Assembly: GCF_023705585.1 (NCBI RefSeq)
Contig: NZ_BOQE01000001.1
Coordinates: forward strand, 248,001 to 312,000
DNA length: 64,000 nt
Direction of reading: 5' to 3'
Source of the DNA: Collibacillus ludicampi
GTDB taxonomy: Bacteria > Bacillota > Bacilli > Tumebacillales > BOQE01
This document shows positions 1 through 64,000 of this stretch, piece after piece. Positions within the stretch are counted from its first letter, which is position 1. The number at the start of each line of letters is the position of its first letter. Made by a program: the position numbers and the translations under genes. The notes beneath the pieces were generated by a model. That model was not told the origin of the DNA. It did not search any database and worked only from the letters and a program-made list of their open reading frames with translations.

Positions 1-843
1 TTTGATTTTACTTTCTGTACCCGTTCGCAGATATAATCCCGAATCCCCCAGTTTTAACCCAATGATCGGGCAACCCATTTCTAGCAGGCTTTCTGCCAAT
101 TCCTGAATCATCTTTTCACTCACAAGGGATAGGACATGTCCCTCAACGGATTGATGCAGGAGTTGTTCATACAGATCCCTTTTTAGCATAAACATCGTTT
201 CTTCGAAACTGGGCAGAAAAATATCGACATAAGCTAATGAAGCACGTAACAAAGCATGCCAATCCACTTGGCCTGCAGCGGAATTCGCGTCGGGCATCGC
301 CATGTCTAACGAGGTGACAAGTCCCTGAGTCTTGACTTTACGCATCAGATCAACAAGCTGTTCGCCATTGTCACGGAACATTTCTTTCATTATAGGAGGG
401 TATCCGAAGTGAAACATCCGCGCCCCTTGTAAGCGGTAACATTGAACGTCCTCAGATTGAGACGTATGGTTTGCCCCTGGATAATGGAGAAAAATCCGAT
501 CCACTCCCGGCAAGTTCAAGACGATTGAGTAGGAACTGTCTTCACCTGGGGCCACAATCATTCCTTCCGCCAATACAGGATCCATTTTTCGCAATAAATC
601 CAGGATCACCCGCCCAAACTCATCATCCCCGACTTTCCCTATTAAGCGGGTAGACACTCCCAAGCGATGCAGACCCAATCCCGTGTTTGAGACTGCTCCT
701 CCTGTTGAAATCGTCACACCTCCGACTTCGTTCAACCGCCCGGGAATAAAAAATTGGGTGGGTGTCTTTCCCTCCGGCAAATCGGGGATCACATCCAAAC
801 AGATGTGTCCCGCGACAACGATTTCCGGTTGAATCGATGTCAT
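1..843 (-). CDS. PfkB-family carbohydrate kinase (C-terminus beyond window edge)
   Basis: Ribokinase/PfkB-fold sugar kinase, expected to phosphorylate a sugar or polyol with ATP in the cytoplasm. The frame is open from an ATG at 843 to the left edge (281 codons), so the C-terminal part with the usual catalytic GAGD motif is outside. Visible are the N-terminal sheet start (VVAGHICLDVIPDLP), a GGAVSNTGLGLHRLG stretch that matches the first PfkB signature region, and IGKVGDDEFG just after it, which is typical of the family. It is the last gene seen of a three-gene minus-strand operon, 15 nt behind the oxidoreductase, with a GGAGTGG-type ribosome site. The substrate cannot be told from the sequence. 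Confidence 0.88.
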   Translation of the reverse strand, partial: MTSIQPEIVVAGHICLDVIPDLPEGKTPTQFFIPGRLNEVGGVTISTGGAVSNTGLGLHRLGVSTRLIGKVGDDEFGRVILDLLRKMDPVLAEGMIVAPGEDSSYSIVLNLPGVDRIFLHYPGANHTSQSEDVQCYRLQGARMFHFGYPPIMKEMFRDNGEQLVDLMRKVKTQGLVTSLDMAMPDANSAAGQVDWHALLRASLAYVDIFLPSFEETMFMLKRDLYEQLLHQSVEGHVLSLVSEKMIQELAESLLEMGCPIIGLKLGDSGLYLRTGTESKIK

Positions 844-858
844 ATACGCCTCCACTCC

Positions 859-2007
859 TTAAGACAATTTGACCGTCTCCCCCGTTTTCTGGGATTGCAA
901 CGCGGCGGTAAACAGTGCGTGGCTTACAGCTGTTTCTTCCGGTGTTACACAATGGAGTGGTTGGTGCATTTCGGTTCCGTTCGCGATTTCATCGCAAAAT
1001 GCCGCCCACATCTGGAGAATGGAATCTGAGAAACCGAATTCAAAAATTCCGCCGGTGATCGTAGGATAAGCAGTTTGGTAAGGAACGTCCACAACGGTCC
1101 ACACTTGTTCCCCACCCGATGAATAGTCCATCATTTTTACCTGCTTCGGATTTTGAGTGGAGTACTCGATCGATCCATTCATTCCATGAATGCGGAGAAA
1201 CCATGTATTCGCGTGCCCGGGTGCAATTCGCTTCATCGATAACACCATAGGGAACTCTTCCGAATCCGTTTGGACATCACATGCCAAAATCGCGTTATCC
1301 CAAGTTTCGCATGGAACCATTTGACCTTCTTGATTCGGCCGTTCTGTCACCAGATTCGATAATAAAGCCCGGACAGAGTTGGGTTTCCAACCAAAACGTA
1401 ACGGCAAATGAAGGACGTACATTCCAAGATCGCCCATGCATCCGTATTCACCATTGGTGGCCATTTGCCGTTTCCAGTTAATCGGCTTGTTGGGATCCAA
1501 ATCGCTACTGTGCCAGAAACCTGCCTCGACTTCGATAATTCTGCCAAGTCTCCCCTCACGGACAAATTGAAACACTTTATAAGCCCCCGGATAAAATGGA
1601 ATCTCTGAAGAGCAACGAACAACCACTTGCGGATTTTCTTGCAGCGCCTGCAAAATTGCCTGATTAGCCTTTAAATCAATGCCAAACGGTTTTTCACCCA
1701 AAAGATGTTTGCCCGCACGGATGATGTCTATGTAAAACTTCTCATGCAAATTGTGGGGAACCGCACAGTAAATGGCCTCAATTTCCGGATTCGCCAATAT
1801 ATCATGGTAATCTTTCGTAACAAATTGAACGGTAGGCACATTTTGTTTAAACCAGTCCATCGCTGCCGGATCCGTGTCACAAACCGCCGTTATCACCGGT
1901 TCTACATTCAGTTCTAATAAATGTAACCAACGCGAAGCCGCACTCGCAAATTCGCGTCCCATCAATCCGCATCCAATGACACCGAATCGAATCCTCCTGC
2001 GCGTCAT
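859..2007 (-). CDS. Gfo/Idh/MocA-family NAD(P)-dependent oxidoreductase
   Basis: Predicted cytoplasmic dehydrogenase of a sugar, inositol or related polyol. The 382-residue length is usual for the family. The N-terminal Rossmann fold shows the dinucleotide motif FGVIGCGLMG (residues 8-17), an acidic residue after strand 2 (CDTDP), and the signature GEKPFG near residues 104-109, whose Lys is the usual catalytic residue. The C-terminal half is the alpha/beta substrate domain. The start overlaps the aldolase stop by 4 nt (ATGA), which indicates translational coupling. Together with an aldolase and a PfkB kinase it suggests oxidation or epimerisation, phosphorylation and cleavage of one carbohydrate. 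Which one is unknown. Confidence 0.9.
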   Translation of the reverse strand: MTRRRIRFGVIGCGLMGREFASAASRWLHLLELNVEPVITAVCDTDPAAMDWFKQNVPTVQFVTKDYHDILANPEIEAIYCAVPHNLHEKFYIDIIRAGKHLLGEKPFGIDLKANQAILQALQENPQVVVRCSSEIPFYPGAYKVFQFVREGRLGRIIEVEAGFWHSSDLDPNKPINWKRQMATNGEYGCMGDLGMYVLHLPLRFGWKPNSVRALLSNLVTERPNQEGQMVPCETWDNAILACDVQTDSEEFPMVLSMKRIAPGHANTWFLRIHGMNGSIEYSTQNPKQVKMMDYSSGGEQVWTVVDVPYQTAYPTITGGIFEFGFSDSILQMWAAFCDEIANGTEMHQPLHCVTPEETAVSHALFTAALQSQKTGETVKLS

Positions 2008-2852
2008 CTTGCTTGTGCTCCCTCTCTCAAGATTCCCAATGCTTCATTAACCGTTGCTCCATCATGTACAATAGCCATAAACGCTCGGGTCATCTTGTTG
2101 GGATTTTCATGTTGAACCACGTTTCGGCCATATACAATACCGGATGCACCCTGCTGCATCAATTGATGGGTTCGGGTAAGAATCTCTTCTTCCGACGCTT
2201 TTCCGCCACCTCTTGGCAAAACTGGCACTCCCGATGCCGCTTCGATCACTTTGTAGTACTCTTCAACGTTATCACACGGGTCCGCTTTGATAATATCGGC
2301 TCCCAACTCAACCGCTTGACGAACCAACGGAATAATCTTCGTAATATCTCCGTCTACCATGTATCCGCCGCCTCGATCGTTCGGCTGCATGACGAGGGGT
2401 TCCACCATCAATGGCATCCCGTAACGCTCACATTCAGACTTCAATCGAGTCACGTTTGCAACACATTGATGGTACAATTCAGGCTGCTCGGGCAATAAAA
2501 ACAGGTTCACAACCACACAAGCAGCATCCAGAGCAAGTGCTTGCTCCACAGGCCGATCAATTAACTGGCTGAAAAGATGGCGTGGAAGTTCTTTTCCATA
2601 AACGTTGGCCACATCCGTGCGCAAAACAAGCGACGGCTTTTGTTTCCCAGGAATTTTTTGCAGAATTCTCGCCTGTCCGGGGCTTAATTGTATCGCGTCA
2701 GGATTTGCTTCAACAATTACCTGAACCGCTTTTTCGATCGATTCAATTCCTGTCAGAAATGCATATTCATTAAAAAAACCATGGTCAATGGCCACATCAA
2801 AACATTTTCCGTCCGAAGCAAACAACCGGTTCAATCGTGGTTTTATGAACAT
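2004..2852 (-). CDS. Class I aldolase of the DeoC/LacD/LsrF (DhnA) family
   Basis: TIM-barrel Schiff-base aldolase of 282 residues. The AIDHG motif (residues 21-25) near the N-terminus and ADIIKADPC (residues 185-193) match the family, with Lys189 the likely Schiff-base lysine. A late GGG plus GIVYGRN segment looks like the phosphate-binding loops. Family members cleave fructose bisphosphate, tagatose bisphosphate, sulfofructose phosphate or the AI-2 breakdown product. The sequence does not discriminate between these. It is the first gene of the operon, with a strong AGAAGGAG site 7 nt before the ATG. The operon has no transporter or regulator inside the window. Confidence 0.85.
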   Translation of the reverse strand: MFIKPRLNRLFASDGKCFDVAIDHGFFNEYAFLTGIESIEKAVQVIVEANPDAIQLSPGQARILQKIPGKQKPSLVLRTDVANVYGKELPRHLFSQLIDRPVEQALALDAACVVVNLFLLPEQPELYHQCVANVTRLKSECERYGMPLMVEPLVMQPNDRGGGYMVDGDITKIIPLVRQAVELGADIIKADPCDNVEEYYKVIEAASGVPVLPRGGGKASEEEILTRTHQLMQQGASGIVYGRNVVQHENPNKMTRAFMAIVHDGATVNEALGILREGAQAR

Positions 2853-2910
2853 GGATACACTCCTTCTGATTGAATAATCTATAAATTACTAACAATTAGA
2901 TTATAAACAC

Positions 2911-2963
2911 TTTCAAACATAAAAATCAAGTTTATCTCATCAAGAATAAACAATTTCAAACAT
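2911..2963 (-). promoter_or_regulatory. Two 10-bp direct repeats upstream of the aldolase operon
   Basis: The sequence TTTCAAACAT occurs at 2911-2920 and again at 2954-2963, exactly 43 bp apart (about four helical turns), in an AT-rich leader 60-110 bp upstream of the aldolase start. On the minus strand it reads ATGTTTGAAA, which resembles the TGTTT-type half-sites of Gram-positive DeoR-family sugar regulators. It could be an operator. That is inference. Confidence 0.35.
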
Positions 2964-3071
2964 TAGCATGTAGACCTTGTAACTTCGGTACTTTGCTTAC
3001 AAGTAGCGAATCAAGAAAGTTCTGTACCTTTATGTCATTTGTTTAGTCGAATAAAGCATCATAAAATGGAA

Positions 3072-3110
3072 AATATTAAAACGGCCAACCCGATTTACAG
3101 GTTGACCGTC
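3072..3110 (-). terminator. Rho-independent terminator downstream of the first yjcZ-like gene
   Basis: On the minus strand ACGGTCAACC pairs with GGTTGGCCGT (one G-U pair) around a 9-nt loop and is followed by TTTTAATATTTT. It lies about 45 nt after the stop of the small gene at 3156-3266. A perfect 18-bp palindrome (AATAAGGACGTCCTTATT, 3123-3140) sits between the stop codon and this hairpin. Confidence 0.7.
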
Positions 3111-3155
3111 AAATACGTCTTTAATAAGGACGTCCTTATTTAGAAACTATCCGGA

Positions 3156-3266
3156 TTAGTAACCTCCTGCTCCAGCTCCGTATCCTGGAACTAGTAAGAA
3201 GAACAACACAAAGATGATCAGAAAAACCACTGCCCATTGGGTATAGGTTCCAAATATTCCATACAT
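3156..3266 (-). CDS. YjcZ-family small sporulation membrane protein, copy 1
   Basis: A 36-residue protein: a short N-terminal MYGIFGTYTQ, one hydrophobic helix of about 18 residues (WAVVFLIIFVLFFLLV) and a Gly/Tyr-rich tail. This layout is typical of the YjcZ/YnzG-type peptides made during sporulation in Bacillales. A GGGGG ribosome site lies before the ATG. Its first 28 residues are nearly identical to those of the gene at 59436-59552, so they are recent paralogues that differ mainly in the tail. It is near a CotD-like gene. The exact function of the family is not established. Confidence 0.8.
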   Translation of the reverse strand: MYGIFGTYTQWAVVFLIIFVLFFLLVPGYGAGAGGY

Positions 3267-3350
3267 AATATTACCCCCTTTTCAAAACGTTACATTCATC
3301 AGGTTCATCAATTTTGGGCCTTTCAGGACACGCTATAATATCATGGTCAC

Positions 3351-3566
3351 TTAATAAACATAGGGTCGACGGAGAACGCCTGCATAACCCGGACACCCTG
3401 GATCGACGATCACGTTCCTTGTCATGGGTACATAATAATGTTGGGGAACATTCACCACGACATGTCTATTGATATAAACAATCGGGTGTACATAAGGAAC
3501 CATACGCGGAATAAATGAGTTCCGTACGCGGTAACGAGGTGGGCACATGATCGGAGGGCAATTCAT
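3351..3566 (-). CDS. CotD-like inner spore coat protein (probable)
   Basis: A 71-residue basic protein rich in Pro, Tyr, Val and Cys (CPPIMCPP at the N-terminus, PGCPG near the end). The central part, VPYVHPIVYINRHVVVNVPQ, resembles the VPHIHPxHTTxVNHxHxxHxH core of CotD-type coat proteins, with the His residues thinned out. There is no signal peptide or membrane helix. An AGGGAGG site lies 11 nt before the ATG. The neighbouring yjcZ-type gene supports a sporulation role. The assignment is by resemblance only. Confidence 0.55.
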   Translation of the reverse strand: MNCPPIMCPPRYRVRNSFIPRMVPYVHPIVYINRHVVVNVPQHYYVPMTRNVIVDPGCPGYAGVLRRPYVY

Positions 3567-3953
3567 GGATAGATATACCTCCCTAAGAGATATTTGGTTT
3601 GCATTATATTGAATGCAAACGATCCATTTTTAGAAACGGATAATCGGCCATAAGTTCAAACAGAGGGGATTTTTTCCGAAACCGTGTATGACTTGCCTTT
3701 CTTCCGAAACTTGATCGCCTTCAGGCGAGAATGTTGAGTACCATACCCTGCAGAGAAGATGAGAGTATATCCGATATCTCCGCTCGTCGGGAATGTGAAG
3801 AATAATCCGGTGGAGTGTATTAAGTGAAGTATAGGATGAAGCAGAGGCGGTTGGGAGGTTGGAGCATATGTACGAGCCCCGACACTTGGCCGGAAAAGCT
3901 CTTTTCGAATTTGTGTTAATTCTACTCAAAATCAAAAAAGCATTCTTTGACGA
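3567..3953. other. Intergenic stretch without a convincing gene
   Basis: No frame here combines a ribosome site, a start and a protein-like composition. A GAAGC(A/G)GAGGCGGTTG string occurs at about 3838 and again at about 4328, on either side of the repeat gene, and is the only structure noticed. Confidence 0.5.
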
Positions 3954-4214
3954 TCACCGACGACCTGTGGTACGGCGACGTCTCCATGACTCTGCCTCTG
4001 ATTCACGTCTCTCAATCTCAGACTCAGCCTCTCGCTCGCGTCTCTCAGTCTCTCGCTCACGTCTCTCAACCTCAGACTCAAACTCTCTCTCGCGTCTCTC
4101 GCCCTCAGACTCAAACTCTCTCTCGAGTCTCTCAATCTCAGACTCAGCCTCTCGCTCACGTCTCTCGACCTCAGACTCAGCTTCTCGTCTTGACATATAC
4201 AAATTCCAGTCCAT
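3954..4214 (-). CDS. Highly charged 11-residue-repeat coiled-coil protein
   Basis: An 86-residue protein made almost only of Arg, Glu and Ser. After a short MDWNLYMS leader it contains tandem 11-residue units of the form RREREAESEIE (units at residues 18-28, 29-39, 40-50 and 58-68, with shortened units at 9-17, 51-57 and 69-76), ending in a basic RRRRTTGRR tail. Hydrophobic residues (Ala/Phe, then Ile/Val) recur with 4-7 spacing, the hendecad pattern of right-handed coiled coils. Among the open frames over this DNA repeat, only this one has a strong ribosome site (AAAGGAG, 8 nt before ATG). I do not recognise the family. The neighbouring small spore genes suggest, but do not show, a spore role. 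Confidence 0.65.
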   Translation of the reverse strand: MDWNLYMSRREAESEVERREREAESEIERLEREFESEGERREREFESEVERRERETERREREAESEIERRESEAESWRRRRTTGRR

Positions 4215-4456
4215 AAACTCAGCTCCTTTACGATTTTCATAATTACAATATTGAATAAGAAGTCAAACGGAGACAGATGAATGACATATTTTAACGCTGA
4301 AATCTGATGTACACGATGCCCATGATAGAAGCGGAGGCGGTTGAACTTCAGACCGAAACCTCATATGCATACTGAACAGCTTATAAGGAAATATTAAGTA
4401 AAACCTAAATTTAACAAACCATTATTACTTACGCGGACAGAACCGATGGGATAACG

Positions 4457-4843
4457 ATGAGAAACATTGCCGCTTTATTTTCAATGCTGATGCCTGGATT
4501 TGGGCAAATATATAATGGTCAGTTCACGAAAGGTGTCTTCTTTTTAATCGTTGAACACTTTGATAATATATTAGGAAAAATAAGCCAAGCCATTCACCTT
4601 GATTTTAACGGATTACATCAACAAGCTGTCGAGGCGGCCAATTTTGAATACTTGTTATTTTACCCTGGATTTTATGCTTATTGCATATGGGACGCATGGT
4701 ATTACGTAAAACCGAATGCTGACAAGTCAAAAACCGCCATTCCTTTTGTTATTGGTGGTTTCCTTGGAGAGATAGGTGCAATATTGGCGAACCGATTACC
4801 CGATAAGTTGAGTCCGATATACTGTGTAAAAATGGTTCAGTAA
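4457..4843 (+). CDS. TM2-like small membrane protein with 3' end replaced by an IS
   Basis: A 128-residue membrane protein. It begins with a helix and the MPGFGQIYNGQFTKG motif typical of TM2-domain and related small membrane proteins (PGxGQxYxGxxxKG), then has at least two more hydrophobic segments. The last ten codons (from LSPIYC on) are encoded by the left terminal repeat of the IS256 element that starts at about 4806, so the native C-terminus is lost. A rho-independent terminator just beyond the right IS end (6203-6236) may be the original terminator of this gene. Function unknown. Confidence 0.6.
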   Translation: MRNIAALFSMLMPGFGQIYNGQFTKGVFFLIVEHFDNILGKISQAIHLDFNGLHQQAVEAANFEYLLFYPGFYAYCIWDAWYYVKPNADKSKTAIPFVIGGFLGEIGAILANRLPDKLSPIYCVKMVQ

Positions 4844-6196
4844 TCTAGCAAAAATTGAGCCATTTCGCTTCCTCTTTGGTAGAATAAGGTTGGCGACTAA
4901 TCTACTAAGGAGGAATGGAAAATGGCTCAATATCAGATTAACCTAAATGATGAAATTTTGCACGGTTTATTTCAGAGGGATGAAGCGGTAGCTCGATTAA
5001 TCGAGCAAGTATTGAATCAGGTCCTTCAGGCCCAGGTTACAGAACAGCTGAAAGCAGCTCCGTATGAGCGTACCGAAGAACGTCAAGGATACCGGAATGG
5101 TACACTCCCCCATACTCTCACTACACGAGTAGGGACGCTCACGCTTCGCGTTCCAAGACTCCGGAATGGTCAATTCTCTACAGACCTTTTCATGCGCTAT
5201 CAGCGGAGTGAACAAGCTCTCGTCTTAGCCTTAATGGAAATGGTGGTCAATGGGGTCTCCACCCGTAAGGTAGCCAAAATTACGGAGGAATTGTGTGGAA
5301 CAGAGTTCTCAAAATCAACGGTGTCGGACTTGTGTAAACGCCTGGATCCCATTGTACATGCCTGGAACAATCGGAACCTTAGAGAGCATACGTATCCCTT
5401 TCTCATCGTGGATGCCATGGTTTTAAAAATCCGGGAAGAGGGACGTGTGCGTTCTCGGAGTGTCATGATCGCAACGGGCATTAACGAAGAAGGATATCGT
5501 GAAATCCTGGGGCTGATGCTTGGAGACAGCGAATCGGAAGCAAGCTGGACAGAGTTCTTTTCATGGCTCAAAAGCAGAGACTTGCGAGGCGTGGATATCG
5601 TCGTCTCGGACAGCCATAGTGGGTTGGTAAATGCCGTAAAAGCGCAATTTCAGGGATGTACGTGGCAACGTTGTCAAACTCATTTTATGCGTAACTTACT
5701 GGATGCTACACCCAAGTCCCTACAAGGGGATGTCTATGGGCGTGTAAGAGCGATTCTTGACGCTCCTGACTTAAAAACGGCGAGAGTCTTACTGAACCAG
5801 GTGATCGAAGACTATTACGAAAAAGCTCCACGTGCTATGCGGGTGCTTGAAGAAGGATTTGACGATGTGACAGCTGTATTGGAGCTTCCAGAACGTTATC
5901 GCAAGCGATTACGCACAACCAATGGCCAGGAGCTCCTGAACGAAGAAATCCGTCGACGCGAGCGGGTGATCCGCATCTTTCCCAATCGAGAGTCCGCCTT
6001 ACGGCTGCTTGGTGCGTTGCTGATGGAGATGGATGAGAAGTGGAGTACGGGCCGTCGCTACCTGGACATGACTGAGTACTGGGATTGGCGTAAAGTACAG
6101 AAAGAGACTTTGAAACAGGCTTCCAAGGTACACCATCTTCGCTAGGCGACCTGTTCTACCAAAGAGGGGATTTTACACACAAATTCGGACTTGATC
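4806..6196 (+). mobile_element. IS256-family insertion sequence, copy A
   Basis: Complete-looking element of about 1.39 kb. The left end reads AGTCCGATATACTGTGTAAA from 4811. The complement of the right end reads AGTCCGAATTTGTGTGTAAA from 6191, which matches the classical IS256 terminal repeat. The exact outer base is uncertain by a few nt and I could not identify an 8-9 bp target duplication. It interrupts the 3' end of the TM2-like gene. It is close to the copy at 12785-14178 but clearly diverged from it. Confidence 0.85.
4922..6145 (+). CDS. IS256-family transposase, copy A
   Basis: A 407-residue DDE transposase of the Mutator/IS256 superfamily. The catalytic core shows the first Asp in FLIVDAMVLK, the second in VDIVVSDSHSG and the Glu region in LLNEEIRRRERVIRIFPN. 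It also has the family-typical WQRCQTHFMRN box. GGAGGAATGGAAA precedes the ATG. It appears intact. The motif before LNEE reads NGQEL instead of the NGMER/NGLER of the other copies. Confidence 0.95.
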   Translation: MAQYQINLNDEILHGLFQRDEAVARLIEQVLNQVLQAQVTEQLKAAPYERTEERQGYRNGTLPHTLTTRVGTLTLRVPRLRNGQFSTDLFMRYQRSEQALVLALMEMVVNGVSTRKVAKITEELCGTEFSKSTVSDLCKRLDPIVHAWNNRNLREHTYPFLIVDAMVLKIREEGRVRSRSVMIATGINEEGYREILGLMLGDSESEASWTEFFSWLKSRDLRGVDIVVSDSHSGLVNAVKAQFQGCTWQRCQTHFMRNLLDATPKSLQGDVYGRVRAILDAPDLKTARVLLNQVIEDYYEKAPRAMRVLEEGFDDVTAVLELPERYRKRLRTTNGQELLNEEIRRRERVIRIFPNRESALRLLGALLMEMDEKWSTGRRYLDMTEYWDWRKVQKETLKQASKVHHLR

Positions 6197-6202
6197 TAGC
6201 TG

Positions 6203-6236
6203 CCGAGCCTATAAAGGCTCGGTATCTTTTTTCTTT
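6203..6236 (+). terminator. Rho-independent terminator to the right of IS256 copy A
   Basis: CCGAGCCT, a 4-nt loop, AGGCTCGG, then TATCTTTTTT on the plus strand. It lies just outside the IS right end and probably once ended the interrupted TM2-like gene. Confidence 0.8.
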
Positions 6237-6272
6237 GATTATCTTTCTCTGTTTATATATTGCTTTGTTTTA

Positions 6273-6344
6273 TACCCTCACTGTTCAGGTAAGGTCTATC
6301 CTGTATTGTGCAGGTAAGGCTAACCCTCACTGTGCAGCTTTACA
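6273..6344. repeat. Three 24-bp imperfect direct repeats
   Basis: Units at 6273-6296, 6297-6320 and 6321-6344, with exact 24-bp periodicity and the shared core CTGT..TGTGCAGGTAAGG or CACTGTGCAG. They sit between the IS256 copy A terminator and the CG-rich accessory DNA, and could be iterons or recombinase or repressor sites of the mobile element. Confidence 0.55.
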
Positions 6345-7060
6345 GTCGATATCTGCATAGGCGGCGAGGCTAGTCAGTGACTGAAAATTAGATGCGAAAT
6401 GGAGACGGTATTGGCATACGCTGTCGGTCGACTTACTTTCGAGAGGCACACCGTATCGATGTTGTCGGAGCGTTGTCGGTTATCTGCGTTCGGTTGTTGG
6501 CGGTCAATTTCGTGGCCCCGCTATGTACGGTTTACCCCCTCGGGTCCAAAAAATTGTTAGCTATGTGCGGTACGCAGTCGCAAGCGGTCGCATGGGCGGC
6601 TTGGGGGGTATACACTTGTTCCGCATCTTAAACCGCCTTCCCTCCGTTCGGAGCCTCGGTTGTCAACTGCCTCGACTCGATGACCTTCATTGTCGCTGCT
6701 CTTACCGAGCCGATGTGAGCCGTTAGAGACCGCATACGACATGCTTCCCGAGTGAGAGCCGTTACGCTTTTCGATGTCTGGCCGCTGGCGTGCCTATAGC
6801 TTGTGCCGTCTGGTATACCCATGTACTGCGGCTATGTCTGCCGCCCGCTTCGGATAGGTCACGTTTGGATACCGTTACCGCACCGCTTTCTTCCCGCCTG
6901 TCTCTGCGGCTTATGCCGAGAGCTATACCGACACCCTTTGTTTTCCGCAACTTAAAGATGCAGAAAAACGCGGCGTTCCGATATACCGCGTTTTTGCATA
7001 CTAATGCAGGATTGGTCGGGTGTCGTAAACTAACGCCCCCGTTAGTTCAAGGAGAATATA
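6345..7060. other. Gene-poor, CG-rich accessory DNA
   Basis: No credible coding frame. The DNA is rich in CGGTC, TCGG and TACG words, unlike the flanking core genes. Similar composition reappears at about 7840-9200 and in the integrase gene, so these pieces probably belong to one foreign element. A hairpin with AAAAACGCGG and CCGCGTTTTT arms at 6963-6994 could be a bidirectional terminator. Confidence 0.45.
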
Positions 7061-7827
7061 CTAATCATTTAATCCCTTTCCATTGAGAATTTGCTGCATA
7101 CATTTTTCAACCCTTGACTGTCGAGTTTTGGATTGTTTGGGTTCAGAAAAATAAAGAATGTATGCTCTTTGCCGTCCCGGCGTCAATGCTTCAAAAGCAG
7201 TTTTCAAGGCAGGGATTTCATCGAATTTATTTTGAAGTTCTACAGGAATTATGAAGTCTGTATTCTTTTTAAAATTCACTTCCAAACCGGCTTTTTCAAC
7301 TTCAATGGCTTCATAAATATAGGCTTTCAAGATGGTTTCCATTTCAACTATTTCTTGAACATTGGTGAACCGAATCTGGCGCGCCGCCTGTACATTCTCC
7401 GTTTGTTGGATTAGAATCCCATGGGCATCCTGTAACAAGGCACCTTTGAAAAACAGAAGCGCACAATATTCTTTAAATCCATGTATTAAAACTATGTTTT
7501 TTTTCTCAAACGTGTAACAAGGATGCATCCACTTAAATTCTTCGGTCAGCTCACAGTCAAGAACGATATTTCTCAACTTCTCATATTCTTCCTTCCATTT
7601 TTTAGCTTTACTTAAAAATTCATCAACCTTTGGATTCATTCTACTATTTGTCATCAAGGAACACACCCCTCATCAATTTTTCGTTCAGCTGACAGTCAAG
7701 CAGACCTGGCTTGGAAAGTTACAGGGAGCTTATGTCGCTATTCTGCCCTAAACTGCAATAAGTGTAGCACACAACTTGCGTATGAATATGCAACAATCAT
7801 AAATACGTCACCGCCGCGTTTTTCTGC
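6960..7827. repeat. 16-bp perfect inverted repeats bracketing the ydeI-like gene
   Basis: GCAGAAAAACGCGGCG at 6960-6975 is repeated as its exact complement at 7812-7827, with weaker similarity for about 20 bp further out (TTCCGCA on both sides). The single gene between them is AT-richer than the DNA outside. This could be a small cassette inserted in the mobile element. Confidence 0.5.
7061..7654 (-). CDS. YdeI-like protein (DUF1801 / OmdA domains)
   Basis: A protein of about 197 residues of the YdeI/YjbR-like family found in many bacilli. An N-terminal DUF1801 region runs from MNPKVDEFLSKAKKW through FKWMHPCYTFEKKNIVLI, with hydrophobic core strands, and a C-terminal OmdA-type segment contains TPGRQRAYILYFSEPKQSKTR, the usual signature of bacteriocin-protection/YdeI proteins. 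The biochemical role is unsettled. The ATG at 7654 is preferred because GAGGGG lies 11 nt upstream; an ATG at 7639 is also possible. The gene is alone, AT-rich and bracketed by inverted repeats, so it is likely cargo of the surrounding element. Confidence 0.75.
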   Translation of the reverse strand: MTNSRMNPKVDEFLSKAKKWKEEYEKLRNIVLDCELTEEFKWMHPCYTFEKKNIVLIHGFKEYCALLFFKGALLQDAHGILIQQTENVQAARQIRFTNVQEIVEMETILKAYIYEAIEVEKAGLEVNFKKNTDFIIPVELQNKFDEIPALKTAFEALTPGRQRAYILYFSEPKQSKTRQSRVEKCMQQILNGKGLND

Positions 7828-7986
7828 AAATTGAAACTGCGGAATACGACCCTTGACCGCATAGACAGAGCGGTTATACGCTAATTTCTGCGGTCTCGGT
7901 GCGTGTGGTTACTTGCGGTCTAACGTGCCTACTCGTGTCGACCTGTGCCGCCCGAGCTTGCGGTCTTGAAATGAAAAAAGGACGTT

Positions 7987-8556
7987 CTAAACGCCCTTTG
8001 CCTCGCTTTGCTTTCGTTCCTTTAAGGCTCTGTAAAGAGTCGCCTTCGTAACGCCTGTAAGCTGCGTAATCTCCGCGACGACTACGCCGCTATCGTAGAG
8101 CTTCATCGCTTGTGCGAGCTTGCGTTTGTCGGTTCGGGGCCTGCCTCCGATACGCCCTCTAGCCCTCGCAGATTCTAGACCTGCTTTCGTTCGCTCTACA
8201 ATCATCTCACGCTCTAGCTCTGCGATAACTCCTATCATCTTGAACATCGCCCGACCTGTCGACGTTGTCGTATCTAATCCATCGCAGATACTCACGAGTT
8301 CGACTCCTAGGTCGTTTAGGCGTTCGTAAACCTCGATGAGCTTCTTTGTGGAGCGTGCGAGTCGGTCTAGCTTGTAGACCACGAAAATATCGCCTGCCCT
8401 TAACGCATCCAACGCCCTTTCCAGCTCTTGGCGGTCGTCTTTAGCTCCGCTAGCCTTCTCGGTATAGATGCGGTCGCATCCCGCCTCTTTCAATGCGTCG
8501 AGCTGCATATCTAGCGATTGGTCTGCGGTCGATACTCGTGCGTAACCGATTTTCAT
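7987..8556 (-). CDS. Serine recombinase (resolvase/invertase family)
   Basis: A 189-residue small serine recombinase. The catalytic N-terminal domain starts MKIGYARVSTADQSLDMQ with nucleophile Ser9. It continues with YKLDRLARSTKKL and the typical GRAMFKMIGVIAELEREMI helix, and ends in a homeodomain-like HTH (SGVVVAEITQLTGVTKATLY) for site binding. The length equals that of Tn3/gamma-delta-type resolvases and Hin-like invertases. Codon usage is CG-rich like the surrounding accessory DNA. A cluster of repeated GTTTTTGAAAC motifs directly upstream is a candidate res or inversion site. Confidence 0.92.
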   Translation of the reverse strand: MKIGYARVSTADQSLDMQLDALKEAGCDRIYTEKASGAKDDRQELERALDALRAGDIFVVYKLDRLARSTKKLIEVYERLNDLGVELVSICDGLDTTTSTGRAMFKMIGVIAELEREMIVERTKAGLESARARGRIGGRPRTDKRKLAQAMKLYDSGVVVAEITQLTGVTKATLYRALKERKQSEAKGV

Positions 8557-8599
8557 CGTGCCGTCTCCTTCGTTGCTTGGTGTATCACTATCGTATCAT

Positions 8600-8717
8600 A
8601 AACGTACGTTTTTGCAACGTAGTTTTTGAGACGGTTTTTGAAACTGTTTTAAGGGCAAAGAGTGCGATAAAAGTATCTCGTTTCAAAAAGGCTCATAAAC
8701 GAAGGTTTTTGAAACAG
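8600..8717. promoter_or_regulatory. Candidate res/crossover site upstream of the resolvase
   Basis: Contains a 12-bp palindrome AAACGTACGTTT (about 8600-8611), then AGTTTTTGAGAC (8621-8632), CGGTTTTTGAAACTG (8632-8645), its inverse CGTTTCAAAAAGG (8679-8691) and again AGGTTTTTGAAACAGG (8703-8717). Multiple inverted and direct half-sites 5' of a small serine recombinase gene are the usual layout of res sites. Confidence 0.45.
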
Positions 8718-8759
8718 GCACTCGCAGATTATAGAATCGGCGTTATTGGGACACGATAG

Positions 8760-9215
8760 AACACGGCTAGTGGTTGGATTCGCTGCGGCATGTGTGGTAA
8801 CCGATGCGAGACCCCCCGAGTTTTGGGAGCCGTCCTCGGCAGGAGCGGCGTGCGGTTGTAATCGCAAATATGGCGTAGTCTCCGATGCGATAAGCCCTCT
8901 AATTCTCGAAAACGTATGAGCCTGTACGCCTGTAAACCGCTAATGCTCCCGTCCTTAGACCCCCTAAAAAACGCAAAAATGTAAACTATCGTAGACTTGC
9001 GGGATAAACTATTTCACCTAGTGAAACGGAGAAAGACGGCGATTTAGCGAGATTTTAAGGTGATTTTTAACCTTGCCGTATTTGGCAATAGGCGTTTACA
9101 TCGTTATACCTCGTAATCGTATGTACAAAAAAAGACAGCTCGGGCTAGATACTGTTCAATGGTACCTCGCCTTTTGCCGTCTGTTTAATGATGATTTAAA
9201 ATGCTGTCTCCGCAA
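8760..9215. other. Accessory DNA without a recognisable gene
   Basis: No credible gene seen. It has a TTTCAC-CTA-GTGAAA palindrome at 9012-9026. The right end (about 9204-9215) carries the displaced last codons of the integrase gene, now separated from it by the IS4-family element. Confidence 0.45.
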
Positions 9216-9224
9216 ACTTTTGAT

Positions 9225-10656
9225 CACTAGTGTTGCATAAATTATAACTGAATTTTCTGCGTTTTAATCTAATGCTATTTTAACAAAATAAGGACAGAGC
9301 ACGTTAAAGGTAGCCCCGCCCATTTGGTATAATATGTATATTCTAAAAAGAAAGGGTTCCGTTACTGTCCTGTATTCTGGCATGCCGATTCATTGCTGAG
9401 ATCTCTTACCTTCGCCTTTTTTTCGATGATCTATTGTACTTGAACCATTCTATGTAATCGCACCATAAGAAGGCCTTTAGACTTCGAAGCAACTCCAATA
9501 AGCTTTTGGTAGTTTGAATTTGCATCTTCATTAGAATCATCAGACAATAGGTGATCAAAGCAAGATACACTTGGTTCCAAACCGCCGTTTCGGAGAGACC
9601 ATAAAACGTTTTGATTCTCAAATGTTGTTTCATCCATTTAAAAAACAATTCGATTGCCCATCGTGTACGATATATGTCACTGATCTCTTCTGCTGACAAA
9701 TCAAAACAGTTGGTAATAATTCTTATGTCATTGCCCTGTGAATCCTTTGCCTCGACCAGTCGAAGTACGTGATCCATGGGCTTTTGAGGGGATCCTAGCA
9801 ACACTTTTGTGTCCGCAAGGACAGGACTCTCATGAAGCACTTGAGATTCCAGAAGGTAGAACGTTGCATTGTCCTTCAAACGGGTAACAAAGCCTATTCC
9901 CCTACGGCAATAATCATCAAATTTCTTGTAATCGACATAACCACGATCAAACACATAGATGGCTTCCGAATCATCAATCAAGGAATCCATTTGTGTGATG
10001 TCATTAGGCTTCGCCGTCGTTAGACGAATCTGTTCAGGATAGACTTCATCATGATCGACAAATGCCAAGCTCACGTGGATTTTTATTCCCGCTTTGGTTT
10101 TCCGAAAGCTCGCCCAGCGGTATTTTGATAAACATAAACTGATCGTAGTTGAGTCTATGATTTTGTATGGCTTCCGCCCGGCAGGGTTAGCAGCCATGCA
10201 TTGGATTTTTCCAACTAAAGAAAAAAACAGATGAGCGAGTAGATCGGTATCCACCTGACGGTGTTTCCGTGAAAGTTGCGAATAGCTGATGGAATCTAAT
10301 TGCAAGAATTCTTGCATATGAGGATTCAAGATATCTGCCGCAACGGCACGTAAACTTTCACGTTTTTGCAAGATGGCGTGCAGAAATAACAGGACGTAAG
10401 ATTTCGTAGTAAGCTTCTTAGCGTATTTATCTTGTTGGTTTTGATCTACTTTTTCTTGAAAATTACACTGAAAAAGTGGTTCAACCCATTTACCAAATGC
10501 CGAAAGTAGGGTATCCTTATCCTTGTCCATAAGTGTATTTCCTTTCAATGGATTTGGACAGGACTACCTGACCTCTCCATTGTAAAGGATTTTTTTATTT
10601 AAGAGATGAAAAAAATAATAGAAGAATATTCTGAATTAATTAATGCAACACTAGTG
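9225..10656 (-). mobile_element. IS4-family insertion sequence with 9-bp target duplication
   Basis: A 1432-bp element. Both ends begin CACTAGTGTTGCAT (left from 9225, right as complement from 10656), with weaker similarity further in. The flanks carry the direct repeat ACTTTTGAT (9216-9224 and 10657-10665), a target-site duplication. It entered the last codons of the integrase gene and now supplies its stop codon. Confidence 0.9.
9406..10530 (-). CDS. IS4-family transposase
   Basis: A 374-residue DDE transposase. An N-terminal DUF4372-like region precedes the RNase-H-like core, with Asp in YKIIDSTTISLCL, Asp in IYVFDRGYVDY, and the IS4 YREK-type signature as YRTRWAIELFFKWMKQHL with the catalytic Glu. 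The C-terminus ends in a basic KKRRR. The ATG at 10530 (AAAGGAAA 8 nt upstream) is preferred over an upstream TTG at 10548. It fills most of the IS and appears intact. Confidence 0.93.
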   Translation of the reverse strand: MDKDKDTLLSAFGKWVEPLFQCNFQEKVDQNQQDKYAKKLTTKSYVLLFLHAILQKRESLRAVAADILNPHMQEFLQLDSISYSQLSRKHRQVDTDLLAHLFFSLVGKIQCMAANPAGRKPYKIIDSTTISLCLSKYRWASFRKTKAGIKIHVSLAFVDHDEVYPEQIRLTTAKPNDITQMDSLIDDSEAIYVFDRGYVDYKKFDDYCRRGIGFVTRLKDNATFYLLESQVLHESPVLADTKVLLGSPQKPMDHVLRLVEAKDSQGNDIRIITNCFDLSAEEISDIYRTRWAIELFFKWMKQHLRIKTFYGLSETAVWNQVYLALITYCLMILMKMQIQTTKSLLELLRSLKAFLWCDYIEWFKYNRSSKKRRR

Positions 10657-11698
10657 ACTTTTGATACTGCTTTCTGACATCATCCGTATTTTGGTTTACG
10701 TAGCGGTTTACCATCTCCATGGTGCTATGCCCGAGAAGCCTCCGCAAGCTAAACGGGTCTCCCGTTGCCTTTATGTAGCAAGTAGCGAATGTATGGCGTA
10801 GTGTGTGCGGCGATACTCGTACGCCCTTTATGCCTGCTTTGTCCCCGAGGTAATGAATACGTTTCGATGCCCAGTCCTTAATTAGAGGAGTGCCGTATTC
10901 ATTTACAAAGAGATTCGGAGCTTCTGCGGCTTGTTCGTGCCATTGTAGATATGCCATAAGCAATTTCTGCGTCCGATTCCCGAAATAGACCGTACGTGCT
11001 TTCCGAGTCTTAGCGGATTCGCCACGAACAAGTACCGACCGATTCGTTAGATTTACGTCCGATACGTGGATATTAAGACACTCTCCGATGCGTACGCCCG
11101 TATCAAGCAGAAACGATATTAGGAGAGCGTCTCGGATACCGATTATCGTGTTCAGGTCGCAGACACCGAGAAGTCTTCGCTCCTGTTGCTTGCTTAATAC
11201 GTTAAATTCTTCCTCCGGTACTTTGAGTAACTCAATATTCTCAAACGGCGATTCTTCGAGTAGTCCTTCGGCTTTCGCCCAGTTAAACATCGCCTTTACA
11301 GTCCGTAGCCGTATATTTATCGTTGATGGTTTCAGCTTTTGCACAGTCATCATATGAGATATCCAGTCACGGATGACCTTACGATTTGGCACAAAATTGT
11401 CAAGACCGTTGTAGTTCAGAGCCATAAACAGCCGTAGCCATCGCATATGTTTGACGTAATCCTCTAACGTACGATTCGCCGCTCCTGCCGCTTTCCTAGC
11501 GGTATAATAACGATTAAATATATCGTCGAGCGTGAGTGTCTTTCCCTTGCCTCCTGCGGTCTTAAAACCGTCTACTCCATCGGTCTTAAGCGTCAAATTT
11601 AAATCGTCTGTAGTCAAACGGTCTAAGACCATCTGCGGTACCGCGATATTTGTTTTCCGATGTCCTCGCTTTCCTTGTCCTTTAGCCGTTTTAGTCAT
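10640..11698 (-). CDS. Tyrosine recombinase/integrase with C-terminus altered by an IS
   Basis: XerC/phage-integrase-type recombinase of about 352 residues. It has an N-terminal SAM-like core-binding domain (RTLEDYVKHMRWLRLFM), then a catalytic domain with Arg in DTGVRIGEC, His-x-x-Arg in SPHTLRHTFAT, the LLGHSTMEM box and nucleophile Tyr in MVNRYVNQ. It lies about 135 bp (17 bp with a longer reading) from the 3' end of tRNA-Ser, the usual place for a tRNA-targeting integrase. The ATG at 11698 has GCGAGGG 8 nt upstream; the longer frame from 11815 lacks a ribosome site. The last codons (SLVLH) come from the IS4 element. Joining the DNA across the target duplication restores an ending KFAETAF. 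All catalytic residues remain, so activity is possible. Confidence 0.88.
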   Translation of the reverse strand: MTKTAKGQGKRGHRKTNIAVPQMVLDRLTTDDLNLTLKTDGVDGFKTAGGKGKTLTLDDIFNRYYTARKAAGAANRTLEDYVKHMRWLRLFMALNYNGLDNFVPNRKVIRDWISHMMTVQKLKPSTINIRLRTVKAMFNWAKAEGLLEESPFENIELLKVPEEEFNVLSKQQERRLLGVCDLNTIIGIRDALLISFLLDTGVRIGECLNIHVSDVNLTNRSVLVRGESAKTRKARTVYFGNRTQKLLMAYLQWHEQAAEAPNLFVNEYGTPLIKDWASKRIHYLGDKAGIKGVRVSPHTLRHTFATCYIKATGDPFSLRRLLGHSTMEMVNRYVNQNTDDVRKQYQKSLVLH

Positions 11699-11834
11699 CG
11701 TAAATGCCCTCGCTTTCTGCCCTCGTTGTGCTATCGTAGTGCAACGGTCACGAAAACGAAAAAACGCCTTTGCACGCATTTCTGCGACAAAGACGTTATG
11801 CTTTAAAATCCGCATAACAGCGGCATATTTACTA

Positions 11835-11924
<90 letters not shown>

Positions 11925-12099
11925 GTGTGGTTTGAATATGGTATTGCCAGTTGAAAGGATTTGACCTCCTAGGTAAACCCTTTTGCCCCTATAACGTGTA
12001 CGTCTGTTGATTTCACATGATCGCATAAAGGGACAAAGTAGGATTTTCCACACCGTAGGAAGTGTTCTCATCAATAGCCGAGTTCCTTCACACATGAAT

Positions 12100-12128
12100 A
12101 GTATACTGCCTTAAAATGATGTGGTCAA
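12100..12128 (-). promoter_or_regulatory. Sigma-A promoter for tRNA-Ser
   Basis: TTGACC (12123-12128) and TATACT (12100-12105) with an exact 17-bp spacer on the minus strand, about 175 bp upstream of tRNA-Ser and downstream of the terminator of the other three tRNAs. Confidence 0.7.
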
Positions 12129-12330
12129 GCATTATTTACATTTCATTTAACCTGTTTCCACTCCAAGATCTTTGTATGTATGAATCGAATCTTTAAGTAA
12201 TGTTTCTCTTCTATTTATCGGTAATTCATGATCAATGAACATCCCCATCGATTCTTTGCATGAGTGGCGCAATCCAGTAAACAATGAAGCTTCATATATT
12301 GCGTTATCAATACGAGTGTATTTTCGTACA

Positions 12331-12362
12331 AAAAATAAAAAAGCAGTCTTTCAAGACTGCTG
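12331..12362 (-). terminator. Terminator of the tRNA-Lys-Gly-Leu operon
   Basis: Minus-strand GCAGTCTT-GA-AAGACTGC followed by a T-rich tract (TTTTTTATTTTT). It separates the three-tRNA operon from tRNA-Ser. Confidence 0.85.
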
Positions 12363-12404
12363 CCATAAATTACCCAACACTTCTCAATGTGTTTTGTATA
12401 TATT

Positions 12405-12489
12405 TGGTGCGGTCGAGAGGACTTGAACCTCCACGGGATAACCCACACGCCCCTCAAACGTGCGCGTCTGCCGATTCCGCCACGACCGC
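12405..12489 (-). tRNA. tRNA-Leu(GAG)
   Basis: Class II tRNA: acceptor GCGGTCG with CGACCGC, discriminator A, encoded CCA, long variable arm and anticodon GAG in the loop TTGAGGG. Third gene of the Lys-Gly-Leu transcript. Confidence 0.92.
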
Positions 12490-12501
12490 ATATAATTTTT
12501 A

Positions 12502-12576
12502 TGGAGCGGAAGACGGGACTCGAACCCGCGGCCCTCGCCTTGGCAAGGCGATGCTCTACCACTGAGCTACTTCCGC
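12502..12576 (-). tRNA. tRNA-Gly(GCC)
   Basis: Cloverleaf with acceptor GCGGAAG/CTTCCGC, discriminator T, encoded CCA, T-arm GGGTTCGAGTCCC and anticodon GCC in CTTGCCAAG. Confidence 0.95.
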
Positions 12577-12581
12577 ATATC

Positions 12582-12657
12582 TGGTGAGCCATGAAGGACT
12601 CGAACCTTCGACACCCTGATTAAAAGTCAGGTGCTCTACCAACTGAGCTAATGGCTC
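12582..12657 (-). tRNA. tRNA-Lys(UUU)
   Basis: Acceptor GAGCCAT/ATGGCTC, discriminator A, encoded CCA, anticodon TTT in GACTTTTAATC. First gene of the tRNA operon. Confidence 0.95.
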
Positions 12658-12671
12658 ATCAACACTTTATT

Positions 12672-12700
12672 AAACTATCATAAATTCTATTGTTCGTCAA
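12672..12700 (-). promoter_or_regulatory. Probable sigma-A promoter of the tRNA operon
   Basis: TTGACG (12695-12700) and TAGTTT (12672-12677) with a 17-bp spacer, ending 14 bp before tRNA-Lys. The -10 is weak. Confidence 0.5.
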
Positions 12701-12784
12701 TCTTTTTTTTCAAAATAATTGTCTGGTAATTATTGGTCAACCAAGCATCGACCCCTCAACTGAAGTTGGTCCAGCCAAACTTTC

Positions 12785-14178
12785 AGTTGAGTCCGTATAA
12801 TTGTGTAAAAACGAAACCTCTCTGAAAAATAAGAGAGCCATTGTCAAAAACCCTCGGTTAGAATGAAGTTTGCGGACACCATTCTAGGAGAGGAGTTTTT
12901 GTTATGGCTCAATACCAGATTACCGTAGATTCCAAGCTTTTGCAGCAGTTATTTTTGGGGAATTCACAGGATACCGGGGTGGCTGCGTTGTTAGAATCCG
13001 TATTGAACCAAGTATTGCAGGCTCAAGCGAGCGAACAATTGGCTGCAGAGCCCTATGAGCGGACGGAAGATCGTCAAGGTTATCGAAATGGTGCCTACCC
13101 TCACCAACTCACAACCCGTGTGGGAACGATCACTCTTCGAGTTCCTCGTATCCGTAACGGTAAATTCTCTACAGAGTTGTTCGTCCGATACCAACGTAGC
13201 GAACAAGCTCTTGTCTTGGCCTTGATGGAGATGGTCGTAAATGGTGTTTCGACCCGCAAAGTGACCCAGATTACGGAAGAATTGTGTGGTACGGAGTTTT
13301 CCAAGTCTACTGTGTCCGAACTCTGCAAGCGTCTGGATCCCGTGGTGAACGCTTGGAACAATCGGAGTCTCCGCGATTCTCGTTATCCGTTTGTCATTGT
13401 CGATGCCCTCGTATTGAAGGTTCGTGAAGAAGGCCGTGTCCGTGCTCGAGGCGTTATGTTGGCTTATGGAGTGAATACAGACGGCCACCGTGAAATCCTC
13501 GGACTGATGCTTGGAGACAGCGAGTCGGAAGCGAGCTGGAGTGAGTTTTTTGCTTGGTTGAAGAGCCGTGATTTGCGTGGAGTGGACTTGATTGTGTCTG
13601 ATCATCATGGTGGCTTGGTTCGTGCTGTACGCAACCACTTTCAGGGTGTCACTTGGCAGCGGTGTCAGACCCATTTCATGCGGAATATCCTAGACGCGAC
13701 TCCTAAAGCGTTGCAGGAGGAACTGTATCCACGTGTAAGAGCGATTCTGGATGCACCGGATATGGATACCGCTCGATTGCTTCTTGAGCAGGTACTGAAA
13801 TCTTACGAGAACAAGGCTGCCAAAGCCATGAGGATTCTGGAAGCCGGTTTTGAAGATGCGACAGCAGTCCTCATGCTGCCAGAAAGATACCGAAAACGCC
13901 TGCGAACAACGAACGGAATGGAACGGCTTAATGAGGAGATTCGACGGCGTGAACGAGTCATTCGCATCTTCCCCAACAGGGAATCCGTCGTTCGTCTCAT
14001 CGGTGCTTTGCTCATGGAGATCGATGAGAAGTGGGCGAGTGGTAAGAAGTATCTTGATATGTCCGAGTATCTAGCCTGGCAGAAAATTCAAGTACAAGAA
14101 AGAAAAGTTTCCAAAGTGACTCATATTCGCTAGGCTTCATATGGCCGAGGGATTTTACACACAAATATGGACTTGATC
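12785..14178 (+). mobile_element. IS256-family insertion sequence, copy B
   Basis: Element of about 1.39 kb. The left end reads AGTCCGTATAATTGTGTAAA from 12790, and the complement of the right end AGTCCATATTTGTGTGTAAA from 14173. It abuts a fragment of another IS256 transposase on the right (from about 14176), so an IS inserted into or next to an older IS. A CAACTGAA..TTCAGTTG hairpin (12757-12789) lies at the left edge. No target duplication was recognised. Confidence 0.85.
12904..14133 (+). CDS. IS256-family transposase, copy B
   Basis: A 409-residue Mutator/IS256-type DDE transposase, apparently intact. Catalytic Asp in FVIVDALVLKVREEG, Asp in VDLIVSDHHGGLVRA, the WQRCQTHFMRN box and Glu in GMERLNEEIRRRERVIRIFP. 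An AGGAGAGGAG ribosome site precedes the ATG. Its best resemblance inside the window is to the remnants at 14176 and 18252, more than to copy A. Confidence 0.95.
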   Translation: MAQYQITVDSKLLQQLFLGNSQDTGVAALLESVLNQVLQAQASEQLAAEPYERTEDRQGYRNGAYPHQLTTRVGTITLRVPRIRNGKFSTELFVRYQRSEQALVLALMEMVVNGVSTRKVTQITEELCGTEFSKSTVSELCKRLDPVVNAWNNRSLRDSRYPFVIVDALVLKVREEGRVRARGVMLAYGVNTDGHREILGLMLGDSESEASWSEFFAWLKSRDLRGVDLIVSDHHGGLVRAVRNHFQGVTWQRCQTHFMRNILDATPKALQEELYPRVRAILDAPDMDTARLLLEQVLKSYENKAAKAMRILEAGFEDATAVLMLPERYRKRLRTTNGMERLNEEIRRRERVIRIFPNRESVVRLIGALLMEIDEKWASGKKYLDMSEYLAWQKIQVQERKVSKVTHIR

Positions 14179-14445
14179 CAGCCGTTCTTCTGCTCCCCGA
14201 AAAGTACCGTAAACGCCTTCGGACAACAAATGGCATGGAGCGACTCAACGAAGAAATTCGCCGACGAGAACGTGTCATTCGCATTTTTCCTAACCGTGAA
14301 TCTGTTATTCGCCTGATCGGGGCTTTGCTTATGGATAGACGAAAAATGGGCAAGCGGCAAAAAGTATCTCGATATGGCAGAGTATATGGTATGGCGAGAA
14401 ACTCAGGCAACAAAAGCAGTGTCTAAAGTGACTCGTATTGGCTAA
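14176..14445 (+). pseudogene. 3' fragment of a further IS256 transposase
   Basis: Encodes AVLLLPEKYRKRL, then GMERLNEEIRRRERVIRIF and the C-terminal VTRIG stop, homologous to the last 90 residues of copy B. The 5' two thirds are missing. A small deletion near 14335 (MDRRKMG instead of MExDEKW) shifts the frame. No right terminal repeat is recognisable after it. Confidence 0.85.
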
Positions 14446-14454
14446 TTTATTTCT

Positions 14455-14604
14455 CTAATCGAGGGGGATTCTCTCGACCGTCCACTGTTCCGATTTTTTG
14501 TTTGTCCAATAAACTACATCTCCTGTTTCTGGTGATACGTTGTAACTAAGGATTTCATTAGCAAGCAATCTATACTCACCAAGTTTAAACATTTTATTTT
14601 CCAA
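14455..14604 (-). CDS. Small hypothetical protein (49 residues)
   Basis: An open frame from a TTG at 14604 with GAAGGAG 8 nt upstream (an ATG four codons later at 14592 has poorer spacing). The protein is soluble, mixed-charge and compact (KLGEYRLLANEILSYNVS, then VVYWTNKKSEQWTVERIP). No family is recognised. It sits between the IS256 fragment and the DUF3850 remnant. Confidence 0.45.
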   Translation of the reverse strand: MENKMFKLGEYRLLANEILSYNVSPETGDVVYWTNKKSEQWTVERIPLD

Positions 14605-14740
14605 ATAGATCAACTCCTTCAATTATGAATCATTTGACAGGCTGTTGACAAATTCCTTCTTACTAAAAATTCAAATGAAATTTTTAGTGTGTGTACGTGT
14701 TTTAACACAACATTACTTTTGTCAATTGGGAGGAAAGTCA

Positions 14741-15023
14741 ATGGACGTGACGGTTCATCAATTAAAGACATGGCCTGAATACTTCCAAGCTGTTAAGGAA
14801 AGCGAAAGAAAGCTGAGATCAGGAAGAACGATCGGGCTTCAAAGTTGGGGATGGACTGATACTACGCGAATGGGACCCGGAAACAGGAGAGTATACCGAA
14901 CGTGCATTAAGGCGAGTCATCACTCATGTATTGGTAGACGGTATGGATGAATCTACCCTGTCTAGAAAAATTAAAAATCTTAATATAGAAAAGGAATTAA
15001 CATATTATTTGAAAAGGAAATGA
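14741..15023 (+). pseudogene. DUF3850/ASCH-like gene with two -1 frameshifts
   Basis: Begins with a good site (GGGAGGAAAGTCA-ATG) and MDVTVHQLKTWPEYFQAV, the usual DUF3850 start. Adding one A near 14807 and one T near 14842 gives a continuous frame with EIRKNDR, FKVGDGLILREWDPETGEY and RVITHVL, all family hallmarks, ending at TGA 15021-15023 (about 94 residues). DUF3850 proteins are small ASCH-fold, RNA-binding-like domains common in phage and mobile DNA. Without the corrections the frame goes wrong after about 25 residues, so the gene is broken or the sequence has two errors. Confidence 0.75.
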
Positions 15024-15066
15024 TTGTCGGTGCGCAGGATGCGTCCTCAAAGGTTGACTCTTGGCC

Positions 15067-16119
15067 TCAGCGTCTCAACTCGTAGAGGAGACTGGTTCGA
15101 TTGTTGACGCCGAGCTTTTCATAGATATTCTGTAGATGTTTCTTGACGGTGTTAATGCTAATACAGAGTTCATTGGCAATCTCCAAGTTTGTGCATCCCT
15201 TTGCAATCAGTTCGCATATGTCCAATTCGCGCTCCGACAGCCTTTCCCCCGCCTCTCCCCTATCTTGCCCTTTCGTGTCGGGCAGCAGATATATGGCGTA
15301 TTGACACCGGTGGTCTCCGAGTATTCCCTCTATTCCATGAATCACTTGGACGGACCACCGTTTCTGTTTCGAGGAAACGAGCGGGACAGCTAGTCCCATT
15401 TGCCATTCGGGTTTGGCATAGACAAACCGGCTTAAAAATTCCTCAGCTTCACCCGAACAGCTCATGAATTCAGCACAAATTTCTCTGGCAGCCTCATTTA
15501 CAAACCGGATGCGCCCATCCCGATCAATGAGAATCAGTCCGATCGTCGAGACGTTGGTCCGCGCCTCCAACAATTTCTTTTGGAAACTCGCATCTTCCAG
15601 GCGAATGTGATTGGCCAGCAGGTGACCGAGATGAGCTGACAGCATTGTTAAGCGCTTACAATCTTTTTCAGAAAAAGCCTTCTCTTTTCGGGAACGGGCC
15701 ATCCCCATAACGCCGCAAAGTTTTCCCCTGTCCATGAGATAGACGACCATTTCGTGGTAGAAGCGGTGCTTGCACATAAACATCGAGAAGTAATCCGTTT
15801 TTTCGTACTCGGTCAGCGATGTGACATCATCGATACGCAAGGCCGGGCGATCGAAGAACGTGCCCCACTGATTTTTCGGATGGAGCGGATCGTGCTGAAA
15901 GAAACACTCTACGTAATCGACAAGCACTTGATCGGGAAGGTTGATTGTTTCCGGACTGTAGAGGTTTCCCTGGTCGTCGGCCAGCCAAAAAATAGTGTGG
16001 TTATAGCCAAACCGGTCCGCCAATGACTTCTGTACTTTTTTTCGGAAAAACGGAGCCGAAACGCGAATCTCATCAAAAAAGCGGAAAATATCCTCGTACT
16101 CTCTTTTTGACAATCGCAT
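15067..16119 (-). CDS. LuxR-family transcriptional regulator with sensor domain
   Basis: About 350 residues. The N-terminal 170 residues look like a GAF-type sensor, the middle resembles a PAS segment ([21 protein letters not shown]), and the C-terminus is a LuxR/Ger[24 protein letters not shown], then [20 protein letters not shown]. The second ATG (16119) has AGGGGT 6 nt upstream and is preferred to the one at 16140. It is divergent from the deacetylase-like gene with about 175 bp between starts, so it probably regulates that gene. The ligand is unknown. Confidence 0.88.
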
Positions 16120-16295
16120 AATATGACCCCTATCACACAATGATGTCGAAGGAACGACGGGCCAAAATCATCCTTTCGGGTAATTGGTGGCTCTTATCCC
16201 TCCTGCCATAATTATAAAAAACGAGTTGCACAAAAATCCAGCAGAGTCGTCACAATATTCATTATTTAAAAAATCAACTTTGGGAGGTATGGTCA

Positions 16296-17408
16296 ATGAG
16301 AAAAACAGGATTTGTTTGTGATGAAAGTTATTTCTGGCATGATACGGGCAACGGCGCCTTGTTCCTTCCGCCCGGTGGTTGGGTGGAAACCGACGTTCAT
16401 TCCGAAAATCCGGCAACCAAGCGGCGGTTTAAGAATTTGCTTGAACGAAGCGGTCTGATGGCCAAGCTGGTCCAGATTGCCCCGCGTCCGGCCACACGAG
16501 AAGAAATTCAGTTGTACCATACGCCGGATTACGTAGAAAAAGTAAAACATTTGAGCGATACAACCGGCGGTGATGCCGGTGAACTGGCATTAGTTGGCTC
16601 CGGATCTTACGAAATTGCCGTGCTTTCAACAGGGGGAGCGATTACGGCTGTCGATGCGGTGATGAAAGGACAAGTTGACAACGCGTACGCTCTCACTCGT
16701 CCGCCCGGCCACCATGCCGAAAAAAGCCTGGGCATGGGTTTTTGCCTCTTTAACAATGTGGCCATCGCCGCCAAGTACGCGCAAAAAACCTATAACCTGG
16801 AGAGAATCCTCGTTTTGGACTGGGATGTGCATCACGGCAACGGCACGGAGAGCGCCTTTTACGACAATCCGAACGTCCTGTTTATCTCGCTTCATCAAGA
16901 ACTGAACTACCCTCCGGGAAGGGGCCTTGCCGAACATGTGGGAGAAGGTAGGGGAGAAGGGTACAACGTGAACATTCCGTTGCCGGCCGGAACCGGAAAC
17001 GCAGGCTATATGTACGCGTTGGAGACGCTTGTCCGGCCCATCGCCGACCAGTTTAAACCGCAACTCATCCTGATCTCTGCCGGACAAGACCCGAGCCTGT
17101 TTGATCCGCTTGCCCGCATGATGGTGACAGCGGAAGGTTTTCGAAGGATCGCATCCTTTATGCTGGAGCTGGCCGACACGCATTGCAACGGACGTCTGGT
17201 CGCCTGCCATGAAGGCGGATACAGTGCTCCTTACGTACCCTTCTGCTCGCATGCCATCGTGGAAGAAATGAGCGGAATCCGAACCGCCGTCGAAGACCCG
17301 TTTGCGCCTGCGATGCACACGATTCCCACGGATGTGTTGTATGACATACAAAAGGAATATGTCGACCGTGTGAAGGAAGTGCAATCGAAGTACTGGAAGA
17401 TGAGCTAG
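16296..17408 (+). CDS. Histone deacetylase-family hydrolase (acetylpolyamine amidohydrolase-like)
   Basis: A 370-residue arginase/deacetylase-fold zinc amidohydrolase. Active-site His pair in RPPGHHAEKSLGMGFC (139-140), zinc ligands in LDWDVHHGNGT (Asp177, His179) and SAGQDPSLFD (Asp265), and C-terminal EGGYS. Class II HDAC-like bacterial members remove acetyl groups from polyamines, acetoin-related proteins or small amides in the cytoplasm. The substrate here is not evident. It has a GGGAGG site 8 nt before the ATG. The divergent LuxR regulator suggests inducible expression. Confidence 0.93.
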   Translation: MRKTGFVCDESYFWHDTGNGALFLPPGGWVETDVHSENPATKRRFKNLLERSGLMAKLVQIAPRPATREEIQLYHTPDYVEKVKHLSDTTGGDAGELALVGSGSYEIAVLSTGGAITAVDAVMKGQVDNAYALTRPPGHHAEKSLGMGFCLFNNVAIAAKYAQKTYNLERILVLDWDVHHGNGTESAFYDNPNVLFISLHQELNYPPGRGLAEHVGEGRGEGYNVNIPLPAGTGNAGYMYALETLVRPIADQFKPQLILISAGQDPSLFDPLARMMVTAEGFRRIASFMLELADTHCNGRLVACHEGGYSAPYVPFCSHAIVEEMSGIRTAVEDPFAPAMHTIPTDVLYDIQKEYVDRVKEVQSKYWKMS

Positions 17409-17519
17409 ATTTTTGATCGATAGAGGGCGTGCACAGCGTGCAATGCCCGCTTTCTTTCTGGGATAAATGGTCGGAGTGTCAGAACGATTGCAGCAGGAAC
17501 ACGGACTTGGCTGCTGTTC

Positions 17520-18045
17520 TTACAATTTGGCAAATACCTCCCCCAGATCGATGCAGACGCAGAGGAATGGTTCAGAGATCAGCGTATCGCCATCGCCGAA
17601 TGTCGCGTGCAGCAAGTACTTTCCCTCTTCCAGCACAAACTGGTCGACGAGCAGATGGACCGGGTCGACCACCCAGTATTCCTTCACCCCGAAGCGTTCA
17701 TACTGCGCTTTCTTGCGAATTTTGTCGTTGACGCTGGTACTTGGCGACAAGATTTCCGCAACCAGATCGGGAGCTCATTCAATTCGCGCTTCTTTGATGA
17801 TTTTCGCGTTTTCATCAGTGATGAAGATCAAATCGGGTTGAAACAGGTTTCCTTCGTCGAAGTAGACATCCAGTGGAGGGGTGAGGAGCACTCCGTTGGG
17901 ATAACAGGACGCGTACAAACGCTGGCATAGCTCGATGAGCAGCTTCTGGTGTTTCACCGTGGGAGACGGTTTTAGTTCGTACCGCACGTAGTCAATCAAT
18001 TCGTACCGGTCAAACTCGTCGTAAATGTCTGGCTGTTCGCGGACG
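17520..18045 (-). pseudogene. Uma2-family (DUF820) endonuclease-fold gene, interrupted by a UGA
   Basis: The conceptual protein runs ELIDYVRYELKPSPTVKHQK, then VYFDEGNLFQPDLIFI, EARIE-stop-APDLVAEILSPST and YERFGVKEYWVVDP. It keeps all Uma2 landmarks, including the PD-(D/E)XK-like pair (QPDLIFI, EILSPST). One TGA at about 17774-17776 stands where the family has Gly (GGA), a single-base change. The 5' end also lacks an ATG. This is a decayed copy; members are often multi-copy in bacilli, with unclear function. Confidence 0.8.
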
Positions 18046-18160
18046 GTTTTGGGTCCGGAAGGAGAAAAGGGGAAGAGAATGTGGCCGAATGATAATTCAG
18101 GATAATTTTGTAACCTAGGCCTCCCTTATTCGTAGTTTTCTAGGAAAGGGAGGAATTGAT

Positions 18161-18778
18161 ATGAGTAAATTAAAAAAATGGGGAAAAATTATTCTACTAA
18201 CCATCTGGGGGTTATCCGTTTTAACAATTTTTTTATTAGTAATGGTGTCGGATGACCATGGGGGATTAGTTCGGGCCATTCGCAAGCATTTCCAAGGTGT
18301 TACCTGGCAGCGATACCAGACGCACTTCGTGCGCAACATTCTGGATGCTACACCAAAAGCGTTGCAAGACGAGGTTTATCGACGGGTGCGGGGGATTTTG
18401 GATGCCCCGGATATGGACACTGCACGAGTGCTCCTGAATCAGGTGCTCGAAGCTTACGAAACGAAAGCTCCCAAAGCGATGGCGACGCTGGAAGCCGGTT
18501 TTGAAGACGCAACAGCCGTCCTCCATTTGCCGGAGAAATATCGCAAACGGCTGCGGACGAATGGTCTGGAACGTCTCAACGAGGAGATCCGCCGCCGTGA
18601 ACGAGTGATTCGGATCTTTCCGAATCGGGAGTCGGCTTTACGTCTGATCGGTACCTTGCTCATGGAAGTGGATGAGAAATGGGCCAGCGGCAGAAAGTAT
18701 CTGGATATGGCCGAATATCTGGAGTGGCGGGAATCCAGAACCGCCCAAATGAATAGCAAAGTGACCCGCATCGGCTGA
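18161..18778 (+). pseudogene. Membrane leader fused in frame to the C-terminal half of an IS256 transposase
   Basis: Residues 1-29 (MSKLKKWGKIILLTIWG and a hydrophobic tail) form a signal/TM helix with its own strong AGGGAGGAATTGAT site and AT-rich DNA. From SDDHGGLVRAIRK on, the frame is the C-terminal 175 residues of an IS256 transposase. The first catalytic Asp is lost, the box reads WQRYQTHFVRN (Cys to Tyr) and one Thr is deleted in RTNGLERLNEE. It is an IS remnant that truncated an unknown membrane protein gene and happens to stay in frame. Confidence 0.75.
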
Positions 18779-18992
18779 CGCACGCCTCGTAGCCTGTCAA
18801 GGCCGCGAAGCGTTCCATTTAGCCTTGACAGGCTTGATGGAAAGACACTTCAGAGCAGCCCGGCATGCCTTGCCGGGTCTGCCACACGGCGAGTGACGGG
18901 GTGCAGGGGGCGTGCTCCCTGCGTCTCCCCCTTCGCGGGACGGAAGGGGGCCAATCTAACCGAGGGCAAATTTACACACAAATATGGACTTG
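18779..18992 (+). other. GC-rich structured segment before the right end of the IS256 remnant
   Basis: In IS256 copies A and B the transposase stop lies about 40 nt from the right end. Here 213 nt separate them. The extra DNA carries a 13-bp perfect stem (AGCCTGTCAAGGC 18791-18803, GCCTTGACAGGCT 18822-18834) and further hairpins (CCCGGC..GCCGGG, GGGGGCGTG..). The IS right end (TTTACACACAAATATGGACT) follows at about 18972-18991. Confidence 0.55.
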
Positions 18993-19007
18993 ATCAAACT
19001 TTCCGAT

Positions 19008-19261
19008 AGTGCCTGGTTGGATGTATCACTTTGCGCTTGGGTTCGATGAAGGTCGTTCCGCCCGCATTATAAACAAATGTTGCGGAAACGACCTTTAGTT
19101 TGAAGGGCGTATGTTTTGCGTTCGCGCTCCGTGGAGGTCGTCTCAGCGGGTATATGCATTGCGCTTATGCTCCGTGAAGGTCGTCTCGCATGGAATCATA
19201 ATCATATGTTGCGAGACGACCTTCAAAGTCGCTTTTACGCGCAATGCATACACCCCATCCC
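19008..19261 (+). repeat. Nested palindromic intergenic repeat, copy 1
   Basis: Starts with the shared leader AGTGCCTGGTTGGATGTATC. It holds a first hairpin (GGTCGTTCCGC..GCGGAAACGACC), then a long one: outer stem TATGCATTGCGC (19153-19164) with GCGCAATGCATA (19239-19250), inner stem GAAGGTCGTCTCGC with GCGAGACGACCTTC and loop ATGGAAT..ATGTT. Unequal conserved internal loops (TTATGCTCCGT and AAAGTCGCTTTTAC) separate the stems. It is the same family as at 35838, 46696 and 49858. Confidence 0.85.
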
Positions 19262-19425
19262 AAAAAGGAAGGAAACAAAAGCGATTCATATGCTCGATGA
19301 TTCACATCCCGTCCATCTGAAACTCATGATTACGCAAAATAAAAGAGCGGGGTGAACCGCCCTTTTTTCCACTCCATCACGACACAATCGAATAGTAAAA
19401 ACGTCAATTGGAAACGGTATAACTA
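19262..19425. other. Short gene-free stretch
   Basis: Holds a weak GC hairpin followed on the plus strand by CCCTTTTTT (about 19349-19375), which may terminate the NlpC/P60 gene from the other side. Nothing else seen. Confidence 0.4.
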
Positions 19426-20004
19426 TCAATGAACAATTCTTGTAGCGAATAACATACGTTTCTGGATGACTGGATCATGAAGACTGACTTTGACAAAAGT
19501 GCCGTTTTTGTCATCAGGATGCAGAACTTGCCCTTTTTCTAGATAAACGCCAACATGTCCAACCTCCGTAGCTCGATTCGCTTGACTGAAGAAAACGAGG
19601 TCACCTGTATTCAGATGTTTTGGGTCTTGTAGGCGGATTCCATATCGGGAGAGCGCATATACAGAATGTGCGGGTATCCATATTCCACACGAGCGATATA
19701 ATTGCTGAACGAAACCAGCACAAAAAAATGTATGGGGTTTATCCAGTGAGGCGGCTTGCGAACGTCTTTTCGTTTCACTTAAGACTAAAGCAGAACGGAT
19801 TAATTTTTGGCGAAATGCTTTTGTGTCTTTTAGTTGAAGCATCATTGCGGGTTGTACGGTCACAAGTACTTCGCCTTGCCAGTGGTCAGGTTCGCGGGGA
19901 ATCGGTAGGGGAGTTGAGACGGTCGGTGCAGCAGCATAGGTTCCTGTGTTGGCGAGAAGTAAAAATACTATGATTATAAACGCTCGTTGCCATACGCTTT
20001 TCAC
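19426..20004 (-). CDS. Secreted NlpC/P60-family peptidoglycan hydrolase
   Basis: A 192-residue exported protein. An N-terminal basic-hydrophobic signal (KSVWQRAFIIIVFLLLA) ends near an Ala-rich site. The C-terminal NlpC/P60 domain has the catalytic Cys in FFCAGFVQQLYRSCGI, His in EVGHVGVYL and a third polar residue in VLHPDD; NTGDLVFF is the typical strand. Family members cut gamma-D-Glu-diaminopimelate links in cell wall. The GTG at 20004 is chosen because AAAGGAGG precedes it at ideal distance; the longer frame begins inside that ribosome site. Single-gene unit. Confidence 0.87.
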   Translation of the reverse strand: MKSVWQRAFIIIVFLLLANTGTYAAAPTVSTPLPIPREPDHWQGEVLVTVQPAMMLQLKDTKAFRQKLIRSALVLSETKRRSQAASLDKPHTFFCAGFVQQLYRSCGIWIPAHSVYALSRYGIRLQDPKHLNTGDLVFFSQANRATEVGHVGVYLEKGQVLHPDDKNGTFVKVSLHDPVIQKRMLFATRIVH

Positions 20005-20073
20005 CGATACTTCCTCCTTTCCCAAAGGCCTAGGCTACCACCCTGCCCTTATCATCAGAATCCCCCGTTTTCC

Positions 20074-20322
20074 TCACGGATACATCGTTAATTTCTTCCC
20101 GCGATGGATTGGACGGATGCGTTTTCCTTGACAAAAACGGCATTCATAATGGATCTGATACGATTTCTCTTCTGATGATTCCGTGTACAAAACCTTTTGC
20201 ATAATCCGTCCGCACTCGGGGCATTTTGTTATCGTGAGGAACATTTGCAGGAGGAAGTAAATGTACGAGGATGCAAGTACAGCGCAAACAGCGATAATAA
20301 TCATGACCATGAAATTGATCAT
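20074..20322 (-). CDS. Small membrane protein with C-terminal zinc ribbon
   Basis: 82 residues: an N-terminal membrane helix (MINFMVMIIIAVCAVLASSY and onward), then a four-Cys zinc-ribbon-like part, CPECGRIM and CRFCQGKR, and a basic tail (RPIHRGKK). I do not recognise a named family. The ATG at 20322 is preferred, since a GGGGGGTG ribosome site lies 8 nt upstream inside a strong hairpin. It follows nif3 on the same strand. Confidence 0.6.
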   Translation of the reverse strand: MINFMVMIIIAVCAVLASSYIYFLLQMFLTITKCPECGRIMQKVLYTESSEEKSYQIHYECRFCQGKRIRPIHRGKKLTMYP

Positions 20323-20332
20323 AAACTGAACA

Positions 20333-20356
20333 CCCCCCAATACACTGTATGGGGGG
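20333..20356 (-). promoter_or_regulatory. Hairpin covering the ribosome site of the zinc-ribbon gene
   Basis: CCCCCCATAC pairs with GTATTGGGGGG around a 3-nt loop on the minus strand. The G6 arm is the apparent Shine-Dalgarno sequence of the gene starting at 20322. A T9 run precedes it, so termination after nif3 may occur upstream. It could act as an RNA switch or as a protein-binding operator. Confidence 0.4.
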
Positions 20357-20391
20357 TCCGAAAAAAAAATCACATAAAAGAAGTACGAGCG

Positions 20392-21519
20392 TCAATCGGT
20401 TACAAATCCGAACGGGTCAGTGTTCACTTGTGAAACAACAACATCGATCGACAGATTCTCCTCCGAAAACCTTTTCCTTAAATAATTGGCCAAAGGTTCC
20501 AAAACCACTCGTTCCGTACCGTAATGACCCGGATCCACAATTGACAAACCTGCTGTAACCGCATCCTGCGCCATATGGTAGGTCACATCAGCAGTTACAA
20601 ATACATCAGCGCCGCGAGCAATCGCTGTGGAGATCCAATCTTGTCCAGATCCTCCCAAAACAGCAACTCTTTGAACGTTTCGATTCAAGGAACCGCAAAC
20701 CCGGACACCAGGGACTTGCAGCCGCTCTCTTACAAAAGAAGCAAATGATCGCAAGGTCATCGCATTTGGCAAATTGCCGATCCGACCTATGCCATATTCT
20801 CGACCCATGATTTCCAATGGATACAAATCATAAGCCACTTCTTCATACGGATGCGCTTCTAACATGGCATGGATGATCTGATGTTCACGCGGTTCCGGAA
20901 CTATCGTTTCCACACGAACTTCTTCAACTTCTTCTAAACGTCCCTTTTCCCCTATAAATGGATGGGTACCTTCTTCCGGTTTGAATGTTCCGATCCCTTT
21001 TGTATTAAACGTGCACCAGCTGTAATTGCCGATATGTCCGGCTCCCGCCTGACACATGGCAGCGATCACCTGTTTTTGATGAGTAACAGGGACAAATACC
21101 ACCAATTTTTTCAACCGTTGATTGTGCATACGTTCGAGGATTTCTACATCTTTGAGGTTAAGTGCCGCCGCCAAAGCATCATTGACCCCACCCTCCGCAA
21201 TATCCAAATTCGTATGCGCCACATATACCGCGATATCGTGTGCGAGCAGCTTCGCCAGCCCTTTTCCGTAAGGTGTATCTGTCCGTATGTTGGATATTTT
21301 TCTATAAATTAAAGCGTGATGGGCAATAACCAAATCCGCACCGACTTGAACCGCTTCATCAATCACCTCAGGTGCCGAGGAATCCAATGTCACAAGGATT
21401 TTATTGACTTGTTTCTGGGGGTTACCGATATGTAAACCGATTTTATCTCCTTCCATTGCCAAACGTTTTGGCGCCAACTGCTCAAAGATATCAATAATTT
21501 GCTTTACGGTTGCAGACAC
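20392..21519 (-). CDS. yqfO: Nif3-like dinuclear metal-centre protein (YqfO type)
   Basis: A 375-residue protein of the Nif3/YqfO family, a hexameric toroid with a dinuclear metal site; a role as GTP cyclohydrolase-like or regulatory protein has been suggested. The N-terminal half has DKIGLHIGNP and VIAHHALIY (metal His pair), the middle holds the PII-like insert of long family members (KLVVFVPVTHQKQVIAAMC, HPYEEVAYDLYP), and the C-terminal half has GGSGQDWI and DPGHYGTER. The GTG start at 21519 (GGAGGTTAAGGAAC upstream) overlaps the trmK stop, as in the classic trmK-yqfO pair. Confidence 0.92.
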   Translation of the reverse strand: MSATVKQIIDIFEQLAPKRLAMEGDKIGLHIGNPQKQVNKILVTLDSSAPEVIDEAVQVGADLVIAHHALIYRKISNIRTDTPYGKGLAKLLAHDIAVYVAHTNLDIAEGGVNDALAAALNLKDVEILERMHNQRLKKLVVFVPVTHQKQVIAAMCQAGAGHIGNYSWCTFNTKGIGTFKPEEGTHPFIGEKGRLEEVEEVRVETIVPEPREHQIIHAMLEAHPYEEVAYDLYPLEIMGREYGIGRIGNLPNAMTLRSFASFVRERLQVPGVRVCGSLNRNVQRVAVLGGSGQDWISTAIARGADVFVTADVTYHMAQDAVTAGLSIVDPGHYGTERVVLEPLANYLRKRFSEENLSIDVVVSQVNTDPFGFVTD

Positions 21520-22198
21520 GTTCCTTAACCTCCTGTAACCAATTTTTTCTTCTTTCCAATTCTTTACGTTTCTTTTCCGCAGCTTCCCCATTGCTTCTCT
21601 CTAGACTTCGCAGAACGCGCTCCGCTTTTTCGATCTCCTGTTGAAGCTTCACCTGCAGTAGCGGGTGACTTTTTCGTAAGAGAATGGGACCGAACTCCTC
21701 TTCCTCTTTCGTTAATGATTGGACCCCAGGCTCCGCTACAATGATCTCATAAAGCAATTCATCTTCCATGAGAAGATCTTCCTCATAAATCATCCATCCG
21801 TTTTCGCCTAACCAAAGGCGTACACGATCCGCATCCCCTTGTGGTTGAAGAATCAGCCTCTCTACCCCTGAAAGCTTGTTCCTACCAGCGGCAAGAATGT
21901 GCACGATGGTACCCCCTCCCATCCCAGCGATAATGACAACGGATACCTCGCCTTCTTTAACGACTTCCAATCCATCACCTTTGCGTACATCGACCCGGTG
22001 TTGTAATCCCATGCGCGAAACATTCGCTATTGCAGTTTGGAAGGGGCCGTCATTCACTTCTCCTGCGATCACGCGATTCACTTTTCCGCTTGTAACCAAC
22101 TGAATAGGTACAAGTGCATGATCGCTTCCGATATCGGCAACCACACTGCCAAAAGGGACATATTCCGAGATTCTACCCAATCGTTTCGAAATCTTCAT
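21491..22198 (-). CDS. trmK: tRNA (adenine(22)-N1)-methyltransferase
   Basis: A 235-residue SAM-dependent class I methyltransferase (YqfN/TrmK) that makes m1A22 in tRNA. It starts MKISKRLGRISEYVPFGSVV with motif I VADIGSDHALVPI, AGEVNDGPFQ, and the conserved VVIIAGMGGGTIVHIL and LILQPQGDADRVRLWL, then a coiled-coil C-terminal region rich in Lys/Glu. The ATG at 22198 has GGAGGAG 5 nt upstream; a longer frame begins at 22276 without a good site. It overlaps yqfO. In Bacillus this pair also lies downstream of rpoD. Confidence 0.92.
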   Translation of the reverse strand: MKISKRLGRISEYVPFGSVVADIGSDHALVPIQLVTSGKVNRVIAGEVNDGPFQTAIANVSRMGLQHRVDVRKGDGLEVVKEGEVSVVIIAGMGGGTIVHILAAGRNKLSGVERLILQPQGDADRVRLWLGENGWMIYEEDLLMEDELLYEIIVAEPGVQSLTKEEEEFGPILLRKSHPLLQVKLQQEIEKAERVLRSLERSNGEAAEKKRKELERRKNWLQEVKERVCNRKANY

Positions 22199-22317
22199 AG
22201 ACTCCTCCATCATTTTCTGCATCCACCTGAATCCATGATACATGAGAAAAACGGAAGAATGCAAAAAATAGACCACGCCGATTGGGCATGGCCGTGAAAT
22301 CTACCGAACATTTGGAC

Positions 22318-23982
22318 TTATGCGGTTTCGATGGAAGCTGCATCATGCAATCCCAAGAGTTCAATCGCTTGTTCACGCAGTTTGAATTTCTGGATTTTAC
22401 CCGATGCGGTCATAGGAAATGATTCGCAAAACTCGATATAGCGAGGGATTTTAAAACGGGCAATCTTCCCTTCACAGTAAGCACGCACTTCTTCGGGGGT
22501 GAGCGTCTCGCCATCCTTCACTTGAATCCAAGCCATCACCTCTTCTCCGTATTTGACAGAAGGTACCCCGATGACCTGAACGTCGCGAATTTTCGGATGC
22601 GTGTAAAGGAATTCTTCGATTTCGCGCGGATAGATGTTCTCACCACCGCGAATGATCATATCTTTTAATCTCCCGGTAATCTTAAAGTATCCGTTTTCGT
22701 CCATAGTAGCCAGATCTCCCGTATGCAGCCAACCGTCTTCGTCAATCACGTTTTTCGTCGCTTCCGGATTTTTATAATATCCTTTCATCACATGATATCC
22801 TCGCGTACATAGTTCTCCCTGTTCCCCAGGAGGCAATTCCTTGCCTGTAGACGGGTCGACGATCTTGACTTCCACGTGAGGCAAAGGACGTCCAACAGAT
22901 GTCACGCGCAGCTCGATAGGATCATTCGTGCGCGTCTGAGTGATTACGGGAGACGATTCCGTTTGTCCATATGCGATCGTGATTTCACGAGCACCCATCC
23001 GTTCTACAACCGCTTTCATAACCTCGATCGGACAAGGAGATCCGGCCATGATTCCGGTGCGCAATGACGACAGATCGAAAGAAGAGAACTCTGGATGATT
23101 CAACTCGGCGATAAACATGGTAGGAACACCATGCAATCCGGTACAACGTTCTTTTTCAACCGTTTTAAGAACTTCCAATGCATCAAATTCCTGAACAGGT
23201 ACCATTGTGGCCCCGACCGATACACATGCCATCGTACCTAAAACACAACCGAAACAGTGAAAAAAGGGAACAGGAATGCACAATCGGTCTTGATATGTTA
23301 AATTCATACATTCAGAAATATTCCGACCATTGTTGATAATATTACTGTGCGTTAACATCACACCCTTGGGAAAACCGGTTGTTCCCGAGGTATACTGCAT
23401 GTTAATCACATCAAACGGATCGAGACTGTCTTCCCTCTCTCGCAATTCTTCATCTGAAACGGTTTTCCCCAACTCCATCACATCGGACCAGTTGAACATG
23501 CCTGGGTACTTTTTATCGCTTAAAATTACAACATTTTTCAAACAAGGGAATCGTTGGGACTGCAGTTTTCCTGGTTCGGCATCCTTCAATTCGGGAACGA
23601 TTTCATATAGCATCTCCGTATATGAGACTCCGCGATAGGATTCCATCAGAAGCAATGTCGAAGTGTCTGATTGACGAAGGAGATACTCCAGCTCGGCTGT
23701 ACGATAGTTTGTGTTTACCGTTACGAGAACAGCACCCATCCTTCCTGTCGCAAACTGTGTAATTAACCACTCCGGATAATTGCTTGCCCAAATCGCCAAT
23801 TGATCGCCTTTCGCGATACCTAATTTCATGAATCCTTTAGCAGCCTGTCCACAAATCTCATAGAACTGCCGATACGTGTAACGAAGATCCCGGTCCGCAT
23901 ACACAACAGCCTCATGCTCAGGGTATTGATCCGCAATTTTGGAAAGTAGTTGTCCAACCGTGAGATGCATGATATCCGCCAT
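22318..23982 (-). CDS. AMP-binding acyl-CoA ligase (long/medium-chain type)
   Basis: A 554-residue adenylate-forming enzyme of the FadD/ACSF2-like clade that activates fatty acids to acyl-CoA. The P-loop A3 motif is [17 protein letters not shown]5 YGQTESSP, A7 [12 protein letters not shown]8 [16 protein letters not shown], and the catalytic C-terminal lysine is in [12 protein letters not shown]. The ATG at 23982 has AAAGGGG 8 nt upstream. The next gene upstream encodes an acyl-CoA dehydrogenase in the same direction, so the two act in consecutive steps of fatty-acid beta-oxidation. Confidence 0.92.
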
Positions 23983-24099
23983 CCGCACAACCCCTTTATC
24001 TTTGATTCATCAATATTATAATAAAAACTCCCCTGTCCGTGCAGGGGGTTGAAACAAAATTAACAGTAATTTTTCAAATTATTTGTATATAATCAATCA

Positions 24100-25239
24100 T
24101 TAACACCCCAACTGACGAGCGATCACAATGCGCTGAATTTCAGATGTGCCTTCTCCAATTTCCATCAGTTTCGCATCGCGGAAATACCGTTCGACCGGGT
24201 AGTCTTTCATGTAACCGTAACCGCCGTGAATCTGTATCGCTTGGTCACAAACACGCATACAGATTTCAGAAGCAAAGAGTTTGGCCATCGCTGCTTCCTT
24301 CGTAAACGGACGGTGGTTATCTTTCAACCAAGCAGCTTTCAACACCTGATTTCGTGCCAATTCAATATGCATAGCCATATCCGCCAGTTTAAATTGGATC
24401 GCCTGGAACTTGGATATGGATTGGCCAAACTGTACGCGTTCCTTCGCGTATTGAAGTGCCGCCTCAAACGCAGCTTGCGCAATCCCAACAGAGAGCGCGC
24501 CAATGGAAATGCGTCCGCCGTCTAACGTGTACAAAAATTGTTTGAAGCCCGCTTGGGGATCACCCAGCAAGTTTTCTCGGGGGACTCTCACATCCTCCAA
24601 TACCAACTCTGCAGTATTCGAGCCCCGTAAGCCTAATTTTTCATAATTTGCGATCGCCTTAAACCCAGGGGTGTCTGTTTCCACTATGAACGCAGAGATT
24701 CCTCTGCTCCCAATGCCTTTCTCCGTAACAGCCGTGACAATCACCGTTTTAGCATAGGAAGCATTCGTAATAAAACATTTCGTTCCGTTAATAACCCATT
24801 CATCCCCATCCAGTCTCGCTGTTGTTTGTGTGCCTCCCGCGTCGGAACCTGCATTGGGTTCTGTTAAGCCGAATGCCCCCAATACTTCACCACGCGCTAA
24901 AGGACGCAAATATTTTTGCTTCTGCTCCTCATTGCCGAAATAATAAATTGGACATAACCCTAATGAGACGGCAGCCGCATAACTGAGCCCGGTTGAGCCG
25001 CACGCGCGCCCGACTTCTTCAACCGCTAATGCATAGGAAATCGTATCTCCGCCAGCCCCGTCATATTCTTCAGGGATCGGGAGACCAAGCAGTCCGAGTT
25101 CCCCCATTTTACGAAATGTCTCAATCGGAAATTCCCCCGTGCGATCCACATGTTCAGCCTTAGGAGCAATCTCGGCTTCCGCGAAATCACGAACCATCGA
25201 ACGTATCATCTTCTGCTCCTTGGTTAAATCGAAATTCAT
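24100..25239 (-). CDS. Acyl-CoA dehydrogenase
   Basis: A 379-residue FAD-dependent short/medium-chain acyl-CoA dehydrogenase, the first oxidation of beta-oxidation. It starts [20 protein letters not shown], shows [14 protein letters not shown] and FITNASYA (flavin and substrate loops), [20 protein letters not shown] and the ending [18 protein letters not shown], in which EGTSEI is the usual catalytic-Glu region. The ATG at 25239 with GGAGGAGAGGCC is preferred over 25266. It is likely co-transcribed with the ligase and preceded by a TetR-type palindrome. Confidence 0.93.
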
Positions 25240-25270
25240 GGCCTCTCCTCCTGGATTAACAATCAAGTAG

Positions 25271-25288
25271 ACCGAGCGTTCGCTCAGT
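25271..25288. promoter_or_regulatory. Palindromic operator-like site before the acyl-CoA dehydrogenase
   Basis: ACCGAGCG-TT-CGCTCAGT is an 18-bp near-perfect palindrome 32 bp upstream of the start. A weaker relative (GACCGTTTGGTT) lies at about 25322. TetR-family regulators of fatty-acid genes bind comparable short palindromes. Confidence 0.45.
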
Positions 25289-25329
25289 GTAAGAACAATC
25301 TATAAATATTATAACGTAACGACCGTTTG

Positions 25330-25803
25330 GTTCAAGAACGAATTTTGTAATTTCTGAATCGAAAGTGCTATTCCCGCATTTAGGGAACCAAAAGGCAAAG
25401 AAAACAGAAAACCAATTTGCATCAATACTGGAAACGATGTAAAATAAAAAACAAAAATGAAGTTAACGCATTCCGTTAATCCTACACAGTAAACGCAGTT
25501 GATGGATGTACCTTGAATTGAATATCACGTGTGTAGATTATATGGAAACGAAAGGGAGAAACAAGGTCGAGCAGAACTAGAAGCAAGAGTCTAGCAGTAG
25601 AACGTTTTGAAGAGATGCGATGATCAATGTCCCGGACTTTATTAACCGCTTTCTGTAGATCATGATTGGGCAATGAAGCTTTGAAGGTACTGATTAAGTT
25701 TAACGAAATATCATAATTTTCTGCAGGCGTTTGTCTGATTGCCGTTAGCAAACCTTTTAACCTAACACGCTTCTTCGGCTCTTTTGCTACATTAACTGAC
25801 CAA
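25330..25803. other. Region without a convincing gene
   Basis: A minus-strand frame at 25482-25751 (89 residues) can be extended upstream in frame but has no ATG or ribosome site. Its basic, Leu-rich product resembles nothing I know. It may be a gene remnant. Confidence 0.35.
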
Positions 25804-25805
25804 AT

Positions 25806-25836
25806 TAAAAAGCACCCGTATGCAAACGAGTGCTTC
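25806..25836 (-). terminator. Terminator of the dnaG-rpoD operon
   Basis: Minus-strand AAGCACTCG, a short loop, CGGGTGCTT, then a T run (TTTAATTTGG), 14 nt after the rpoD stop. Confidence 0.85.
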
Positions 25837-25849
25837 TTCCAACCAAGGT

Positions 25850-26980
25850 TTATTCGAGAAAATCCTTTAAGCGTTTGCTTCGGCTTGGATGCCGCAATTT
25901 ACGCAACGCTTTTGCTTCAATTTGACGGATGCGTTCTCGTGTCACACCAAAAACTTTACCTACTTCTTCAAGTGTACGTGTACGTCCGTCATCGAGGCCA
26001 AAACGGAGTCGAAGAACGTTCTCTTCACGTTCAGTTAACGTATCTAAAACATCTTCGAGTTGCTCTTTCAACAACTCGTAAGCGGCAGCATCCGCCGGTG
26101 CAAGCGCATCCTGATCTTCGATGAAGTCACCCAAATGGGAATCGTCTTCTTCGCCGATCGGTGTTTCAAGAGAAACTGGCTCTTGTGCGATTTTCATGAT
26201 TTCCCTCACTTTATCGGGACTCATATCCATCTCGGCAGCAATTTCTTCCGGGGTAGGTTCACGCCCTAACTCTTGCAGGAGTTGACGCGAGATGCGAATC
26301 AATTTGTTAATGGTCTCCACCATGTGCACGGGAATCCGAATCGTACGAGCCTGATCGGCGATTGCACGCGTGATCGCTTGACGAATCCACCATGTGGCAT
26401 ACGTACTGAATTTATAGCCTTTCTGATAATCGAATTTCTCGACCGCTTTGATCAAACCCATGTTACCCTCTTGAATGAGATCAAGAAACAACATACCGCG
26501 TCCAACATACCGTTTCGCGATACTTACAACGAGACGAAGGTTCGCTTCAGCCAAGCGTCGTTTCGCTTCCTCGTCGCCTTGCTCGATACGCTTCGCTAAC
26601 TCGATCTCCTCTTCGGCAGAGAGAAGAGGTACGCGTCCGATTTCTTTCAAGTACATGCGGACGGGGTCATTGATCTTAACGCCCGGTGGAACCGAAAGAT
26701 CATCCAAATCAAAATCCTCATCGTCTTCGACATGTGGATGTGCGTCTTCATCGTCATCTTCGACGATATCCTCCGACTCATTCATGACTTCAATGCCCTG
26801 TTCAGACAGGTACTCAAAAAATTCATCGATTTGATCCGGGTCCTGGTCAAAAACAGAAAGTTTATCCATGATCTCATTATAAGTGAGAATTCCTCGTTTT
26901 TTTCCTGTTTCAATCAGCTCTTGTTTTACTTGCTCGATCGTCATTTCTTTCGTTTCTCCATCTTTCACTTTTTTTGCCAT
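25850..26980 (-). CDS. rpoD: Housekeeping RNA polymerase sigma factor SigA
   Basis: A 376-residue primary sigma-70 factor. Region 1.1 ([20 protein letters not shown]) is followed by an acidic linker ([20 protein letters not shown]), region 1.2 ([20 protein letters not shown]), region 2 ([40 protein letters not shown]), region 3 and the region 4.2 [23 protein letters not shown]. The length and acidic stretch match SigA of Bacillales. A GAAAGGAGGGGG site precedes the ATG. It lies 33 nt behind dnaG, forming the standard macromolecular-synthesis operon (without rpsU, which is 18 kb away). Confidence 0.98.
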
Positions 26981-27013
26981 GCCGACCCCCTCCTTTCAAA
27001 AAGCATAAAAGAT

Positions 27014-28849
27014 CTATCGTAAGACTGCTCGCAACTGAAGTTGTTCCTGTTGCAAAGCGCGTAAAAGAGCATAATCTCCATTCCGCAAGGCTTCTTCCAT
27101 TTCGCGTGGTATTTCTTTCAGTCGTTTTTCAAACGGATAACGGCGAATACATTGAATGTATTCTTCCACCAATCCAGGTCGCATATCAAGATTTTCAGCT
27201 TCAACAACCAATTCTGATGCCAGCTGTATTAAGACCGGATCGTCCAATTGCGCGATAAACAACGCCGGATTTGGTTTCTCATTCTCACCATAAAAATGAT
27301 ACAAATGAATGGCAAGTGCAGCATGTTCATCCACAGAAAATTCGTCGACAAGAGTCTCTTGAACTTGTCTAGCCGCCCCTTCATCGATTAACATATAACT
27401 TAGAAGCTTTCGTTCAGCTTCCAAATGTGCCGGGAGTGGCAATTTGCTCTGTAAGGATTCCTTTACGACCTGTTTCCCATTATCTCTATTAGTATTCCAC
27501 ATTCTAGGTGGAATATCCCCGTTTTTCCGGGTTTTAAGGCTTTTTGTGGCGACTTCGACCTCCATACTAAGTGATTCAAGAGAAACATCGAATTCTCCTG
27601 CCAACTGACGCAAATATGATTCTCTTTCTACTGGGCTTTTTAATTCAGAAATGATACGGACGGCTTCCGTCAAGAAGCGAATCCGTCCCTCTTGTGTCGA
27701 TAATTGGCTTTCTTCACGCAGTTTCTGTAGCTTGAAAGAAGTGACCGACATTGATCGGTCGCGAATCATGCGCTCGAAAGCTTCGTAACCATGTTTCCGT
27801 ATGAATTCGTCGGGATCCAGTCCGTCAGGGAGAACGACTACACGTGCGCTTCCCCCTGTTTCTTTGATCACCTCTGAGCTCCTTAGAGCTGCGTTTTGAC
27901 CTGCACGATCACCGTCATACACCATGACGATTTCTTCCGCGTTACGGTTCAAAAGCCGTGCTTGATCAGGTGTTAATGCCGTTCCCAGGGCTGCTACTAC
28001 GTTTTCAACTCCAGCCTGATATGCTACAATTACATCCATATAGCCTTCTAAAAGAACTGCCTGTTTTGTCTGACGTATCGCATTACGGGCACGATGAAAA
28101 TTGTATAGATGACGTCCTTTATGAAACAGAACGGTTTCCGGGGTATTTAAATACTTGGGGTGCGATTCGTCCATCACCCTGCCGCCAAAGCCTACAACAC
28201 GTCCTTGCGCGTCTTGAATCGGAAACATGACCCGATTGCGAAATTTATCATAGTAACGGCTCGGATCTGTCTGGCTTTTGGAGAGCAAGCCCGCTTCTTC
28301 CAAAAAATCTTCGGAAAAACCGCGTTTTGTTAGAAAACGAAGGAGTACATCCCAAGCGCTCGGTGCATAACCGAGCTGGAACCGTTCAATCGTGCCGGGA
28401 GTTAACCCTCTCCCTTTAAGATATTCAAGAGCTGGCTCTCCCACTTTCGTATTCATCAAAATATGATGATAATATTTAGCAGCCAGGTCATTCGCCGCGA
28501 ACAGCTTCTTTCGCCGTACCGCTTCTTCAGACTCTTCATCCACCACTTCCTCGTACGGGATATGGATGCCGGCTCGCCCCGCGAAATGTGTGACTGCTTC
28601 TACAAAGGAAACATTCTCAATTAACATATAAAATGAAAACACATTTCCACCAACGCCGCAGCCAAAGCAATGGAAAATCTGTTTATCCGGTGACACAGAA
28701 AACGAAGGAGTTTTTTCCGAGTGAAAGGGACACAGCCCAACAAATGATCGCCCCGTTCGTTTTAATGAAACATATTCGGAAACAACATCAACGATGTCAA
28801 AGTGCTGGCGAACGTTCTCGATCACCTCATCCGGAATTCTTCTCCACAT
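27014..28849 (-). CDS. dnaG: DNA primase
   Basis: A 611-residue primase that lays RNA primers at the replication fork. The N-terminal CHC2 zinc finger is CPFHSEKTPSF with HCFGCG. The Toprim core has VLLEGYMDVIVAYQAG and VMVYDGDRAGQNA, and a C-terminal DnaB-binding helical domain ends the protein. The ATG at 28849 gives the canonical MWRRIPDEVIENVRQHFDIV start; GAAAGG lies 11 nt upstream. A TTG-initiated form from 28915 is possible but less likely, because the strong ribosome site there fits a 14-codon leader ORF in another frame. Confidence 0.97.
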   Translation of the reverse strand: MWRRIPDEVIENVRQHFDIVDVVSEYVSLKRTGRSFVGLCPFHSEKTPSFSVSPDKQIFHCFGCGVGGNVFSFYMLIENVSFVEAVTHFAGRAGIHIPYEEVVDEESEEAVRRKKLFAANDLAAKYYHHILMNTKVGEPALEYLKGRGLTPGTIERFQLGYAPSAWDVLLRFLTKRGFSEDFLEEAGLLSKSQTDPSRYYDKFRNRVMFPIQDAQGRVVGFGGRVMDESHPKYLNTPETVLFHKGRHLYNFHRARNAIRQTKQAVLLEGYMDVIVAYQAGVENVVAALGTALTPDQARLLNRNAEEIVMVYDGDRAGQNAALRSSEVIKETGGSARVVVLPDGLDPDEFIRKHGYEAFERMIRDRSMSVTSFKLQKLREESQLSTQEGRIRFLTEAVRIISELKSPVERESYLRQLAGEFDVSLESLSMEVEVATKSLKTRKNGDIPPRMWNTNRDNGKQVVKESLQSKLPLPAHLEAERKLLSYMLIDEGAARQVQETLVDEFSVDEHAALAIHLYHFYGENEKPNPALFIAQLDDPVLIQLASELVVEAENLDMRPGLVEEYIQCIRRYPFEKRLKEIPREMEEALRNGDYALLRALQQEQLQLRAVLR

Positions 28850-28865
28850 CCCGACATCACCTTTC

Positions 28866-28910
28866 TTATGTGAAGTCAGAGCGTTGAGTAATCTTAATTC
28901 GCCAATGCAT
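28866..28910 (-). CDS. 14-residue leader ORF upstream of dnaG
   Basis: ATG CAT TGG starts 6 nt after an AGAAGGAG ribosome site that is better than the one of dnaG itself. The peptide is MHWRIKITQRSDFT. Its TAA lies directly in front of the GAAAGG site of dnaG, 16 nt before the dnaG ATG. This arrangement would couple dnaG translation to the leader. Confidence 0.4.
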   Translation of the reverse strand: MHWRIKITQRSDFT

Positions 28911-28915
28911 TTCAA

Positions 28916-29189
28916 TCTCCTTCTCGCACGTTAAATTATTTTCTAATCAACTTTTTGCAAATAAATTGACATTGATGTATTCTACAAACAGGAACAAAAT
29001 CCTTCTCCTTCAAAAAAACTTATGACCTCGTTTGACGAAAATCGACAAACTTCCCGAAAAAGGAAGCGTTATGTCCTCAGTATTGCCGACATTCGTGTAC
29101 ATTCAATCCGATAACGTTAGAATCCATGAAGACGCATCATCTTATTTGTACGCACTTCTTTGGAAAAAATCCCTTGATTTTATGATTTA
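28916..29189. other. Intergenic stretch between dnaG and ppdK
   Basis: No gene seen. It must contain the promoter of the dnaG-rpoD operon on the minus strand; a TTGCAA..TAATTT pair with 16-bp spacing just before the leader ORF is a weak candidate. Confidence 0.35.
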
Positions 29190-29220
29190 CAAAAAAAGCC
29201 TCGATTTCTAAATCGAGGCC
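29190..29220 (-). terminator. Terminator of the ccpN-ppsR-ppdK operon
   Basis: Minus-strand GGCCTCGATTT-AG-AAATCGAGGC followed by TTTTTTTG, 15 nt after the ppdK stop. Confidence 0.9.
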
Positions 29221-29234
29221 GTAAATACCATTCT

Positions 29235-31877
29235 TTACCCATGCAGGATTGTCGCCTGTGCCGCTGCCAAACGGGCCAAAGGTACGCGAAATGGAGAACA
29301 CGAAACATAGTCGAGACCGATTTGATAGCAACATTCTATGGAGCTTTTTTCTCCACCGTGTTCTCCGCAAATCCCCAGCTTGATATCCGATTTAACCGCT
29401 CTCCCTAATTCGGTAGCCATCTGAATCAATTTCCCAACTCCATGGCGGTCGAGCACTTCAAACGGGTTATCCGGTAAAATCTTGTGTTGCACATACTTAT
29501 GCAGAAATTTCCCTTCCGCATCATCCCTTGAGAAGCCATAGGTCGTTTGTGTCAAATCGTTCGTTCCGAAGGAAAAGAAATCGGCCTCGGCAGCAATTTC
29601 ATCAGCCGTAAGCGCAGCCCTGGGAATCTCGATCATCGTGCCGATGGGGCATACGACGGGATGGCCTGTTTCTTCCCTAACCTGTGCTGCCACTTGTAGA
29701 ACAAGATCACGCATGGCCTTTAACTCATTCACATGGCCTACCAGCGGAATCATCACTTCGGGACGAACATCCAAACCTTCCTGTTGTAATTTCACCGTCG
29801 CTTGAAAAATTGCCTTGACTTGCATCGCATAGATTTCCGGAAAAGTCATTCCCAATCTGCATCCACGATGGCCCAGCATCGGATTGAATTCCTGAAGGGC
29901 ACGAACTTTACGTAACAAGTTCTCCTTCTGCCTGATCGTTCTGGGATCCTCACCCGACAGCCTCATCTGTGTCAACTCTACGATCAAACTTTCCATATTC
30001 GGCAGGAATTCATGTAGCGGCGGATCCAGAAGGCGAATCGTAACGGGAAGCCCCTCCATCTCCCTCAAAATCCCTTCAAAATCCCGCTGTTGCATCGGCA
30101 AAAGTTTCTCCAATGCTTCCGTACGTTCTTCTTCCGTTTCCGCTAAAATCATCTCCTGAACAATGGGAACGCGCTCAGGCTCCATGAACATATGTTCCGT
30201 TCGGCATAAGCCGATACCTTGCGCACCGAAGGCACGCGCTTTGGCCGCATCTTCCGGATTGTCTGCGTTGGCGCGCACCTCCATCTTCCGAACCTCGTCC
30301 GCCCATGTAAGCAACTGCTGAAATTCAGCAGACAGCTCCGGATCGATAAGCGGGACAGCTCCGCGTAACACGCGTCCCGTTCCCCCATCGATCGAGATGA
30401 GATCCCCTTCATGAATGGTTTCTTCTCTTATCGTACATTCTTTTTTCCGCAGATCAATTCTGATCATTTCGCATCCGCAAATACAAGGTTTTCCCATTCC
30501 TCTCGCCACGACGGCCGCATGGGAGGTCATTCCTCCGCGAGATGTGATAATTCCCTGAGCAGCCAATATCCCGTGGATATCTTCCGGCGTCGTTTCCGGT
30601 CTTACAAGGATTACACGCTTTCCTTCAGAAGCCCATCGTTCAGCCGTGTCTGCATCGAAGACCACGTGACCGGAAGCCGCCCCCGGAGAAGCTGGCAGTC
30701 CTTTCGCGAGTACGTCGAGCTTTGCAGCGGGATCGATGCGCCGGTGTAACAATTGATCCAATGAATGGGGATCAATGCGCATGATCGCTTCTTCTTTGTT
30801 AATAATCTGTTCCTTGACCAGATCGACCGCAATTTTGACAGCGGCATGCGCCGTACGTTTTCCGTTTCTCGTCTGTAAAATGAAAAGCCGCCCGCGTTCT
30901 ACAGTAAACTCAATATCCTGCATATCCTTGTAATGCTTCTCCAGCAATTCGGCAATCTTTGTAAACTGACTATAAATGTCTGGCATCCTCTCGCGCAAAG
31001 CATGTATCGGTTGTGGCGTGCGAATACCGGCCACTACATCCTCTCCCTGCGCCCGAACGAGAAACTCACCGAACAATTCCTTTTCTCCCGTCGAAGGATT
31101 ACGCGTGAAAGCAACCCCTGTCCCTGAGTCATCCCCCATATTGCCAAAGACCATCATCTGGACATTAACGGCGGTGCCTAAATCATCCGGAATCTTATGA
31201 ATGCGGCGATAAACTATCGCCCGCTGGTTGTTCCAAGATTGAAAAACCGCCTGGATCGCACGCATCAGTTGTTCGCGGGGATCCTGCGGAAAATCTGCAC
31301 GCGTGTGCTTTTTGACCAAAGCTTTGTAGGCCTGAATAACCTCTTTCCAATGTTCCTCCCGTAACTCGGGATCCTGCGTAAACCCGTAGTGTTCTTTCAC
31401 TTCATCAAGAATGTGCTCAAAGTGGAAATGATCGATCCCGAGAACCACACTTCCAAACATTTGAAGAAAACGACGATAACAGTCATAAGCAAAACGAGGG
31501 TTAGCTGTCAACGACGCGAGACCTTCCACCGTCTCGTCATTTAATCCGAGATTGAGGACTGTATCCATCATCCCCGGCATGGAATAGACCGAGCCTGAAC
31601 GAACCGAGACTAACAAAGGGTTTTGTACAGAACCGAGCTTCTTGCCGGTACGACGTTCAAGTTCCGCAAGCCCCTGCTCGATTTGCTCCTTCATCGTGTT
31701 TGTAAGCGTACGACCTGCCCGGTAATATTCGTTACATGCAGTCGTCGTTACGGTAAAGCCTGGAGGGACAGGCAGCCCGGCCCGCGTCATCTCTGCCAGG
31801 TTTGCCCCTTTCCCGCCCAGAATATTTTTCATATCCGCACGACCCTCTTCGAAAAGATAGACATATTTTGTGGTCAT
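29235..31877 (-). CDS. ppdK: Pyruvate, phosphate dikinase
   Basis: An 880-residue enzyme that interconverts pyruvate + ATP + Pi with phosphoenolpyruvate + AMP + PPi. The N-terminal ATP-grasp domain begins YVYLFEEGRADMKNILGGKG. The swivelling domain has the phospho-His loop GGMTSHAAVVARGMGKPC with the nearby regulatory Thr. The C-terminal PEP/pyruvate TIM barrel has GLCRTEHMF and FGTNDLTQTTYGFSRDD. The start overlaps the ppsR stop by one base (TGATG). Its regulator PpsR and CcpN are encoded just upstream, so carbon flux between PEP and pyruvate is controlled at both activity and transcription level. Confidence 0.97.
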   Translation of the reverse strand: MTTKYVYLFEEGRADMKNILGGKGANLAEMTRAGLPVPPGFTVTTTACNEYYRAGRTLTNTMKEQIEQGLAELERRTGKKLGSVQNPLLVSVRSGSVYSMPGMMDTVLNLGLNDETVEGLASLTANPRFAYDCYRRFLQMFGSVVLGIDHFHFEHILDEVKEHYGFTQDPELREEHWKEVIQAYKALVKKHTRADFPQDPREQLMRAIQAVFQSWNNQRAIVYRRIHKIPDDLGTAVNVQMMVFGNMGDDSGTGVAFTRNPSTGEKELFGEFLVRAQGEDVVAGIRTPQPIHALRERMPDIYSQFTKIAELLEKHYKDMQDIEFTVERGRLFILQTRNGKRTAHAAVKIAVDLVKEQIINKEEAIMRIDPHSLDQLLHRRIDPAAKLDVLAKGLPASPGAASGHVVFDADTAERWASEGKRVILVRPETTPEDIHGILAAQGIITSRGGMTSHAAVVARGMGKPCICGCEMIRIDLRKKECTIREETIHEGDLISIDGGTGRVLRGAVPLIDPELSAEFQQLLTWADEVRKMEVRANADNPEDAAKARAFGAQGIGLCRTEHMFMEPERVPIVQEMILAETEEERTEALEKLLPMQQRDFEGILREMEGLPVTIRLLDPPLHEFLPNMESLIVELTQMRLSGEDPRTIRQKENLLRKVRALQEFNPMLGHRGCRLGMTFPEIYAMQVKAIFQATVKLQQEGLDVRPEVMIPLVGHVNELKAMRDLVLQVAAQVREETGHPVVCPIGTMIEIPRAALTADEIAAEADFFSFGTNDLTQTTYGFSRDDAEGKFLHKYVQHKILPDNPFEVLDRHGVGKLIQMATELGRAVKSDIKLGICGEHGGEKSSIECCYQIGLDYVSCSPFRVPLARLAAAQATILHG

Positions 31878-32692
31878 CAGCCTCGTCCCCCACGTTTAAT
31901 GAGATCCATGACGATATTTGCCGTTTCTTCCACCGCTTTATTCGATACATCAATGACCGCACATCCGAGTTTCCGGTGCACCTTGTCGGCAAAATCGAGT
32001 TCGTACAAGATACGGTCAAATGCGGCGTAATTTGCCTGTGCGCGCAATCCCAGAGATTTCAAACGTTCTGTACGAATTAAATTGAGTTCATTCGGCGAAA
32101 TGGTTAAACCGATCACCTTTTTTGAAGATACTTGAAATAATTCGTCAGGCGGTTCTACCTCTGGTACAAGAGGAACATTTGCTACTTTCAAGCGTTTATG
32201 AGCCAGATACATGGAAAGCGGTGTCTTCGATGTACGCGAAACGCCCACCAGAACGACATCCGCTCGCAAGATTCCCCTCGGGTCTCTCCCGTCATCGTAC
32301 TTCACCGCGAATTCGATGGCTTCCACCCGTCTAAAATATTCATCGTCCAACTGATGCAAGAGTCCCGGACGAAGTTTTGGTTCCATCTTATAGACCTCAT
32401 GAAACGCGTCCATCATGGGACCCAAGATATCGACAGCACGAACACTCTGGCGTGCCGCCTCTTCAATCAAAAACTTCCGCAGATCGGGGAGAACGAGGGT
32501 AAACGCAATCATACTTTGATTTTCCTGTGCGGCCGTCACTACCTCAGCGATCGCTTCCTTATCATCCACATAAGAAATTCGCCGGATTTCCACACGACCA
32601 CCGTCGAATTGGCTGGCGGCTGCACGTACAACAAATTCTGCTGTTTCTCCCACGGAGTCTGACACCACGTAGACGATGGGTATATCTTTCAC
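31877..32692 (-). CDS. ppsR: PPDK regulatory protein (bifunctional kinase/pyrophosphorylase, DUF299)
   Basis: A 271-residue DUF299 protein (YqfL). Members phosphorylate a Thr next to the catalytic His of PPDK or PEP synthase using ADP, and remove it by phosphorolysis. It starts [20 protein letters not shown]; the nucleotide loop is [18 protein letters not shown]; the late [16 protein letters not shown] is typical. It is directly coupled to ppdK, its obvious target. The same ccpN-yqfL pair occurs in Bacillus, where ppdK itself is usually elsewhere. Confidence 0.94.
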
Positions 32693-32712
32693 TCGCTTCC
32701 AAACCTCCTGTT

Positions 32713-33363
32713 CTACACATCTCGATTCGAACCGAGTTCCACGAAGATGCGTGCGATTGTCGTTTTCGTAAAGCGCCCGATTACTTCATATTGTTTCTTG
32801 GCGGCATCGATCACTTTGATCACAGGCATTGAGTCGATTTGGTAATCGATTAATTTTTTCGCCGCATCATAGACCGTTTCATCCGGTTCAACCGTCACGA
32901 TATTCGGCATACGCGTCATCGCCAGTGAAACAGGGACCTCATGCATGTTTTGGTTGCCGATCGCCACTTTCAATACATCTTTACGGGAGAGCGTTCCGGC
33001 AAGGATCCCGTGTTCCTTTACTACATAGAGGTTTCCTACGTCTTCAAGAAACATCGTCACAACGGCATCATAAACGGATGTACTTTCTTCAACCACTACG
33101 GGGACTGATTTATAATCACGAACAAGCATCTTACGCAACTGGTCACCAAAAATTTCGCCTGGTTTCTTGCCTACATAAAAATAACCGACACGAGGACGCG
33201 CTTCCAGGAAACCGGCCATCGTTAAAATCGTTAGATCCGGACGTAATGTCGCACGTGTCAGATTCAGCTTCTCTGCAATCTGTTCACCTGTGATGGGACC
33301 CTCTTTGCGAACAATATCCAAAATTTGTTCCTGACGAGCTGTGAGTTCGATGGTTTTCACCAC
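32713..33363 (-). CDS. ccpN: CcpN-type transcriptional repressor (HTH + two CBS domains)
   Basis: A 216-residue regulator (YqzB/CcpN). The N-terminal winged HTH is [40 protein letters not shown]; two CBS domains follow ([19 protein letters not shown] and [20 protein letters not shown]). In Bacillus subtilis CcpN represses gluconeogenic gapB and pckA under glycolytic conditions. Here it heads an operon with ppsR and ppdK. The start is GTG at the AAGGTGG site. A strong TATAAT-containing region lies about 70 nt upstream. Confidence 0.93.
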
Positions 33364-33452
33364 CTTACTTGAAATGTGTTATACTTTTTTGAATGATCTC
33401 CTCTATAGTATAGTATATTATACATGCAATACCGCAACAATTTTGTTCCGAA

Positions 33453-33481
33453 TTGAATGTGGACATCGGACACGTTACAAT
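33453..33481 (+). promoter_or_regulatory. Sigma-A promoter of lgt
   Basis: TTGAAT (33453-33458) and TACAAT (33476-33481) with a 17-bp spacer, about 35 bp upstream of the lgt start. It also argues against a longer lgt frame from 33453. Confidence 0.6.
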
Positions 33482-33515
33482 ATACACGACCCGACATAAG
33501 GAGGCAGGATTCACC

Positions 33516-34313
33516 ATGCACGTGATTCTTTTTCACATAGGCTCATTTGAAGTGCGATCCTACGGTGTGGTCGTGGCACTCTCTATCCTTCTCGGTCTCG
33601 GAGTTGCCACCTACTTCGCTCGCCAAGCGGGTAGGTACGTGGATCACGTATCGGGGATGGCCATTTACGCGGTGATCGGTGCTATTCTCGGGGCTCGCGT
33701 ATGGCAAGTGCTTTTTTTCGACTGGAGTTATTATTCCGAACACCTCTCGGAAATTTTCATGATCTGGAATGGCGGCATGTCCATTCAAGGCGGTTTGGTC
33801 GGCGGGTTTGTCGGCGGCGCTCTATACACTTGGCGATACAAGATTCCATTTTGGGACTTCGCGGATATCGTTTCCCCGGGCATTATCCTCGGGCAAAGCG
33901 TCGGACGTATCGCTTGCCTTTTAAACGGTGACGCGTTCGGCAGCCCGACAGGAGGCAATTTTGGGCTTGTGTATCCACCGGGCACATTCGCCTATGACAC
34001 ATATCAATCACAGCCCCTTTGGCCCGCGGAAGTGTGGGAGGGACAATGGGATGTTGTCGTTTTTGCTTTGCTTCTGATTCTCAAACAGCGTTCATGGCCG
34101 ACGGGATACATATTTCTCTTTTACAATATTCTCTATTCAACAGGTAGATTGTTACTCGAATTCCTGCGTGGCGACACCCCGCGCTTCGCGGGGCTGACCG
34201 CCGCACAATGGACGAGCCTCGCTGTGATCGCGCTCTCGTTCATACTTCTCATCTATCTGCGCATGAGACCCGCTCGCCGCGGGGAACAGTCTCAAGAGCC
34301 GCTCTCTTCATAA
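33516..34313 (+). CDS. lgt: Prolipoprotein diacylglyceryl transferase
   Basis: A 265-residue integral membrane enzyme that transfers diacylglycerol from phosphatidylglycerol to the lipobox Cys of prolipoproteins. It has seven hydrophobic segments, the N-terminal FEVRSYGVVVALSILLGL, the GGMSIQGGLVGGF loop and the signature GQSVGRIACLLNGDAFGSPT. The usual RHPxQLYE box is modified (SQPLWPAEVWEG). The ATG at 33516 has AAGGAGGCAGGATTCACC upstream. Single gene between ccpN (divergent) and glyS (convergent). OppA and the YhcN-like lipoprotein are potential substrates in this window. Confidence 0.93.
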   Translation: MHVILFHIGSFEVRSYGVVVALSILLGLGVATYFARQAGRYVDHVSGMAIYAVIGAILGARVWQVLFFDWSYYSEHLSEIFMIWNGGMSIQGGLVGGFVGGALYTWRYKIPFWDFADIVSPGIILGQSVGRIACLLNGDAFGSPTGGNFGLVYPPGTFAYDTYQSQPLWPAEVWEGQWDVVVFALLLILKQRSWPTGYIFLFYNILYSTGRLLLEFLRGDTPRFAGLTAAQWTSLAVIALSFILLIYLRMRPARRGEQSQEPLSS

Positions 34314-34319
34314 ATGGAC

Positions 34320-34352
34320 CGGGGGTACAACCAGGAATCTGGTGTACCCCCG
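34320..34352 (+). terminator. Hairpin terminator after lgt
   Basis: CGGGGGTACA and TGTACCCCCG form a 10-bp perfect stem 7 nt after the lgt stop. The following T stretch is weak (TTATAGTTGTT). Confidence 0.6.
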
Positions 34353-34412
34353 TTATAGTTGTTCAAAAAGTACGTGAACCATGGCGGGCGCATTTCTATT
34401 TTGAACACACTT

Positions 34413-35801
34413 TTAAAATTTCATTTTTTCCTCAATATATCCCTTTACCCGTTCGATCGGCATGCGCACTTGTTCCATTGAATCGCGGTCACGCACGGTG
34501 ACTTGACCATCTGTCTCCGAATCAAAGTCATATGTGATACAGAAAGGAGTACCGATTTCGTCTTGCCGGCGATATCGCTTACCGATCGAACCTGTCTCGT
34601 CAAAGTCACACATGAAGTGTTTCGCCAATTGTTCGTGGATCTTGCTTGCCGCATCCGACAATTTTTTCGAAAGAGGCAAGACGGCTGCCTTAAACGGAGC
34701 CAACGCCGGATGGAAATGAAGCACGGTCCGTTTGTCTCCCTCTCCAAGATCCTGTTCTTCATAAGCATCAATCAAGAATGCAAGAGTCACACGATCAGCG
34801 CCAAGCGAAGGTTCGATACAGTAAGGGATATATTTCTCATTGGTCACCGGATCGGTATAATGGAAATCTTCTCCGGAGAATTCCATATGGCGTTTCAAAT
34901 CGAAGTCGGTGCGATCGGCAACGCCCCAAAGCTCTCCCCAACCAAATGGAAATTTGTATTCAAAATCGGTCGTAGCATTTGAATAATGAGAAAGCTCTTC
35001 CTTTGAGTGATCACGCAAGCGGATATTTTCCGGTTTCATCCCCAAGTTGATAAGCCATTGATAACAGAAATCACGCCAATACTGGAACCATTCCAAATCC
35101 TCCCCTGGCTTGCAGAAGAATTCCAATTCCATTTGTTCAAATTCACGAGTGCGGAAAGTAAAATTGCCGGGTGTGATCTCATTACGGAAAGATTTCCCGA
35201 TTTGGCCGATCCCAAAAGGTATTTTTTTGCGCATGGTACGCTGGACGTTCTTAAAGTTTACAAAAATCCCCTGTGCCGTTTCCGGGCGGAGGAAAATTTC
35301 ATTCACTGAGGATTCAGTAACGCCTTGGAATGTTTTAAACATAAGATTGAATTGACGAATATCCGTGAAATCTTTTGAACCGCAGTCAGGGCAAGCGACA
35401 TCATGCTCTTTGATTAACTCCTGCATTTGTTCAAACGAAAGCCCGTCAACAACCATCTCGATCCCTTTTGCTGCAAGCGCTTCTTCGATCAATTTATCGG
35501 CGCGATGTCTCGCTTTGCACTGCTTGCAATCGATCATCGGGTCATTGAAATTTCCCACGTGACCGGATGCGACCCAGACTTGCCGATTCATGAGTATGGC
35601 TGCGTCAAGACCCACGTTATAAGGAGATTCCTGAATGAATTTTTTCCACCATGCTTTTTTCACATTGTTTTTCAATTCGACGCCAAGAGGTCCGTAATCC
35701 CATGTATTCGCTAGACCTCCGTAGATTTCCGAACCTGGGAAAATAAATCCCCGATGTTTCGCCAACGCTACGATCTGTTCCATACTTACACTCACAGTCA
35801 A
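34413..35801 (-). CDS. glyS: Glycyl-tRNA synthetase (single-chain, archaeal/eukaryal-type class II)
   Basis: A 462-residue class IIa synthetase of the dimeric alpha2 type, not the GlyQ/GlyS heterotetramer. It starts with [20 protein letters not shown] and [13 protein letters not shown] Zn-binding-like pair CKQC/CPDCG lies in the insertion, motif 2 is [20 protein letters not shown], motif 3 [10 protein letters not shown], and the anticodon-binding domain follows ([13 protein letters not shown]). The start is TTG at 35801 or GTG two codons on; GAAGGAG is close upstream. No T-box was recognised. The intergenic space to recO is filled by the palindromic repeat copy 2. Confidence 0.96.
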
Positions 35802-35837
35802 TCGCTCCTTCTATGTATGCCCATCCAGATGATGAAT

Positions 35838-36180
35838 GTAGCCACCCATGCCACGTGGGCGGCGCCATCAGAGGATTAAAAGTTTCTTGTGCTGGAAGAG
35901 AGATTTAAGCTGCCTAATACAACGGAGTATCTTTTGTGTGGGTTGTATCGCTTTGCAGCGCAGAGGTGAGTTGAAGGTCGTTCCGCTTCCTTTATACCGT
36001 TAAGAGGCTTATGCTTTGCGCGTAATAGCGACCTTGGAGGTCGTCTTGCAACATTTGTTTATTATTCCATGCAAGACGACCTCCACGGAGCATGAGCGCA
36101 AAGCATATGCCTCAATGACAACCTTCATCGAACCCAAGCGCAAAGCGATACACCCACACAAGCACTCATTTTCAAGATAG
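35838..36180 (-). repeat. Nested palindromic intergenic repeat, copy 2 (most complete)
   Basis: Inverted relative to copies 1 and 4. Outer stem from GTATCGCTTTGC with GCAAAGCGATAC, middle stem TGCTTTGCGC (36012-36021) with GCGCAAAGCA (36096-36105), inner stem TGGAGGTCGTCTTGCA with TGCAAGACGACCTCCA. It ends with CAAGCACTCATTTTCAAGAT. Copy 3 shares the entire flank from GGCGGC.CATCAGAGGAT on. It lies between glyS and recO without touching either reading frame. Confidence 0.85.
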
Positions 36181-36228
36181 CATAGCAAACGAATGAATCT
36201 GGTGTCAATGTTGTCCTGCATCCGCCGC

Positions 36229-36990
36229 TTAAAGTTTATAACGATCCATTTGTTCAAGAAAATGGCGTGACTTCAGTGTCACGCCTGTATACTCGTCATA
36301 ATACTGGCGTATCACGCTGGCCAGTTGCCGTTTCACCTCATCCTGCACGGATATTGTCCCTATACGGCTGATATCTATCATTTGGAACAGCCGCATCAAT
36401 TTAAAAACGGCAGGTTTCATCCAAATGGCTTGCGGATCGGCATCATGACAAGATTCACATAAAGGTCCTGCTAGGCGGATCGAAAAGCGAACGGCTAGAC
36501 TTATTTCTTTCCTGCAATGGGTACAGTGCAGGAGATCCGGTTCGATCCCCGCCACGCGCAACATCTTTATCTCGAAAATGCGGATTAAGATTTCTGCGTC
36601 TTTACCTGCTGCTATCTGGTGCAACATGTTTAAAACGAGAAAAAAGAGTCCTTGCGAGGGCTCTCTTTCCTCAACGAAACGCTCAGTCAATTCCATCACA
36701 TAAGCGGTATATGCCGTTTTGTATAAATCTTCGCGAATCGACCGGAAGGATTCAATCACTTCCGCTTGGGATGCACGTAACATTCCTTTGCCGCCGCCAT
36801 ACAAAATCCAATGTCCATGGGTGAAAGGTTGGGAAGCTGCTGTGAGGCGGCTCTGTGGCTTCTTTGCTCCGCCTGCCATTACGGACAATTTGCCGAAATC
36901 TCTTGTCAACAATGTGACGATTTTATTCGTTTCCCCGTAATCGATCCCTCTCAAGACGATCGCTTCTGTCTTATACACCGCATTCTCCAT
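36229..36990 (-). CDS. recO: DNA repair protein RecO
   Basis: A 253-residue recombination mediator that helps RecR load RecA on SSB-coated DNA. The N-terminal OB fold begins YKTEAIVLRGIDYGETNKIV and continues LLTRDFGKLSVMAGGAKKP. A helical domain and a C-terminal four-Cys zinc finger follow (CTHCRKE, CESCHD). The start follows yqzL closely, with GGAGATGGAG-type signals. Order era-yqzL-recO-glyS as in other Bacillales. Confidence 0.95.
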   Translation of the reverse strand: MENAVYKTEAIVLRGIDYGETNKIVTLLTRDFGKLSVMAGGAKKPQSRLTAASQPFTHGHWILYGGGKGMLRASQAEVIESFRSIREDLYKTAYTAYVMELTERFVEEREPSQGLFFLVLNMLHQIAAGKDAEILIRIFEIKMLRVAGIEPDLLHCTHCRKEISLAVRFSIRLAGPLCESCHDADPQAIWMKPAVFKLMRLFQMIDISRIGTISVQDEVKRQLASVIRQYYDEYTGVTLKSRHFLEQMDRYKL

Positions 36991-37000
36991 CTCCTGCAGA

Positions 37001-37150
37001 TCATTCTTGCGTCGTTACCAATGTGCTATCGAAGGTTTCCGCTCCCTCTTCATGTTCAACTTGTCGTTCCATAGCCTCGTGCTCTTTATACAGAAGGTAA
37101 GCATCGATCGATCCTGTTGCAGTAAAAAAACGCCATGAAAAATCCCGCAT
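37001..37150 (-). CDS. yqzL: YqzL-family protein
   Basis: A 49-residue protein beginning MRDFSWRFFTATGSIDAYLL, the hallmark of the YqzL family, which sits between era and recO in Bacillales. The N-terminal half is conserved-looking, the tail acidic (VEHEEGAETF). Its function is unknown. The ATG at 37150 is 8 nt after AAAGG; an in-frame ATG three codons upstream overlaps that site. Its stop lies 10 nt before the recO start, so the two are co-translated. Confidence 0.88.
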   Translation of the reverse strand: MRDFSWRFFTATGSIDAYLLYKEHEAMERQVEHEEGAETFDSTLVTTQE

Positions 37151-37317
37151 GTCGCTCATCCTTTCCGTAGAAGAGTGAGGTACTCTCTTGTACTTCTATC
37201 ATTTCAAACTCTTCTTTCTTATATACTATGGAAAAGATGGCAAACATGCTCCCGTCACTCATGCCAGTGCTTCAGGAGATGCTCAGCCCTAATTGTCCCT
37301 TTTTAACCCGTCTGATT

Positions 37318-38623
<1,306 letters not shown>

Positions 38624-38657
38624 TCATTCGCCGAAAATCTATAGGTAAAACGGGACC

Positions 38658-39137
38658 TCAGCGATGGCGAGCCTTCTTGATCGCGAGGTATCCGAATGTA
38701 AGCACGAAACAAATTCCTAAATACAAAAATGACAAAACGATTGCGTAGGATTCCAAATGATGAAAGTTACGCAATCGCAGTGGAAACAGTTTGTCATAGA
38801 AGACCAATATCCCTACGACAACAGCGTGAAGCGCCGTCAATAAAACAGCGGCCGCGGCGACATCCTTGGCGATCTTCGCCAAGCGATGATAGCGGACAAC
38901 CATGAGATCAACGACAGCCTCAATCGCCGTGTTGATCAATTCTGCCGCAATGACAAGCACAATCGCAAAAAAGAGCAGGATCATCTCTATCTTGGTTACG
39001 TCCAACAAGAGTGCTAGAATCATGACGAGAAGGGTAATACCTAAATGAATACGCATGTTTCGTTGCGTGAGAATCGCATAGGTCATGCCTTCGATCGCAT
39101 ATCCTATGCTCGCCAAAATCTGTTTCCAAACACGCAA
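38658..39137 (-). CDS. dgkA: Diacylglycerol kinase-family undecaprenol kinase
   Basis: A 159-residue membrane kinase. Gram-positive DgkA proteins phosphorylate undecaprenol for cell-wall lipid carrier supply. It has three helices of the DgkA domain with the signature VIAAELINTAIEAVVDL, preceded by AIEGMTYAILTQRNMRIHLG. It is about 35 residues longer than the usual 120-125: an additional C-terminal segment contributes a fourth helix (YAIVLSFLYLGICFVLTFGY). It is encoded between ybeY and cdd. Confidence 0.92.
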   Translation of the reverse strand: MRVWKQILASIGYAIEGMTYAILTQRNMRIHLGITLLVMILALLLDVTKIEMILLFFAIVLVIAAELINTAIEAVVDLMVVRYHRLAKIAKDVAAAAVLLTALHAVVVGILVFYDKLFPLRLRNFHHLESYAIVLSFLYLGICFVLTFGYLAIKKARHR

Positions 39138-39143
39138 GAGGGA

Positions 39144-39650
39144 TCATCCTCTCGTAAGTCCGATCTGTTCCAAGATCGCTCTTTGCCTCGAAAACATTTC
39201 CTTTTCGTCTTCTTCGTTCATGTGATCATAACCGAGCAGATGGAGAAAACCGTGTATCGCCAAGAACGCCAATTCACGCTCAAGCGAATGCCCGTACTCT
39301 TCCGCCTGCCTGATGGCGGTTGGCAGAGAGATCACAATATCCCCTAACGGCTGTTCTTCAATTTCGTCTTCCAGATCGTCATATACGATGTCCGGTTCAT
39401 CTTCAATGGATTCGTTCATCGCAAATGAAAGGACATCTGTTGACGCATCCTTGTTACGATAGGTGCGGTTCAATTCCCGGATCGTTTCGTCATCGACGAT
39501 CGTGACCGCGACATCAACCGTTTCACAACCTTCATAACTCGCTGCCGCCATAATCGCTTTGGTTAGCAAATCGTCTACATCAACCGGCAGATCCATTTCA
39601 ACTTCTTGAATCACTTCCACTGAAACGTCCACTTTCATTCCCCATTTCAC
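39144..39650 (-). CDS. ybeY: Endoribonuclease/rRNA maturation factor YbeY
   Basis: A 168-residue zinc protein for 16S rRNA 3' maturation and 70S quality control. The H3xH5xH zinc motif is [11 protein letters not shown], and the conserved [10 protein letters not shown] precedes it. An acidic insert (DDLEDEIEE) follows. The GTG start overlaps the pgpH stop by 4 nt (GTGA). Downstream dgkA follows after 6 nt. Confidence 0.95.
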
Positions 39651-41743
39651 GATTGCTTAGGCGGATCGGGATATTCGATCCGCGAATGATAGATCCCGTT
39701 CAATGTCCTCATAAAAGATTCGGCCAATGTATCCAAGTCTTTTAAGGTAATGTCACATTCATCCAATTGCCCGTCATTCAAACGGTCTTTGATAATTTTG
39801 CGTATCACTGCTTCAATGCGGTTGGGATTGGGACGGCTCATCGCCCGCACGGCCGCTTCTACCGCATCACATAACATCACGATTGCGGCCTCTTTGGTTT
39901 GAGGCTTCGGTCCGGGATAGCGGAAATCGTCCACTTGCACAGTACCGCTCTTATCCTGTTCCCGCGCTTTATTATAAAAATACCAGAGAACCGTCGTCCC
40001 GTGATGCTGTTCGCATATATCGCGAATCGGTTTTGGCAATCGGTAATGCTCCTGCATCTCCAATCCATCCCGCACATGCGAAGTGATAATCAAGTGAGAG
40101 AGACTGGGAGCAATCTTATCATGCGGGTTTTCTTTTGACATCTGATTTTCGATAAAAAATACGGGACGCTTCGATTTACCCACATCATGAAAATAAGCCC
40201 CGACACGACATAACAACGGATTGGCACCGATCTGTTCCGCCGCCGTTTCCGCCAAATTGCCAACGATCAAACTATGATGGTACGTCCCGGGGGCTTCCAT
40301 CAGTAACTTACGTAATAACGGATGGTTCGGATTCGATAACTCTAGCAAACTCACCGGTGTTAAAAGTCCAAAGATGCTCTCCAAAAACGGCAAAATGCCG
40401 ATTGTTAGTATTGCCGACAATAAGCCATTGACCAAGCCGAACAGGAGTGCCTGAAAGAAACCTCGCCACCCCATATCCGTACTCGAGAGTAAGGCTTGTA
40501 CAGTGGCGATCGCCAAGAGATTGACACCTGCAACCAAGAAACCGGCACGCATGATGACCAACCGGTGTTTGACTTTCGCCACCGCAAAAACACCCGTCAA
40601 TGCGGAAACAAGACCAACGAATAAAAATTGAAACCTGTAATCGAAAGCGAGCCCGGTGAGGACTGTGAATACGATCGCACAAACGACACCTAATGGCGCA
40701 TCAAACAAAATAGTCACAAGCATCGTGCCAAAAGCCAGCGGAGCCAAGTAGCCGATCGACGTTTCGTTCAGGGAAGACGCCAAGCCCACCGTCTTAATGC
40801 TCGATGTTGTAAGCAATATGATGATCGCTAGCAATAAGAGCAAGTTGTTATCGGACGCCACTTTCGAGCCTACCCGCTGCAGATACACTTCGATGATAGC
40901 TAGCGTAAACAAAAGAATGCCCAATAGACCGAAATATATGCGATAATTTAAAGATTCGGAGAGTAATTTCAGGTCTGCCAATCGCGAAAGTGTATCTTCC
41001 GTTATTACCTGACCTCGCTTGACGATCAACTCGCCTTTATTGATGCGCACCTCCGGTACTTCTCGCATCGCTTTATCGCGCATCTGTTCCGTTGCTCTTT
41101 GATCATACAACATATTCGGTTGCAATACCTGAAGAACCACAGCCTGTATGACCAATCGCGCATCTTTGCTCAAATCCAAAGGGACAAGCATCTGACTCAA
41201 CGTATCTTTGGCGCCGGCCATCGCTTCTTGGTCAAATTCCTTGCCGAGAAACTGTTGGATAATCCGGTTCGTTTCGTTGTGTAAAACGGATATCTGGTCG
41301 GGAGGAATTCCCAACATTTTCTCGTAAACGTCATTTGACAGATTGGGTAACTGACCCTCTTTTTTCAAAATCTCGATTTTCTGGCTGACAGTCTTATCTT
41401 TGTCACCGACGACCTGTTCTAATGCGCCGTATAAACGATCGGCGCTTTTTAACGCCTTGTCTTCGACGGTCGGATCCAAATAATATTGTTTCGGTACTTT
41501 CCTGGCCGCTTCTTCTCGAGCCAACTCCGTCTGTTTCTGGTCAATCGCATCCGTTGGAGCCTTGATATCGCTCAGAGCAATATCACCTACACGGTAATCG
41601 TATTGTGTAGGTGTCACATTCCCTAAAAACAGTACGTAAAGCAAGACAAGCAGACAGCCGTAAATCGTTGCGCGTATCCATTTACTTTGGCCTAACTTTG
41701 GGGTAAACGACATTTGCCGCAATCGCTTCAGACTTTGAATCAT
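39647..41743 (-). CDS. pgpH: PgpH/YqfF-family membrane HD-domain phosphodiesterase (c-di-AMP)
   Basis: A 698-residue protein: one N-terminal TM helix, a large extracellular 7TMR-HDED domain (residues about 50-270, [20 protein letters not shown]), seven TM helices, and a cytoplasmic HD domain with [33 protein letters not shown]. PgpH proteins hydrolyse cyclic di-AMP. An AAGGAGTCG site precedes the ATG. It is in the phoH-ybeY-dgkA operon as in Bacillus. Confidence 0.93.
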
Positions 41744-41786
41744 ATGATTTCGACTCCTTAATCCCCCTCGTCATGCTAACCAAAAA

Positions 41787-42776
41787 CTATTCGGCTCGTT
41801 GTAAAGCATCATCTGTCTGATACGCTGTTATAATCCTTTGTACCAAATGATGGCGCACGACATCTTGCTCTTTGAGATGGATAAACGCAATTTCGTCGAT
41901 CGAGTGTAAAATTCTCGCTGCATCATTTAATCCGGAACGCTTCCCGCGAGGCAAATCGATCTGTGTTACATCACCTGTGATCACCATTTTCGAGCCAAAC
42001 CCCAAACGCGTAAGGAACATCTTCATTTGTTCCGGCGTTGTATTTTGTGCTTCATCCAAAATGACAAACGAATCTTCGAGTGTACGCCCGCGCATATATG
42101 CGAGCGGAGCAATCTCAATGATCCCGCGTTCCAGGGAACGCTGCACGTTTTCACTTCCGAAAACATCATAGAGTGCATCATACAAGGGACGCAAATACGG
42201 ATCGACTTTCTCTTGAAGATCCCCTGGGAGAAATCCCAAGTTCTCACCCGCTTCCACTGCTGGACGGGTCAAAACGATCTTCTTCACCTGGCCTTTGCGT
42301 AAGGCGCTGACCGCCATGACTACAGCCAAGTAGGTTTTACCGGTTCCGGCAGGCCCGATGCCGAAAACGATATCGTGTTTGCGGATTGCTTGAATATATT
42401 CACGTTGCCCCAACGTTTTGATCTTGATAGGCTTCCCCTTAAAATTAGTTCCAATTTCCTCCGTAAATAATTCAAGCAGCTCTTCTGCCGAGCCTTGCTT
42501 CGCCATAGTGATCGCATACGTAACCTCGCGTTCGCTAATCTTCTGTCCTTTTCGTACCAATTGCACCAAGACGGACAAGAGGCTTTTCAACACGTCGATT
42601 TCTTCCGCCCCACCCGTCATGGTGAGCTCGGTTCCGCGTGCTAAAAACTTGGCCTGAAAGCTCGCCTCTATTCGCTTTAAATGGGTATCTTGAGGTCCGA
42701 ATAATAGGGCAGCTTCTTGATTATCTCGCAACGAGATTTTATATGTCACTAATTCTTTATCCAACAGAAGATCCAT
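41787..42776 (-). CDS. phoH: PhoH-like ATPase
   Basis: A 329-residue PhoH/YbeZ-type ATPase, often linked to YbeY in RNA metabolism. Walker A GIGPAGTGKTYLAVVMA, Walker B DSFVILDEAQNTTPEQMK, sensor KMVITGDVTQIDLPRGKRSG. The N-terminal 100 residues form a KH-like region. The GAGAAGGGG site runs straight into the ATG at 42776; a TTG four codons in would have better spacing. Confidence 0.95.
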   Translation of the reverse strand: MDLLLDKELVTYKISLRDNQEAALLFGPQDTHLKRIEASFQAKFLARGTELTMTGGAEEIDVLKSLLSVLVQLVRKGQKISEREVTYAITMAKQGSAEELLELFTEEIGTNFKGKPIKIKTLGQREYIQAIRKHDIVFGIGPAGTGKTYLAVVMAVSALRKGQVKKIVLTRPAVEAGENLGFLPGDLQEKVDPYLRPLYDALYDVFGSENVQRSLERGIIEIAPLAYMRGRTLEDSFVILDEAQNTTPEQMKMFLTRLGFGSKMVITGDVTQIDLPRGKRSGLNDAARILHSIDEIAFIHLKEQDVVRHHLVQRIITAYQTDDALQRAE

Positions 42777-42794
42777 CCCCTTCTCTCACGGCTT

Positions 42795-44003
42795 CTACGT
42801 CTGATTCTGCGATTGTTCTGCGGGCGTTTGTTGATAGGTTTGAGGTTTTCCAATATCTTCAACAACATCTGTCCATACTTTTACGTATAGCTTACCATGC
42901 TCCAACTTCTCCTGTAAAATTTTTTGCGCAATCACACGCCCGTCTTTCCCCATTTTTGTCCCCACGTCTGCACGTGCAGTCTCGAGAGCTTTCTGACGTG
43001 CTTCTTCGCGCGTCAAGGTCACCGACTCCTCATGAACTTCCTTGATGTCCACCTTGCGCCATTTGATGGGTAAGGTAAAAGAACCGATTGTGAATGTTCG
43101 ATCATCCTCACTTGCATTATACGCAGGATATGGCGGTTTGCCATACCCCCAAATTTGAATGGGGAAAGAACCTAATACAAGATAATCTTTGTTCACATGC
43201 TCACCCGTATATACCATACGCTTCGTTGAAAGGGGTATTATTACATCCGAGGTATACCATACATCCGCTTCCACTTTTCCTTTAGCCGCTACATGCACCG
43301 TACCTCCACCGAGCGATCCGGAAATGAGCATATCTCCCGGATTGACCAACTGACCGCGGGTAACTGTCGCTTTCCCTTTCGAGACGAAAATATCGCGGAT
43401 CGTCCCTTTCTTCTTTGCCACAATATTCTGTGGATGATTCGGTTCCGGCTTAATTCCGGGCACTTTTTCAACGACTTGTATATGAACCTTTGTCCCATGA
43501 ATACTCACACCGACCCAGGACAATTCGGGGACTTTGTCCAAAAGTTCGGCTTGCAAAATATCGGTATCGGGTAATCGCCCGAGCCATTGACCTCGATAAA
43601 TGCCCACTTGTTTGGCAGCCGCCCGTATGGTTTCCGGGGAGAGTTTATTTGTACCTTCAATTTCTACATTCCAGACAATCGATGTGAGAAAATACAGACA
43701 GACTACAAATAAACCCGCACCGATCAGAAACGTTTTGCGATGTGTCGCACGCTTGATATAGAAAGGCAGACCAATCCTCCGTCCAAAGCGAACCTTAGTA
43801 CGGGTACGGCGAATATGAGGGAGCAGCTGCCAGAAATCTTGTCTGCGCATTTTGAACATGACACTGCCGTCTTTGTGATACCGGATTTCCCAAAGAAGAA
43901 TATTCTCTCGCGTAGCCTGATTAATTAACTCAGGAATTCGGTTTCCGTATATTTGTACGATGATATACCCTTTAATGAAATCCCACAGCCATCTGCCGAG
44001 CAT
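42795..44003 (-). CDS. yqfD: Sporulation protein YqfD
   Basis: A 402-residue single-span membrane protein of the YqfD family, needed for full sporulation in Bacillus and made under mother-cell control. N-terminal DUF region with GYIIVQIYGNRIPELINQA, a TM helix (TFLIGAGLFVVCLYFLTSIV) and a long extracytoplasmic part with POTRA-like WNVEIEGTNKLSPETIRAAA. The C-terminal tail is Gln-rich. It is co-transcribed with yqfC upstream and phoH downstream. Confidence 0.93.
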   Translation of the reverse strand: MLGRWLWDFIKGYIIVQIYGNRIPELINQATRENILLWEIRYHKDGSVMFKMRRQDFWQLLPHIRRTRTKVRFGRRIGLPFYIKRATHRKTFLIGAGLFVVCLYFLTSIVWNVEIEGTNKLSPETIRAAAKQVGIYRGQWLGRLPDTDILQAELLDKVPELSWVGVSIHGTKVHIQVVEKVPGIKPEPNHPQNIVAKKKGTIRDIFVSKGKATVTRGQLVNPGDMLISGSLGGGTVHVAAKGKVEADVWYTSDVIIPLSTKRMVYTGEHVNKDYLVLGSFPIQIWGYGKPPYPAYNASEDDRTFTIGSFTLPIKWRKVDIKEVHEESVTLTREEARQKALETARADVGTKMGKDGRVIAQKILQEKLEHGKLYVKVWTDVVEDIGKPQTYQQTPAEQSQNQT

Positions 44004-44017
44004 CGAAGCAGCCCCTC

Positions 44018-44299
44018 CTAGTGTACATACTGAATTCCGTCAATTTCACCTTCGATCAGAATCTCTTTCGAAAAAATGGATTTCACGACCAAATGTTTGC
44101 CGAGTATGATCATTTCACCTTGGTTCAATGCTAGACGCAAACGATGATCGGTGAATTCAACGATTCCTTTATGATTTTCCACGTATAGTTGCAAGCCACC
44201 GATAATCGTGATACGGGGGAGGTCCAATATCGCATCTTTGGGTATTTCCATGAGATTGGCAACCGCTTGGCGTAGCCGGCGACTGAGCGATGTCCGCAC
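44018..44299 (-). CDS. yqfC: Sporulation protein YqfC
   Basis: A 93-residue YabP/YqfC-family protein, the same length as in Bacillus subtilis. It contains LMEIPKDAILDLPRITIIGG and LYVENHKGIVEFTDHRLRLA, both typical. The GTG at 44299 is chosen because AAGGAGGGGG lies about 8 nt upstream; the frame can be read much further upstream but without start signals. YqfC and YqfD are both mother-cell sporulation proteins. Confidence 0.92.
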   Translation of the reverse strand: MRTSLSRRLRQAVANLMEIPKDAILDLPRITIIGGLQLYVENHKGIVEFTDHRLRLALNQGEMIILGKHLVVKSIFSKEILIEGEIDGIQYVH

Positions 44300-44413
44300 A
44301 GCATTTCCCCCTCCTTCCTCTTCTATGACGATATGCCAGTTACGTAGTAGGTAGTACCTTTTGTTTGGGCATCCGAACTTCGGAAACGACTCATCTTCTG
44401 CGGGAGGGTGCGT

Positions 44414-44590
44414 ATGCTTGAAGAAAAAAGAACTCGGTATGAAAAACAGTACGATCTTACGAAAATTTTGCAGGTGGTCTACGCAAAAGGAGATACTGGA
44501 GAGAGAATGAAGATTATCGGAAACCATGAGGTTGATAATTCCGATAACTGCTCAGAGAGGCCGATGAAGAGAGGAAATTCACTGAAATAG
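44414..44590 (+). CDS. Small hypothetical protein opposite to yqfC
   Basis: A 58-residue frame with a GGGAGGG site 6 nt before the ATG. The product is hydrophilic and basic at the start (LEEKRTRYEKQYDLTKILQV), with no membrane helix and no known family. It fills the space in which Bacillus has yqfA/yqfB, which are missing here. It could be a spurious frame. Confidence 0.35.
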   Translation: MLEEKRTRYEKQYDLTKILQVVYAKGDTGERMKIIGNHEVDNSDNCSERPMKRGNSLK

Positions 44591-44607
44591 AAAACCATCG
44601 CTCGTCA

Positions 44608-44646
44608 AGTAAAAAGCCATGTGCAGCTCTCTGGCAACACATGGCT
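44608..44646 (-). terminator. Terminator of rpsU-yqeY
   Basis: Minus-strand AGCCATGTG, a 14-nt loop, CACATGGCT, then TTTTTACTTG, 17 nt after the yqeY stop. Confidence 0.85.
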
Positions 44647-44662
44647 ACATAGATATTATCCT

Positions 44663-45106
44663 TTATTGAAGGTGCTGCTGAACGAGTTGATTCACTACCT
44701 TACCGTCAGCGCGCCCCTTTACTTTGGGCATCAACACAGACATGACTTTACCCATATCCGCTTTCGACGAAGCACCCGTCTCCTGGATCGCTTGTCGTAC
44801 AAGTTCGGTTAATTCATCTTCAGATAATTGTTTAGGAAGATAATCCATCAGTACGTCGATTTCCTGCTTGACAGCTTCGACCAGATCAACACGACCAGCA
44901 CTTTCGAACGCTTGGAGGGAATCACGCCGCTGCTTGAGTTCGCGATTCAAAATAGCAAGCACTTCGTCTTCAGACAAGGTCTTCTGTTGGTCAATCTCAG
45001 CATTCTTAATCGCCGTACGCACCATGCGGATTGTGGACAAGCGGATCTTATCCTTGTCCTTCATCGCCTGCTTCATATCTGCATCTAAGCGAGCCCTCAG
45101 ATCCAC
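44663..45106 (-). CDS. yqeY: YqeY (GatB/YqeY domain) protein
   Basis: A 147-residue all-helical protein with the GatB/YqeY domain seen at the C-terminus of the amidotransferase GatB; its own role is not settled, but tRNA binding is suspected. It begins MDLRARLDADMKQAMKDKDK and has LSTIRMVRTAIKNAEID, MDYLPKQLSEDELTELV and the end ADGKVVNQLVQQHL. It directly follows rpsU, the usual partner. Confidence 0.94.
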   Translation of the reverse strand: MDLRARLDADMKQAMKDKDKIRLSTIRMVRTAIKNAEIDQQKTLSEDEVLAILNRELKQRRDSLQAFESAGRVDLVEAVKQEIDVLMDYLPKQLSEDELTELVRQAIQETGASSKADMGKVMSVLMPKVKGRADGKVVNQLVQQHLQ

Positions 45107-45122
45107 AAAACTGCCTCCTTAA

Positions 45123-45299
45123 TTAGTACTTTCTCTTCTTGCGAGCAGCTTCTGACTTCTTCTTACGGGCGACGCTCGGTTTTTCGTAGTGCTTGCGCTT
45201 CCTCAACTCGGCGAGAATGCCGTCTTTTGCGGTGGCACGCTTGAATCTACGAAGTGCGCTGTCCAAAGACTCATTCTTGCGAACCTTGATCTCAGACAC
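45123..45299 (-). CDS. rpsU: 30S ribosomal protein S21
   Basis: A 58-residue ribosomal protein: [20 protein letters not shown] and a very basic end [14 protein letters not shown]. The GTG at 45299 is preceded by GGAGGGAAATCA; the frame further upstream is not coding. The strong promoter at 45363-45392 serves it. Confidence 0.97.
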
Positions 45300-45362
45300 C
45301 TGATTTCCCTCCCTCCGCCAAACAACATCCAACAAACAGCAAGTCAAATTTCATCAAAAGAC

Positions 45363-45392
45363 ATTATACGCGACAAATTCAAACGATGTCAA
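45363..45392 (-). promoter_or_regulatory. Sigma-A promoter of rpsU-yqeY
   Basis: Consensus TTGACA (45387-45392) and TATAAT (45363-45368) with an 18-bp spacer on the minus strand, about 60 nt upstream of the rpsU start. Confidence 0.85.
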
Positions 45393-45522
45393 CCTGATGC
45401 AAGGAAAGGAAAGGAATCGGGAGGAATCCACGATGCAACTTCTATATCAAAATATATGAACTTTGGTTGCGAAAAAGTCTCGCAGTTTTTATGATGGAAG
45501 AAAAAACAAGGAGGACGCAACG

Positions 45523-46695
45523 ATGAAACTTCCCATTCGAACATTGATGGGCCCTGGCCCTCTGGATGTTCATCCCCGCGTATTGGCTGCCATGAGCCAA
45601 CCCCTTCTCGGCCATTTGGATCCCGTCTTTCTGGACATGATGAATCGCATGATGGACAAATTGCGTTACGTCTTTGAGACGAAAAACGAACTGACGTTAG
45701 CCATGTCGGGCACGGGTAGTGCTGGTATGGAAACTGTATTTGTCAATCTGGTTGAGCCGGGAGACAAGGTGATCGTCGGTGTCAACGGACTCTTTGGTAC
45801 ACGTATGGCGGACGTGGCTTCCCGTTTGGGAGCAGAAGTAATCCCGATTGAACAGGAATGGGGACTCCCGATCGCACCTGAACAAATTGAACGAGCTCTT
45901 ACCCAGAACCCTGATACAAAATTCGTTGCACTGGTTCACGCGGAAACTTCGACGGGCGTGTGGCAACCATTAGACGAAATCGCTCAAGTGGTGAACAAGT
46001 TCGATGCTCTGCTCATCGTTGATGCGGTCACAAGTCTTGCGGGTATTCCCGTTCAAGTGGACAAGCACAAAATCGACGCTTGTTATTCAGGGACTCAGAA
46101 GTGTGTAGGAGCGCCTCCCGGACTTGCGCCTGTGACGTTATCCCCTAAGGCATTTGATGTGCTTAAACAGAGAAAAAGCAAGGTTCCCAATTGGTATCTC
46201 GATTTGACGATGATCGCAAACTATTGGGGACAAGAACGCTTCTATCATCATACGGCACCGATTTCCATGATTTATGCCCTCTTTGAAGCGTTGACTTTAA
46301 TTGAAGAAGAAGGACTGTCAAATGTATATGCACGTCACCTTCTGAACGGAAGAGCTTTACAAGCAGGACTGCAGGCGATGGGGTTGGAAATGGTCGTGAA
46401 GGAAGAACGTTATCGCCTTCCTCAATTAACGGCTGTCCGCATTCCTGATGGAATTCAAGATACGCAAGTCCGCGGTCTCTTGCTTGAACGTTACGGCATT
46501 GAGATCGGCGGCGGATTGGGGCCGTTTAAAGGAAAGGTTTGGCGGATCGGACTCATGGGATATTCGTCCAGCCGTAAAAATGTGCTTCTGTTCCTCGCCG
46601 CATTGGAGGACATCTTGAACGAATTAGGATATACAAAAAATCGAAACCTAGCGGTTGAAGTAGCCTCAAAATTCTACGCGTCCGCAATTTCTTGA
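45523..46695 (+). CDS. Class V aminotransferase (alanine-glyoxylate/serine-pyruvate type)
   Basis: A 390-residue PLP enzyme. It begins LPIRTLMGPGPLDVHPRVLA, shows TLAMSGTGSAGMETVF (PLP phosphate loop), LLIVDAVTSLAGIPV and the Schiff-base lysine in SGTQKCVGAPPGLAPV. The C-terminal RIGLMGYSS is typical. Members move amino groups from Ala, Ser or ureidoglycine to glyoxylate or pyruvate; the true substrate is uncertain. The ATG at 45523 has CAAGGAGGACGCAACG upstream. Repeat copy 3 begins at its stop codon. Confidence 0.9.
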   Translation: MKLPIRTLMGPGPLDVHPRVLAAMSQPLLGHLDPVFLDMMNRMMDKLRYVFETKNELTLAMSGTGSAGMETVFVNLVEPGDKVIVGVNGLFGTRMADVASRLGAEVIPIEQEWGLPIAPEQIERALTQNPDTKFVALVHAETSTGVWQPLDEIAQVVNKFDALLIVDAVTSLAGIPVQVDKHKIDACYSGTQKCVGAPPGLAPVTLSPKAFDVLKQRKSKVPNWYLDLTMIANYWGQERFYHHTAPISMIYALFEALTLIEEEGLSNVYARHLLNGRALQAGLQAMGLEMVVKEERYRLPQLTAVRIPDGIQDTQVRGLLLERYGIEIGGGLGPFKGKVWRIGLMGYSSSRKNVLLFLAALEDILNELGYTKNRNLAVEVASKFYASAIS

Positions 46696-46994
46696 TAGCC
46701 CACCTCGCCACAGGCGGCATCATCAGAGGATGAAAAGTATTTTGAGTGGAAGAGAAGTTTGAGTTTGCCACAAGCAACAGAGTGGCTTTTGGGTGGATGG
46801 TATCGCTTTGCAGCGCAGAGGTGAGTTGAAGGTCGTTCCGCTTCCTTTAAACCGTTGAGAGGGCATATGCTTTGCGCGTAATAGCGACTTTGAAGGTCGT
46901 CTCGCAACATTTGATGATGATTCCATGCGAGACGACCTTCTCCGAACCCAAGCGCAAAGCGATACATCCACCCAAGCACTCATTTTCAAGATAG
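46696..46994 (-). repeat. Nested palindromic intergenic repeat, copy 3
   Basis: Same orientation and flanks as copy 2. Outer stem GTATCGCTTTGC with GCAAAGCGATAC, inner stem TGAAGGTCGTCTCGCA with TGCGAGACGACCTTC. It lacks about 45 bp of the right middle arm present in copy 2 (CGGAGCATGAGCGCAAAGCA), so its structure is asymmetric. It fills nearly the whole gap between the aminotransferase and the methyltransferase. Confidence 0.85.
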
Positions 46995-47032
46995 ACCCTC
47001 TGAATTTCGATATTACAAAATGGATGTGTTGA

Positions 47033-48217
47033 ATGATGGCAAAAATCGAATTGATCGCGACGGCTCCTATGGGGCTGGAAGCGATTGTTGCGCGTGAAGT
47101 GCGTGAACTCGGTTATGATGATGTATCTGTCGATAACGGAAAAGTGACGTTCATCGGCGATGAAGCTGCGATCTGCCGCGCCAATCTCTGGCTACGAACA
47201 GCCGACCGCGTACTTGTGAAGATGGGAGAATTTCGTGCGACAACGTTCGAAGAACTGTTTGAGCAGACGAAAGCACTTCCCTGGCCGGATTGGCTTCCGG
47301 AAGATGCGGAATTTCCCGTAAACGGAAAATCGCACAAGTCACAACTTTCAAGTGTCCCCGCCTGTCAGGGAATCGTGAAAAAAGCGATCGTTGAGAAAAT
47401 GAAGCAACGTTATCGACACGAATGGTTTCAAGAAACGGGACCCCGCTATACCATTGAAGTATCCTTATTAAAAGACATTGCGACACTTACAATCGATACA
47501 AGCGGTCCCGGTCTACACAAACGGGGATACCGAAAATTGGCCGCTGCGGCACCGCTCAAAGAAACACTGGCTGCCGCAATGATTCTCTTAAGCCGCTGGC
47601 GACCTGACCGACCTCTTGTTGACCCCTTCTGCGGTTCCGGAACCATTCCGATTGAAGCAGCCTTGATCGGCCGTAACATCGCGCCGGGACTTGAACGGGA
47701 ATTTGCCGCGGAAAAGTGGCCTATCCTGTCGCATAAACTTTGGCAACAATGCCGCCAGGAAGCATATGACCTCGCCAAGCGCACTCTGCCATTAGAAATT
47801 ATCGGATCGGACATCGACGAGCAAGTCCTTTCATTAGCCCGCCATTCTGCCAAGTGTGCAGGACTAAGCCATGTCGTTCAATTTGCCAACTTGCCGGCAA
47901 ACCGTATGAAAGCGGAAGGCGAATACGGATGCATCATCACAAACCCACCGTACGGAGAACGGTTGGGAGAAAAGACGGAAGTGGAAACCATTTATCGCGA
48001 GCTGGGCCAATTCTGCCGCAAGCTAGAAACATGGTCATTTTTTATCTTGACATCCCATTTCTATTTTGAACAATTATTCGGACGACGCGCCGATAAAAAA
48101 AGAAAACTATACAACGGGCGGATCGAATGCAATCTTTATCAATTTTTCGGACCGCTCCCCCCACGTTCACAGCAGATGAGTTTGCAACAAATGAAAGAAG
48201 AAACGGCAGAAGGATAA
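47033..48217 (+). CDS. THUMP-domain class I rRNA methyltransferase (YpsC/RlmL-N type)
   Basis: A 394-residue SAM-dependent RNA (guanine-N2) methyltransferase. The N-terminal ferredoxin-like and THUMP parts run from IELIATAPMGLEAIVAREVR to PRYTIEVSLLKDIATLTIDT, followed by LHKRGYRKLAAAAPLKETLA, motif I VDPFCGSGTIPIEAALI, and catalytic CIITNPPYGERLGE. YpsC-type proteins are predicted to methylate 23S rRNA. The double ATG start has only a weak GGATG site. Single gene. Confidence 0.92.
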   Translation: MMAKIELIATAPMGLEAIVAREVRELGYDDVSVDNGKVTFIGDEAAICRANLWLRTADRVLVKMGEFRATTFEELFEQTKALPWPDWLPEDAEFPVNGKSHKSQLSSVPACQGIVKKAIVEKMKQRYRHEWFQETGPRYTIEVSLLKDIATLTIDTSGPGLHKRGYRKLAAAAPLKETLAAAMILLSRWRPDRPLVDPFCGSGTIPIEAALIGRNIAPGLEREFAAEKWPILSHKLWQQCRQEAYDLAKRTLPLEIIGSDIDEQVLSLARHSAKCAGLSHVVQFANLPANRMKAEGEYGCIITNPPYGERLGEKTEVETIYRELGQFCRKLETWSFFILTSHFYFEQLFGRRADKKRKLYNGRIECNLYQFFGPLPPRSQQMSLQQMKEETAEG

Positions 48218-48223
48218 ATCATC

Positions 48224-48292
48224 ATGCGGGAACCCATTTGCACTCGAACACCGGCAAACTTTCACCTTTCGAACGCAAAGAGGTTCCCGCCG
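48224..48292. other. GCGGGAACC inverted repeat between convergent genes
   Basis: GCGGGAACC (about 48228) and GGTTCCCGC (about 48283) face each other across 45 nt between the methyltransferase and the regulator, which converge here. No T tract follows, so a terminator role is uncertain. Confidence 0.35.
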
Positions 48293-48306
48293 CAAACTTA
48301 TCACTA

Positions 48307-49749
48307 CTATCGCGGAATCCCGTATTTCTTCAGTTTATATTGCAGCAATTGCCTGCTAATTCCAAGTAACCGGGCCGCTCCTGAAATATTTCCGTGAGTG
48401 GACTGAAGTGCCTCGACGATTCGTTCACGTTCGTTTTCACGCGATAACAGCGAACCGCTATCAAACATATCCTCTACGACCTTTTCGTTTTCGCTAGGAT
48501 TCTCATCATTCTTTTTGATCTCTTTTTCCAATTGGACACGAAAATAGGGAGCCAGGTGTTCCATTTTCAGTTGGCGTTCCCTTTGTACCATGTTCAATGC
48601 CCCTTCGATCACATGTTCCAACTGACGAACGTTTCCAGGCCAGGAGTAACGCATAAAAGCATCGAGCAACTCATCGGAAATCTCCCTTACATCAGTGCCT
48701 ACCCGTTTGTTGCAGGTATGAAGAAACGCTTGAACCAATTCCGGGATATCTTCTTTTCGCTCGCGCAATGGTGGAATGTGAATGCATACCACTCCTAAAC
48801 GATAATACAGGTCTTCTCTTAACAGCCCCTTTTTAACCGCCTGTATCGGATCAATGTTGATCGTTGCGATCACGCGGACATCGACATCGGTCGCCTGTGT
48901 CGCTCCGATCCTTTGGATTTGCCCTTCTTGCAAAACGCGCAATAGTTTGGCTTGTACAGCAACGTTCATCGTGTGAATCTCATCGAGGAGCAATGTCCCG
49001 CCGCGCGCTTGTTCAAAAATTCCAGGCCTGTCGATCGCACCTGTAAAGCTCCCTTTTTTTGTACCAAAGAGAATCCCTTCCATAAGCGATTCCGGTATGG
49101 CGGAACAGTTTTGTGCAATGAAGGGGAATCCTGCTCTCGCACTCGCATTATGTATGCTTTGTGCGACCATTTCTTTTCCTGTTCCCGTTTCCCCGTAGAT
49201 TAAAATGGTCGAATGACTTCTGGCGGCTCTTTTTGCATACTCAATCGCTTCCTGAAATGCAGGGCTTCTGCCGATGATCATGTCAAATGTAAAACGCGTG
49301 TTATTGGAATCGCTTTTTCCTCGTGAAGGCAACCCGTACGCTTTGCTGTTCTGTATCATCTGATCGGTTAGTCTTTTCACTTCGCTGATATCCTGTGCTA
49401 ACTCAAGGGCACCGATCAATTCGTTTTCAAGATAAATAGGATATGTGCGATTGACGGTCGTGATCTCTTTGCCTTTGACGGTAAAGTATGTTTGTCTCTG
49501 CTCTCCAACAGGCCGCCCTGTCTGTATGGCCTTGAGCAATGTACTCGTTTCAGCCGTTAATGAAGGAAGAACCTCACGTATATCTTTGTGTAAGACTTCT
49601 TCAATTGTGAGACCCTCAAGTTCAGACATTTTTTTATTGTAAAGAAGCGTTTTACCCGATGTATCAATCACGTGAATACCTTCGTCCAACAAATCGAGGA
49701 CAGCTTCATAACATTTCATCATCTGTTCGAGTCTACTTCTTTCTTTCAT
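48307..49749 (-). CDS. RocR-like sigma-54-dependent activator
   Basis: A 480-residue enhancer-binding protein. An N-terminal PAS sensor (LDEGIHVIDTSGKTLLYNKK) is followed by the AAA+ domain with Walker A GETGTGKEMVAQSIH, the sigma-54 contact loop as GSFTGA (normally GAFTGA, Ser is common in this group), Walker B GGTLLLDEIH and the arginine-finger region REDLYYRLGVV. The C-terminal Fis HTH is NISGAARLLGISRQLLQYKL. The ATG at 49749 has GAGGGGG upstream; longer frames run into the repeat DNA. It is divergent from rocD, whose -24/-12 promoter it most likely activates. Confidence 0.9.
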   Translation of the reverse strand: MKERSRLEQMMKCYEAVLDLLDEGIHVIDTSGKTLLYNKKMSELEGLTIEEVLHKDIREVLPSLTAETSTLLKAIQTGRPVGEQRQTYFTVKGKEITTVNRTYPIYLENELIGALELAQDISEVKRLTDQMIQNSKAYGLPSRGKSDSNNTRFTFDMIIGRSPAFQEAIEYAKRAARSHSTILIYGETGTGKEMVAQSIHNASARAGFPFIAQNCSAIPESLMEGILFGTKKGSFTGAIDRPGIFEQARGGTLLLDEIHTMNVAVQAKLLRVLQEGQIQRIGATQATDVDVRVIATINIDPIQAVKKGLLREDLYYRLGVVCIHIPPLRERKEDIPELVQAFLHTCNKRVGTDVREISDELLDAFMRYSWPGNVRQLEHVIEGALNMVQRERQLKMEHLAPYFRVQLEKEIKKNDENPSENEKVVEDMFDSGSLLSRENERERIVEALQSTHGNISGAARLLGISRQLLQYKLKKYGIPR

Positions 49750-49788
49750 AAATACGGCTTCCCCCTCTGCCCTCCATTCTAACATATC

Positions 49789-49825
49789 TGCAAAAACGCA
49801 CACTTTTTTGCGCCTGCTTTTTGCA
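49789..49825. promoter_or_regulatory. Candidate upstream activating sequence for the RocR-like activator
   Basis: TGCAAAAA (49789-49796), TTTTTTGCG (49804-49812) and TTTTTGCA (49818-49825) form spaced inverted half-sites about 400 bp upstream of the sigma-54 promoter and 40-75 bp before the activator gene. The layout fits an enhancer for both genes, but is inferred. Confidence 0.45.
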
Positions 49826-49857
49826 CTCCTTTGCGGTAAAAGCCCATAAGAAGGTTT

Positions 49858-50186
49858 AGTGCTTGGGCGGGTGTATCGCTTAGTGCTTGGGTTCAATGAA
49901 GGTCGTCTACGTGCATATACTTTGCGCTCATGCTCCGTGAAGGTCGTCATTGCGGGCATATGCTTGGCGTTCATGCTCCGTGGAGGTCGTCTCGCTCGGA
50001 ATATTTTTAGTTGTTGCGAGACGACCTCCAAAGTCGCTGTTTCACGCCAAGCATATGCCCCTTAAACGTTCCAAAGGAAGCGAGACGACCTTCAAAGTCG
50101 CTATTACGCGCAATGCATATACCCTTTTACATTCGAAAGGAAGTGAGACGAACTCCAAAGTCGCTTTCTCACGCAAAGCATCACGT
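49858..50186 (+). repeat. Nested palindromic intergenic repeat, copy 4
   Basis: Same orientation as copy 1, with leader AGTGCTTGGGCGGGTGTATC. It holds two left arms and three right arms. The innermost pair is GCATATGCTTGGCGT (49956-49970) with GCATATGCCAAGC-type complement ACGCCAAGCATATGC (50044-50058), with GTGGAGGTCGTCTCGC and GCGAGACGACCTCC inside. Further right arms at about 50080-50125 and 50147-50180 each repeat GAGACGA(C/A)CT.CAAAGTCGCT. It lies between the probable enhancer and the rocD promoter. Confidence 0.85.
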
Positions 50187-50222
50187 CCTATTCGAGTGGA
50201 TGTTATATAGAGAAAAGTTATA

Positions 50223-50238
50223 TGGCATGAATTTTGCA
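50223..50238 (+). promoter_or_regulatory. Sigma-54 (-24/-12) promoter of rocD
   Basis: TGGCATGAATTTTGCA matches the consensus TGGCACG-N4-TTGCW; GG and GC are separated by exactly 10 nt. It lies about 95 bp upstream of the rocD start and faces a sigma-54 activator gene. Confidence 0.9.
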
Positions 50239-50330
50239 TATAATGATTTTTGATTGTTTCGCATAGAAACAAGGCGTAAAAGCCACCATGCAAACAGACG
50301 ACAAATACATACATTTTGGGAGTGATACTC

Positions 50331-51521
50331 ATGAAAACACAAGAACTGATCACCCTGACGGAAACATACGGTGCACATAATTATCATCCGCTTCCTATTG
50401 TCATTTCGAAAGCGGAAGGTGTTTGGGTGGAAGACCCGGAAGGAAAGAAATATATGGATATGCTGAGTGCATATTCGGCAGTAAATCAAGGGCACCGTCA
50501 TCCCAAGATCATTCGTGCTTTAAAAGAACAGGCTGACCGCGTCACACTTACATCGCGAGCTTTTCACAATGACCAACTGGGACCGTTTTATAAGAAACTC
50601 TGTGAAATCACTGGAAAGAATATGATTCTGCCAATGAACACGGGAGCCGAAGCGGTGGAAACCGCAGTGAAAGCTGTTCGCCGTTGGGCGTATGAAGTGA
50701 AAAAAGTTCCCGAAAATCAGGCGGAGATCATCGTATGTAGCGGGAATTTCCACGGTCGAACACTTACCGTTATTTCCTTCTCCTCCGAGCCGGAATACAA
50801 ACGTGGTTTCGGACCTTTTACACCCGGTTTCAAAATCGTCCCCTATGGTGACATCGAAGCATTGCGTGAGGCCATTACACCGAACACGGCTGCATTTCTC
50901 ATCGAGCCGATTCAAGGGGAGGCCGGCATCATTATTCCGCCAAAAGGCTATCTGCGGGATGCTTATGAGCTCTGCAAACAAAATGACGTTCTCTTTGTCG
51001 CTGACGAGATTCAGACGGGATTCGGCAGAACCGGAAAAATGTTCGCCTGTGATTGGGAAGATGTGAAACCGGATGTCTATGTTCTGGGAAAAGCACTGGG
51101 CGGTGGCGTCATGCCAATCTCAGCGGTAGCGGCCGACAAGAGTGTTTTGAGTGTTTTCGATCCCGGTTCCCATGGCTCTACTTTCGGCGGAAATCCGCTG
51201 GCATGCGCTTGCGCAATTGCTGCACTCGAGGTCGTTGAAGAAGAAAATCTCGTGCAAAGGTCATTGGAATTGGGTGAGTATTTCCTGGAAAATCTTCAAA
51301 AGATCAAAAATCCTGTGATCAAAGAAATCCGTGGCAGGGGCCTCTTCATTGGTGTTGAACTAACAACGAACGCTCGCCCCTATTGTGAAAAGTTGAAAGA
51401 GGATGGGCTCCTCTGTAAAGAAACACATGAGAACGTGATCCGTTTTGCTCCTCCGCTTATCATCTCAAAAGAACAGTTGGATTGGGCAATCGACCGGATT
51501 ACGAAGGTCTTCTCTGCATAA
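50331..51521 (+). CDS. rocD: Ornithine aminotransferase
   Basis: A 396-residue class III PLP aminotransferase that converts ornithine and 2-oxoglutarate to glutamate semialdehyde and glutamate in arginine breakdown. It starts [20 protein letters not shown] with [21 protein letters not shown] motif [30 protein letters not shown] and the Schiff-base Lys in [15 protein letters not shown]; the tail [17 protein letters not shown] is typical. The ATG at 50331 (GGGAGTGATACTC) is preferred. It is driven by the sigma-54 promoter and RocR-like activator, so it should be induced by arginine or ornithine. Confidence 0.96.
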
Positions 51522-51625
51522 TCAATTCAGTAAGAGGGGCGGCTCGGCCCCGTCTTTTCACACCTTCGTATGTACCTTTACGGATAAGCGGTTCATGTTG
51601 CAAACCCATGCCGAGCGCTCGAATA

Positions 51626-51660
51626 GAAAGAAAAACACCCGAACCCGGGTGTTTTTCTTT
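51626..51660. terminator. Bidirectional terminator after rocD
   Basis: AAAGAAAAACACCCG-AA-CCCGGGTGTTTTTCTTT-type hairpin with A and T tracts on both sides. It serves rocD on the plus strand and the small gene at 51680-51787 on the minus strand. Confidence 0.88.
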
Positions 51661-51679
51661 CCAAATTCTAATATTCAAA

Positions 51680-51787
51680 TTAAAAATGATGGCTATGTTC
51701 CTCATAGTTCCTGGCTGATTTGTAAGCGAACCATAAGACAACCAAAGTAGATACAGCCATGACGGACATTAACACAAAGTAACCCAT
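51680..51787 (-). CDS. Small single-span membrane protein (35 residues)
   Basis: MGYFVLMSVMAVSTLVVLWF forms one membrane helix, followed by AYKSARNYEEHSHHF with a His-rich end. An AAGGAGAGAGAAAG site precedes the ATG and a terminator follows, so it is a complete transcription unit. No named family recognised; it resembles small subunits attached to larger membrane complexes. Confidence 0.65.
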   Translation of the reverse strand: MGYFVLMSVMAVSTLVVLWFAYKSARNYEEHSHHF

Positions 51788-51871
51788 CTTTCTCTCTCCT
51801 TGTCTCAATATCAATGACTTGAATACATTATACAACAGAGTTATTCGCTTGTTTTTGATCGTTTTATGAAT

Positions 51872-53658
51872 CTATTTACTAAATTGCTTTCGGTACAGTT
51901 CCGCATAGAGCCCATTGTTGGCTAGCAGTTCATGATGAGTTCCCTGTTCAACGACACGCCCGTCAGCAATCACAAAAATCTGATCGGCAGAGAGGATCGT
52001 CGACAAACGATGGGCAATGACGATCGAAGTTCTCTCTTTCATCAATTCATCCAATGCGGCTTGCACTAACGACTCCGAGTGGGAATCGAGTGCGGAGGTC
52101 GCTTCATCGAGGATAAGGATCTTCGGATTCTTAAGGATCACCCGCGCGATCGCAATCCTTTGTTTTTCCCCGCCGGAGAGCTTATATCCCCGTTCCCCCA
52201 CGACCGTTTCATACCCTTCCGGCAAGCTCATGATCAATTCATGAATCGATGCCGCTTTTGCGGCTGCGATCATCTCTTCTTCGGAAGCATGAGGATTTCC
52301 ATATAAAAGGTTTTCCCGGATTGTTGCATGAAAGAGAAACGTCTCCTGTGTAACCAGACCGATATGATCGCTCAATGAACGCAACGATACATCACGCACA
52401 TCATGTCCGTCGATCAACACACGTCCCTTTGACACGTCATAAAAGCGGGGAATCAAACCGGACAGTGTCGTTTTACCGGAACCGGAAGGTCCTACGAGAG
52501 CCACGACTTGCCCCGGCTCGATCGTCAAAGATATATCATGCAGGATCTCCCGTTCCTCCTGATAATGAAAACATACATGATCAAACACAATGTGTCCCTT
52601 AACGGAAGACAAGTGAACCGCGTCGGGCCGCTCCTCGACGTCTACAGGTATATCTAAATATTCAAAAAGGCGTTCAAAGAGTGCGATCGAACCTAATACA
52701 TTCACTTGCACGTTCGTCAATGCGGATATAGGTCCATACAATCGTGTCAACAAGGCGGTAAAGGCAACAACTGTCCCGAGAGACAGGTGATTCTGGATCA
52801 CCGCCCAACCGCCGAATCCATAAATAATGGCGGGCCCAGCCGTCGAAATGATTCCGATAAACACAAAAACCAACGCCCGATCATCGATTGGCGAATTTGC
52901 AACTGCATCAATTGCCTGTTTAACTCAGCGAATCGTTTCGCTTCCCACTCATAGCGGCCAAACGCTTTCACCAGAATCGCGCCGCTTACTGACAAAGTTT
53001 CCTGCATGAGTGATGAGAGTTCGCCCATCTTCTCTTGCGTGGCTTTTTTCGCGTGAAAATTCAATCGCCCCACACGCTTCGTCGGAATGATGAAAACCGG
53101 AAGGATCAAGAGCGATAATGTTGCCAAGTAGGGATCCAATGCATACATCGTTGCTAACGTGCTTACAGCAATGATGAGATTGCTCAGGGAATTGGAAATC
53201 GTGTCGGTAACCACTGCCTGTAAGCCATTCACATCGTTATTGACTCGCGACATGATGTCCCCGGTCTTATTGTTTGTAAAAAATTGGATAGACATCCGGT
53301 GAAGATGACTATACATCTGATTCCGGATATCGAACATCACTCCCTGGCCGATTCGGGTATTTAAATAGGTCTGAACCACGCCGACCACTCCGCCACCGAT
53401 CGCCGCGATCACCATGCCAATGATTAAAAGCAACAGATAAGCGGTCTTCTTCTGAGGGATCGCTATGTCGATGATTTGTTTGATCAAGACCGGCTGCAAA
53501 AGTCCCAATCCGGCAGATATCAGAATGCAGCCAACGGATAGAAACAAGAGCTTTCGATAGGGATAAAAATAACGGATGATGCGAAGGAGTGATTCCTTAC
53601 GAATCGGCGTCTCTGTGGTTCGTTCTCCCCAATCATAAGTCGTAAACACACGATTCAT
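51872..53658 (-). pseudogene. ABC exporter (TM + ATPase) with a -1 frameshift
   Basis: A single half-transporter of about 595 residues in two frames. The N-terminal part (53658 to about 52870) has the type 1 exporter TM domain, from SLLRIIRYFYPYRKLLFLSV to MGELSSLMQETLSVSGAILV. The second part has the last helices and the ATPase with Walker A GPSGSGKTTLSG, Q-loop VTQETF, signature LSGGEKQRIAIAR, Walker B ILILDEATSALD and H-loop IAHRLST. The frames meet at a run of five T (52865-52869), where six T would give IGRWFFVFIGII. Otherwise it looks functional (lipid/drug exporter), so a sequence error or slippage site is possible. Confidence 0.85.
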
Positions 53659-53732
53659 ATGTACAGAATTCCTTCCGAAAATAAGTGTATAGATTTTTAT
53701 TTTACACCATTTTATGAAAAGGAGAATACGGT

Positions 53733-53767
53733 AACGAAAAACAAGAGGCCCCTTGCAAGGAGCCCCT
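53733..53767 (-). terminator. Terminator of oppA
   Basis: Minus-strand AAGGGGCTCCTT and AAGGGGCCTCTT pair over 12 positions (two wobbles), followed by GTTTTTCG, about 10 nt after the stop. Confidence 0.8.
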
Positions 53768-53776
53768 TGAAAACGA

Positions 53777-55399
53777 TTATTCGACAGATGCCCATTTCAA
53801 ATCCCATTCGGCACCGTACGGGAAGAATACCAGGTTCTTCACATTCGGTCTTACCAGATAGGAATATGCACGGAAGTTGACAGGAGCGACAGGCATTTTT
53901 TCCGCCAGGATCTTTTCTGCTTCAACGAGTTCTTGGGTACGTTTAACCGGATCCGTTTCTTCTTTCGCTTTTTCGATCAGTTGATCGTATTGTGGATCCT
54001 TAAATTGGCTTTCATCGAAAGGAGAAGTAGATTCATGTAAGTCCATGAATGTCATCGGATCGTTGTAGTCGGCTCCCCAGTTGAATAATAACAAATCAAA
54101 CTGGCGCTTATCGCCGCGGTCAAGGCGTAACTTATGCGGAAGCGGTTCAATCGTCACATCGATACCCAAGTTTTTCTTCCATTGTCCTTGGATGAATTCC
54201 ATCGCCTTCTTGCCGTCTTCCGTATCATCCCCTGTCAGTTTGAGGTTCGGGAAGGAAGACAAACCGGCTTCTTTCAATCCTTCCTGCAATAACTCTTTCG
54301 CTTTCACCGGATCATATTTAGGCAATACGTCTCCGGCAATATCGCGGAACTGTTTGCCGCCTGTTTCCTGTGTACCGTATGGAACAAAGCCGGTCGGCGG
54401 TTTACTGCCGTCATGGAAAACAGAATCCGACAATGCCGCTCGGTCGATCGACAAAGCTAGTGCCTTGCGAATCTTCTCATTTTTCAGTGCCGGAACCGCC
54501 TCGTTCATTTCTACATATGTAATATAGAGTTGCGGGACAACTTGATAGTCGGGTTTGCCCTTCCAAAGATCCACTTGGTCTCGGGTGATACGTGCAACAT
54601 CGATTTCTTTCGATTGATAGAGATTCGCCAGAGTATTATTGTCAGCGGCGATTTGCACTTGAACCTTGTCTAATTTCACATGGTCTTTGTCCCAATATTT
54701 ATCGTTTTTCACGAGAGTCAGGCTTTGCTCGTGATCCCATTTTTCCAGCTTGAATGGCCCGTTGCTCAATACCTTATCCGCGTCCGCCCCGTACGTGTCC
54801 CCATATTTCTCAACAAATTCTTTCTTTTGCGGGAAGAAAGGCGGGAAAGAAAGCTGTGCGGTCATAAATGGAATCGGATGTTCCAAAGTAAATTGCAATG
54901 TTTTGTCATCGAGTGCTTTGACTTGTACTTGATCGGCAGTTCCTTTGCCCTCATTATAAGCTTGCCCGCCTTTAATCCATGCCAGCATGAACGAGTACTG
55001 GGATTTCGTCTTCGGGTCAAGCGTCCGTTTCCATGCATACTCGAAATCATGAGCGGTGATCGGAGAACCGTCAGACCAAGTAATATTATCCTTTAATTTG
55101 ATCTTGTACGTTTTGCCGCCATTGGTGATCTCAGGCATGCCTGCCGCTAATGCGGGTTCCGGTTTTCCGTCCTTGTTCAGACGATATAGACCTTCATTGA
55201 TCGCATTCAAAATATCGAAAGTGACGGCAGCATCCGCTTTTGCTGAATCCATGGCCTGCGGTTCCGCAAGCAAAGTCATTTTAAGGGTTCCTTTATCCCC
55301 ACCGTTTGCAGAAGTTCCAGTACTCCCCCCACAACCGGTCGTCAGGCCGGTCAATACACTCGTTGTAACACCAAGTGCTATCCACTTGGATAATTTCAT
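53777..55399 (-). CDS. Oligopeptide ABC transporter substrate-binding lipoprotein
   Basis: A 540-residue SBP_bac_5 family lipoprotein (OppA/DppE type) that captures peptides outside the membrane. Signal peptide with lipobox LTTGC, mature part GGSTGTSANGG, then LKMTLLAEPQAMDSAKADAA, KIKLKDNITWSDGSPITAHD, YAWKRTLDPKTKSQY and GPFKLEKWDHEQSL, all usual. The ATG at 55399 with AAGGAGTGTGGGTATA is preferred over 55465. No permease or ATPase genes are next to it, so it must work with a transporter encoded elsewhere. Lgt (33516) is the enzyme that would lipidate it. Confidence 0.94.
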   Translation of the reverse strand: MKLSKWIALGVTTSVLTGLTTGCGGSTGTSANGGDKGTLKMTLLAEPQAMDSAKADAAVTFDILNAINEGLYRLNKDGKPEPALAAGMPEITNGGKTYKIKLKDNITWSDGSPITAHDFEYAWKRTLDPKTKSQYSFMLAWIKGGQAYNEGKGTADQVQVKALDDKTLQFTLEHPIPFMTAQLSFPPFFPQKKEFVEKYGDTYGADADKVLSNGPFKLEKWDHEQSLTLVKNDKYWDKDHVKLDKVQVQIAADNNTLANLYQSKEIDVARITRDQVDLWKGKPDYQVVPQLYITYVEMNEAVPALKNEKIRKALALSIDRAALSDSVFHDGSKPPTGFVPYGTQETGGKQFRDIAGDVLPKYDPVKAKELLQEGLKEAGLSSFPNLKLTGDDTEDGKKAMEFIQGQWKKNLGIDVTIEPLPHKLRLDRGDKRQFDLLLFNWGADYNDPMTFMDLHESTSPFDESQFKDPQYDQLIEKAKEETDPVKRTQELVEAEKILAEKMPVAPVNFRAYSYLVRPNVKNLVFFPYGAEWDLKWASVE

Positions 55400-55593
55400 T
55401 ATACCCACACTCCTTAACAATTCTAATTTTATAAATTGGTGCAACAATGTTGTAATATTCGTCACGAAAATGTAACATTCCTTCTTCGTACGAAAAAATT
55501 ATTTACGCAAAATAATTTTTTTGTGTATGTTACAATAACATCGATAACTAGCGGTTCTCGTTCGAACTTGTGCTCGCCATAGGAGGAAAGAAC

Positions 55594-56700
55594 ATGTTGA
55601 TGGTCACACGGGATACTTCTTTGAGAAATATTGAGGAGAAAGTCATGCATGGTGAGCGCCTCTCGTTTGATGACGGCGTTCGCTTGTTGCGATCGCCCGA
55701 CCTTTTGCAAATCGGCGCGTTGGCGGATATCGTTAGACGGCGCAAAAATGGGGACGCCGCTTACTTCATTTATAACACGCATTTGAATTACACAAACGTG
55801 TGTTACTTGGATTGCAAATTATGCGCATTCGGCATCAAACCCGACCAACCAAACGCATACACACTCTCTTTGGAACAGATTGAGCAAAAGTACATCGAGA
55901 TGGCCCCCAAGGGATTCACGGAACTTCACATCGTTGGCGGTGTCAACGCGAAATTGCCATTTCATTACTATGAGGAAATGATGCGTTTGGCCAAAAAACA
56001 CATGCCAAAGATCCACGTACAAGCATTTACCGCGGTAGAAATCGATTATATCGCGCGAACGGCTAAAATGACCCCGGAGGAAGCGTTACACCGTCTCCAT
56101 GCAGCTGGATTGGATTCGATTCTAGGAGGCGGAGCGGAAATTTTTGATCCGGAGATTCGCAAAATTATCTCTGGTCATAAGACATCGGCCGATCGCTGGT
56201 TTCACATTCATGAAACGGCACACCGATTAGGAATCCGGACGAATGCTTCCATTTTGTACGGGCATATCGAAAAAGAAGAACACGTCATCGATCATCTCAT
56301 TCGGTTACGCGAACTTCAGGATAAAACCGGCGGGTTCAGCGCCTTCTTCCCGTTCTCTTTCCATCCGGATAACACCGCGCTTGCAAGAGAATACAATATC
56401 AAGGAGACGACAACGGGCTGGTACGATCTGAAATTGTTGGCAGTCGCTCGCCTTATGCTCGATAACTTCGATCATATCCGCTCGTTTTGGATGATGATCG
56501 GCAATAAAATGGCGCAGGTTTCTCTCGCTTTTGGCGTCGATGATCTGGACGGGACCGTGATGGAGGAACAGATCGTCCATGCTGCCGGTTCCGAATCCGC
56601 CCAATACACACCGAAAGACTCATTTATCCGTATGATCAAGGAAGCGGGAAGAGTCCCTGTCGAACGCGATACATTATATAACGTAATCCGTACCTATTAA
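55594..56700 (+). CDS. mqnE: Aminodeoxyfutalosine synthase
   Basis: A 368-residue radical SAM enzyme of the futalosine menaquinone pathway; it joins the 3-enolpyruvyl benzoate unit with SAM-derived adenosine. Cluster motif CYLDCKLC in NYTNVCYLDCKLCAFGIKP, then HIVGGVNAKLPFHYYEEMM, AFTAVEIDYIA, DSILGGGAEIF and FFPFSFHPDNTALA, which separate MqnE from MqnC. The ATG at 55594 has AGGAGGAAAGAAC upstream. No other mqn gene is in the window. The pathway is absent from Bacillus subtilis, which supports another Bacillales family. Confidence 0.92.
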   Translation: MLMVTRDTSLRNIEEKVMHGERLSFDDGVRLLRSPDLLQIGALADIVRRRKNGDAAYFIYNTHLNYTNVCYLDCKLCAFGIKPDQPNAYTLSLEQIEQKYIEMAPKGFTELHIVGGVNAKLPFHYYEEMMRLAKKHMPKIHVQAFTAVEIDYIARTAKMTPEEALHRLHAAGLDSILGGGAEIFDPEIRKIISGHKTSADRWFHIHETAHRLGIRTNASILYGHIEKEEHVIDHLIRLRELQDKTGGFSAFFPFSFHPDNTALAREYNIKETTTGWYDLKLLAVARLMLDNFDHIRSFWMMIGNKMAQVSLAFGVDDLDGTVMEEQIVHAAGSESAQYTPKDSFIRMIKEAGRVPVERDTLYNVIRTY

Positions 56701-56721
56701 TTTGAAGAACGTTTTCACACG

Positions 56722-56749
56722 AGCACTCTGTTATTCAGGGTGCTTTTTT
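56722..56749 (+). terminator. Terminator of mqnE
   Basis: AGCACTCTG, short loop, CAGGGTGCT, then TTTTTT, 20 nt after the mqnE stop. Confidence 0.88.
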
Positions 56750-56849
56750 AATTACGGAAAAACCCGGTTGGTTTGGCATCATTCGATGCGTGTTCCTGCG
56801 GATAAAAGGGAAACACTAATAACGCTTAAGTAGAAAGGAGGATGAATAG

Positions 56850-57461
56850 GTGAAGAAATCTGTAGCACTCTCTTTATCTGTCCTTACGCTCTTCTCAGTC
56901 CTTTCCGCGGTAGGTTGTACTCCGGCAGCGCAAGATCGTGCTCGTACGCAAAACGTTCCCGTTCATCCGGCTCCGCCCGCACCGGCACCGCGTACAATGA
57001 CACCTACGCCTGCGCCCGCACCGGCACCGCGTACGATGACACCTGCGCCTGCACCAGCACCCGCTACCTATCGCTCCGCACCGGAAATCGCACGACGTGT
57101 GGCCTCCGTCCCCGGGGTCTCATCCGCTTCGGTACTCGTTTCTGGACGTACCGCATATGTAGCGGTGAATACGGGCACGTCGGGGGATCGAGCCCTAGAC
57201 CGTACAGTTCCTCCTGGAACAGCGCCGGGTACCATCCGTACGACCCCTAGAACTTGGGATGTCAGTGACCACTTAAAACAACGAATCACCGATGTCGTCA
57301 AACAAACCGATCCCAACATCACGACGGTATACGTCTCTGCAAACCCTGCCATCTATTCAAGGTTTGAGTCGTTTGCAAGAGATCTGGCAAGCGGACGTCC
57401 CATGACGGGTATGGCGGATCTTACCGACATGATCCGCAGGGTATGGCCAACAGCGAGATAA
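56850..57461 (+). CDS. YhcN/YlaJ-family sporulation lipoprotein with Pro/Ala repeats
   Basis: A 203-residue lipoprotein. Signal peptide with lipobox SAVGC, then a Pro/Ala linker with two copies of PAPAPRTMTP (residues about 44-75), and a YhcN/YlaJ domain (APEIARRVASVPGVSSASVL, TAYVAVN, LKQRITDVVKQTDPNITTVY VSANP). Such lipoproteins are associated with spores and the forespore membrane. The GTG start follows GAAAGGAGG. Its own terminator is at 57479. The repeat linker is made by near-identical DNA units and may vary in length between strains. Confidence 0.82.
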   Translation: MKKSVALSLSVLTLFSVLSAVGCTPAAQDRARTQNVPVHPAPPAPAPRTMTPTPAPAPAPRTMTPAPAPAPATYRSAPEIARRVASVPGVSSASVLVSGRTAYVAVNTGTSGDRALDRTVPPGTAPGTIRTTPRTWDVSDHLKQRITDVVKQTDPNITTVYVSANPAIYSRFESFARDLASGRPMTGMADLTDMIRRVWPTAR

Positions 57462-57478
57462 CAGAAATGACCATCCTT

Positions 57479-57503
57479 GGCTCTCCTTGAGAGCCTTTTT
57501 TTA
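57479..57503 (+). terminator. Terminator after the YhcN-like gene
   Basis: GGCTCTC-CTT-GAGAGCC followed by TTTTTTTATTTT. Confidence 0.92.
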
Positions 57504-57638
57504 TTTTCTCCAATCGTCGACAGTGCCGTCATTCTTGAATCTGATAAAAGCTGTACACCAACTATTTTTAATATTGCAATTGAATCTTAGAAAAGATTGT
57601 GAAATGATTGGAGATAATACATAGTGGAGGAGGAAACG

Positions 57639-58031
57639 ATGAGAAAATATTTAGTTGCTTTATTGATTAAAATACTTCGTTTCACATTCAATCTCGGTTT
57701 CTTCATCGGAATGGTTTTTCACGAGCCTCCATCCTTGGTTTTTATATTGATTATTGGATTGTCTATTTTTACCTTTCTGATTGGAGAACTGTGGATTTTA
57801 CGTACATTCGGGAATTCAATCGCTCTATTTTCAGATTTTTTATTTCTTATCAGCGGATTATTTATCATTCATAGCGCCATGGGCGTAAAGATTCAATTCG
57901 GTCATGGATTCTTGTTTTTTTTAATTACGATTGCTCTCACAATAGAGGAATTTGTGTATCATAATTACGTTCAACGAAAGGTGTTTGGAAAAAACATCCC
58001 ATCGATTATAGACCGGATTAATAGTTTATAG
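57639..58031 (+). CDS. YndM-like membrane protein (DUF2512 family)
   Basis: A 130-residue protein with four hydrophobic helices: LVALLIKILRFTFNLGFFIG, SLVFILIIGLSIFTFLIGEL, FSDFLFLISGLFIIH, GFLFFLITIALTIEEFVYH. The motif IGELWILRTFGNSIALFSDF corresponds to the GDLxILPRFGNxxATxADF core of DUF2512/YndM proteins of spore formers. Function unknown. The ATG at 57639 with GGAGGAGGAAACG is preferred to the frame start at 57624. Confidence 0.75.
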   Translation: MRKYLVALLIKILRFTFNLGFFIGMVFHEPPSLVFILIIGLSIFTFLIGELWILRTFGNSIALFSDFLFLISGLFIIHSAMGVKIQFGHGFLFFLITIALTIEEFVYHNYVQRKVFGKNIPSIIDRINSL

Positions 58032-58087
58032 CTCATCTAACCCGCATTATGATATAATTTAATGATCAAATGTGAGGAGGTTATATT

Positions 58088-58528
58088 TTGAAAAGAGGAA
58101 GCATTGAATTGGAAAATGGAAACAAGTTGATCATCGAGTTCTATCCTGAACATGCTCCTGGAACGGTTGAAAATTTCGAGAAACTAGCCAACTCCGGATT
58201 CTATAACGGATTAACTTTTCACAGAGTCATTCCAGGATTCGTCGTTCAAGGTGGCTGCCCGATAGGTAATGGCACAGGTGGGCCAGGTTACACAATTAAG
58301 TGTGAAACAAAAGGCAACCCGGTTATTCATGAACGCGGTGTATTATCTATGGCGCACGCTGGTAAAGATACTGGCGGTTCTCAGTTTTTTATTGTTCTTG
58401 ATCGTAGGACAACATCTCATCTTGATGGTGTTCATACAACATTCGGCAAAGTTGTTGAAGGGTTAGAATACATTGACCAAATAAAGCAAGGCGACAAAAT
58501 GAAAGAAGTAAAAGTTTGGGATGAATAA
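58088..58528 (+). CDS. Cyclophilin-type peptidyl-prolyl cis-trans isomerase
   Basis: A 146-residue cytoplasmic PPIase. [20 protein letters not shown] (catalytic Arg, Phe and Gln), [19 protein letters not shown] and [19 protein letters not shown] are the standard cyclophilin blocks; the length is that of the short PpiB-like group. It starts at a TTG (58088) 7 nt after GGAGG. A TATAAT box lies about 35 nt upstream of the ribosome site. Confidence 0.93.
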
Positions 58529-58602
58529 ACCAACGACTCCCAACTGCATCTAAACAGGCACCACACCGTCTTCATATCGATCATATCAGGCATGGAGACT
58601 CA

Positions 58603-58960
58603 ATGAAAAAATTGCGCGTTGTGAGTGAATAGGGTCGCGGAAATACGCAAAGGACTTGTTTATCATACGTCTTACGTGTATGATCATACAGGGAAACGTA
58701 TCGCCTCTTACTCGAATCCCCATCTGTTTCGCATCATGGACGAAGATCTGTATCTTGCGACAGGCGAACATATCTGGCGATTCTTCGGACATATGATGAT
58801 CATCGATCCCTGGGGAGAAATCCTGTTGGAAGCGAGAGAAGAGGAAGGCATGTAGGCATCTTTCAAAAAACGATCGATTTGGATATGGTCACGTCTGTTC
58901 GCGAAAGGATTCCGGTCTTTGAAGACCGGCGGCCCGAAACATATGAAAGATTAGCGCTCG
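58603..58960 (+). pseudogene. Nitrilase-superfamily amidohydrolase, internally deleted
   Basis: A start (MKKLRVVS with GGAG upstream) runs into a stop. Then AEIRKGLVYHTSYVYDHTGK and ASYSNPHLFRIMDEDLYLAT follow, then a jump to FFGHMMIIDPWGEILLEARE, a stop and a frameshift, and TIDLDMVTSVRERIPVFEDR. The middle part with the catalytic Cys and Lys (about 110 residues) is missing, as are about 70 residues after the start. Clearly a decayed carbon-nitrogen hydrolase gene. Confidence 0.85.
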
Positions 58961-59035
58961 GTCGCATGGCGGCTGGCGTTTTTTTTGCGTTGTTTCGGGT
59001 ACAATGAAAATGATCATCAGAGAGGAGGAGACGGG

Positions 59036-59218
59036 TTGAAATTTTATGTTGATGAAATGGGCGTCAAGCACGTTCAGATCCTGGCAAAAGAACTCGGTAT
59101 CGCTCCATCATATAAAACGGGCGGTGTCCGCATTCGTAAGAACAAAGCGCGTCTCGTGCGCGATATCAAACAGACATTACGCAGAAGGATCAAACATCGT
59201 CAGAAAGCGAACGCATAG
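59036..59218 (+). CDS. Small basic SAP/HeH-like protein
   Basis: 60 residues from a TTG with GAGGAGGAGACGGG upstream. The middle (VQILAKELGIAPSYKTGG, RKNKARLVRDIKQTL) has the helix-extended loop-helix pattern of SAP or Rho-N-like domains, followed by a very basic tail (RRRIKHRQK), which suggests nucleic-acid binding. Not a family I can name with certainty. A perfect terminator follows. Confidence 0.6.
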   Translation: MKFYVDEMGVKHVQILAKELGIAPSYKTGGVRIRKNKARLVRDIKQTLRRRIKHRQKANA

Positions 59219-59266
59219 TTCACGTTACATATTCCTGTGATGAAATCATTTTTCGGTATCATAGAG

Positions 59267-59302
59267 AGAAGGCTGTCCTTTCGAGGACAGCCTTCTTTTT
59301 TT
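59267..59302 (+). terminator. Strong terminator after the SAP-like gene
   Basis: AGAAGGCTGTCC, 6-nt loop, GGACAGCCTTCT, then T run; a 12-bp perfect stem with A and T tracts. Confidence 0.93.
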
Positions 59303-59435
59303 GAGGGATTGGGTATGTTTGCCCTAAATTACATGCCTCAAGGACATTCATCCATACGATTCACATTCCATCTGCATTAGATATAGCATCTCGAGCGAAA
59401 TCAGCTTGATGAAATAGATAAGGGGAGGTTTTCTT

Positions 59436-59552
59436 ATGTACGGAGTTTTCGGAGGATATACTCGTTGGGCAGTTGTTTTTCTCATTATCTTTGTCTTGTT
59501 CTTCTTGCTCGTTCCCGGGCTTGGAGCTGTAGCGCCGGCCGCTAAATGCTAA
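59436..59552 (+). CDS. YjcZ-family small sporulation membrane protein, copy 2
   Basis: 38 residues: MYGVFGGYTRWAVVFLIIF and so on. The membrane helix is identical to that of the gene at 3156-3266 (WAVVFLIIFVLFFLLVPG), while the tail differs (AVAPAAKC instead of Gly/Tyr-rich). AGGGGAGG lies 9 nt before the ATG and a terminator follows. Likely expressed during sporulation. Confidence 0.82.
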   Translation: MYGVFGGYTRWAVVFLIIFVLFFLLVPGLGAVAPAAKC

Positions 59553-59559
59553 TAGATAA

Positions 59560-59596
59560 GTCTCCTGCCAGGATTTGAGGCAGGAGACTGCTTTTG
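59560..59596 (+). terminator. Terminator after yjcZ copy 2
   Basis: GTCTCCTGCC, 9-nt loop, GGCAGGAGAC, then TGCTTTTG. Confidence 0.85.
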
Positions 59597-59609
59597 TAAT
59601 TCGTTTAAA

Positions 59610-59777
59610 TTAGAGAAGATTATGCCATTCTTTATTTCGCGCGATATCTTCGTAACATTCTGAACATAATTGTCCTGCTTGATCGATGTAGTTCTCTCTC
59701 ATGTAAGAGGGAATATTCTCTGAGACATGAGTATCTTTCCCACACAGAACACATAATTCCCCATTCGTTTTCATCAT
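59610..59777 (-). CDS. Small four-cysteine zinc-finger protein
   Basis: 55 residues with two Cys pairs, CVLCGK and CSECYE, separated by about 30 residues, which suggests one zinc site. The rest is charged (IPSYMRENYIDQAGQ). The ATG at 59777 has AGGGGAG at good distance; the frame further upstream is not supported. No named family recognised. It converges on yjcZ copy 2. Confidence 0.6.
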   Translation of the reverse strand: MMKTNGELCVLCGKDTHVSENIPSYMRENYIDQAGQLCSECYEDIARNKEWHNLL

Positions 59778-59939
59778 CCATCTCTCCCCTAAAAATATTG
59801 TTTTTATTATACCTACGGTGTTTCCAAAAAACAAGTGTAATATTCGGAATTTTTGTTAAAGAGGAAAGATATTCTATTTATTCGTTTTTGATAGAAAAAA
59901 ATCGGATCTACACGTAGATCCGACACTTCACACAGAGAC

Positions 59940-60323
59940 TCAAATCCAAAAGGGTGGACGATACACAAACGGTCCGTAGTACGATCCTGGATACGGGTAA
60001 TACGGGGGTCTCGGATACGGATAATAGGGAGGACTTGGATAGGGGACTGGAAGCGGAATTGGCAATGGTAACGGAATCGGAATCTGCCTGTATCCAGTGT
60101 CCGCATAGGCCGGTTGATACGTACCACGGTAAGGAAAGTTAAAGTAATTCCAAGGAACTTGGTAGACCTGCGGATACGATTGCCCGCTCATGGAGGAGAA
60201 CGGCGGTGCGTATGGTGCCGGATAACTGCCGAGATGCGGAACCGTTTGCTCCGTAAAGTGACTCGGACTATCCGGAAGGGTTGAACTATCTCTTTCTATT
60301 TCCTCTCTTGGTTCATAATCCAT
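59940..60323 (-). CDS. Pro/Tyr-rich low-complexity protein, probable spore surface protein
   Basis: 127 residues. The N-terminal 45 residues are hydrophilic and acidic; the C-terminal 60 consist of Pro, Tyr and Ile repeats (IPIPLPLPIPLPVPYPSPP, PYYPYPRPPYYPYPGSYYG). No signal peptide. An AAGGAG site lies 12 nt before the ATG. Such Tyr/Pro-rich proteins are common in coat and crust of spores, where Tyr can be cross-linked; this is by analogy only. Confidence 0.6.
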   Translation of the reverse strand: MDYEPREEIERDSSTLPDSPSHFTEQTVPHLGSYPAPYAPPFSSMSGQSYPQVYQVPWNYFNFPYRGTYQPAYADTGYRQIPIPLPLPIPLPVPYPSPPYYPYPRPPYYPYPGSYYGPFVYRPPFWI

Positions 60324-60410
60324 AGAAGCAAGACTCCTTCCCTGGCGAAATTCCCATTCTTTCGGAATAGGCTCATCACCAGCTTATGGGGAATCCGCTT
60401 GACGTGTGAC

Positions 60411-60926
60411 TCAAGTCTGTTCAGCCAGGATCATATCTACTGCATGCCCGAGATCGGAGACAACGTAATCCGCCTGTGAAGGCCCTTTACCGATCAATAT
60501 TGTCTTGGTTCCTGCTTTGAGCCCCGCTTCGATATCAGTCTCACGATCCCCAACCATAAAACTATGCTCAACATCGATCCCATACCGTTTGGCCAAATCT
60601 ATGATCATCGTTGGGTTCGGTTTTCGACAAGCACATCCTTCATGCGGTCGATGTGGACAATAAACAATCTCATCGATGACCGCACCTTCGCGTGCCAATT
60701 CTTCCTTCATTTTTTGATGAATCGCTTGCAAATTCTCTTCCGTCATATATCCAAGACCGACGCCCCCTTGATTGGTGACGACAAAGACGCGAAAGTTCGC
60801 ATCACGCAATCGTTTCAATGCTTTTCCCGCACCTGGAAATAGAATGAGATCATCAGGCGTATTCACATAACGGATATGGTCATTGATGACACCATCACGG
60901 TCAAGAAAAACGGCACGCTGTTTCAT
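60411..60926 (-). CDS. gmhB: D-glycero-beta-D-manno-heptose-1,7-bisphosphate 7-phosphatase (HAD IIIA)
   Basis: A 171-residue HAD-superfamily phosphatase. Motif I FLDRDGVIND, motif II VTNQGG, zinc loop CPHRPHEGCACRKP with its Cys/His ligands, motif IV MVGDRETDIEAG. GmhB removes the 7-phosphate in ADP- or GDP-heptose precursor synthesis; in Gram-positives it may serve S-layer or septacidin-type heptoses or histidinol-phosphate. No other heptose gene is near, so the physiological substrate is unclear. Confidence 0.92.
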   Translation of the reverse strand: MKQRAVFLDRDGVINDHIRYVNTPDDLILFPGAGKALKRLRDANFRVFVVTNQGGVGLGYMTEENLQAIHQKMKEELAREGAVIDEIVYCPHRPHEGCACRKPNPTMIIDLAKRYGIDVEHSFMVGDRETDIEAGLKAGTKTILIGKGPSQADYVVSDLGHAVDMILAEQT

Positions 60927-61114
60927 ACTTTACCCACTCCCCTTTGAACAGATTCACAACTTACCATGCAAATCATTTTACGTCTGTTAAACAGAATCTC
61001 GTGCCTCAATGGTTAAGCGACTGTACATTCGGTAGACTTCTGGCTTTCACTTTCAAGATTCCCTGTAGTAGGAGTTTCCTTGCAAAGGCAAAGGCGATCA
61101 AGGAAACAATAAGC

Positions 61115-61149
61115 AACGCCAATATCTGTCACCGACAGATATTGGCGTT
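61115..61149 (-). terminator. 35-bp perfect hairpin after the D-amino-acid transaminase gene
   Basis: AACGCCAATATCTGTC and GACAGATATTGGCGTT form a 16-bp perfect stem with a 3-nt loop, 6 nt beyond the stop. The following minus-strand sequence (GCTTATTGTTT) is only moderately T-rich, so it may be a terminator or a stabilising 3' hairpin. Confidence 0.65.
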
Positions 61150-61154
61150 ACGGT

Positions 61155-61988
61155 TTAGAGACTCCTTGTCAGCTGCGAAAACGCATCTTGCAAGCGACGG
61201 GTAACACAACCCGGCTTACCTTCCCCGATCGTGCGCCCCTCTACTTTGACGTAAGGAGTGATTTCCGCCATCGTTCCGGTCAGGAATAACTCATCAGCAG
61301 CTAGAAGTTCTTCTCTTGTGAACGGCTTCTCTTCCACTGGGATTTGCAATTCATGCGCCAGTTCGATGACTACCTGGCGTGTGATTCCCGGAAGAATCAA
61401 GTTGCCGTTCGGATGAGTATAAAGCGTACCGTTTTTTACAATAAAGATGTTGGAAGACGTTGCCTCTGTTACGATTTCACCACGATGAAAAATGGCATCA
61501 TCCGCTCCTTGCGATAATGCTTCTCCTTTTGCCAAACAATTGATGAGCAGACCCACCGTCTTAATGTTGCACATGAACCAACGAGTGTCTTCATAAAAAA
61601 TCGCTTTTCCTCCGGATTCCTGTAAACTCGTATCAAGGTTTGACAATCCTTTTACATAAGCAACGACGGTAGGAGTCAATCCTTGCGGCAGTCCGTGTAC
61701 TCTCTGTGCCGCACCGCGAGAGATTTGAAGATAGAGACTTCCTTGATCTGTCTTGTTGCGTTCCAGCAATTCCCTACAAACGATTTCAAGAGAGTCGACG
61801 TCTACATCGATTCTCAGAGCAGACAATGACTGTTTCAAGCGCTGCAAATGACGATCCAGGTAAAAATAACGTCCGTTATAAATACGAACGACTTCGTAGA
61901 CCGCATCAGCAAATACAAACCCGCGGTCGAGAATAGAAATCGTGGCTTCGTTGTCATTCAGCCATTGACCGTTTACATAAACGAGCAT
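61155..61988 (-). CDS. Class IV aminotransferase, D-amino-acid transaminase-like
   Basis: A 277-residue fold-type IV PLP enzyme. It begins MLVYVNGQWLNDNEATISIL with DRGFVFADAVYEVVRIYNG and the Schiff-base Lys in CNIKTVGLLINCLAKGEALS; EIVTEATSSNIFIVKNG and LPGITRQVVIELA follow. Layout and length match Dat, which makes D-Glu and D-Ala for peptidoglycan; branched-chain aminotransferases are related and cannot be fully excluded. The ATG at 61988 (AAAGGATGTGATCGC) is preferred. Confidence 0.88.
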   Translation of the reverse strand: MLVYVNGQWLNDNEATISILDRGFVFADAVYEVVRIYNGRYFYLDRHLQRLKQSLSALRIDVDVDSLEIVCRELLERNKTDQGSLYLQISRGAAQRVHGLPQGLTPTVVAYVKGLSNLDTSLQESGGKAIFYEDTRWFMCNIKTVGLLINCLAKGEALSQGADDAIFHRGEIVTEATSSNIFIVKNGTLYTHPNGNLILPGITRQVVIELAHELQIPVEEKPFTREELLAADELFLTGTMAEITPYVKVEGRTIGEGKPGCVTRRLQDAFSQLTRSL

Positions 61989-62018
61989 GCGATCACATCC
62001 TTTCAAATGACCAAAAAG

Positions 62019-62447
62019 TTACGACTCTTCTTCAGGAAGTGGAACAGGCATCCATGTATGTAGCGATTGTTCTAATTCCGGATCCACCAAATGCAAAAGG
62101 GGAGCCATCGTTACGATGTCCGTCTCTGTGACTCGTGATTTCTCTCGGACTCGCTCGTAGAAACTTTCCGTATCGATGACCAACTTTCCTATATCGACTC
62201 CCTCCCACACGGGGCGATACCCACGAAGATAGTTCAAGCCTCTCAACTGCATGATTCGTGAGCCTTCGAAATTTCCGCATCCCAGATGATAGAAACTTAT
62301 GGCGATCTGGATGAGTCCCTTGAGGCAATCGGGACGTCCAGAATTGAGCCACAAATATTCCCCATGTTCATGACATTCAAAAAAATCTCTCTCTACGTTG
62401 AAGTAAAAAAGAAAATTGAACCAGTAAGGCGAATATTGACTATACAT
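62019..62447 (-). CDS. DUF309-family protein
   Basis: 142 residues. The N-terminal half, FNVERDFFECHEHGEYLWL and CLKGLIQIAISFYHLGCGNF, is the DUF309 signature (a helical bundle with HE.LE-type residues and a conserved FHEHxE core). Function unknown. The ATG at 62447 is chosen because the terminator of the neighbouring upstream gene occupies 62490-62523, inside any longer frame. The ribosome site is weak (GATGAAAT). Confidence 0.78.
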   Translation of the reverse strand: MYSQYSPYWFNFLFYFNVERDFFECHEHGEYLWLNSGRPDCLKGLIQIAISFYHLGCGNFEGSRIMQLRGLNYLRGYRPVWEGVDIGKLVIDTESFYERVREKSRVTETDIVTMAPLLHLVDPELEQSLHTWMPVPLPEEES

Positions 62448-62489
62448 GATTTCATCATACCATACAATCCTTCGAGTGTGGAATGAATG

Positions 62490-62523
62490 AGAGAAAAGAA
62501 AGCAGGTGCTTTCTCGCACCTGC
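62490..62523 (-). terminator. Terminator of the yedE-tusA operon
   Basis: Minus-strand GCAGGTGC-GAGAAA-GCACCTGC followed by TTTCTTTTCTC, 22 nt after the tusA-like stop. Confidence 0.88.
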
Positions 62524-62545
62524 TCATACGATTTGAACACGCTCT

Positions 62546-62788
62546 TTATTTTGGAACACGGATATAAAAATATAAATCTTGTCCTCTTCTTTCCGGTTCC
62601 TGAATGAGCTCATACCCATGCTTCACCACTTCTTCCGGAACACTGCGGAACGATTGAGGACAATCTGCAATCACTTGCAGAACCTGTCCTGCCTTCATAT
62701 CCTGTAGCGCCTCCAGCGCATACATGACAGGATACGGTCAGGGTTCCCCGCGTATGTCCAATATGAAATCAATTTTGATCTGATCCAT
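62546..62788 (-). CDS. TusA/YeeD-like protein with in-frame UGA at the catalytic Cys (predicted selenoprotein)
   Basis: An 80-residue SirA/TusA/YeeD-fold sulfur carrier. Reading through one UGA (codon 17, 62738-62740) gives IDFILDIRGEP-U-PYPVMYALEALQDM, the family CPxP motif with U in place of the nucleophilic Cys. The rest is intact: LQVIADCPQSF keeps the conserved second Cys, the C-terminus is RGQDLYFYIRVPK, and the total length is normal. GAGGTGAT lies before the ATG. The UGA is followed by C and then, after 3 nt, by a SECIS-like hairpin. The gene is 15 nt behind a YeeE/YedE transporter and has its own terminator. The alternative is a pseudogene from a single TGT/TGC to TGA change, since other genes in this window carry point lesions. 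Selenocysteine is favoured. Confidence 0.8.
62698..62740 (-). promoter_or_regulatory. SECIS-like hairpin directly 3' of the in-frame UGA
   Basis: After UGA (62740-62738) and CCG, UAUCCUGU (62734-62727) pairs perfectly with ACAGGAUA (62705-62698). An inner stem GCGC (62719-62716) with GCGC (62710-62707) closes a 5-nt loop UGGAG. The loop starts 22 nt after the UGA and has G in its second position. This fits the bacterial SECIS rules as I know them (short loop, G in the first two loop bases, 16-37 nt from the UGA). The hairpin is inside the coding sequence, as bacterial SECIS elements are. Confidence 0.7.
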
Positions 62789-62803
62789 CACCATCACCTC
62801 ACG

Positions 62804-64000
62804 CTATTGGCCCAATTTCTGCGGGACGAACTTCTCTCCCTTGACTTGCAATCCTTTACCAAAACGGTAATGTTTTTCCCACCAGGAGGAAAAGAGATAC
62901 CATACAATCAGGAGCGCAAGCGTACCTATAAGCGCTTGAGGAGCTCCCCATTCAGTGATCAAGTTAATCGCAGGCCATCCTTTCACCAGTGCCGTGTAAA
63001 TTCCAAGATGATCCCACGCATAAGCGAGAAGAGTAGCCCCTACGATATTCCCTAAGCCAACCATCCAGAAATGGACTTGCCCTTCCATCGCCCGGTACAT
63101 CATTCCTGTTTCACATCCACCGGCCATAACTATACCAAGACCGAAGAGCAGTCCACCGATCAATGTGCTCGGAGCAGCGACTTTTATCAACGCGTGAGCT
63201 CCGCTTTGTATGAAAATGAATGTCAAAACGACACTCAACATCATCCCGACGGCCAATGCTTTTGTCATAACCGCACGTCCGGTTAACCAAAGATCACGAA
63301 AGGCTGAAGTAAAACAAATTTGACCTCTTTCAATAAAGATCCCAAAACAAGCCCCGAATAATCCGGCTATTGCGAGAAGAGATTTTCCTTTAACGATGTA
63401 TGAGACCAAAATTACCAGATAGATCATTGCGATGAGAATACCTAAGTACGTTTGATAACGGGGGGATTTTTCCTTTGTTTGATCATTCATTGCGCTCATG
63501 CGTACGCGTTGAAGATTCGGTTTTCCCCGCCACCAGGAGGTATTCACGACTTTCACGCCTAGATAGGTTCCAACCGCCGTAGCCACCATGAAAATCCATG
63601 CATGAAAGGAAAACTGCGGTACACCTGTGAAGAAAGCGGCAAGATTGCATCCCAATGCGAGACGTGCTCCGAAGCCAGCAATAATCCCACCGATGAAACC
63701 TTGAATGAGACGACGTTTTTGCCTGGGAACACGGATCTTAAAGCTATTGCTAAGCAATACGGTGATCATGGCACCGACCAGCATTCCAATCACAATCCAG
63801 CCATCGGTGCGATCAAGTGGTGTTCCCTGCATCTTGATCATTTGAAAATAAGCCCATTGGGAAACATCGACATGAAAAAGCTGTAAGAGATGACCGCCTA
63901 ACCGCGTAAATTCGCCTGTCACTGCCCAAACCGTTCCCGTGATTCCGAAGAACAGTGCACTGAAGATTCCTGCTAAACCTATCGCAACGTAAGGGTTCCA
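62804..64000 (-). CDS. YeeE/YedE-family sulfur/selenium transporter (N-terminus beyond window edge)
   Basis: At least 399 residues, open to the right edge, so the first helices are missing. About ten membrane helices. The three YeeE/YedE Cys motifs are present: ARLALGCNLAAFFTG, ERGQICFTSAFRD and AGGCETGMMYRAMEG. YeeE takes up thiosulfate through such a Cys relay; YedE homologues are linked to selenium metabolism. It is directly upstream of the UGA-containing TusA/YeeD-like gene, the same pairing as yeeE-yeeD and yedE-yedF, so transporter and carrier probably act together. Confidence 0.92.
   Translation of the reverse strand, partial: WNPYVAIGLAGIFSALFFGITGTVWAVTGEFTRLGGHLLQLFHVDVSQWAYFQMIKMQGTPLDRTDGWIVIGMLVGAMITVLLSNSFKIRVPRQKRRLIQGFIGGIIAGFGARLALGCNLAAFFTGVPQFSFHAWIFMVATAVGTYLGVKVVNTSWWRGKPNLQRVRMSAMNDQTKEKSPRYQTYLGILIAMIYLVILVSYIVKGKSLLAIAGLFGACFGIFIERGQICFTSAFRDLWLTGRAVMTKALAVGMMLSVVLTFIFIQSGAHALIKVAAPSTLIGGLLFGLGIVMAGGCETGMMYRAMEGQVHFWMVGLGNIVGATLLAYAWDHLGIYTALVKGWPAINLITEWGAPQALIGTLALLIVWYLFSSWWEKHYRFGKGLQVKGEKFVPQKLGQ

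Follow-up and report, generated by a model that had tools for sequence, protein, structure and literature searches.

A UGA-containing yedF gene beside yedE in Collibacillus ludicampi and the case for a selenoprotein form of YedF

The yedE-yedF locus

Towards one end of the stretch of Collibacillus ludicampi DNA analysed here (64,000 nucleotides, hereafter the window), the minus strand carries yedE followed by the short gene yedF (Table 1). Read with TGA as selenocysteine (Sec, U), the yedF frame is MDQIKIDFILDIRGEP-UGA-PYPVMYALEALQDMKAGQVLQVIADCPQSFRSVPEEVVKHGYELIQEPERRGQDLYFYIRVPK-stop, with a single UGA in the context GEP-U-PYP; residues 42–44 form the conserved DCP motif and Cys43 is the second conserved cysteine. 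The initial annotation had described one in-frame UGA at the CPxP cysteine of a TusA-like frame, a DCP motif downstream of it and a YedE-type transporter as partner, without giving the strand, and all three are found on the minus strand, with the UGA at codon 17 and yedE just upstream. The plus-strand reading of the same interval is meaningless, and the strong fold seen on the plus strand is a fold of the wrong strand.

From the short gap between the genes, the Shine-Dalgarno-like motif within it and the terminator-like hairpin beyond yedF, we infer that yedE and yedF probably form one transcription unit. Six terminator-like matches were found in the 2-kb region, compared to 1.7 expected.

Table 1. 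Features of the yedE-yedF locus and of related selenium genes elsewhere in the genome (window positions unless prefixed)
Feature	Position	Strand	Remarks
yedF	62546..62788	minus	80 aa with TGA translated as U; TusA fold
yedF stop codon TAA	62548-62546	minus
yedF in-frame UGA, codon 17	62738..62740	minus	nucleophilic Cys position of CPxP
yedE/FdhT	62804..64000 and beyond	minus	425 aa; start outside the window at C1:312081
Shine-Dalgarno-like motif GAGGTGAT	62793..62800	minus	within the 15-nt yedE-yedF gap
Terminator-like hairpin with T-rich tail	62500..62525	minus	21 nt past the yedF stop; consensus match only
Core of the putative SECIS	62707..62719	minus	stem GCGC 62719-62716, loop UGGAG 62715-62711, stem GCGC 62710-62707
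Lower 8-bp helix around the core	62698..62734	minus	unconserved among relatives
selA-selD region	L095:6393-8919 (C1:206557-208891)		selD directly downstream of selA; UGA in AGUGCK
Glycine/betaine-reductase operon	L214:15366-16685 and 19521-19979 (C1:2167266-2171879)		grdB-type gene and grdA, both with UGA at the established Sec position

Identity of the encoded proteins

By comparison with curated sequence models, the small carrier is YedF and not YeeD. It scores above the cut-offs of the Pfam TusA family (PF01206; 69.3 bits, cut-off 28.6) and of the NCBIfam model for single-domain YedF (NF008242; 101.7 bits, cut-off 79), and we rejected its identity as YeeD/TsuB (NF041048; 27.1 bits, cut-off 147.5) or as TusA itself (NF001423; 38.9 bits, cut-off 78). 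Membership of the two-domain YedF family (TIGR03527) is likewise not met (22.3 bits, cut-off 110), the protein having only 80 residues and no C-terminal DsrE-like domain. An AlphaFold2 model with Cys in place of Sec (pLDDT 89.8) superimposes on StYeeD in the YeeE-YeeD crystal structure 8k1r with a TM score of 0.90 and 1.1 Å; TusA was matched too. A paralogue search of the C. ludicampi genome found no Cys paralogue of yedF.

YedE matches the NCBIfam model for YedE/FdhT, described as a selenium-metabolism membrane protein (NF033796; 575 bits, cut-off 350), and does not meet the cut-offs for YeeE/TsuA (123.7 bits against 400 and 71.3 against 645). It is present in all 98 yedF loci, lying no more than 300 nt upstream of yedF in 96 of them.

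In the YeeE system, C293, C91 and C22 relay thiosulfate to YeeD, where C17 receives it; R28, R98, E101 and E261 lie where the two proteins meet (PMC11073785). Alignment to PDB 6leo pairs C145, C323 and C256 of YedE with C293, C91 and C22 of StYeeE, and this relay is invariant in 87/87 YedE sequences. R262, R330 and E333 correspond to R28, R98 and E101, and all lie within positions that are 97% conserved (87 sequences); this correspondence of docking residues is our interpretation of how the alignment is spaced. The place of C17 in YeeD is then taken by Sec17 in YedF. Since folds, Cys relay and docking residues are as in StYeeE-YeeD, YedE-YedF could be an importer of thiosulfate or another sulfane sulfur in which Sec merely speeds the chemistry. 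However, both proteins match selenium-related models and fall far under the cut-offs for TsuA and TsuB, from which we infer that the likely cargo is selenium and not thiosulfate.

A compact hairpin downstream of the UGA

In the yedF transcript the UGA would be followed by a hairpin comprising an 8-bp helix, UAUCCUGU/ACAGGAUA, and a 4-bp GCGC/GCGC stem that closes the loop UGGAG 22 nt past the UGA. In isolation this hairpin has a stability z-score of -2.8, with 1 of 200 shuffled sequences equally stable. The initial annotation had taken both helices to be part of a SECIS element, and while the hairpin is present as it described, its two parts differ in their conservation. Across 20 distinct sequences, pairing is complete (100%) in the upper stem, two of whose pairs show double changes, including a compensatory change from G-C to A-U, whereas only 46% of cells are paired in the lower helix, which is kept in C. 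ludicampi and a few relatives. We therefore reject the lower helix as a component of the element; on comparative grounds the SECIS is the upper 4-bp stem with its UGGAN loop.

We pooled the 69 fetched yedF loci described below with loci from our genome searches, giving 61 distinct UGA alleles and 27 distinct Cys alleles over the hairpin stretch. The 4-bp stem with a UGGAN loop is present in all 61 of the former and in none of the latter. Stems of the UGA alleles are mostly GCGC/GCGC, with the compensatory variants ACGC/GCGU and GCAC/GUGC, and if synonymous codons are redrawn, a 4-bp stem arises in any one gene with a frequency of 3.5%. Synonymous divergence (pS) among UGA alleles is 0.81 before the UGA, 0.65 in codons +1 to +5, 0.16 in codons +6 to +11 and 0.81 thereafter, compared to 0.79 across codons +6 to +11 in Cys homologues. 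The Leu codon at +8 is CTG in all UGA alleles, while five different codons are used among Cys alleles. The hairpin is thus not a by-product of the encoded ALDAL peptide, as Cys homologues with similar residues choose other codons. Downstream of the UGA, pN/pS is approximately 0.15, indicating that this part of the gene is translated. An Rfam search of the yedF region returned weak, irrelevant matches only.

Read-through at codon 17 would depend on the hairpin segment GCGCUGGAGGCGC. Joint conservation of hairpin and UGA is evidence for Sec decoding as strong as sequences alone can supply, although it is not a demonstration. We infer that yedF encodes a selenoprotein form of YedF, a reading with strong support of this kind but for which Sec incorporation has not been shown.

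Distribution of Sec and Cys alleles

Codon 17 is UGA in 53 and Cys in 16 of 69 yedF loci that were fetched independently from a source of 84,980 species genomes. The inferred Sec form occurs in at least 50 Bacillus-like bacteria: it is no one-genome rarity, being spread through many Bacillales-type spore formers. Comparing homologues beside yedE had been suggested as a check on the Sec reading; in these, UGA goes together with the conserved hairpin and Cys with its absence. An in-frame stop confined to one genome might be a genuine stop codon, reflecting a pseudogene or a sequencing error. However, dozens of independent assemblies share the UGA, which is accompanied by the hairpin and by purifying selection downstream, and chance, sequencing error and pseudogene formation can be excluded for practical purposes.

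selA is present in 85 of the 399 genomes sampled from the class. UGA alleles of yedF occur in 17 genomes, all with selA, and Cys alleles in 13, of which three have selA (Fisher p = 1e-5, uncorrected for relatedness and thus only indicative, since the genomes are related). selD was detected in 28 of the 30 YedF genomes, including nine of the ten that lack selA, and tRNA 2-selenouridine synthase in 26. Of the two without detected selD, one genome is fragmented (G054), and in the other (G162) the YedF match is weak and unverified. YedF thus tracks selenium use in general, and its Sec form tracks the Sec machinery; since Cys YedF works in many selD-positive genomes, the Sec residue is not essential to function. 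That 28 of the 30 YedF genomes carry selD, when most of the class genomes sampled lack selA, also speaks against a sulfur importer, although how common selD itself is across the class has not been established; we consider that explanation quite unlikely.

In Aneurinibacillus, selenocysteine synthase has been reported in two species only, A. terranovensis and A. tyrosinisolvens (PMC7996765). The named Aneurinibacillus species with a UGA allele (L026, L028) are these same two, in agreement with that independent survey. The YedE tree implies at least three to four exchanges between Sec and Cys, among relatives that are phylogenetically dependent; the direction of the exchanges can only be inferred as the root of the tree is not fixed. 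One Cys allele, L107, lies beside the Sec allele L104 with full support and is nested in a Sec clade; its genome retains selA and its yedF hairpin has decayed. It seems to be identical to L027, from Aneurinibacillus sp. Ricciae_BoGa-3, and represents a natural experiment on Sec-to-Cys exchange.

A second, deeply separate lineage of Sec-YedF (L101, L102) was observed within the same order. Its YedE is 52% identical and its hairpin is also of the GCGC/UGGAN type, but we cannot distinguish independent gain from ancient origin. Some loci from other members of the order are the same as Tumebacillus loci (L099 and L049, or L097 and L036, for example), from which C. ludicampi appears to be distantly related to Tumebacillus.

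Selenocysteine machinery and other selenoproteins of C. ludicampi

The genes for Sec decoding, a search for which had been suggested as a check, were all found in C. ludicampi: a tRNA-Sec with anticodon UCA, selB (391 bits, cut-off 242), selA (618 bits) and selD (418 bits), the last with a UGA of its own in the GUGCK loop. selA and selD lie approximately 40 kb before the window.

A scan for in-frame UGA codons with coding sequence on both sides covered about 61% of the genome, so that our list of selenoproteins is incomplete. It recovered selD and yedF and added two genes of one operon. The first is a grdB-type gene with the Sec site STUGTC, which matches the model for the glycine/betaine/sarcosine/proline reductase selenoprotein B subfamily (655 bits) and is nearest to betaine GrdH, yet below the strict cut-off of the GrdH model. 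The second is grdA, with the Sec site CFVUTAAG (219 bits, cut-off 130). Most of the long, high-scoring candidates from the scan resemble adjacent genes parted by an ordinary stop. With Sec-type betaine/glycine reductase genes as well as the decoding machinery, C. ludicampi can be regarded as a normal Sec-decoding organism. A grdE-like frame lies upstream in the operon and a thioredoxin reductase between its two selenoprotein genes; by eye, the grdA hairpin region has a UGGA loop.

These selenoproteins bear on the possibility that YedE-YedF serves the maturation of formate dehydrogenase alone, the role attributed to FdhT/FdhU. In Campylobacter the pair is named fdhTU for its part in Se-dependent formate dehydrogenase (cited in PMC5322559, PMC4607533). 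In C. ludicampi, however, a search for formate dehydrogenase alpha subunits gave only sub-cut-off matches without TGA and hence no Sec formate dehydrogenase, and the Sec users found were grdA, the grdB-type gene and selD. A restriction to formate dehydrogenase is therefore very improbable here.

A proposed role in selenium delivery

We consider it probable that YedF is a selenoprotein which works with YedE, its UGA17 being decoded at the compact SECIS, in a selenium relay toward SelD; this is the best overall explanation of our data. Following apparent co-transcription with yedE, tRNA-Sec and SelB would decode UGA17 as Sec at the 4-bp stem and UGGAN loop. By homology, YedF would dock on YedE from the cytoplasmic side in the way that YeeD docks on YeeE, which would set Sec17 beside C256, the last cysteine of the relay C145-C323-C256. 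A selenium species, hypothetically one resembling thiosulfate such as selenosulfate, would travel down this relay, and its Se atom would be picked up by Sec17, forming a perselenide or selenenylsulfide that Cys43 might resolve. YedF would then hand the selenium toward SelD. Relay, Sec pick-up and delivery to SelD are all inferred from the homology with YeeE-YeeD, and no step has been shown.

Without Sec decoding, translation would terminate at the UGA, 16 residues in, so that the carrier can only be made when selenium is available. Such selenium-gated synthesis of YedF would parallel that of the Sec-containing SelD of C. ludicampi. Going further, Sec-YedF may be a dedicated carrier from importer to SelD, whose own Se atom binds and passes on the selenium for all selenoproteins. 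Together with Sec-SelD it would then close a positive feedback loop, gated by selenium, in the spore-forming Bacillales; this we offer tentatively, judging it somewhat less likely than not.

YedE has been reported exclusively in selenium users (PMC5322559), which speaks for selenium as cargo. Deletion of yedE in Methanococcus maripaludis gave no clear selenium-transport phenotype (PMC11097638), which counts against our proposal. It is also possible that the pair guards against excess selenium, YedF capturing surplus selenide or selenite and YedE exporting it: YedE has been raised as a possible selenium exporter (Lin et al. 2015, PMC5322559), and gating by UGA would likewise raise YedF at high selenium. 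Both the homology to an importer and the order of the Cys relay favour uptake, however, and the M. maripaludis yedE transcript is increased on selenium starvation (PMC11097638), leaving export unlikely in our judgement. For the uptake relay that we prefer, the substrate of YedE, its direction and the transfer to SelD are inferred and remain unproven, and there are no peptide, 75Se or expression data for Sec-YedF.

Relation to known systems

The closest described proteins are the E. coli-type YedF/FdhU (NF008242, PDB 1je3), which share the single TusA domain, the GEPCPYP motif, DCPQS and the yedE neighbour; members described in the literature covered here have Cys, while C. ludicampi YedF has a predicted Sec and SECIS. 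YeeD (TsuB) and YeeE (TsuA) (PDB 8k1r, 8j4c) resemble the pair in TusA fold, active-residue position, relay cysteines and docking residues, but differ in their models, in the Cys replaced here by Sec and in that the distribution of YedF/YedE tracks selD. TusA, the sulfur carrier of tRNA thiolation (PDB 1dcj, 3lvj), has the same fold and CPxP active site, although YedF falls under its equivalog cut-off and is partnered by a membrane transporter gene. The two-domain YedF of selenium operons has a similar N-terminal TusA/SirA domain and a link to SelD, and differs in its C-terminal DsrE domain. Sec-containing SelD, like Sec-YedF, acts in the selenium pathway while being a selenoprotein, and hence depends on selenium for its synthesis, but it is a selenophosphate-synthesis enzyme of unrelated fold and not a carrier. 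Finally, the YeeE/YedE-family selenoprotein (PF04143, GUxSG) of a 2026 inventory places Sec within the same transporter-carrier system, but in the transporter, whereas C. ludicampi YedE has Cys and the inferred Sec lies in the TusA-type carrier.

YedE and YedF/SirA-like proteins were already known as selenium-linked genes (PMC5322559, PMC2432076). The 2026 table of 119 prokaryotic selenoprotein families (PMC13188914) lists the YeeE/YedE transporter selenoprotein and does not include TusA, SirA or YedF; the text of a 2022 review contains no mention of SirA, TusA or PF01206 and names YedF merely as a selenium-related protein. Within the open-licence literature, Sec-YedF therefore appears to be an unlisted selenoprotein family. 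Prior annotation by NCBI is possible, since only that literature was covered and RefSeq annotation was not queried. According to a 2024 paper no selenium-dedicated transporter is known (PMC11097638), and a 2026 review describes the system that supplies SelD with selenium as incompletely resolved (PMC13188914). That the carrier beside a suspected transporter switches naturally from Cys to Sec ties YedE-YedF to selenium, and cultured spore formers with the UGA allele, such as Schinkia azotoformans and Neobacillus bataviensis, offer a place to test both selenium entry and its handover to SelD. Gene callers that end at UGA would truncate or miss such genes.

Two further frames with in-frame stops were observed in C. 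ludicampi. A formate dehydrogenase/nitrate-reductase-like gene (L125, C1:2391339-2393378) contains an in-frame TAA and is a pseudogene or an assembly error. On the minus strand of the window, at 17525-17891, an endonuclease-like frame (Uma2-type by eye) has one in-frame TGA (ARIE-TGA-APDLVAEILSPSTS) that is not at a Cys position, and is probably a decayed gene rather than a selenoprotein.
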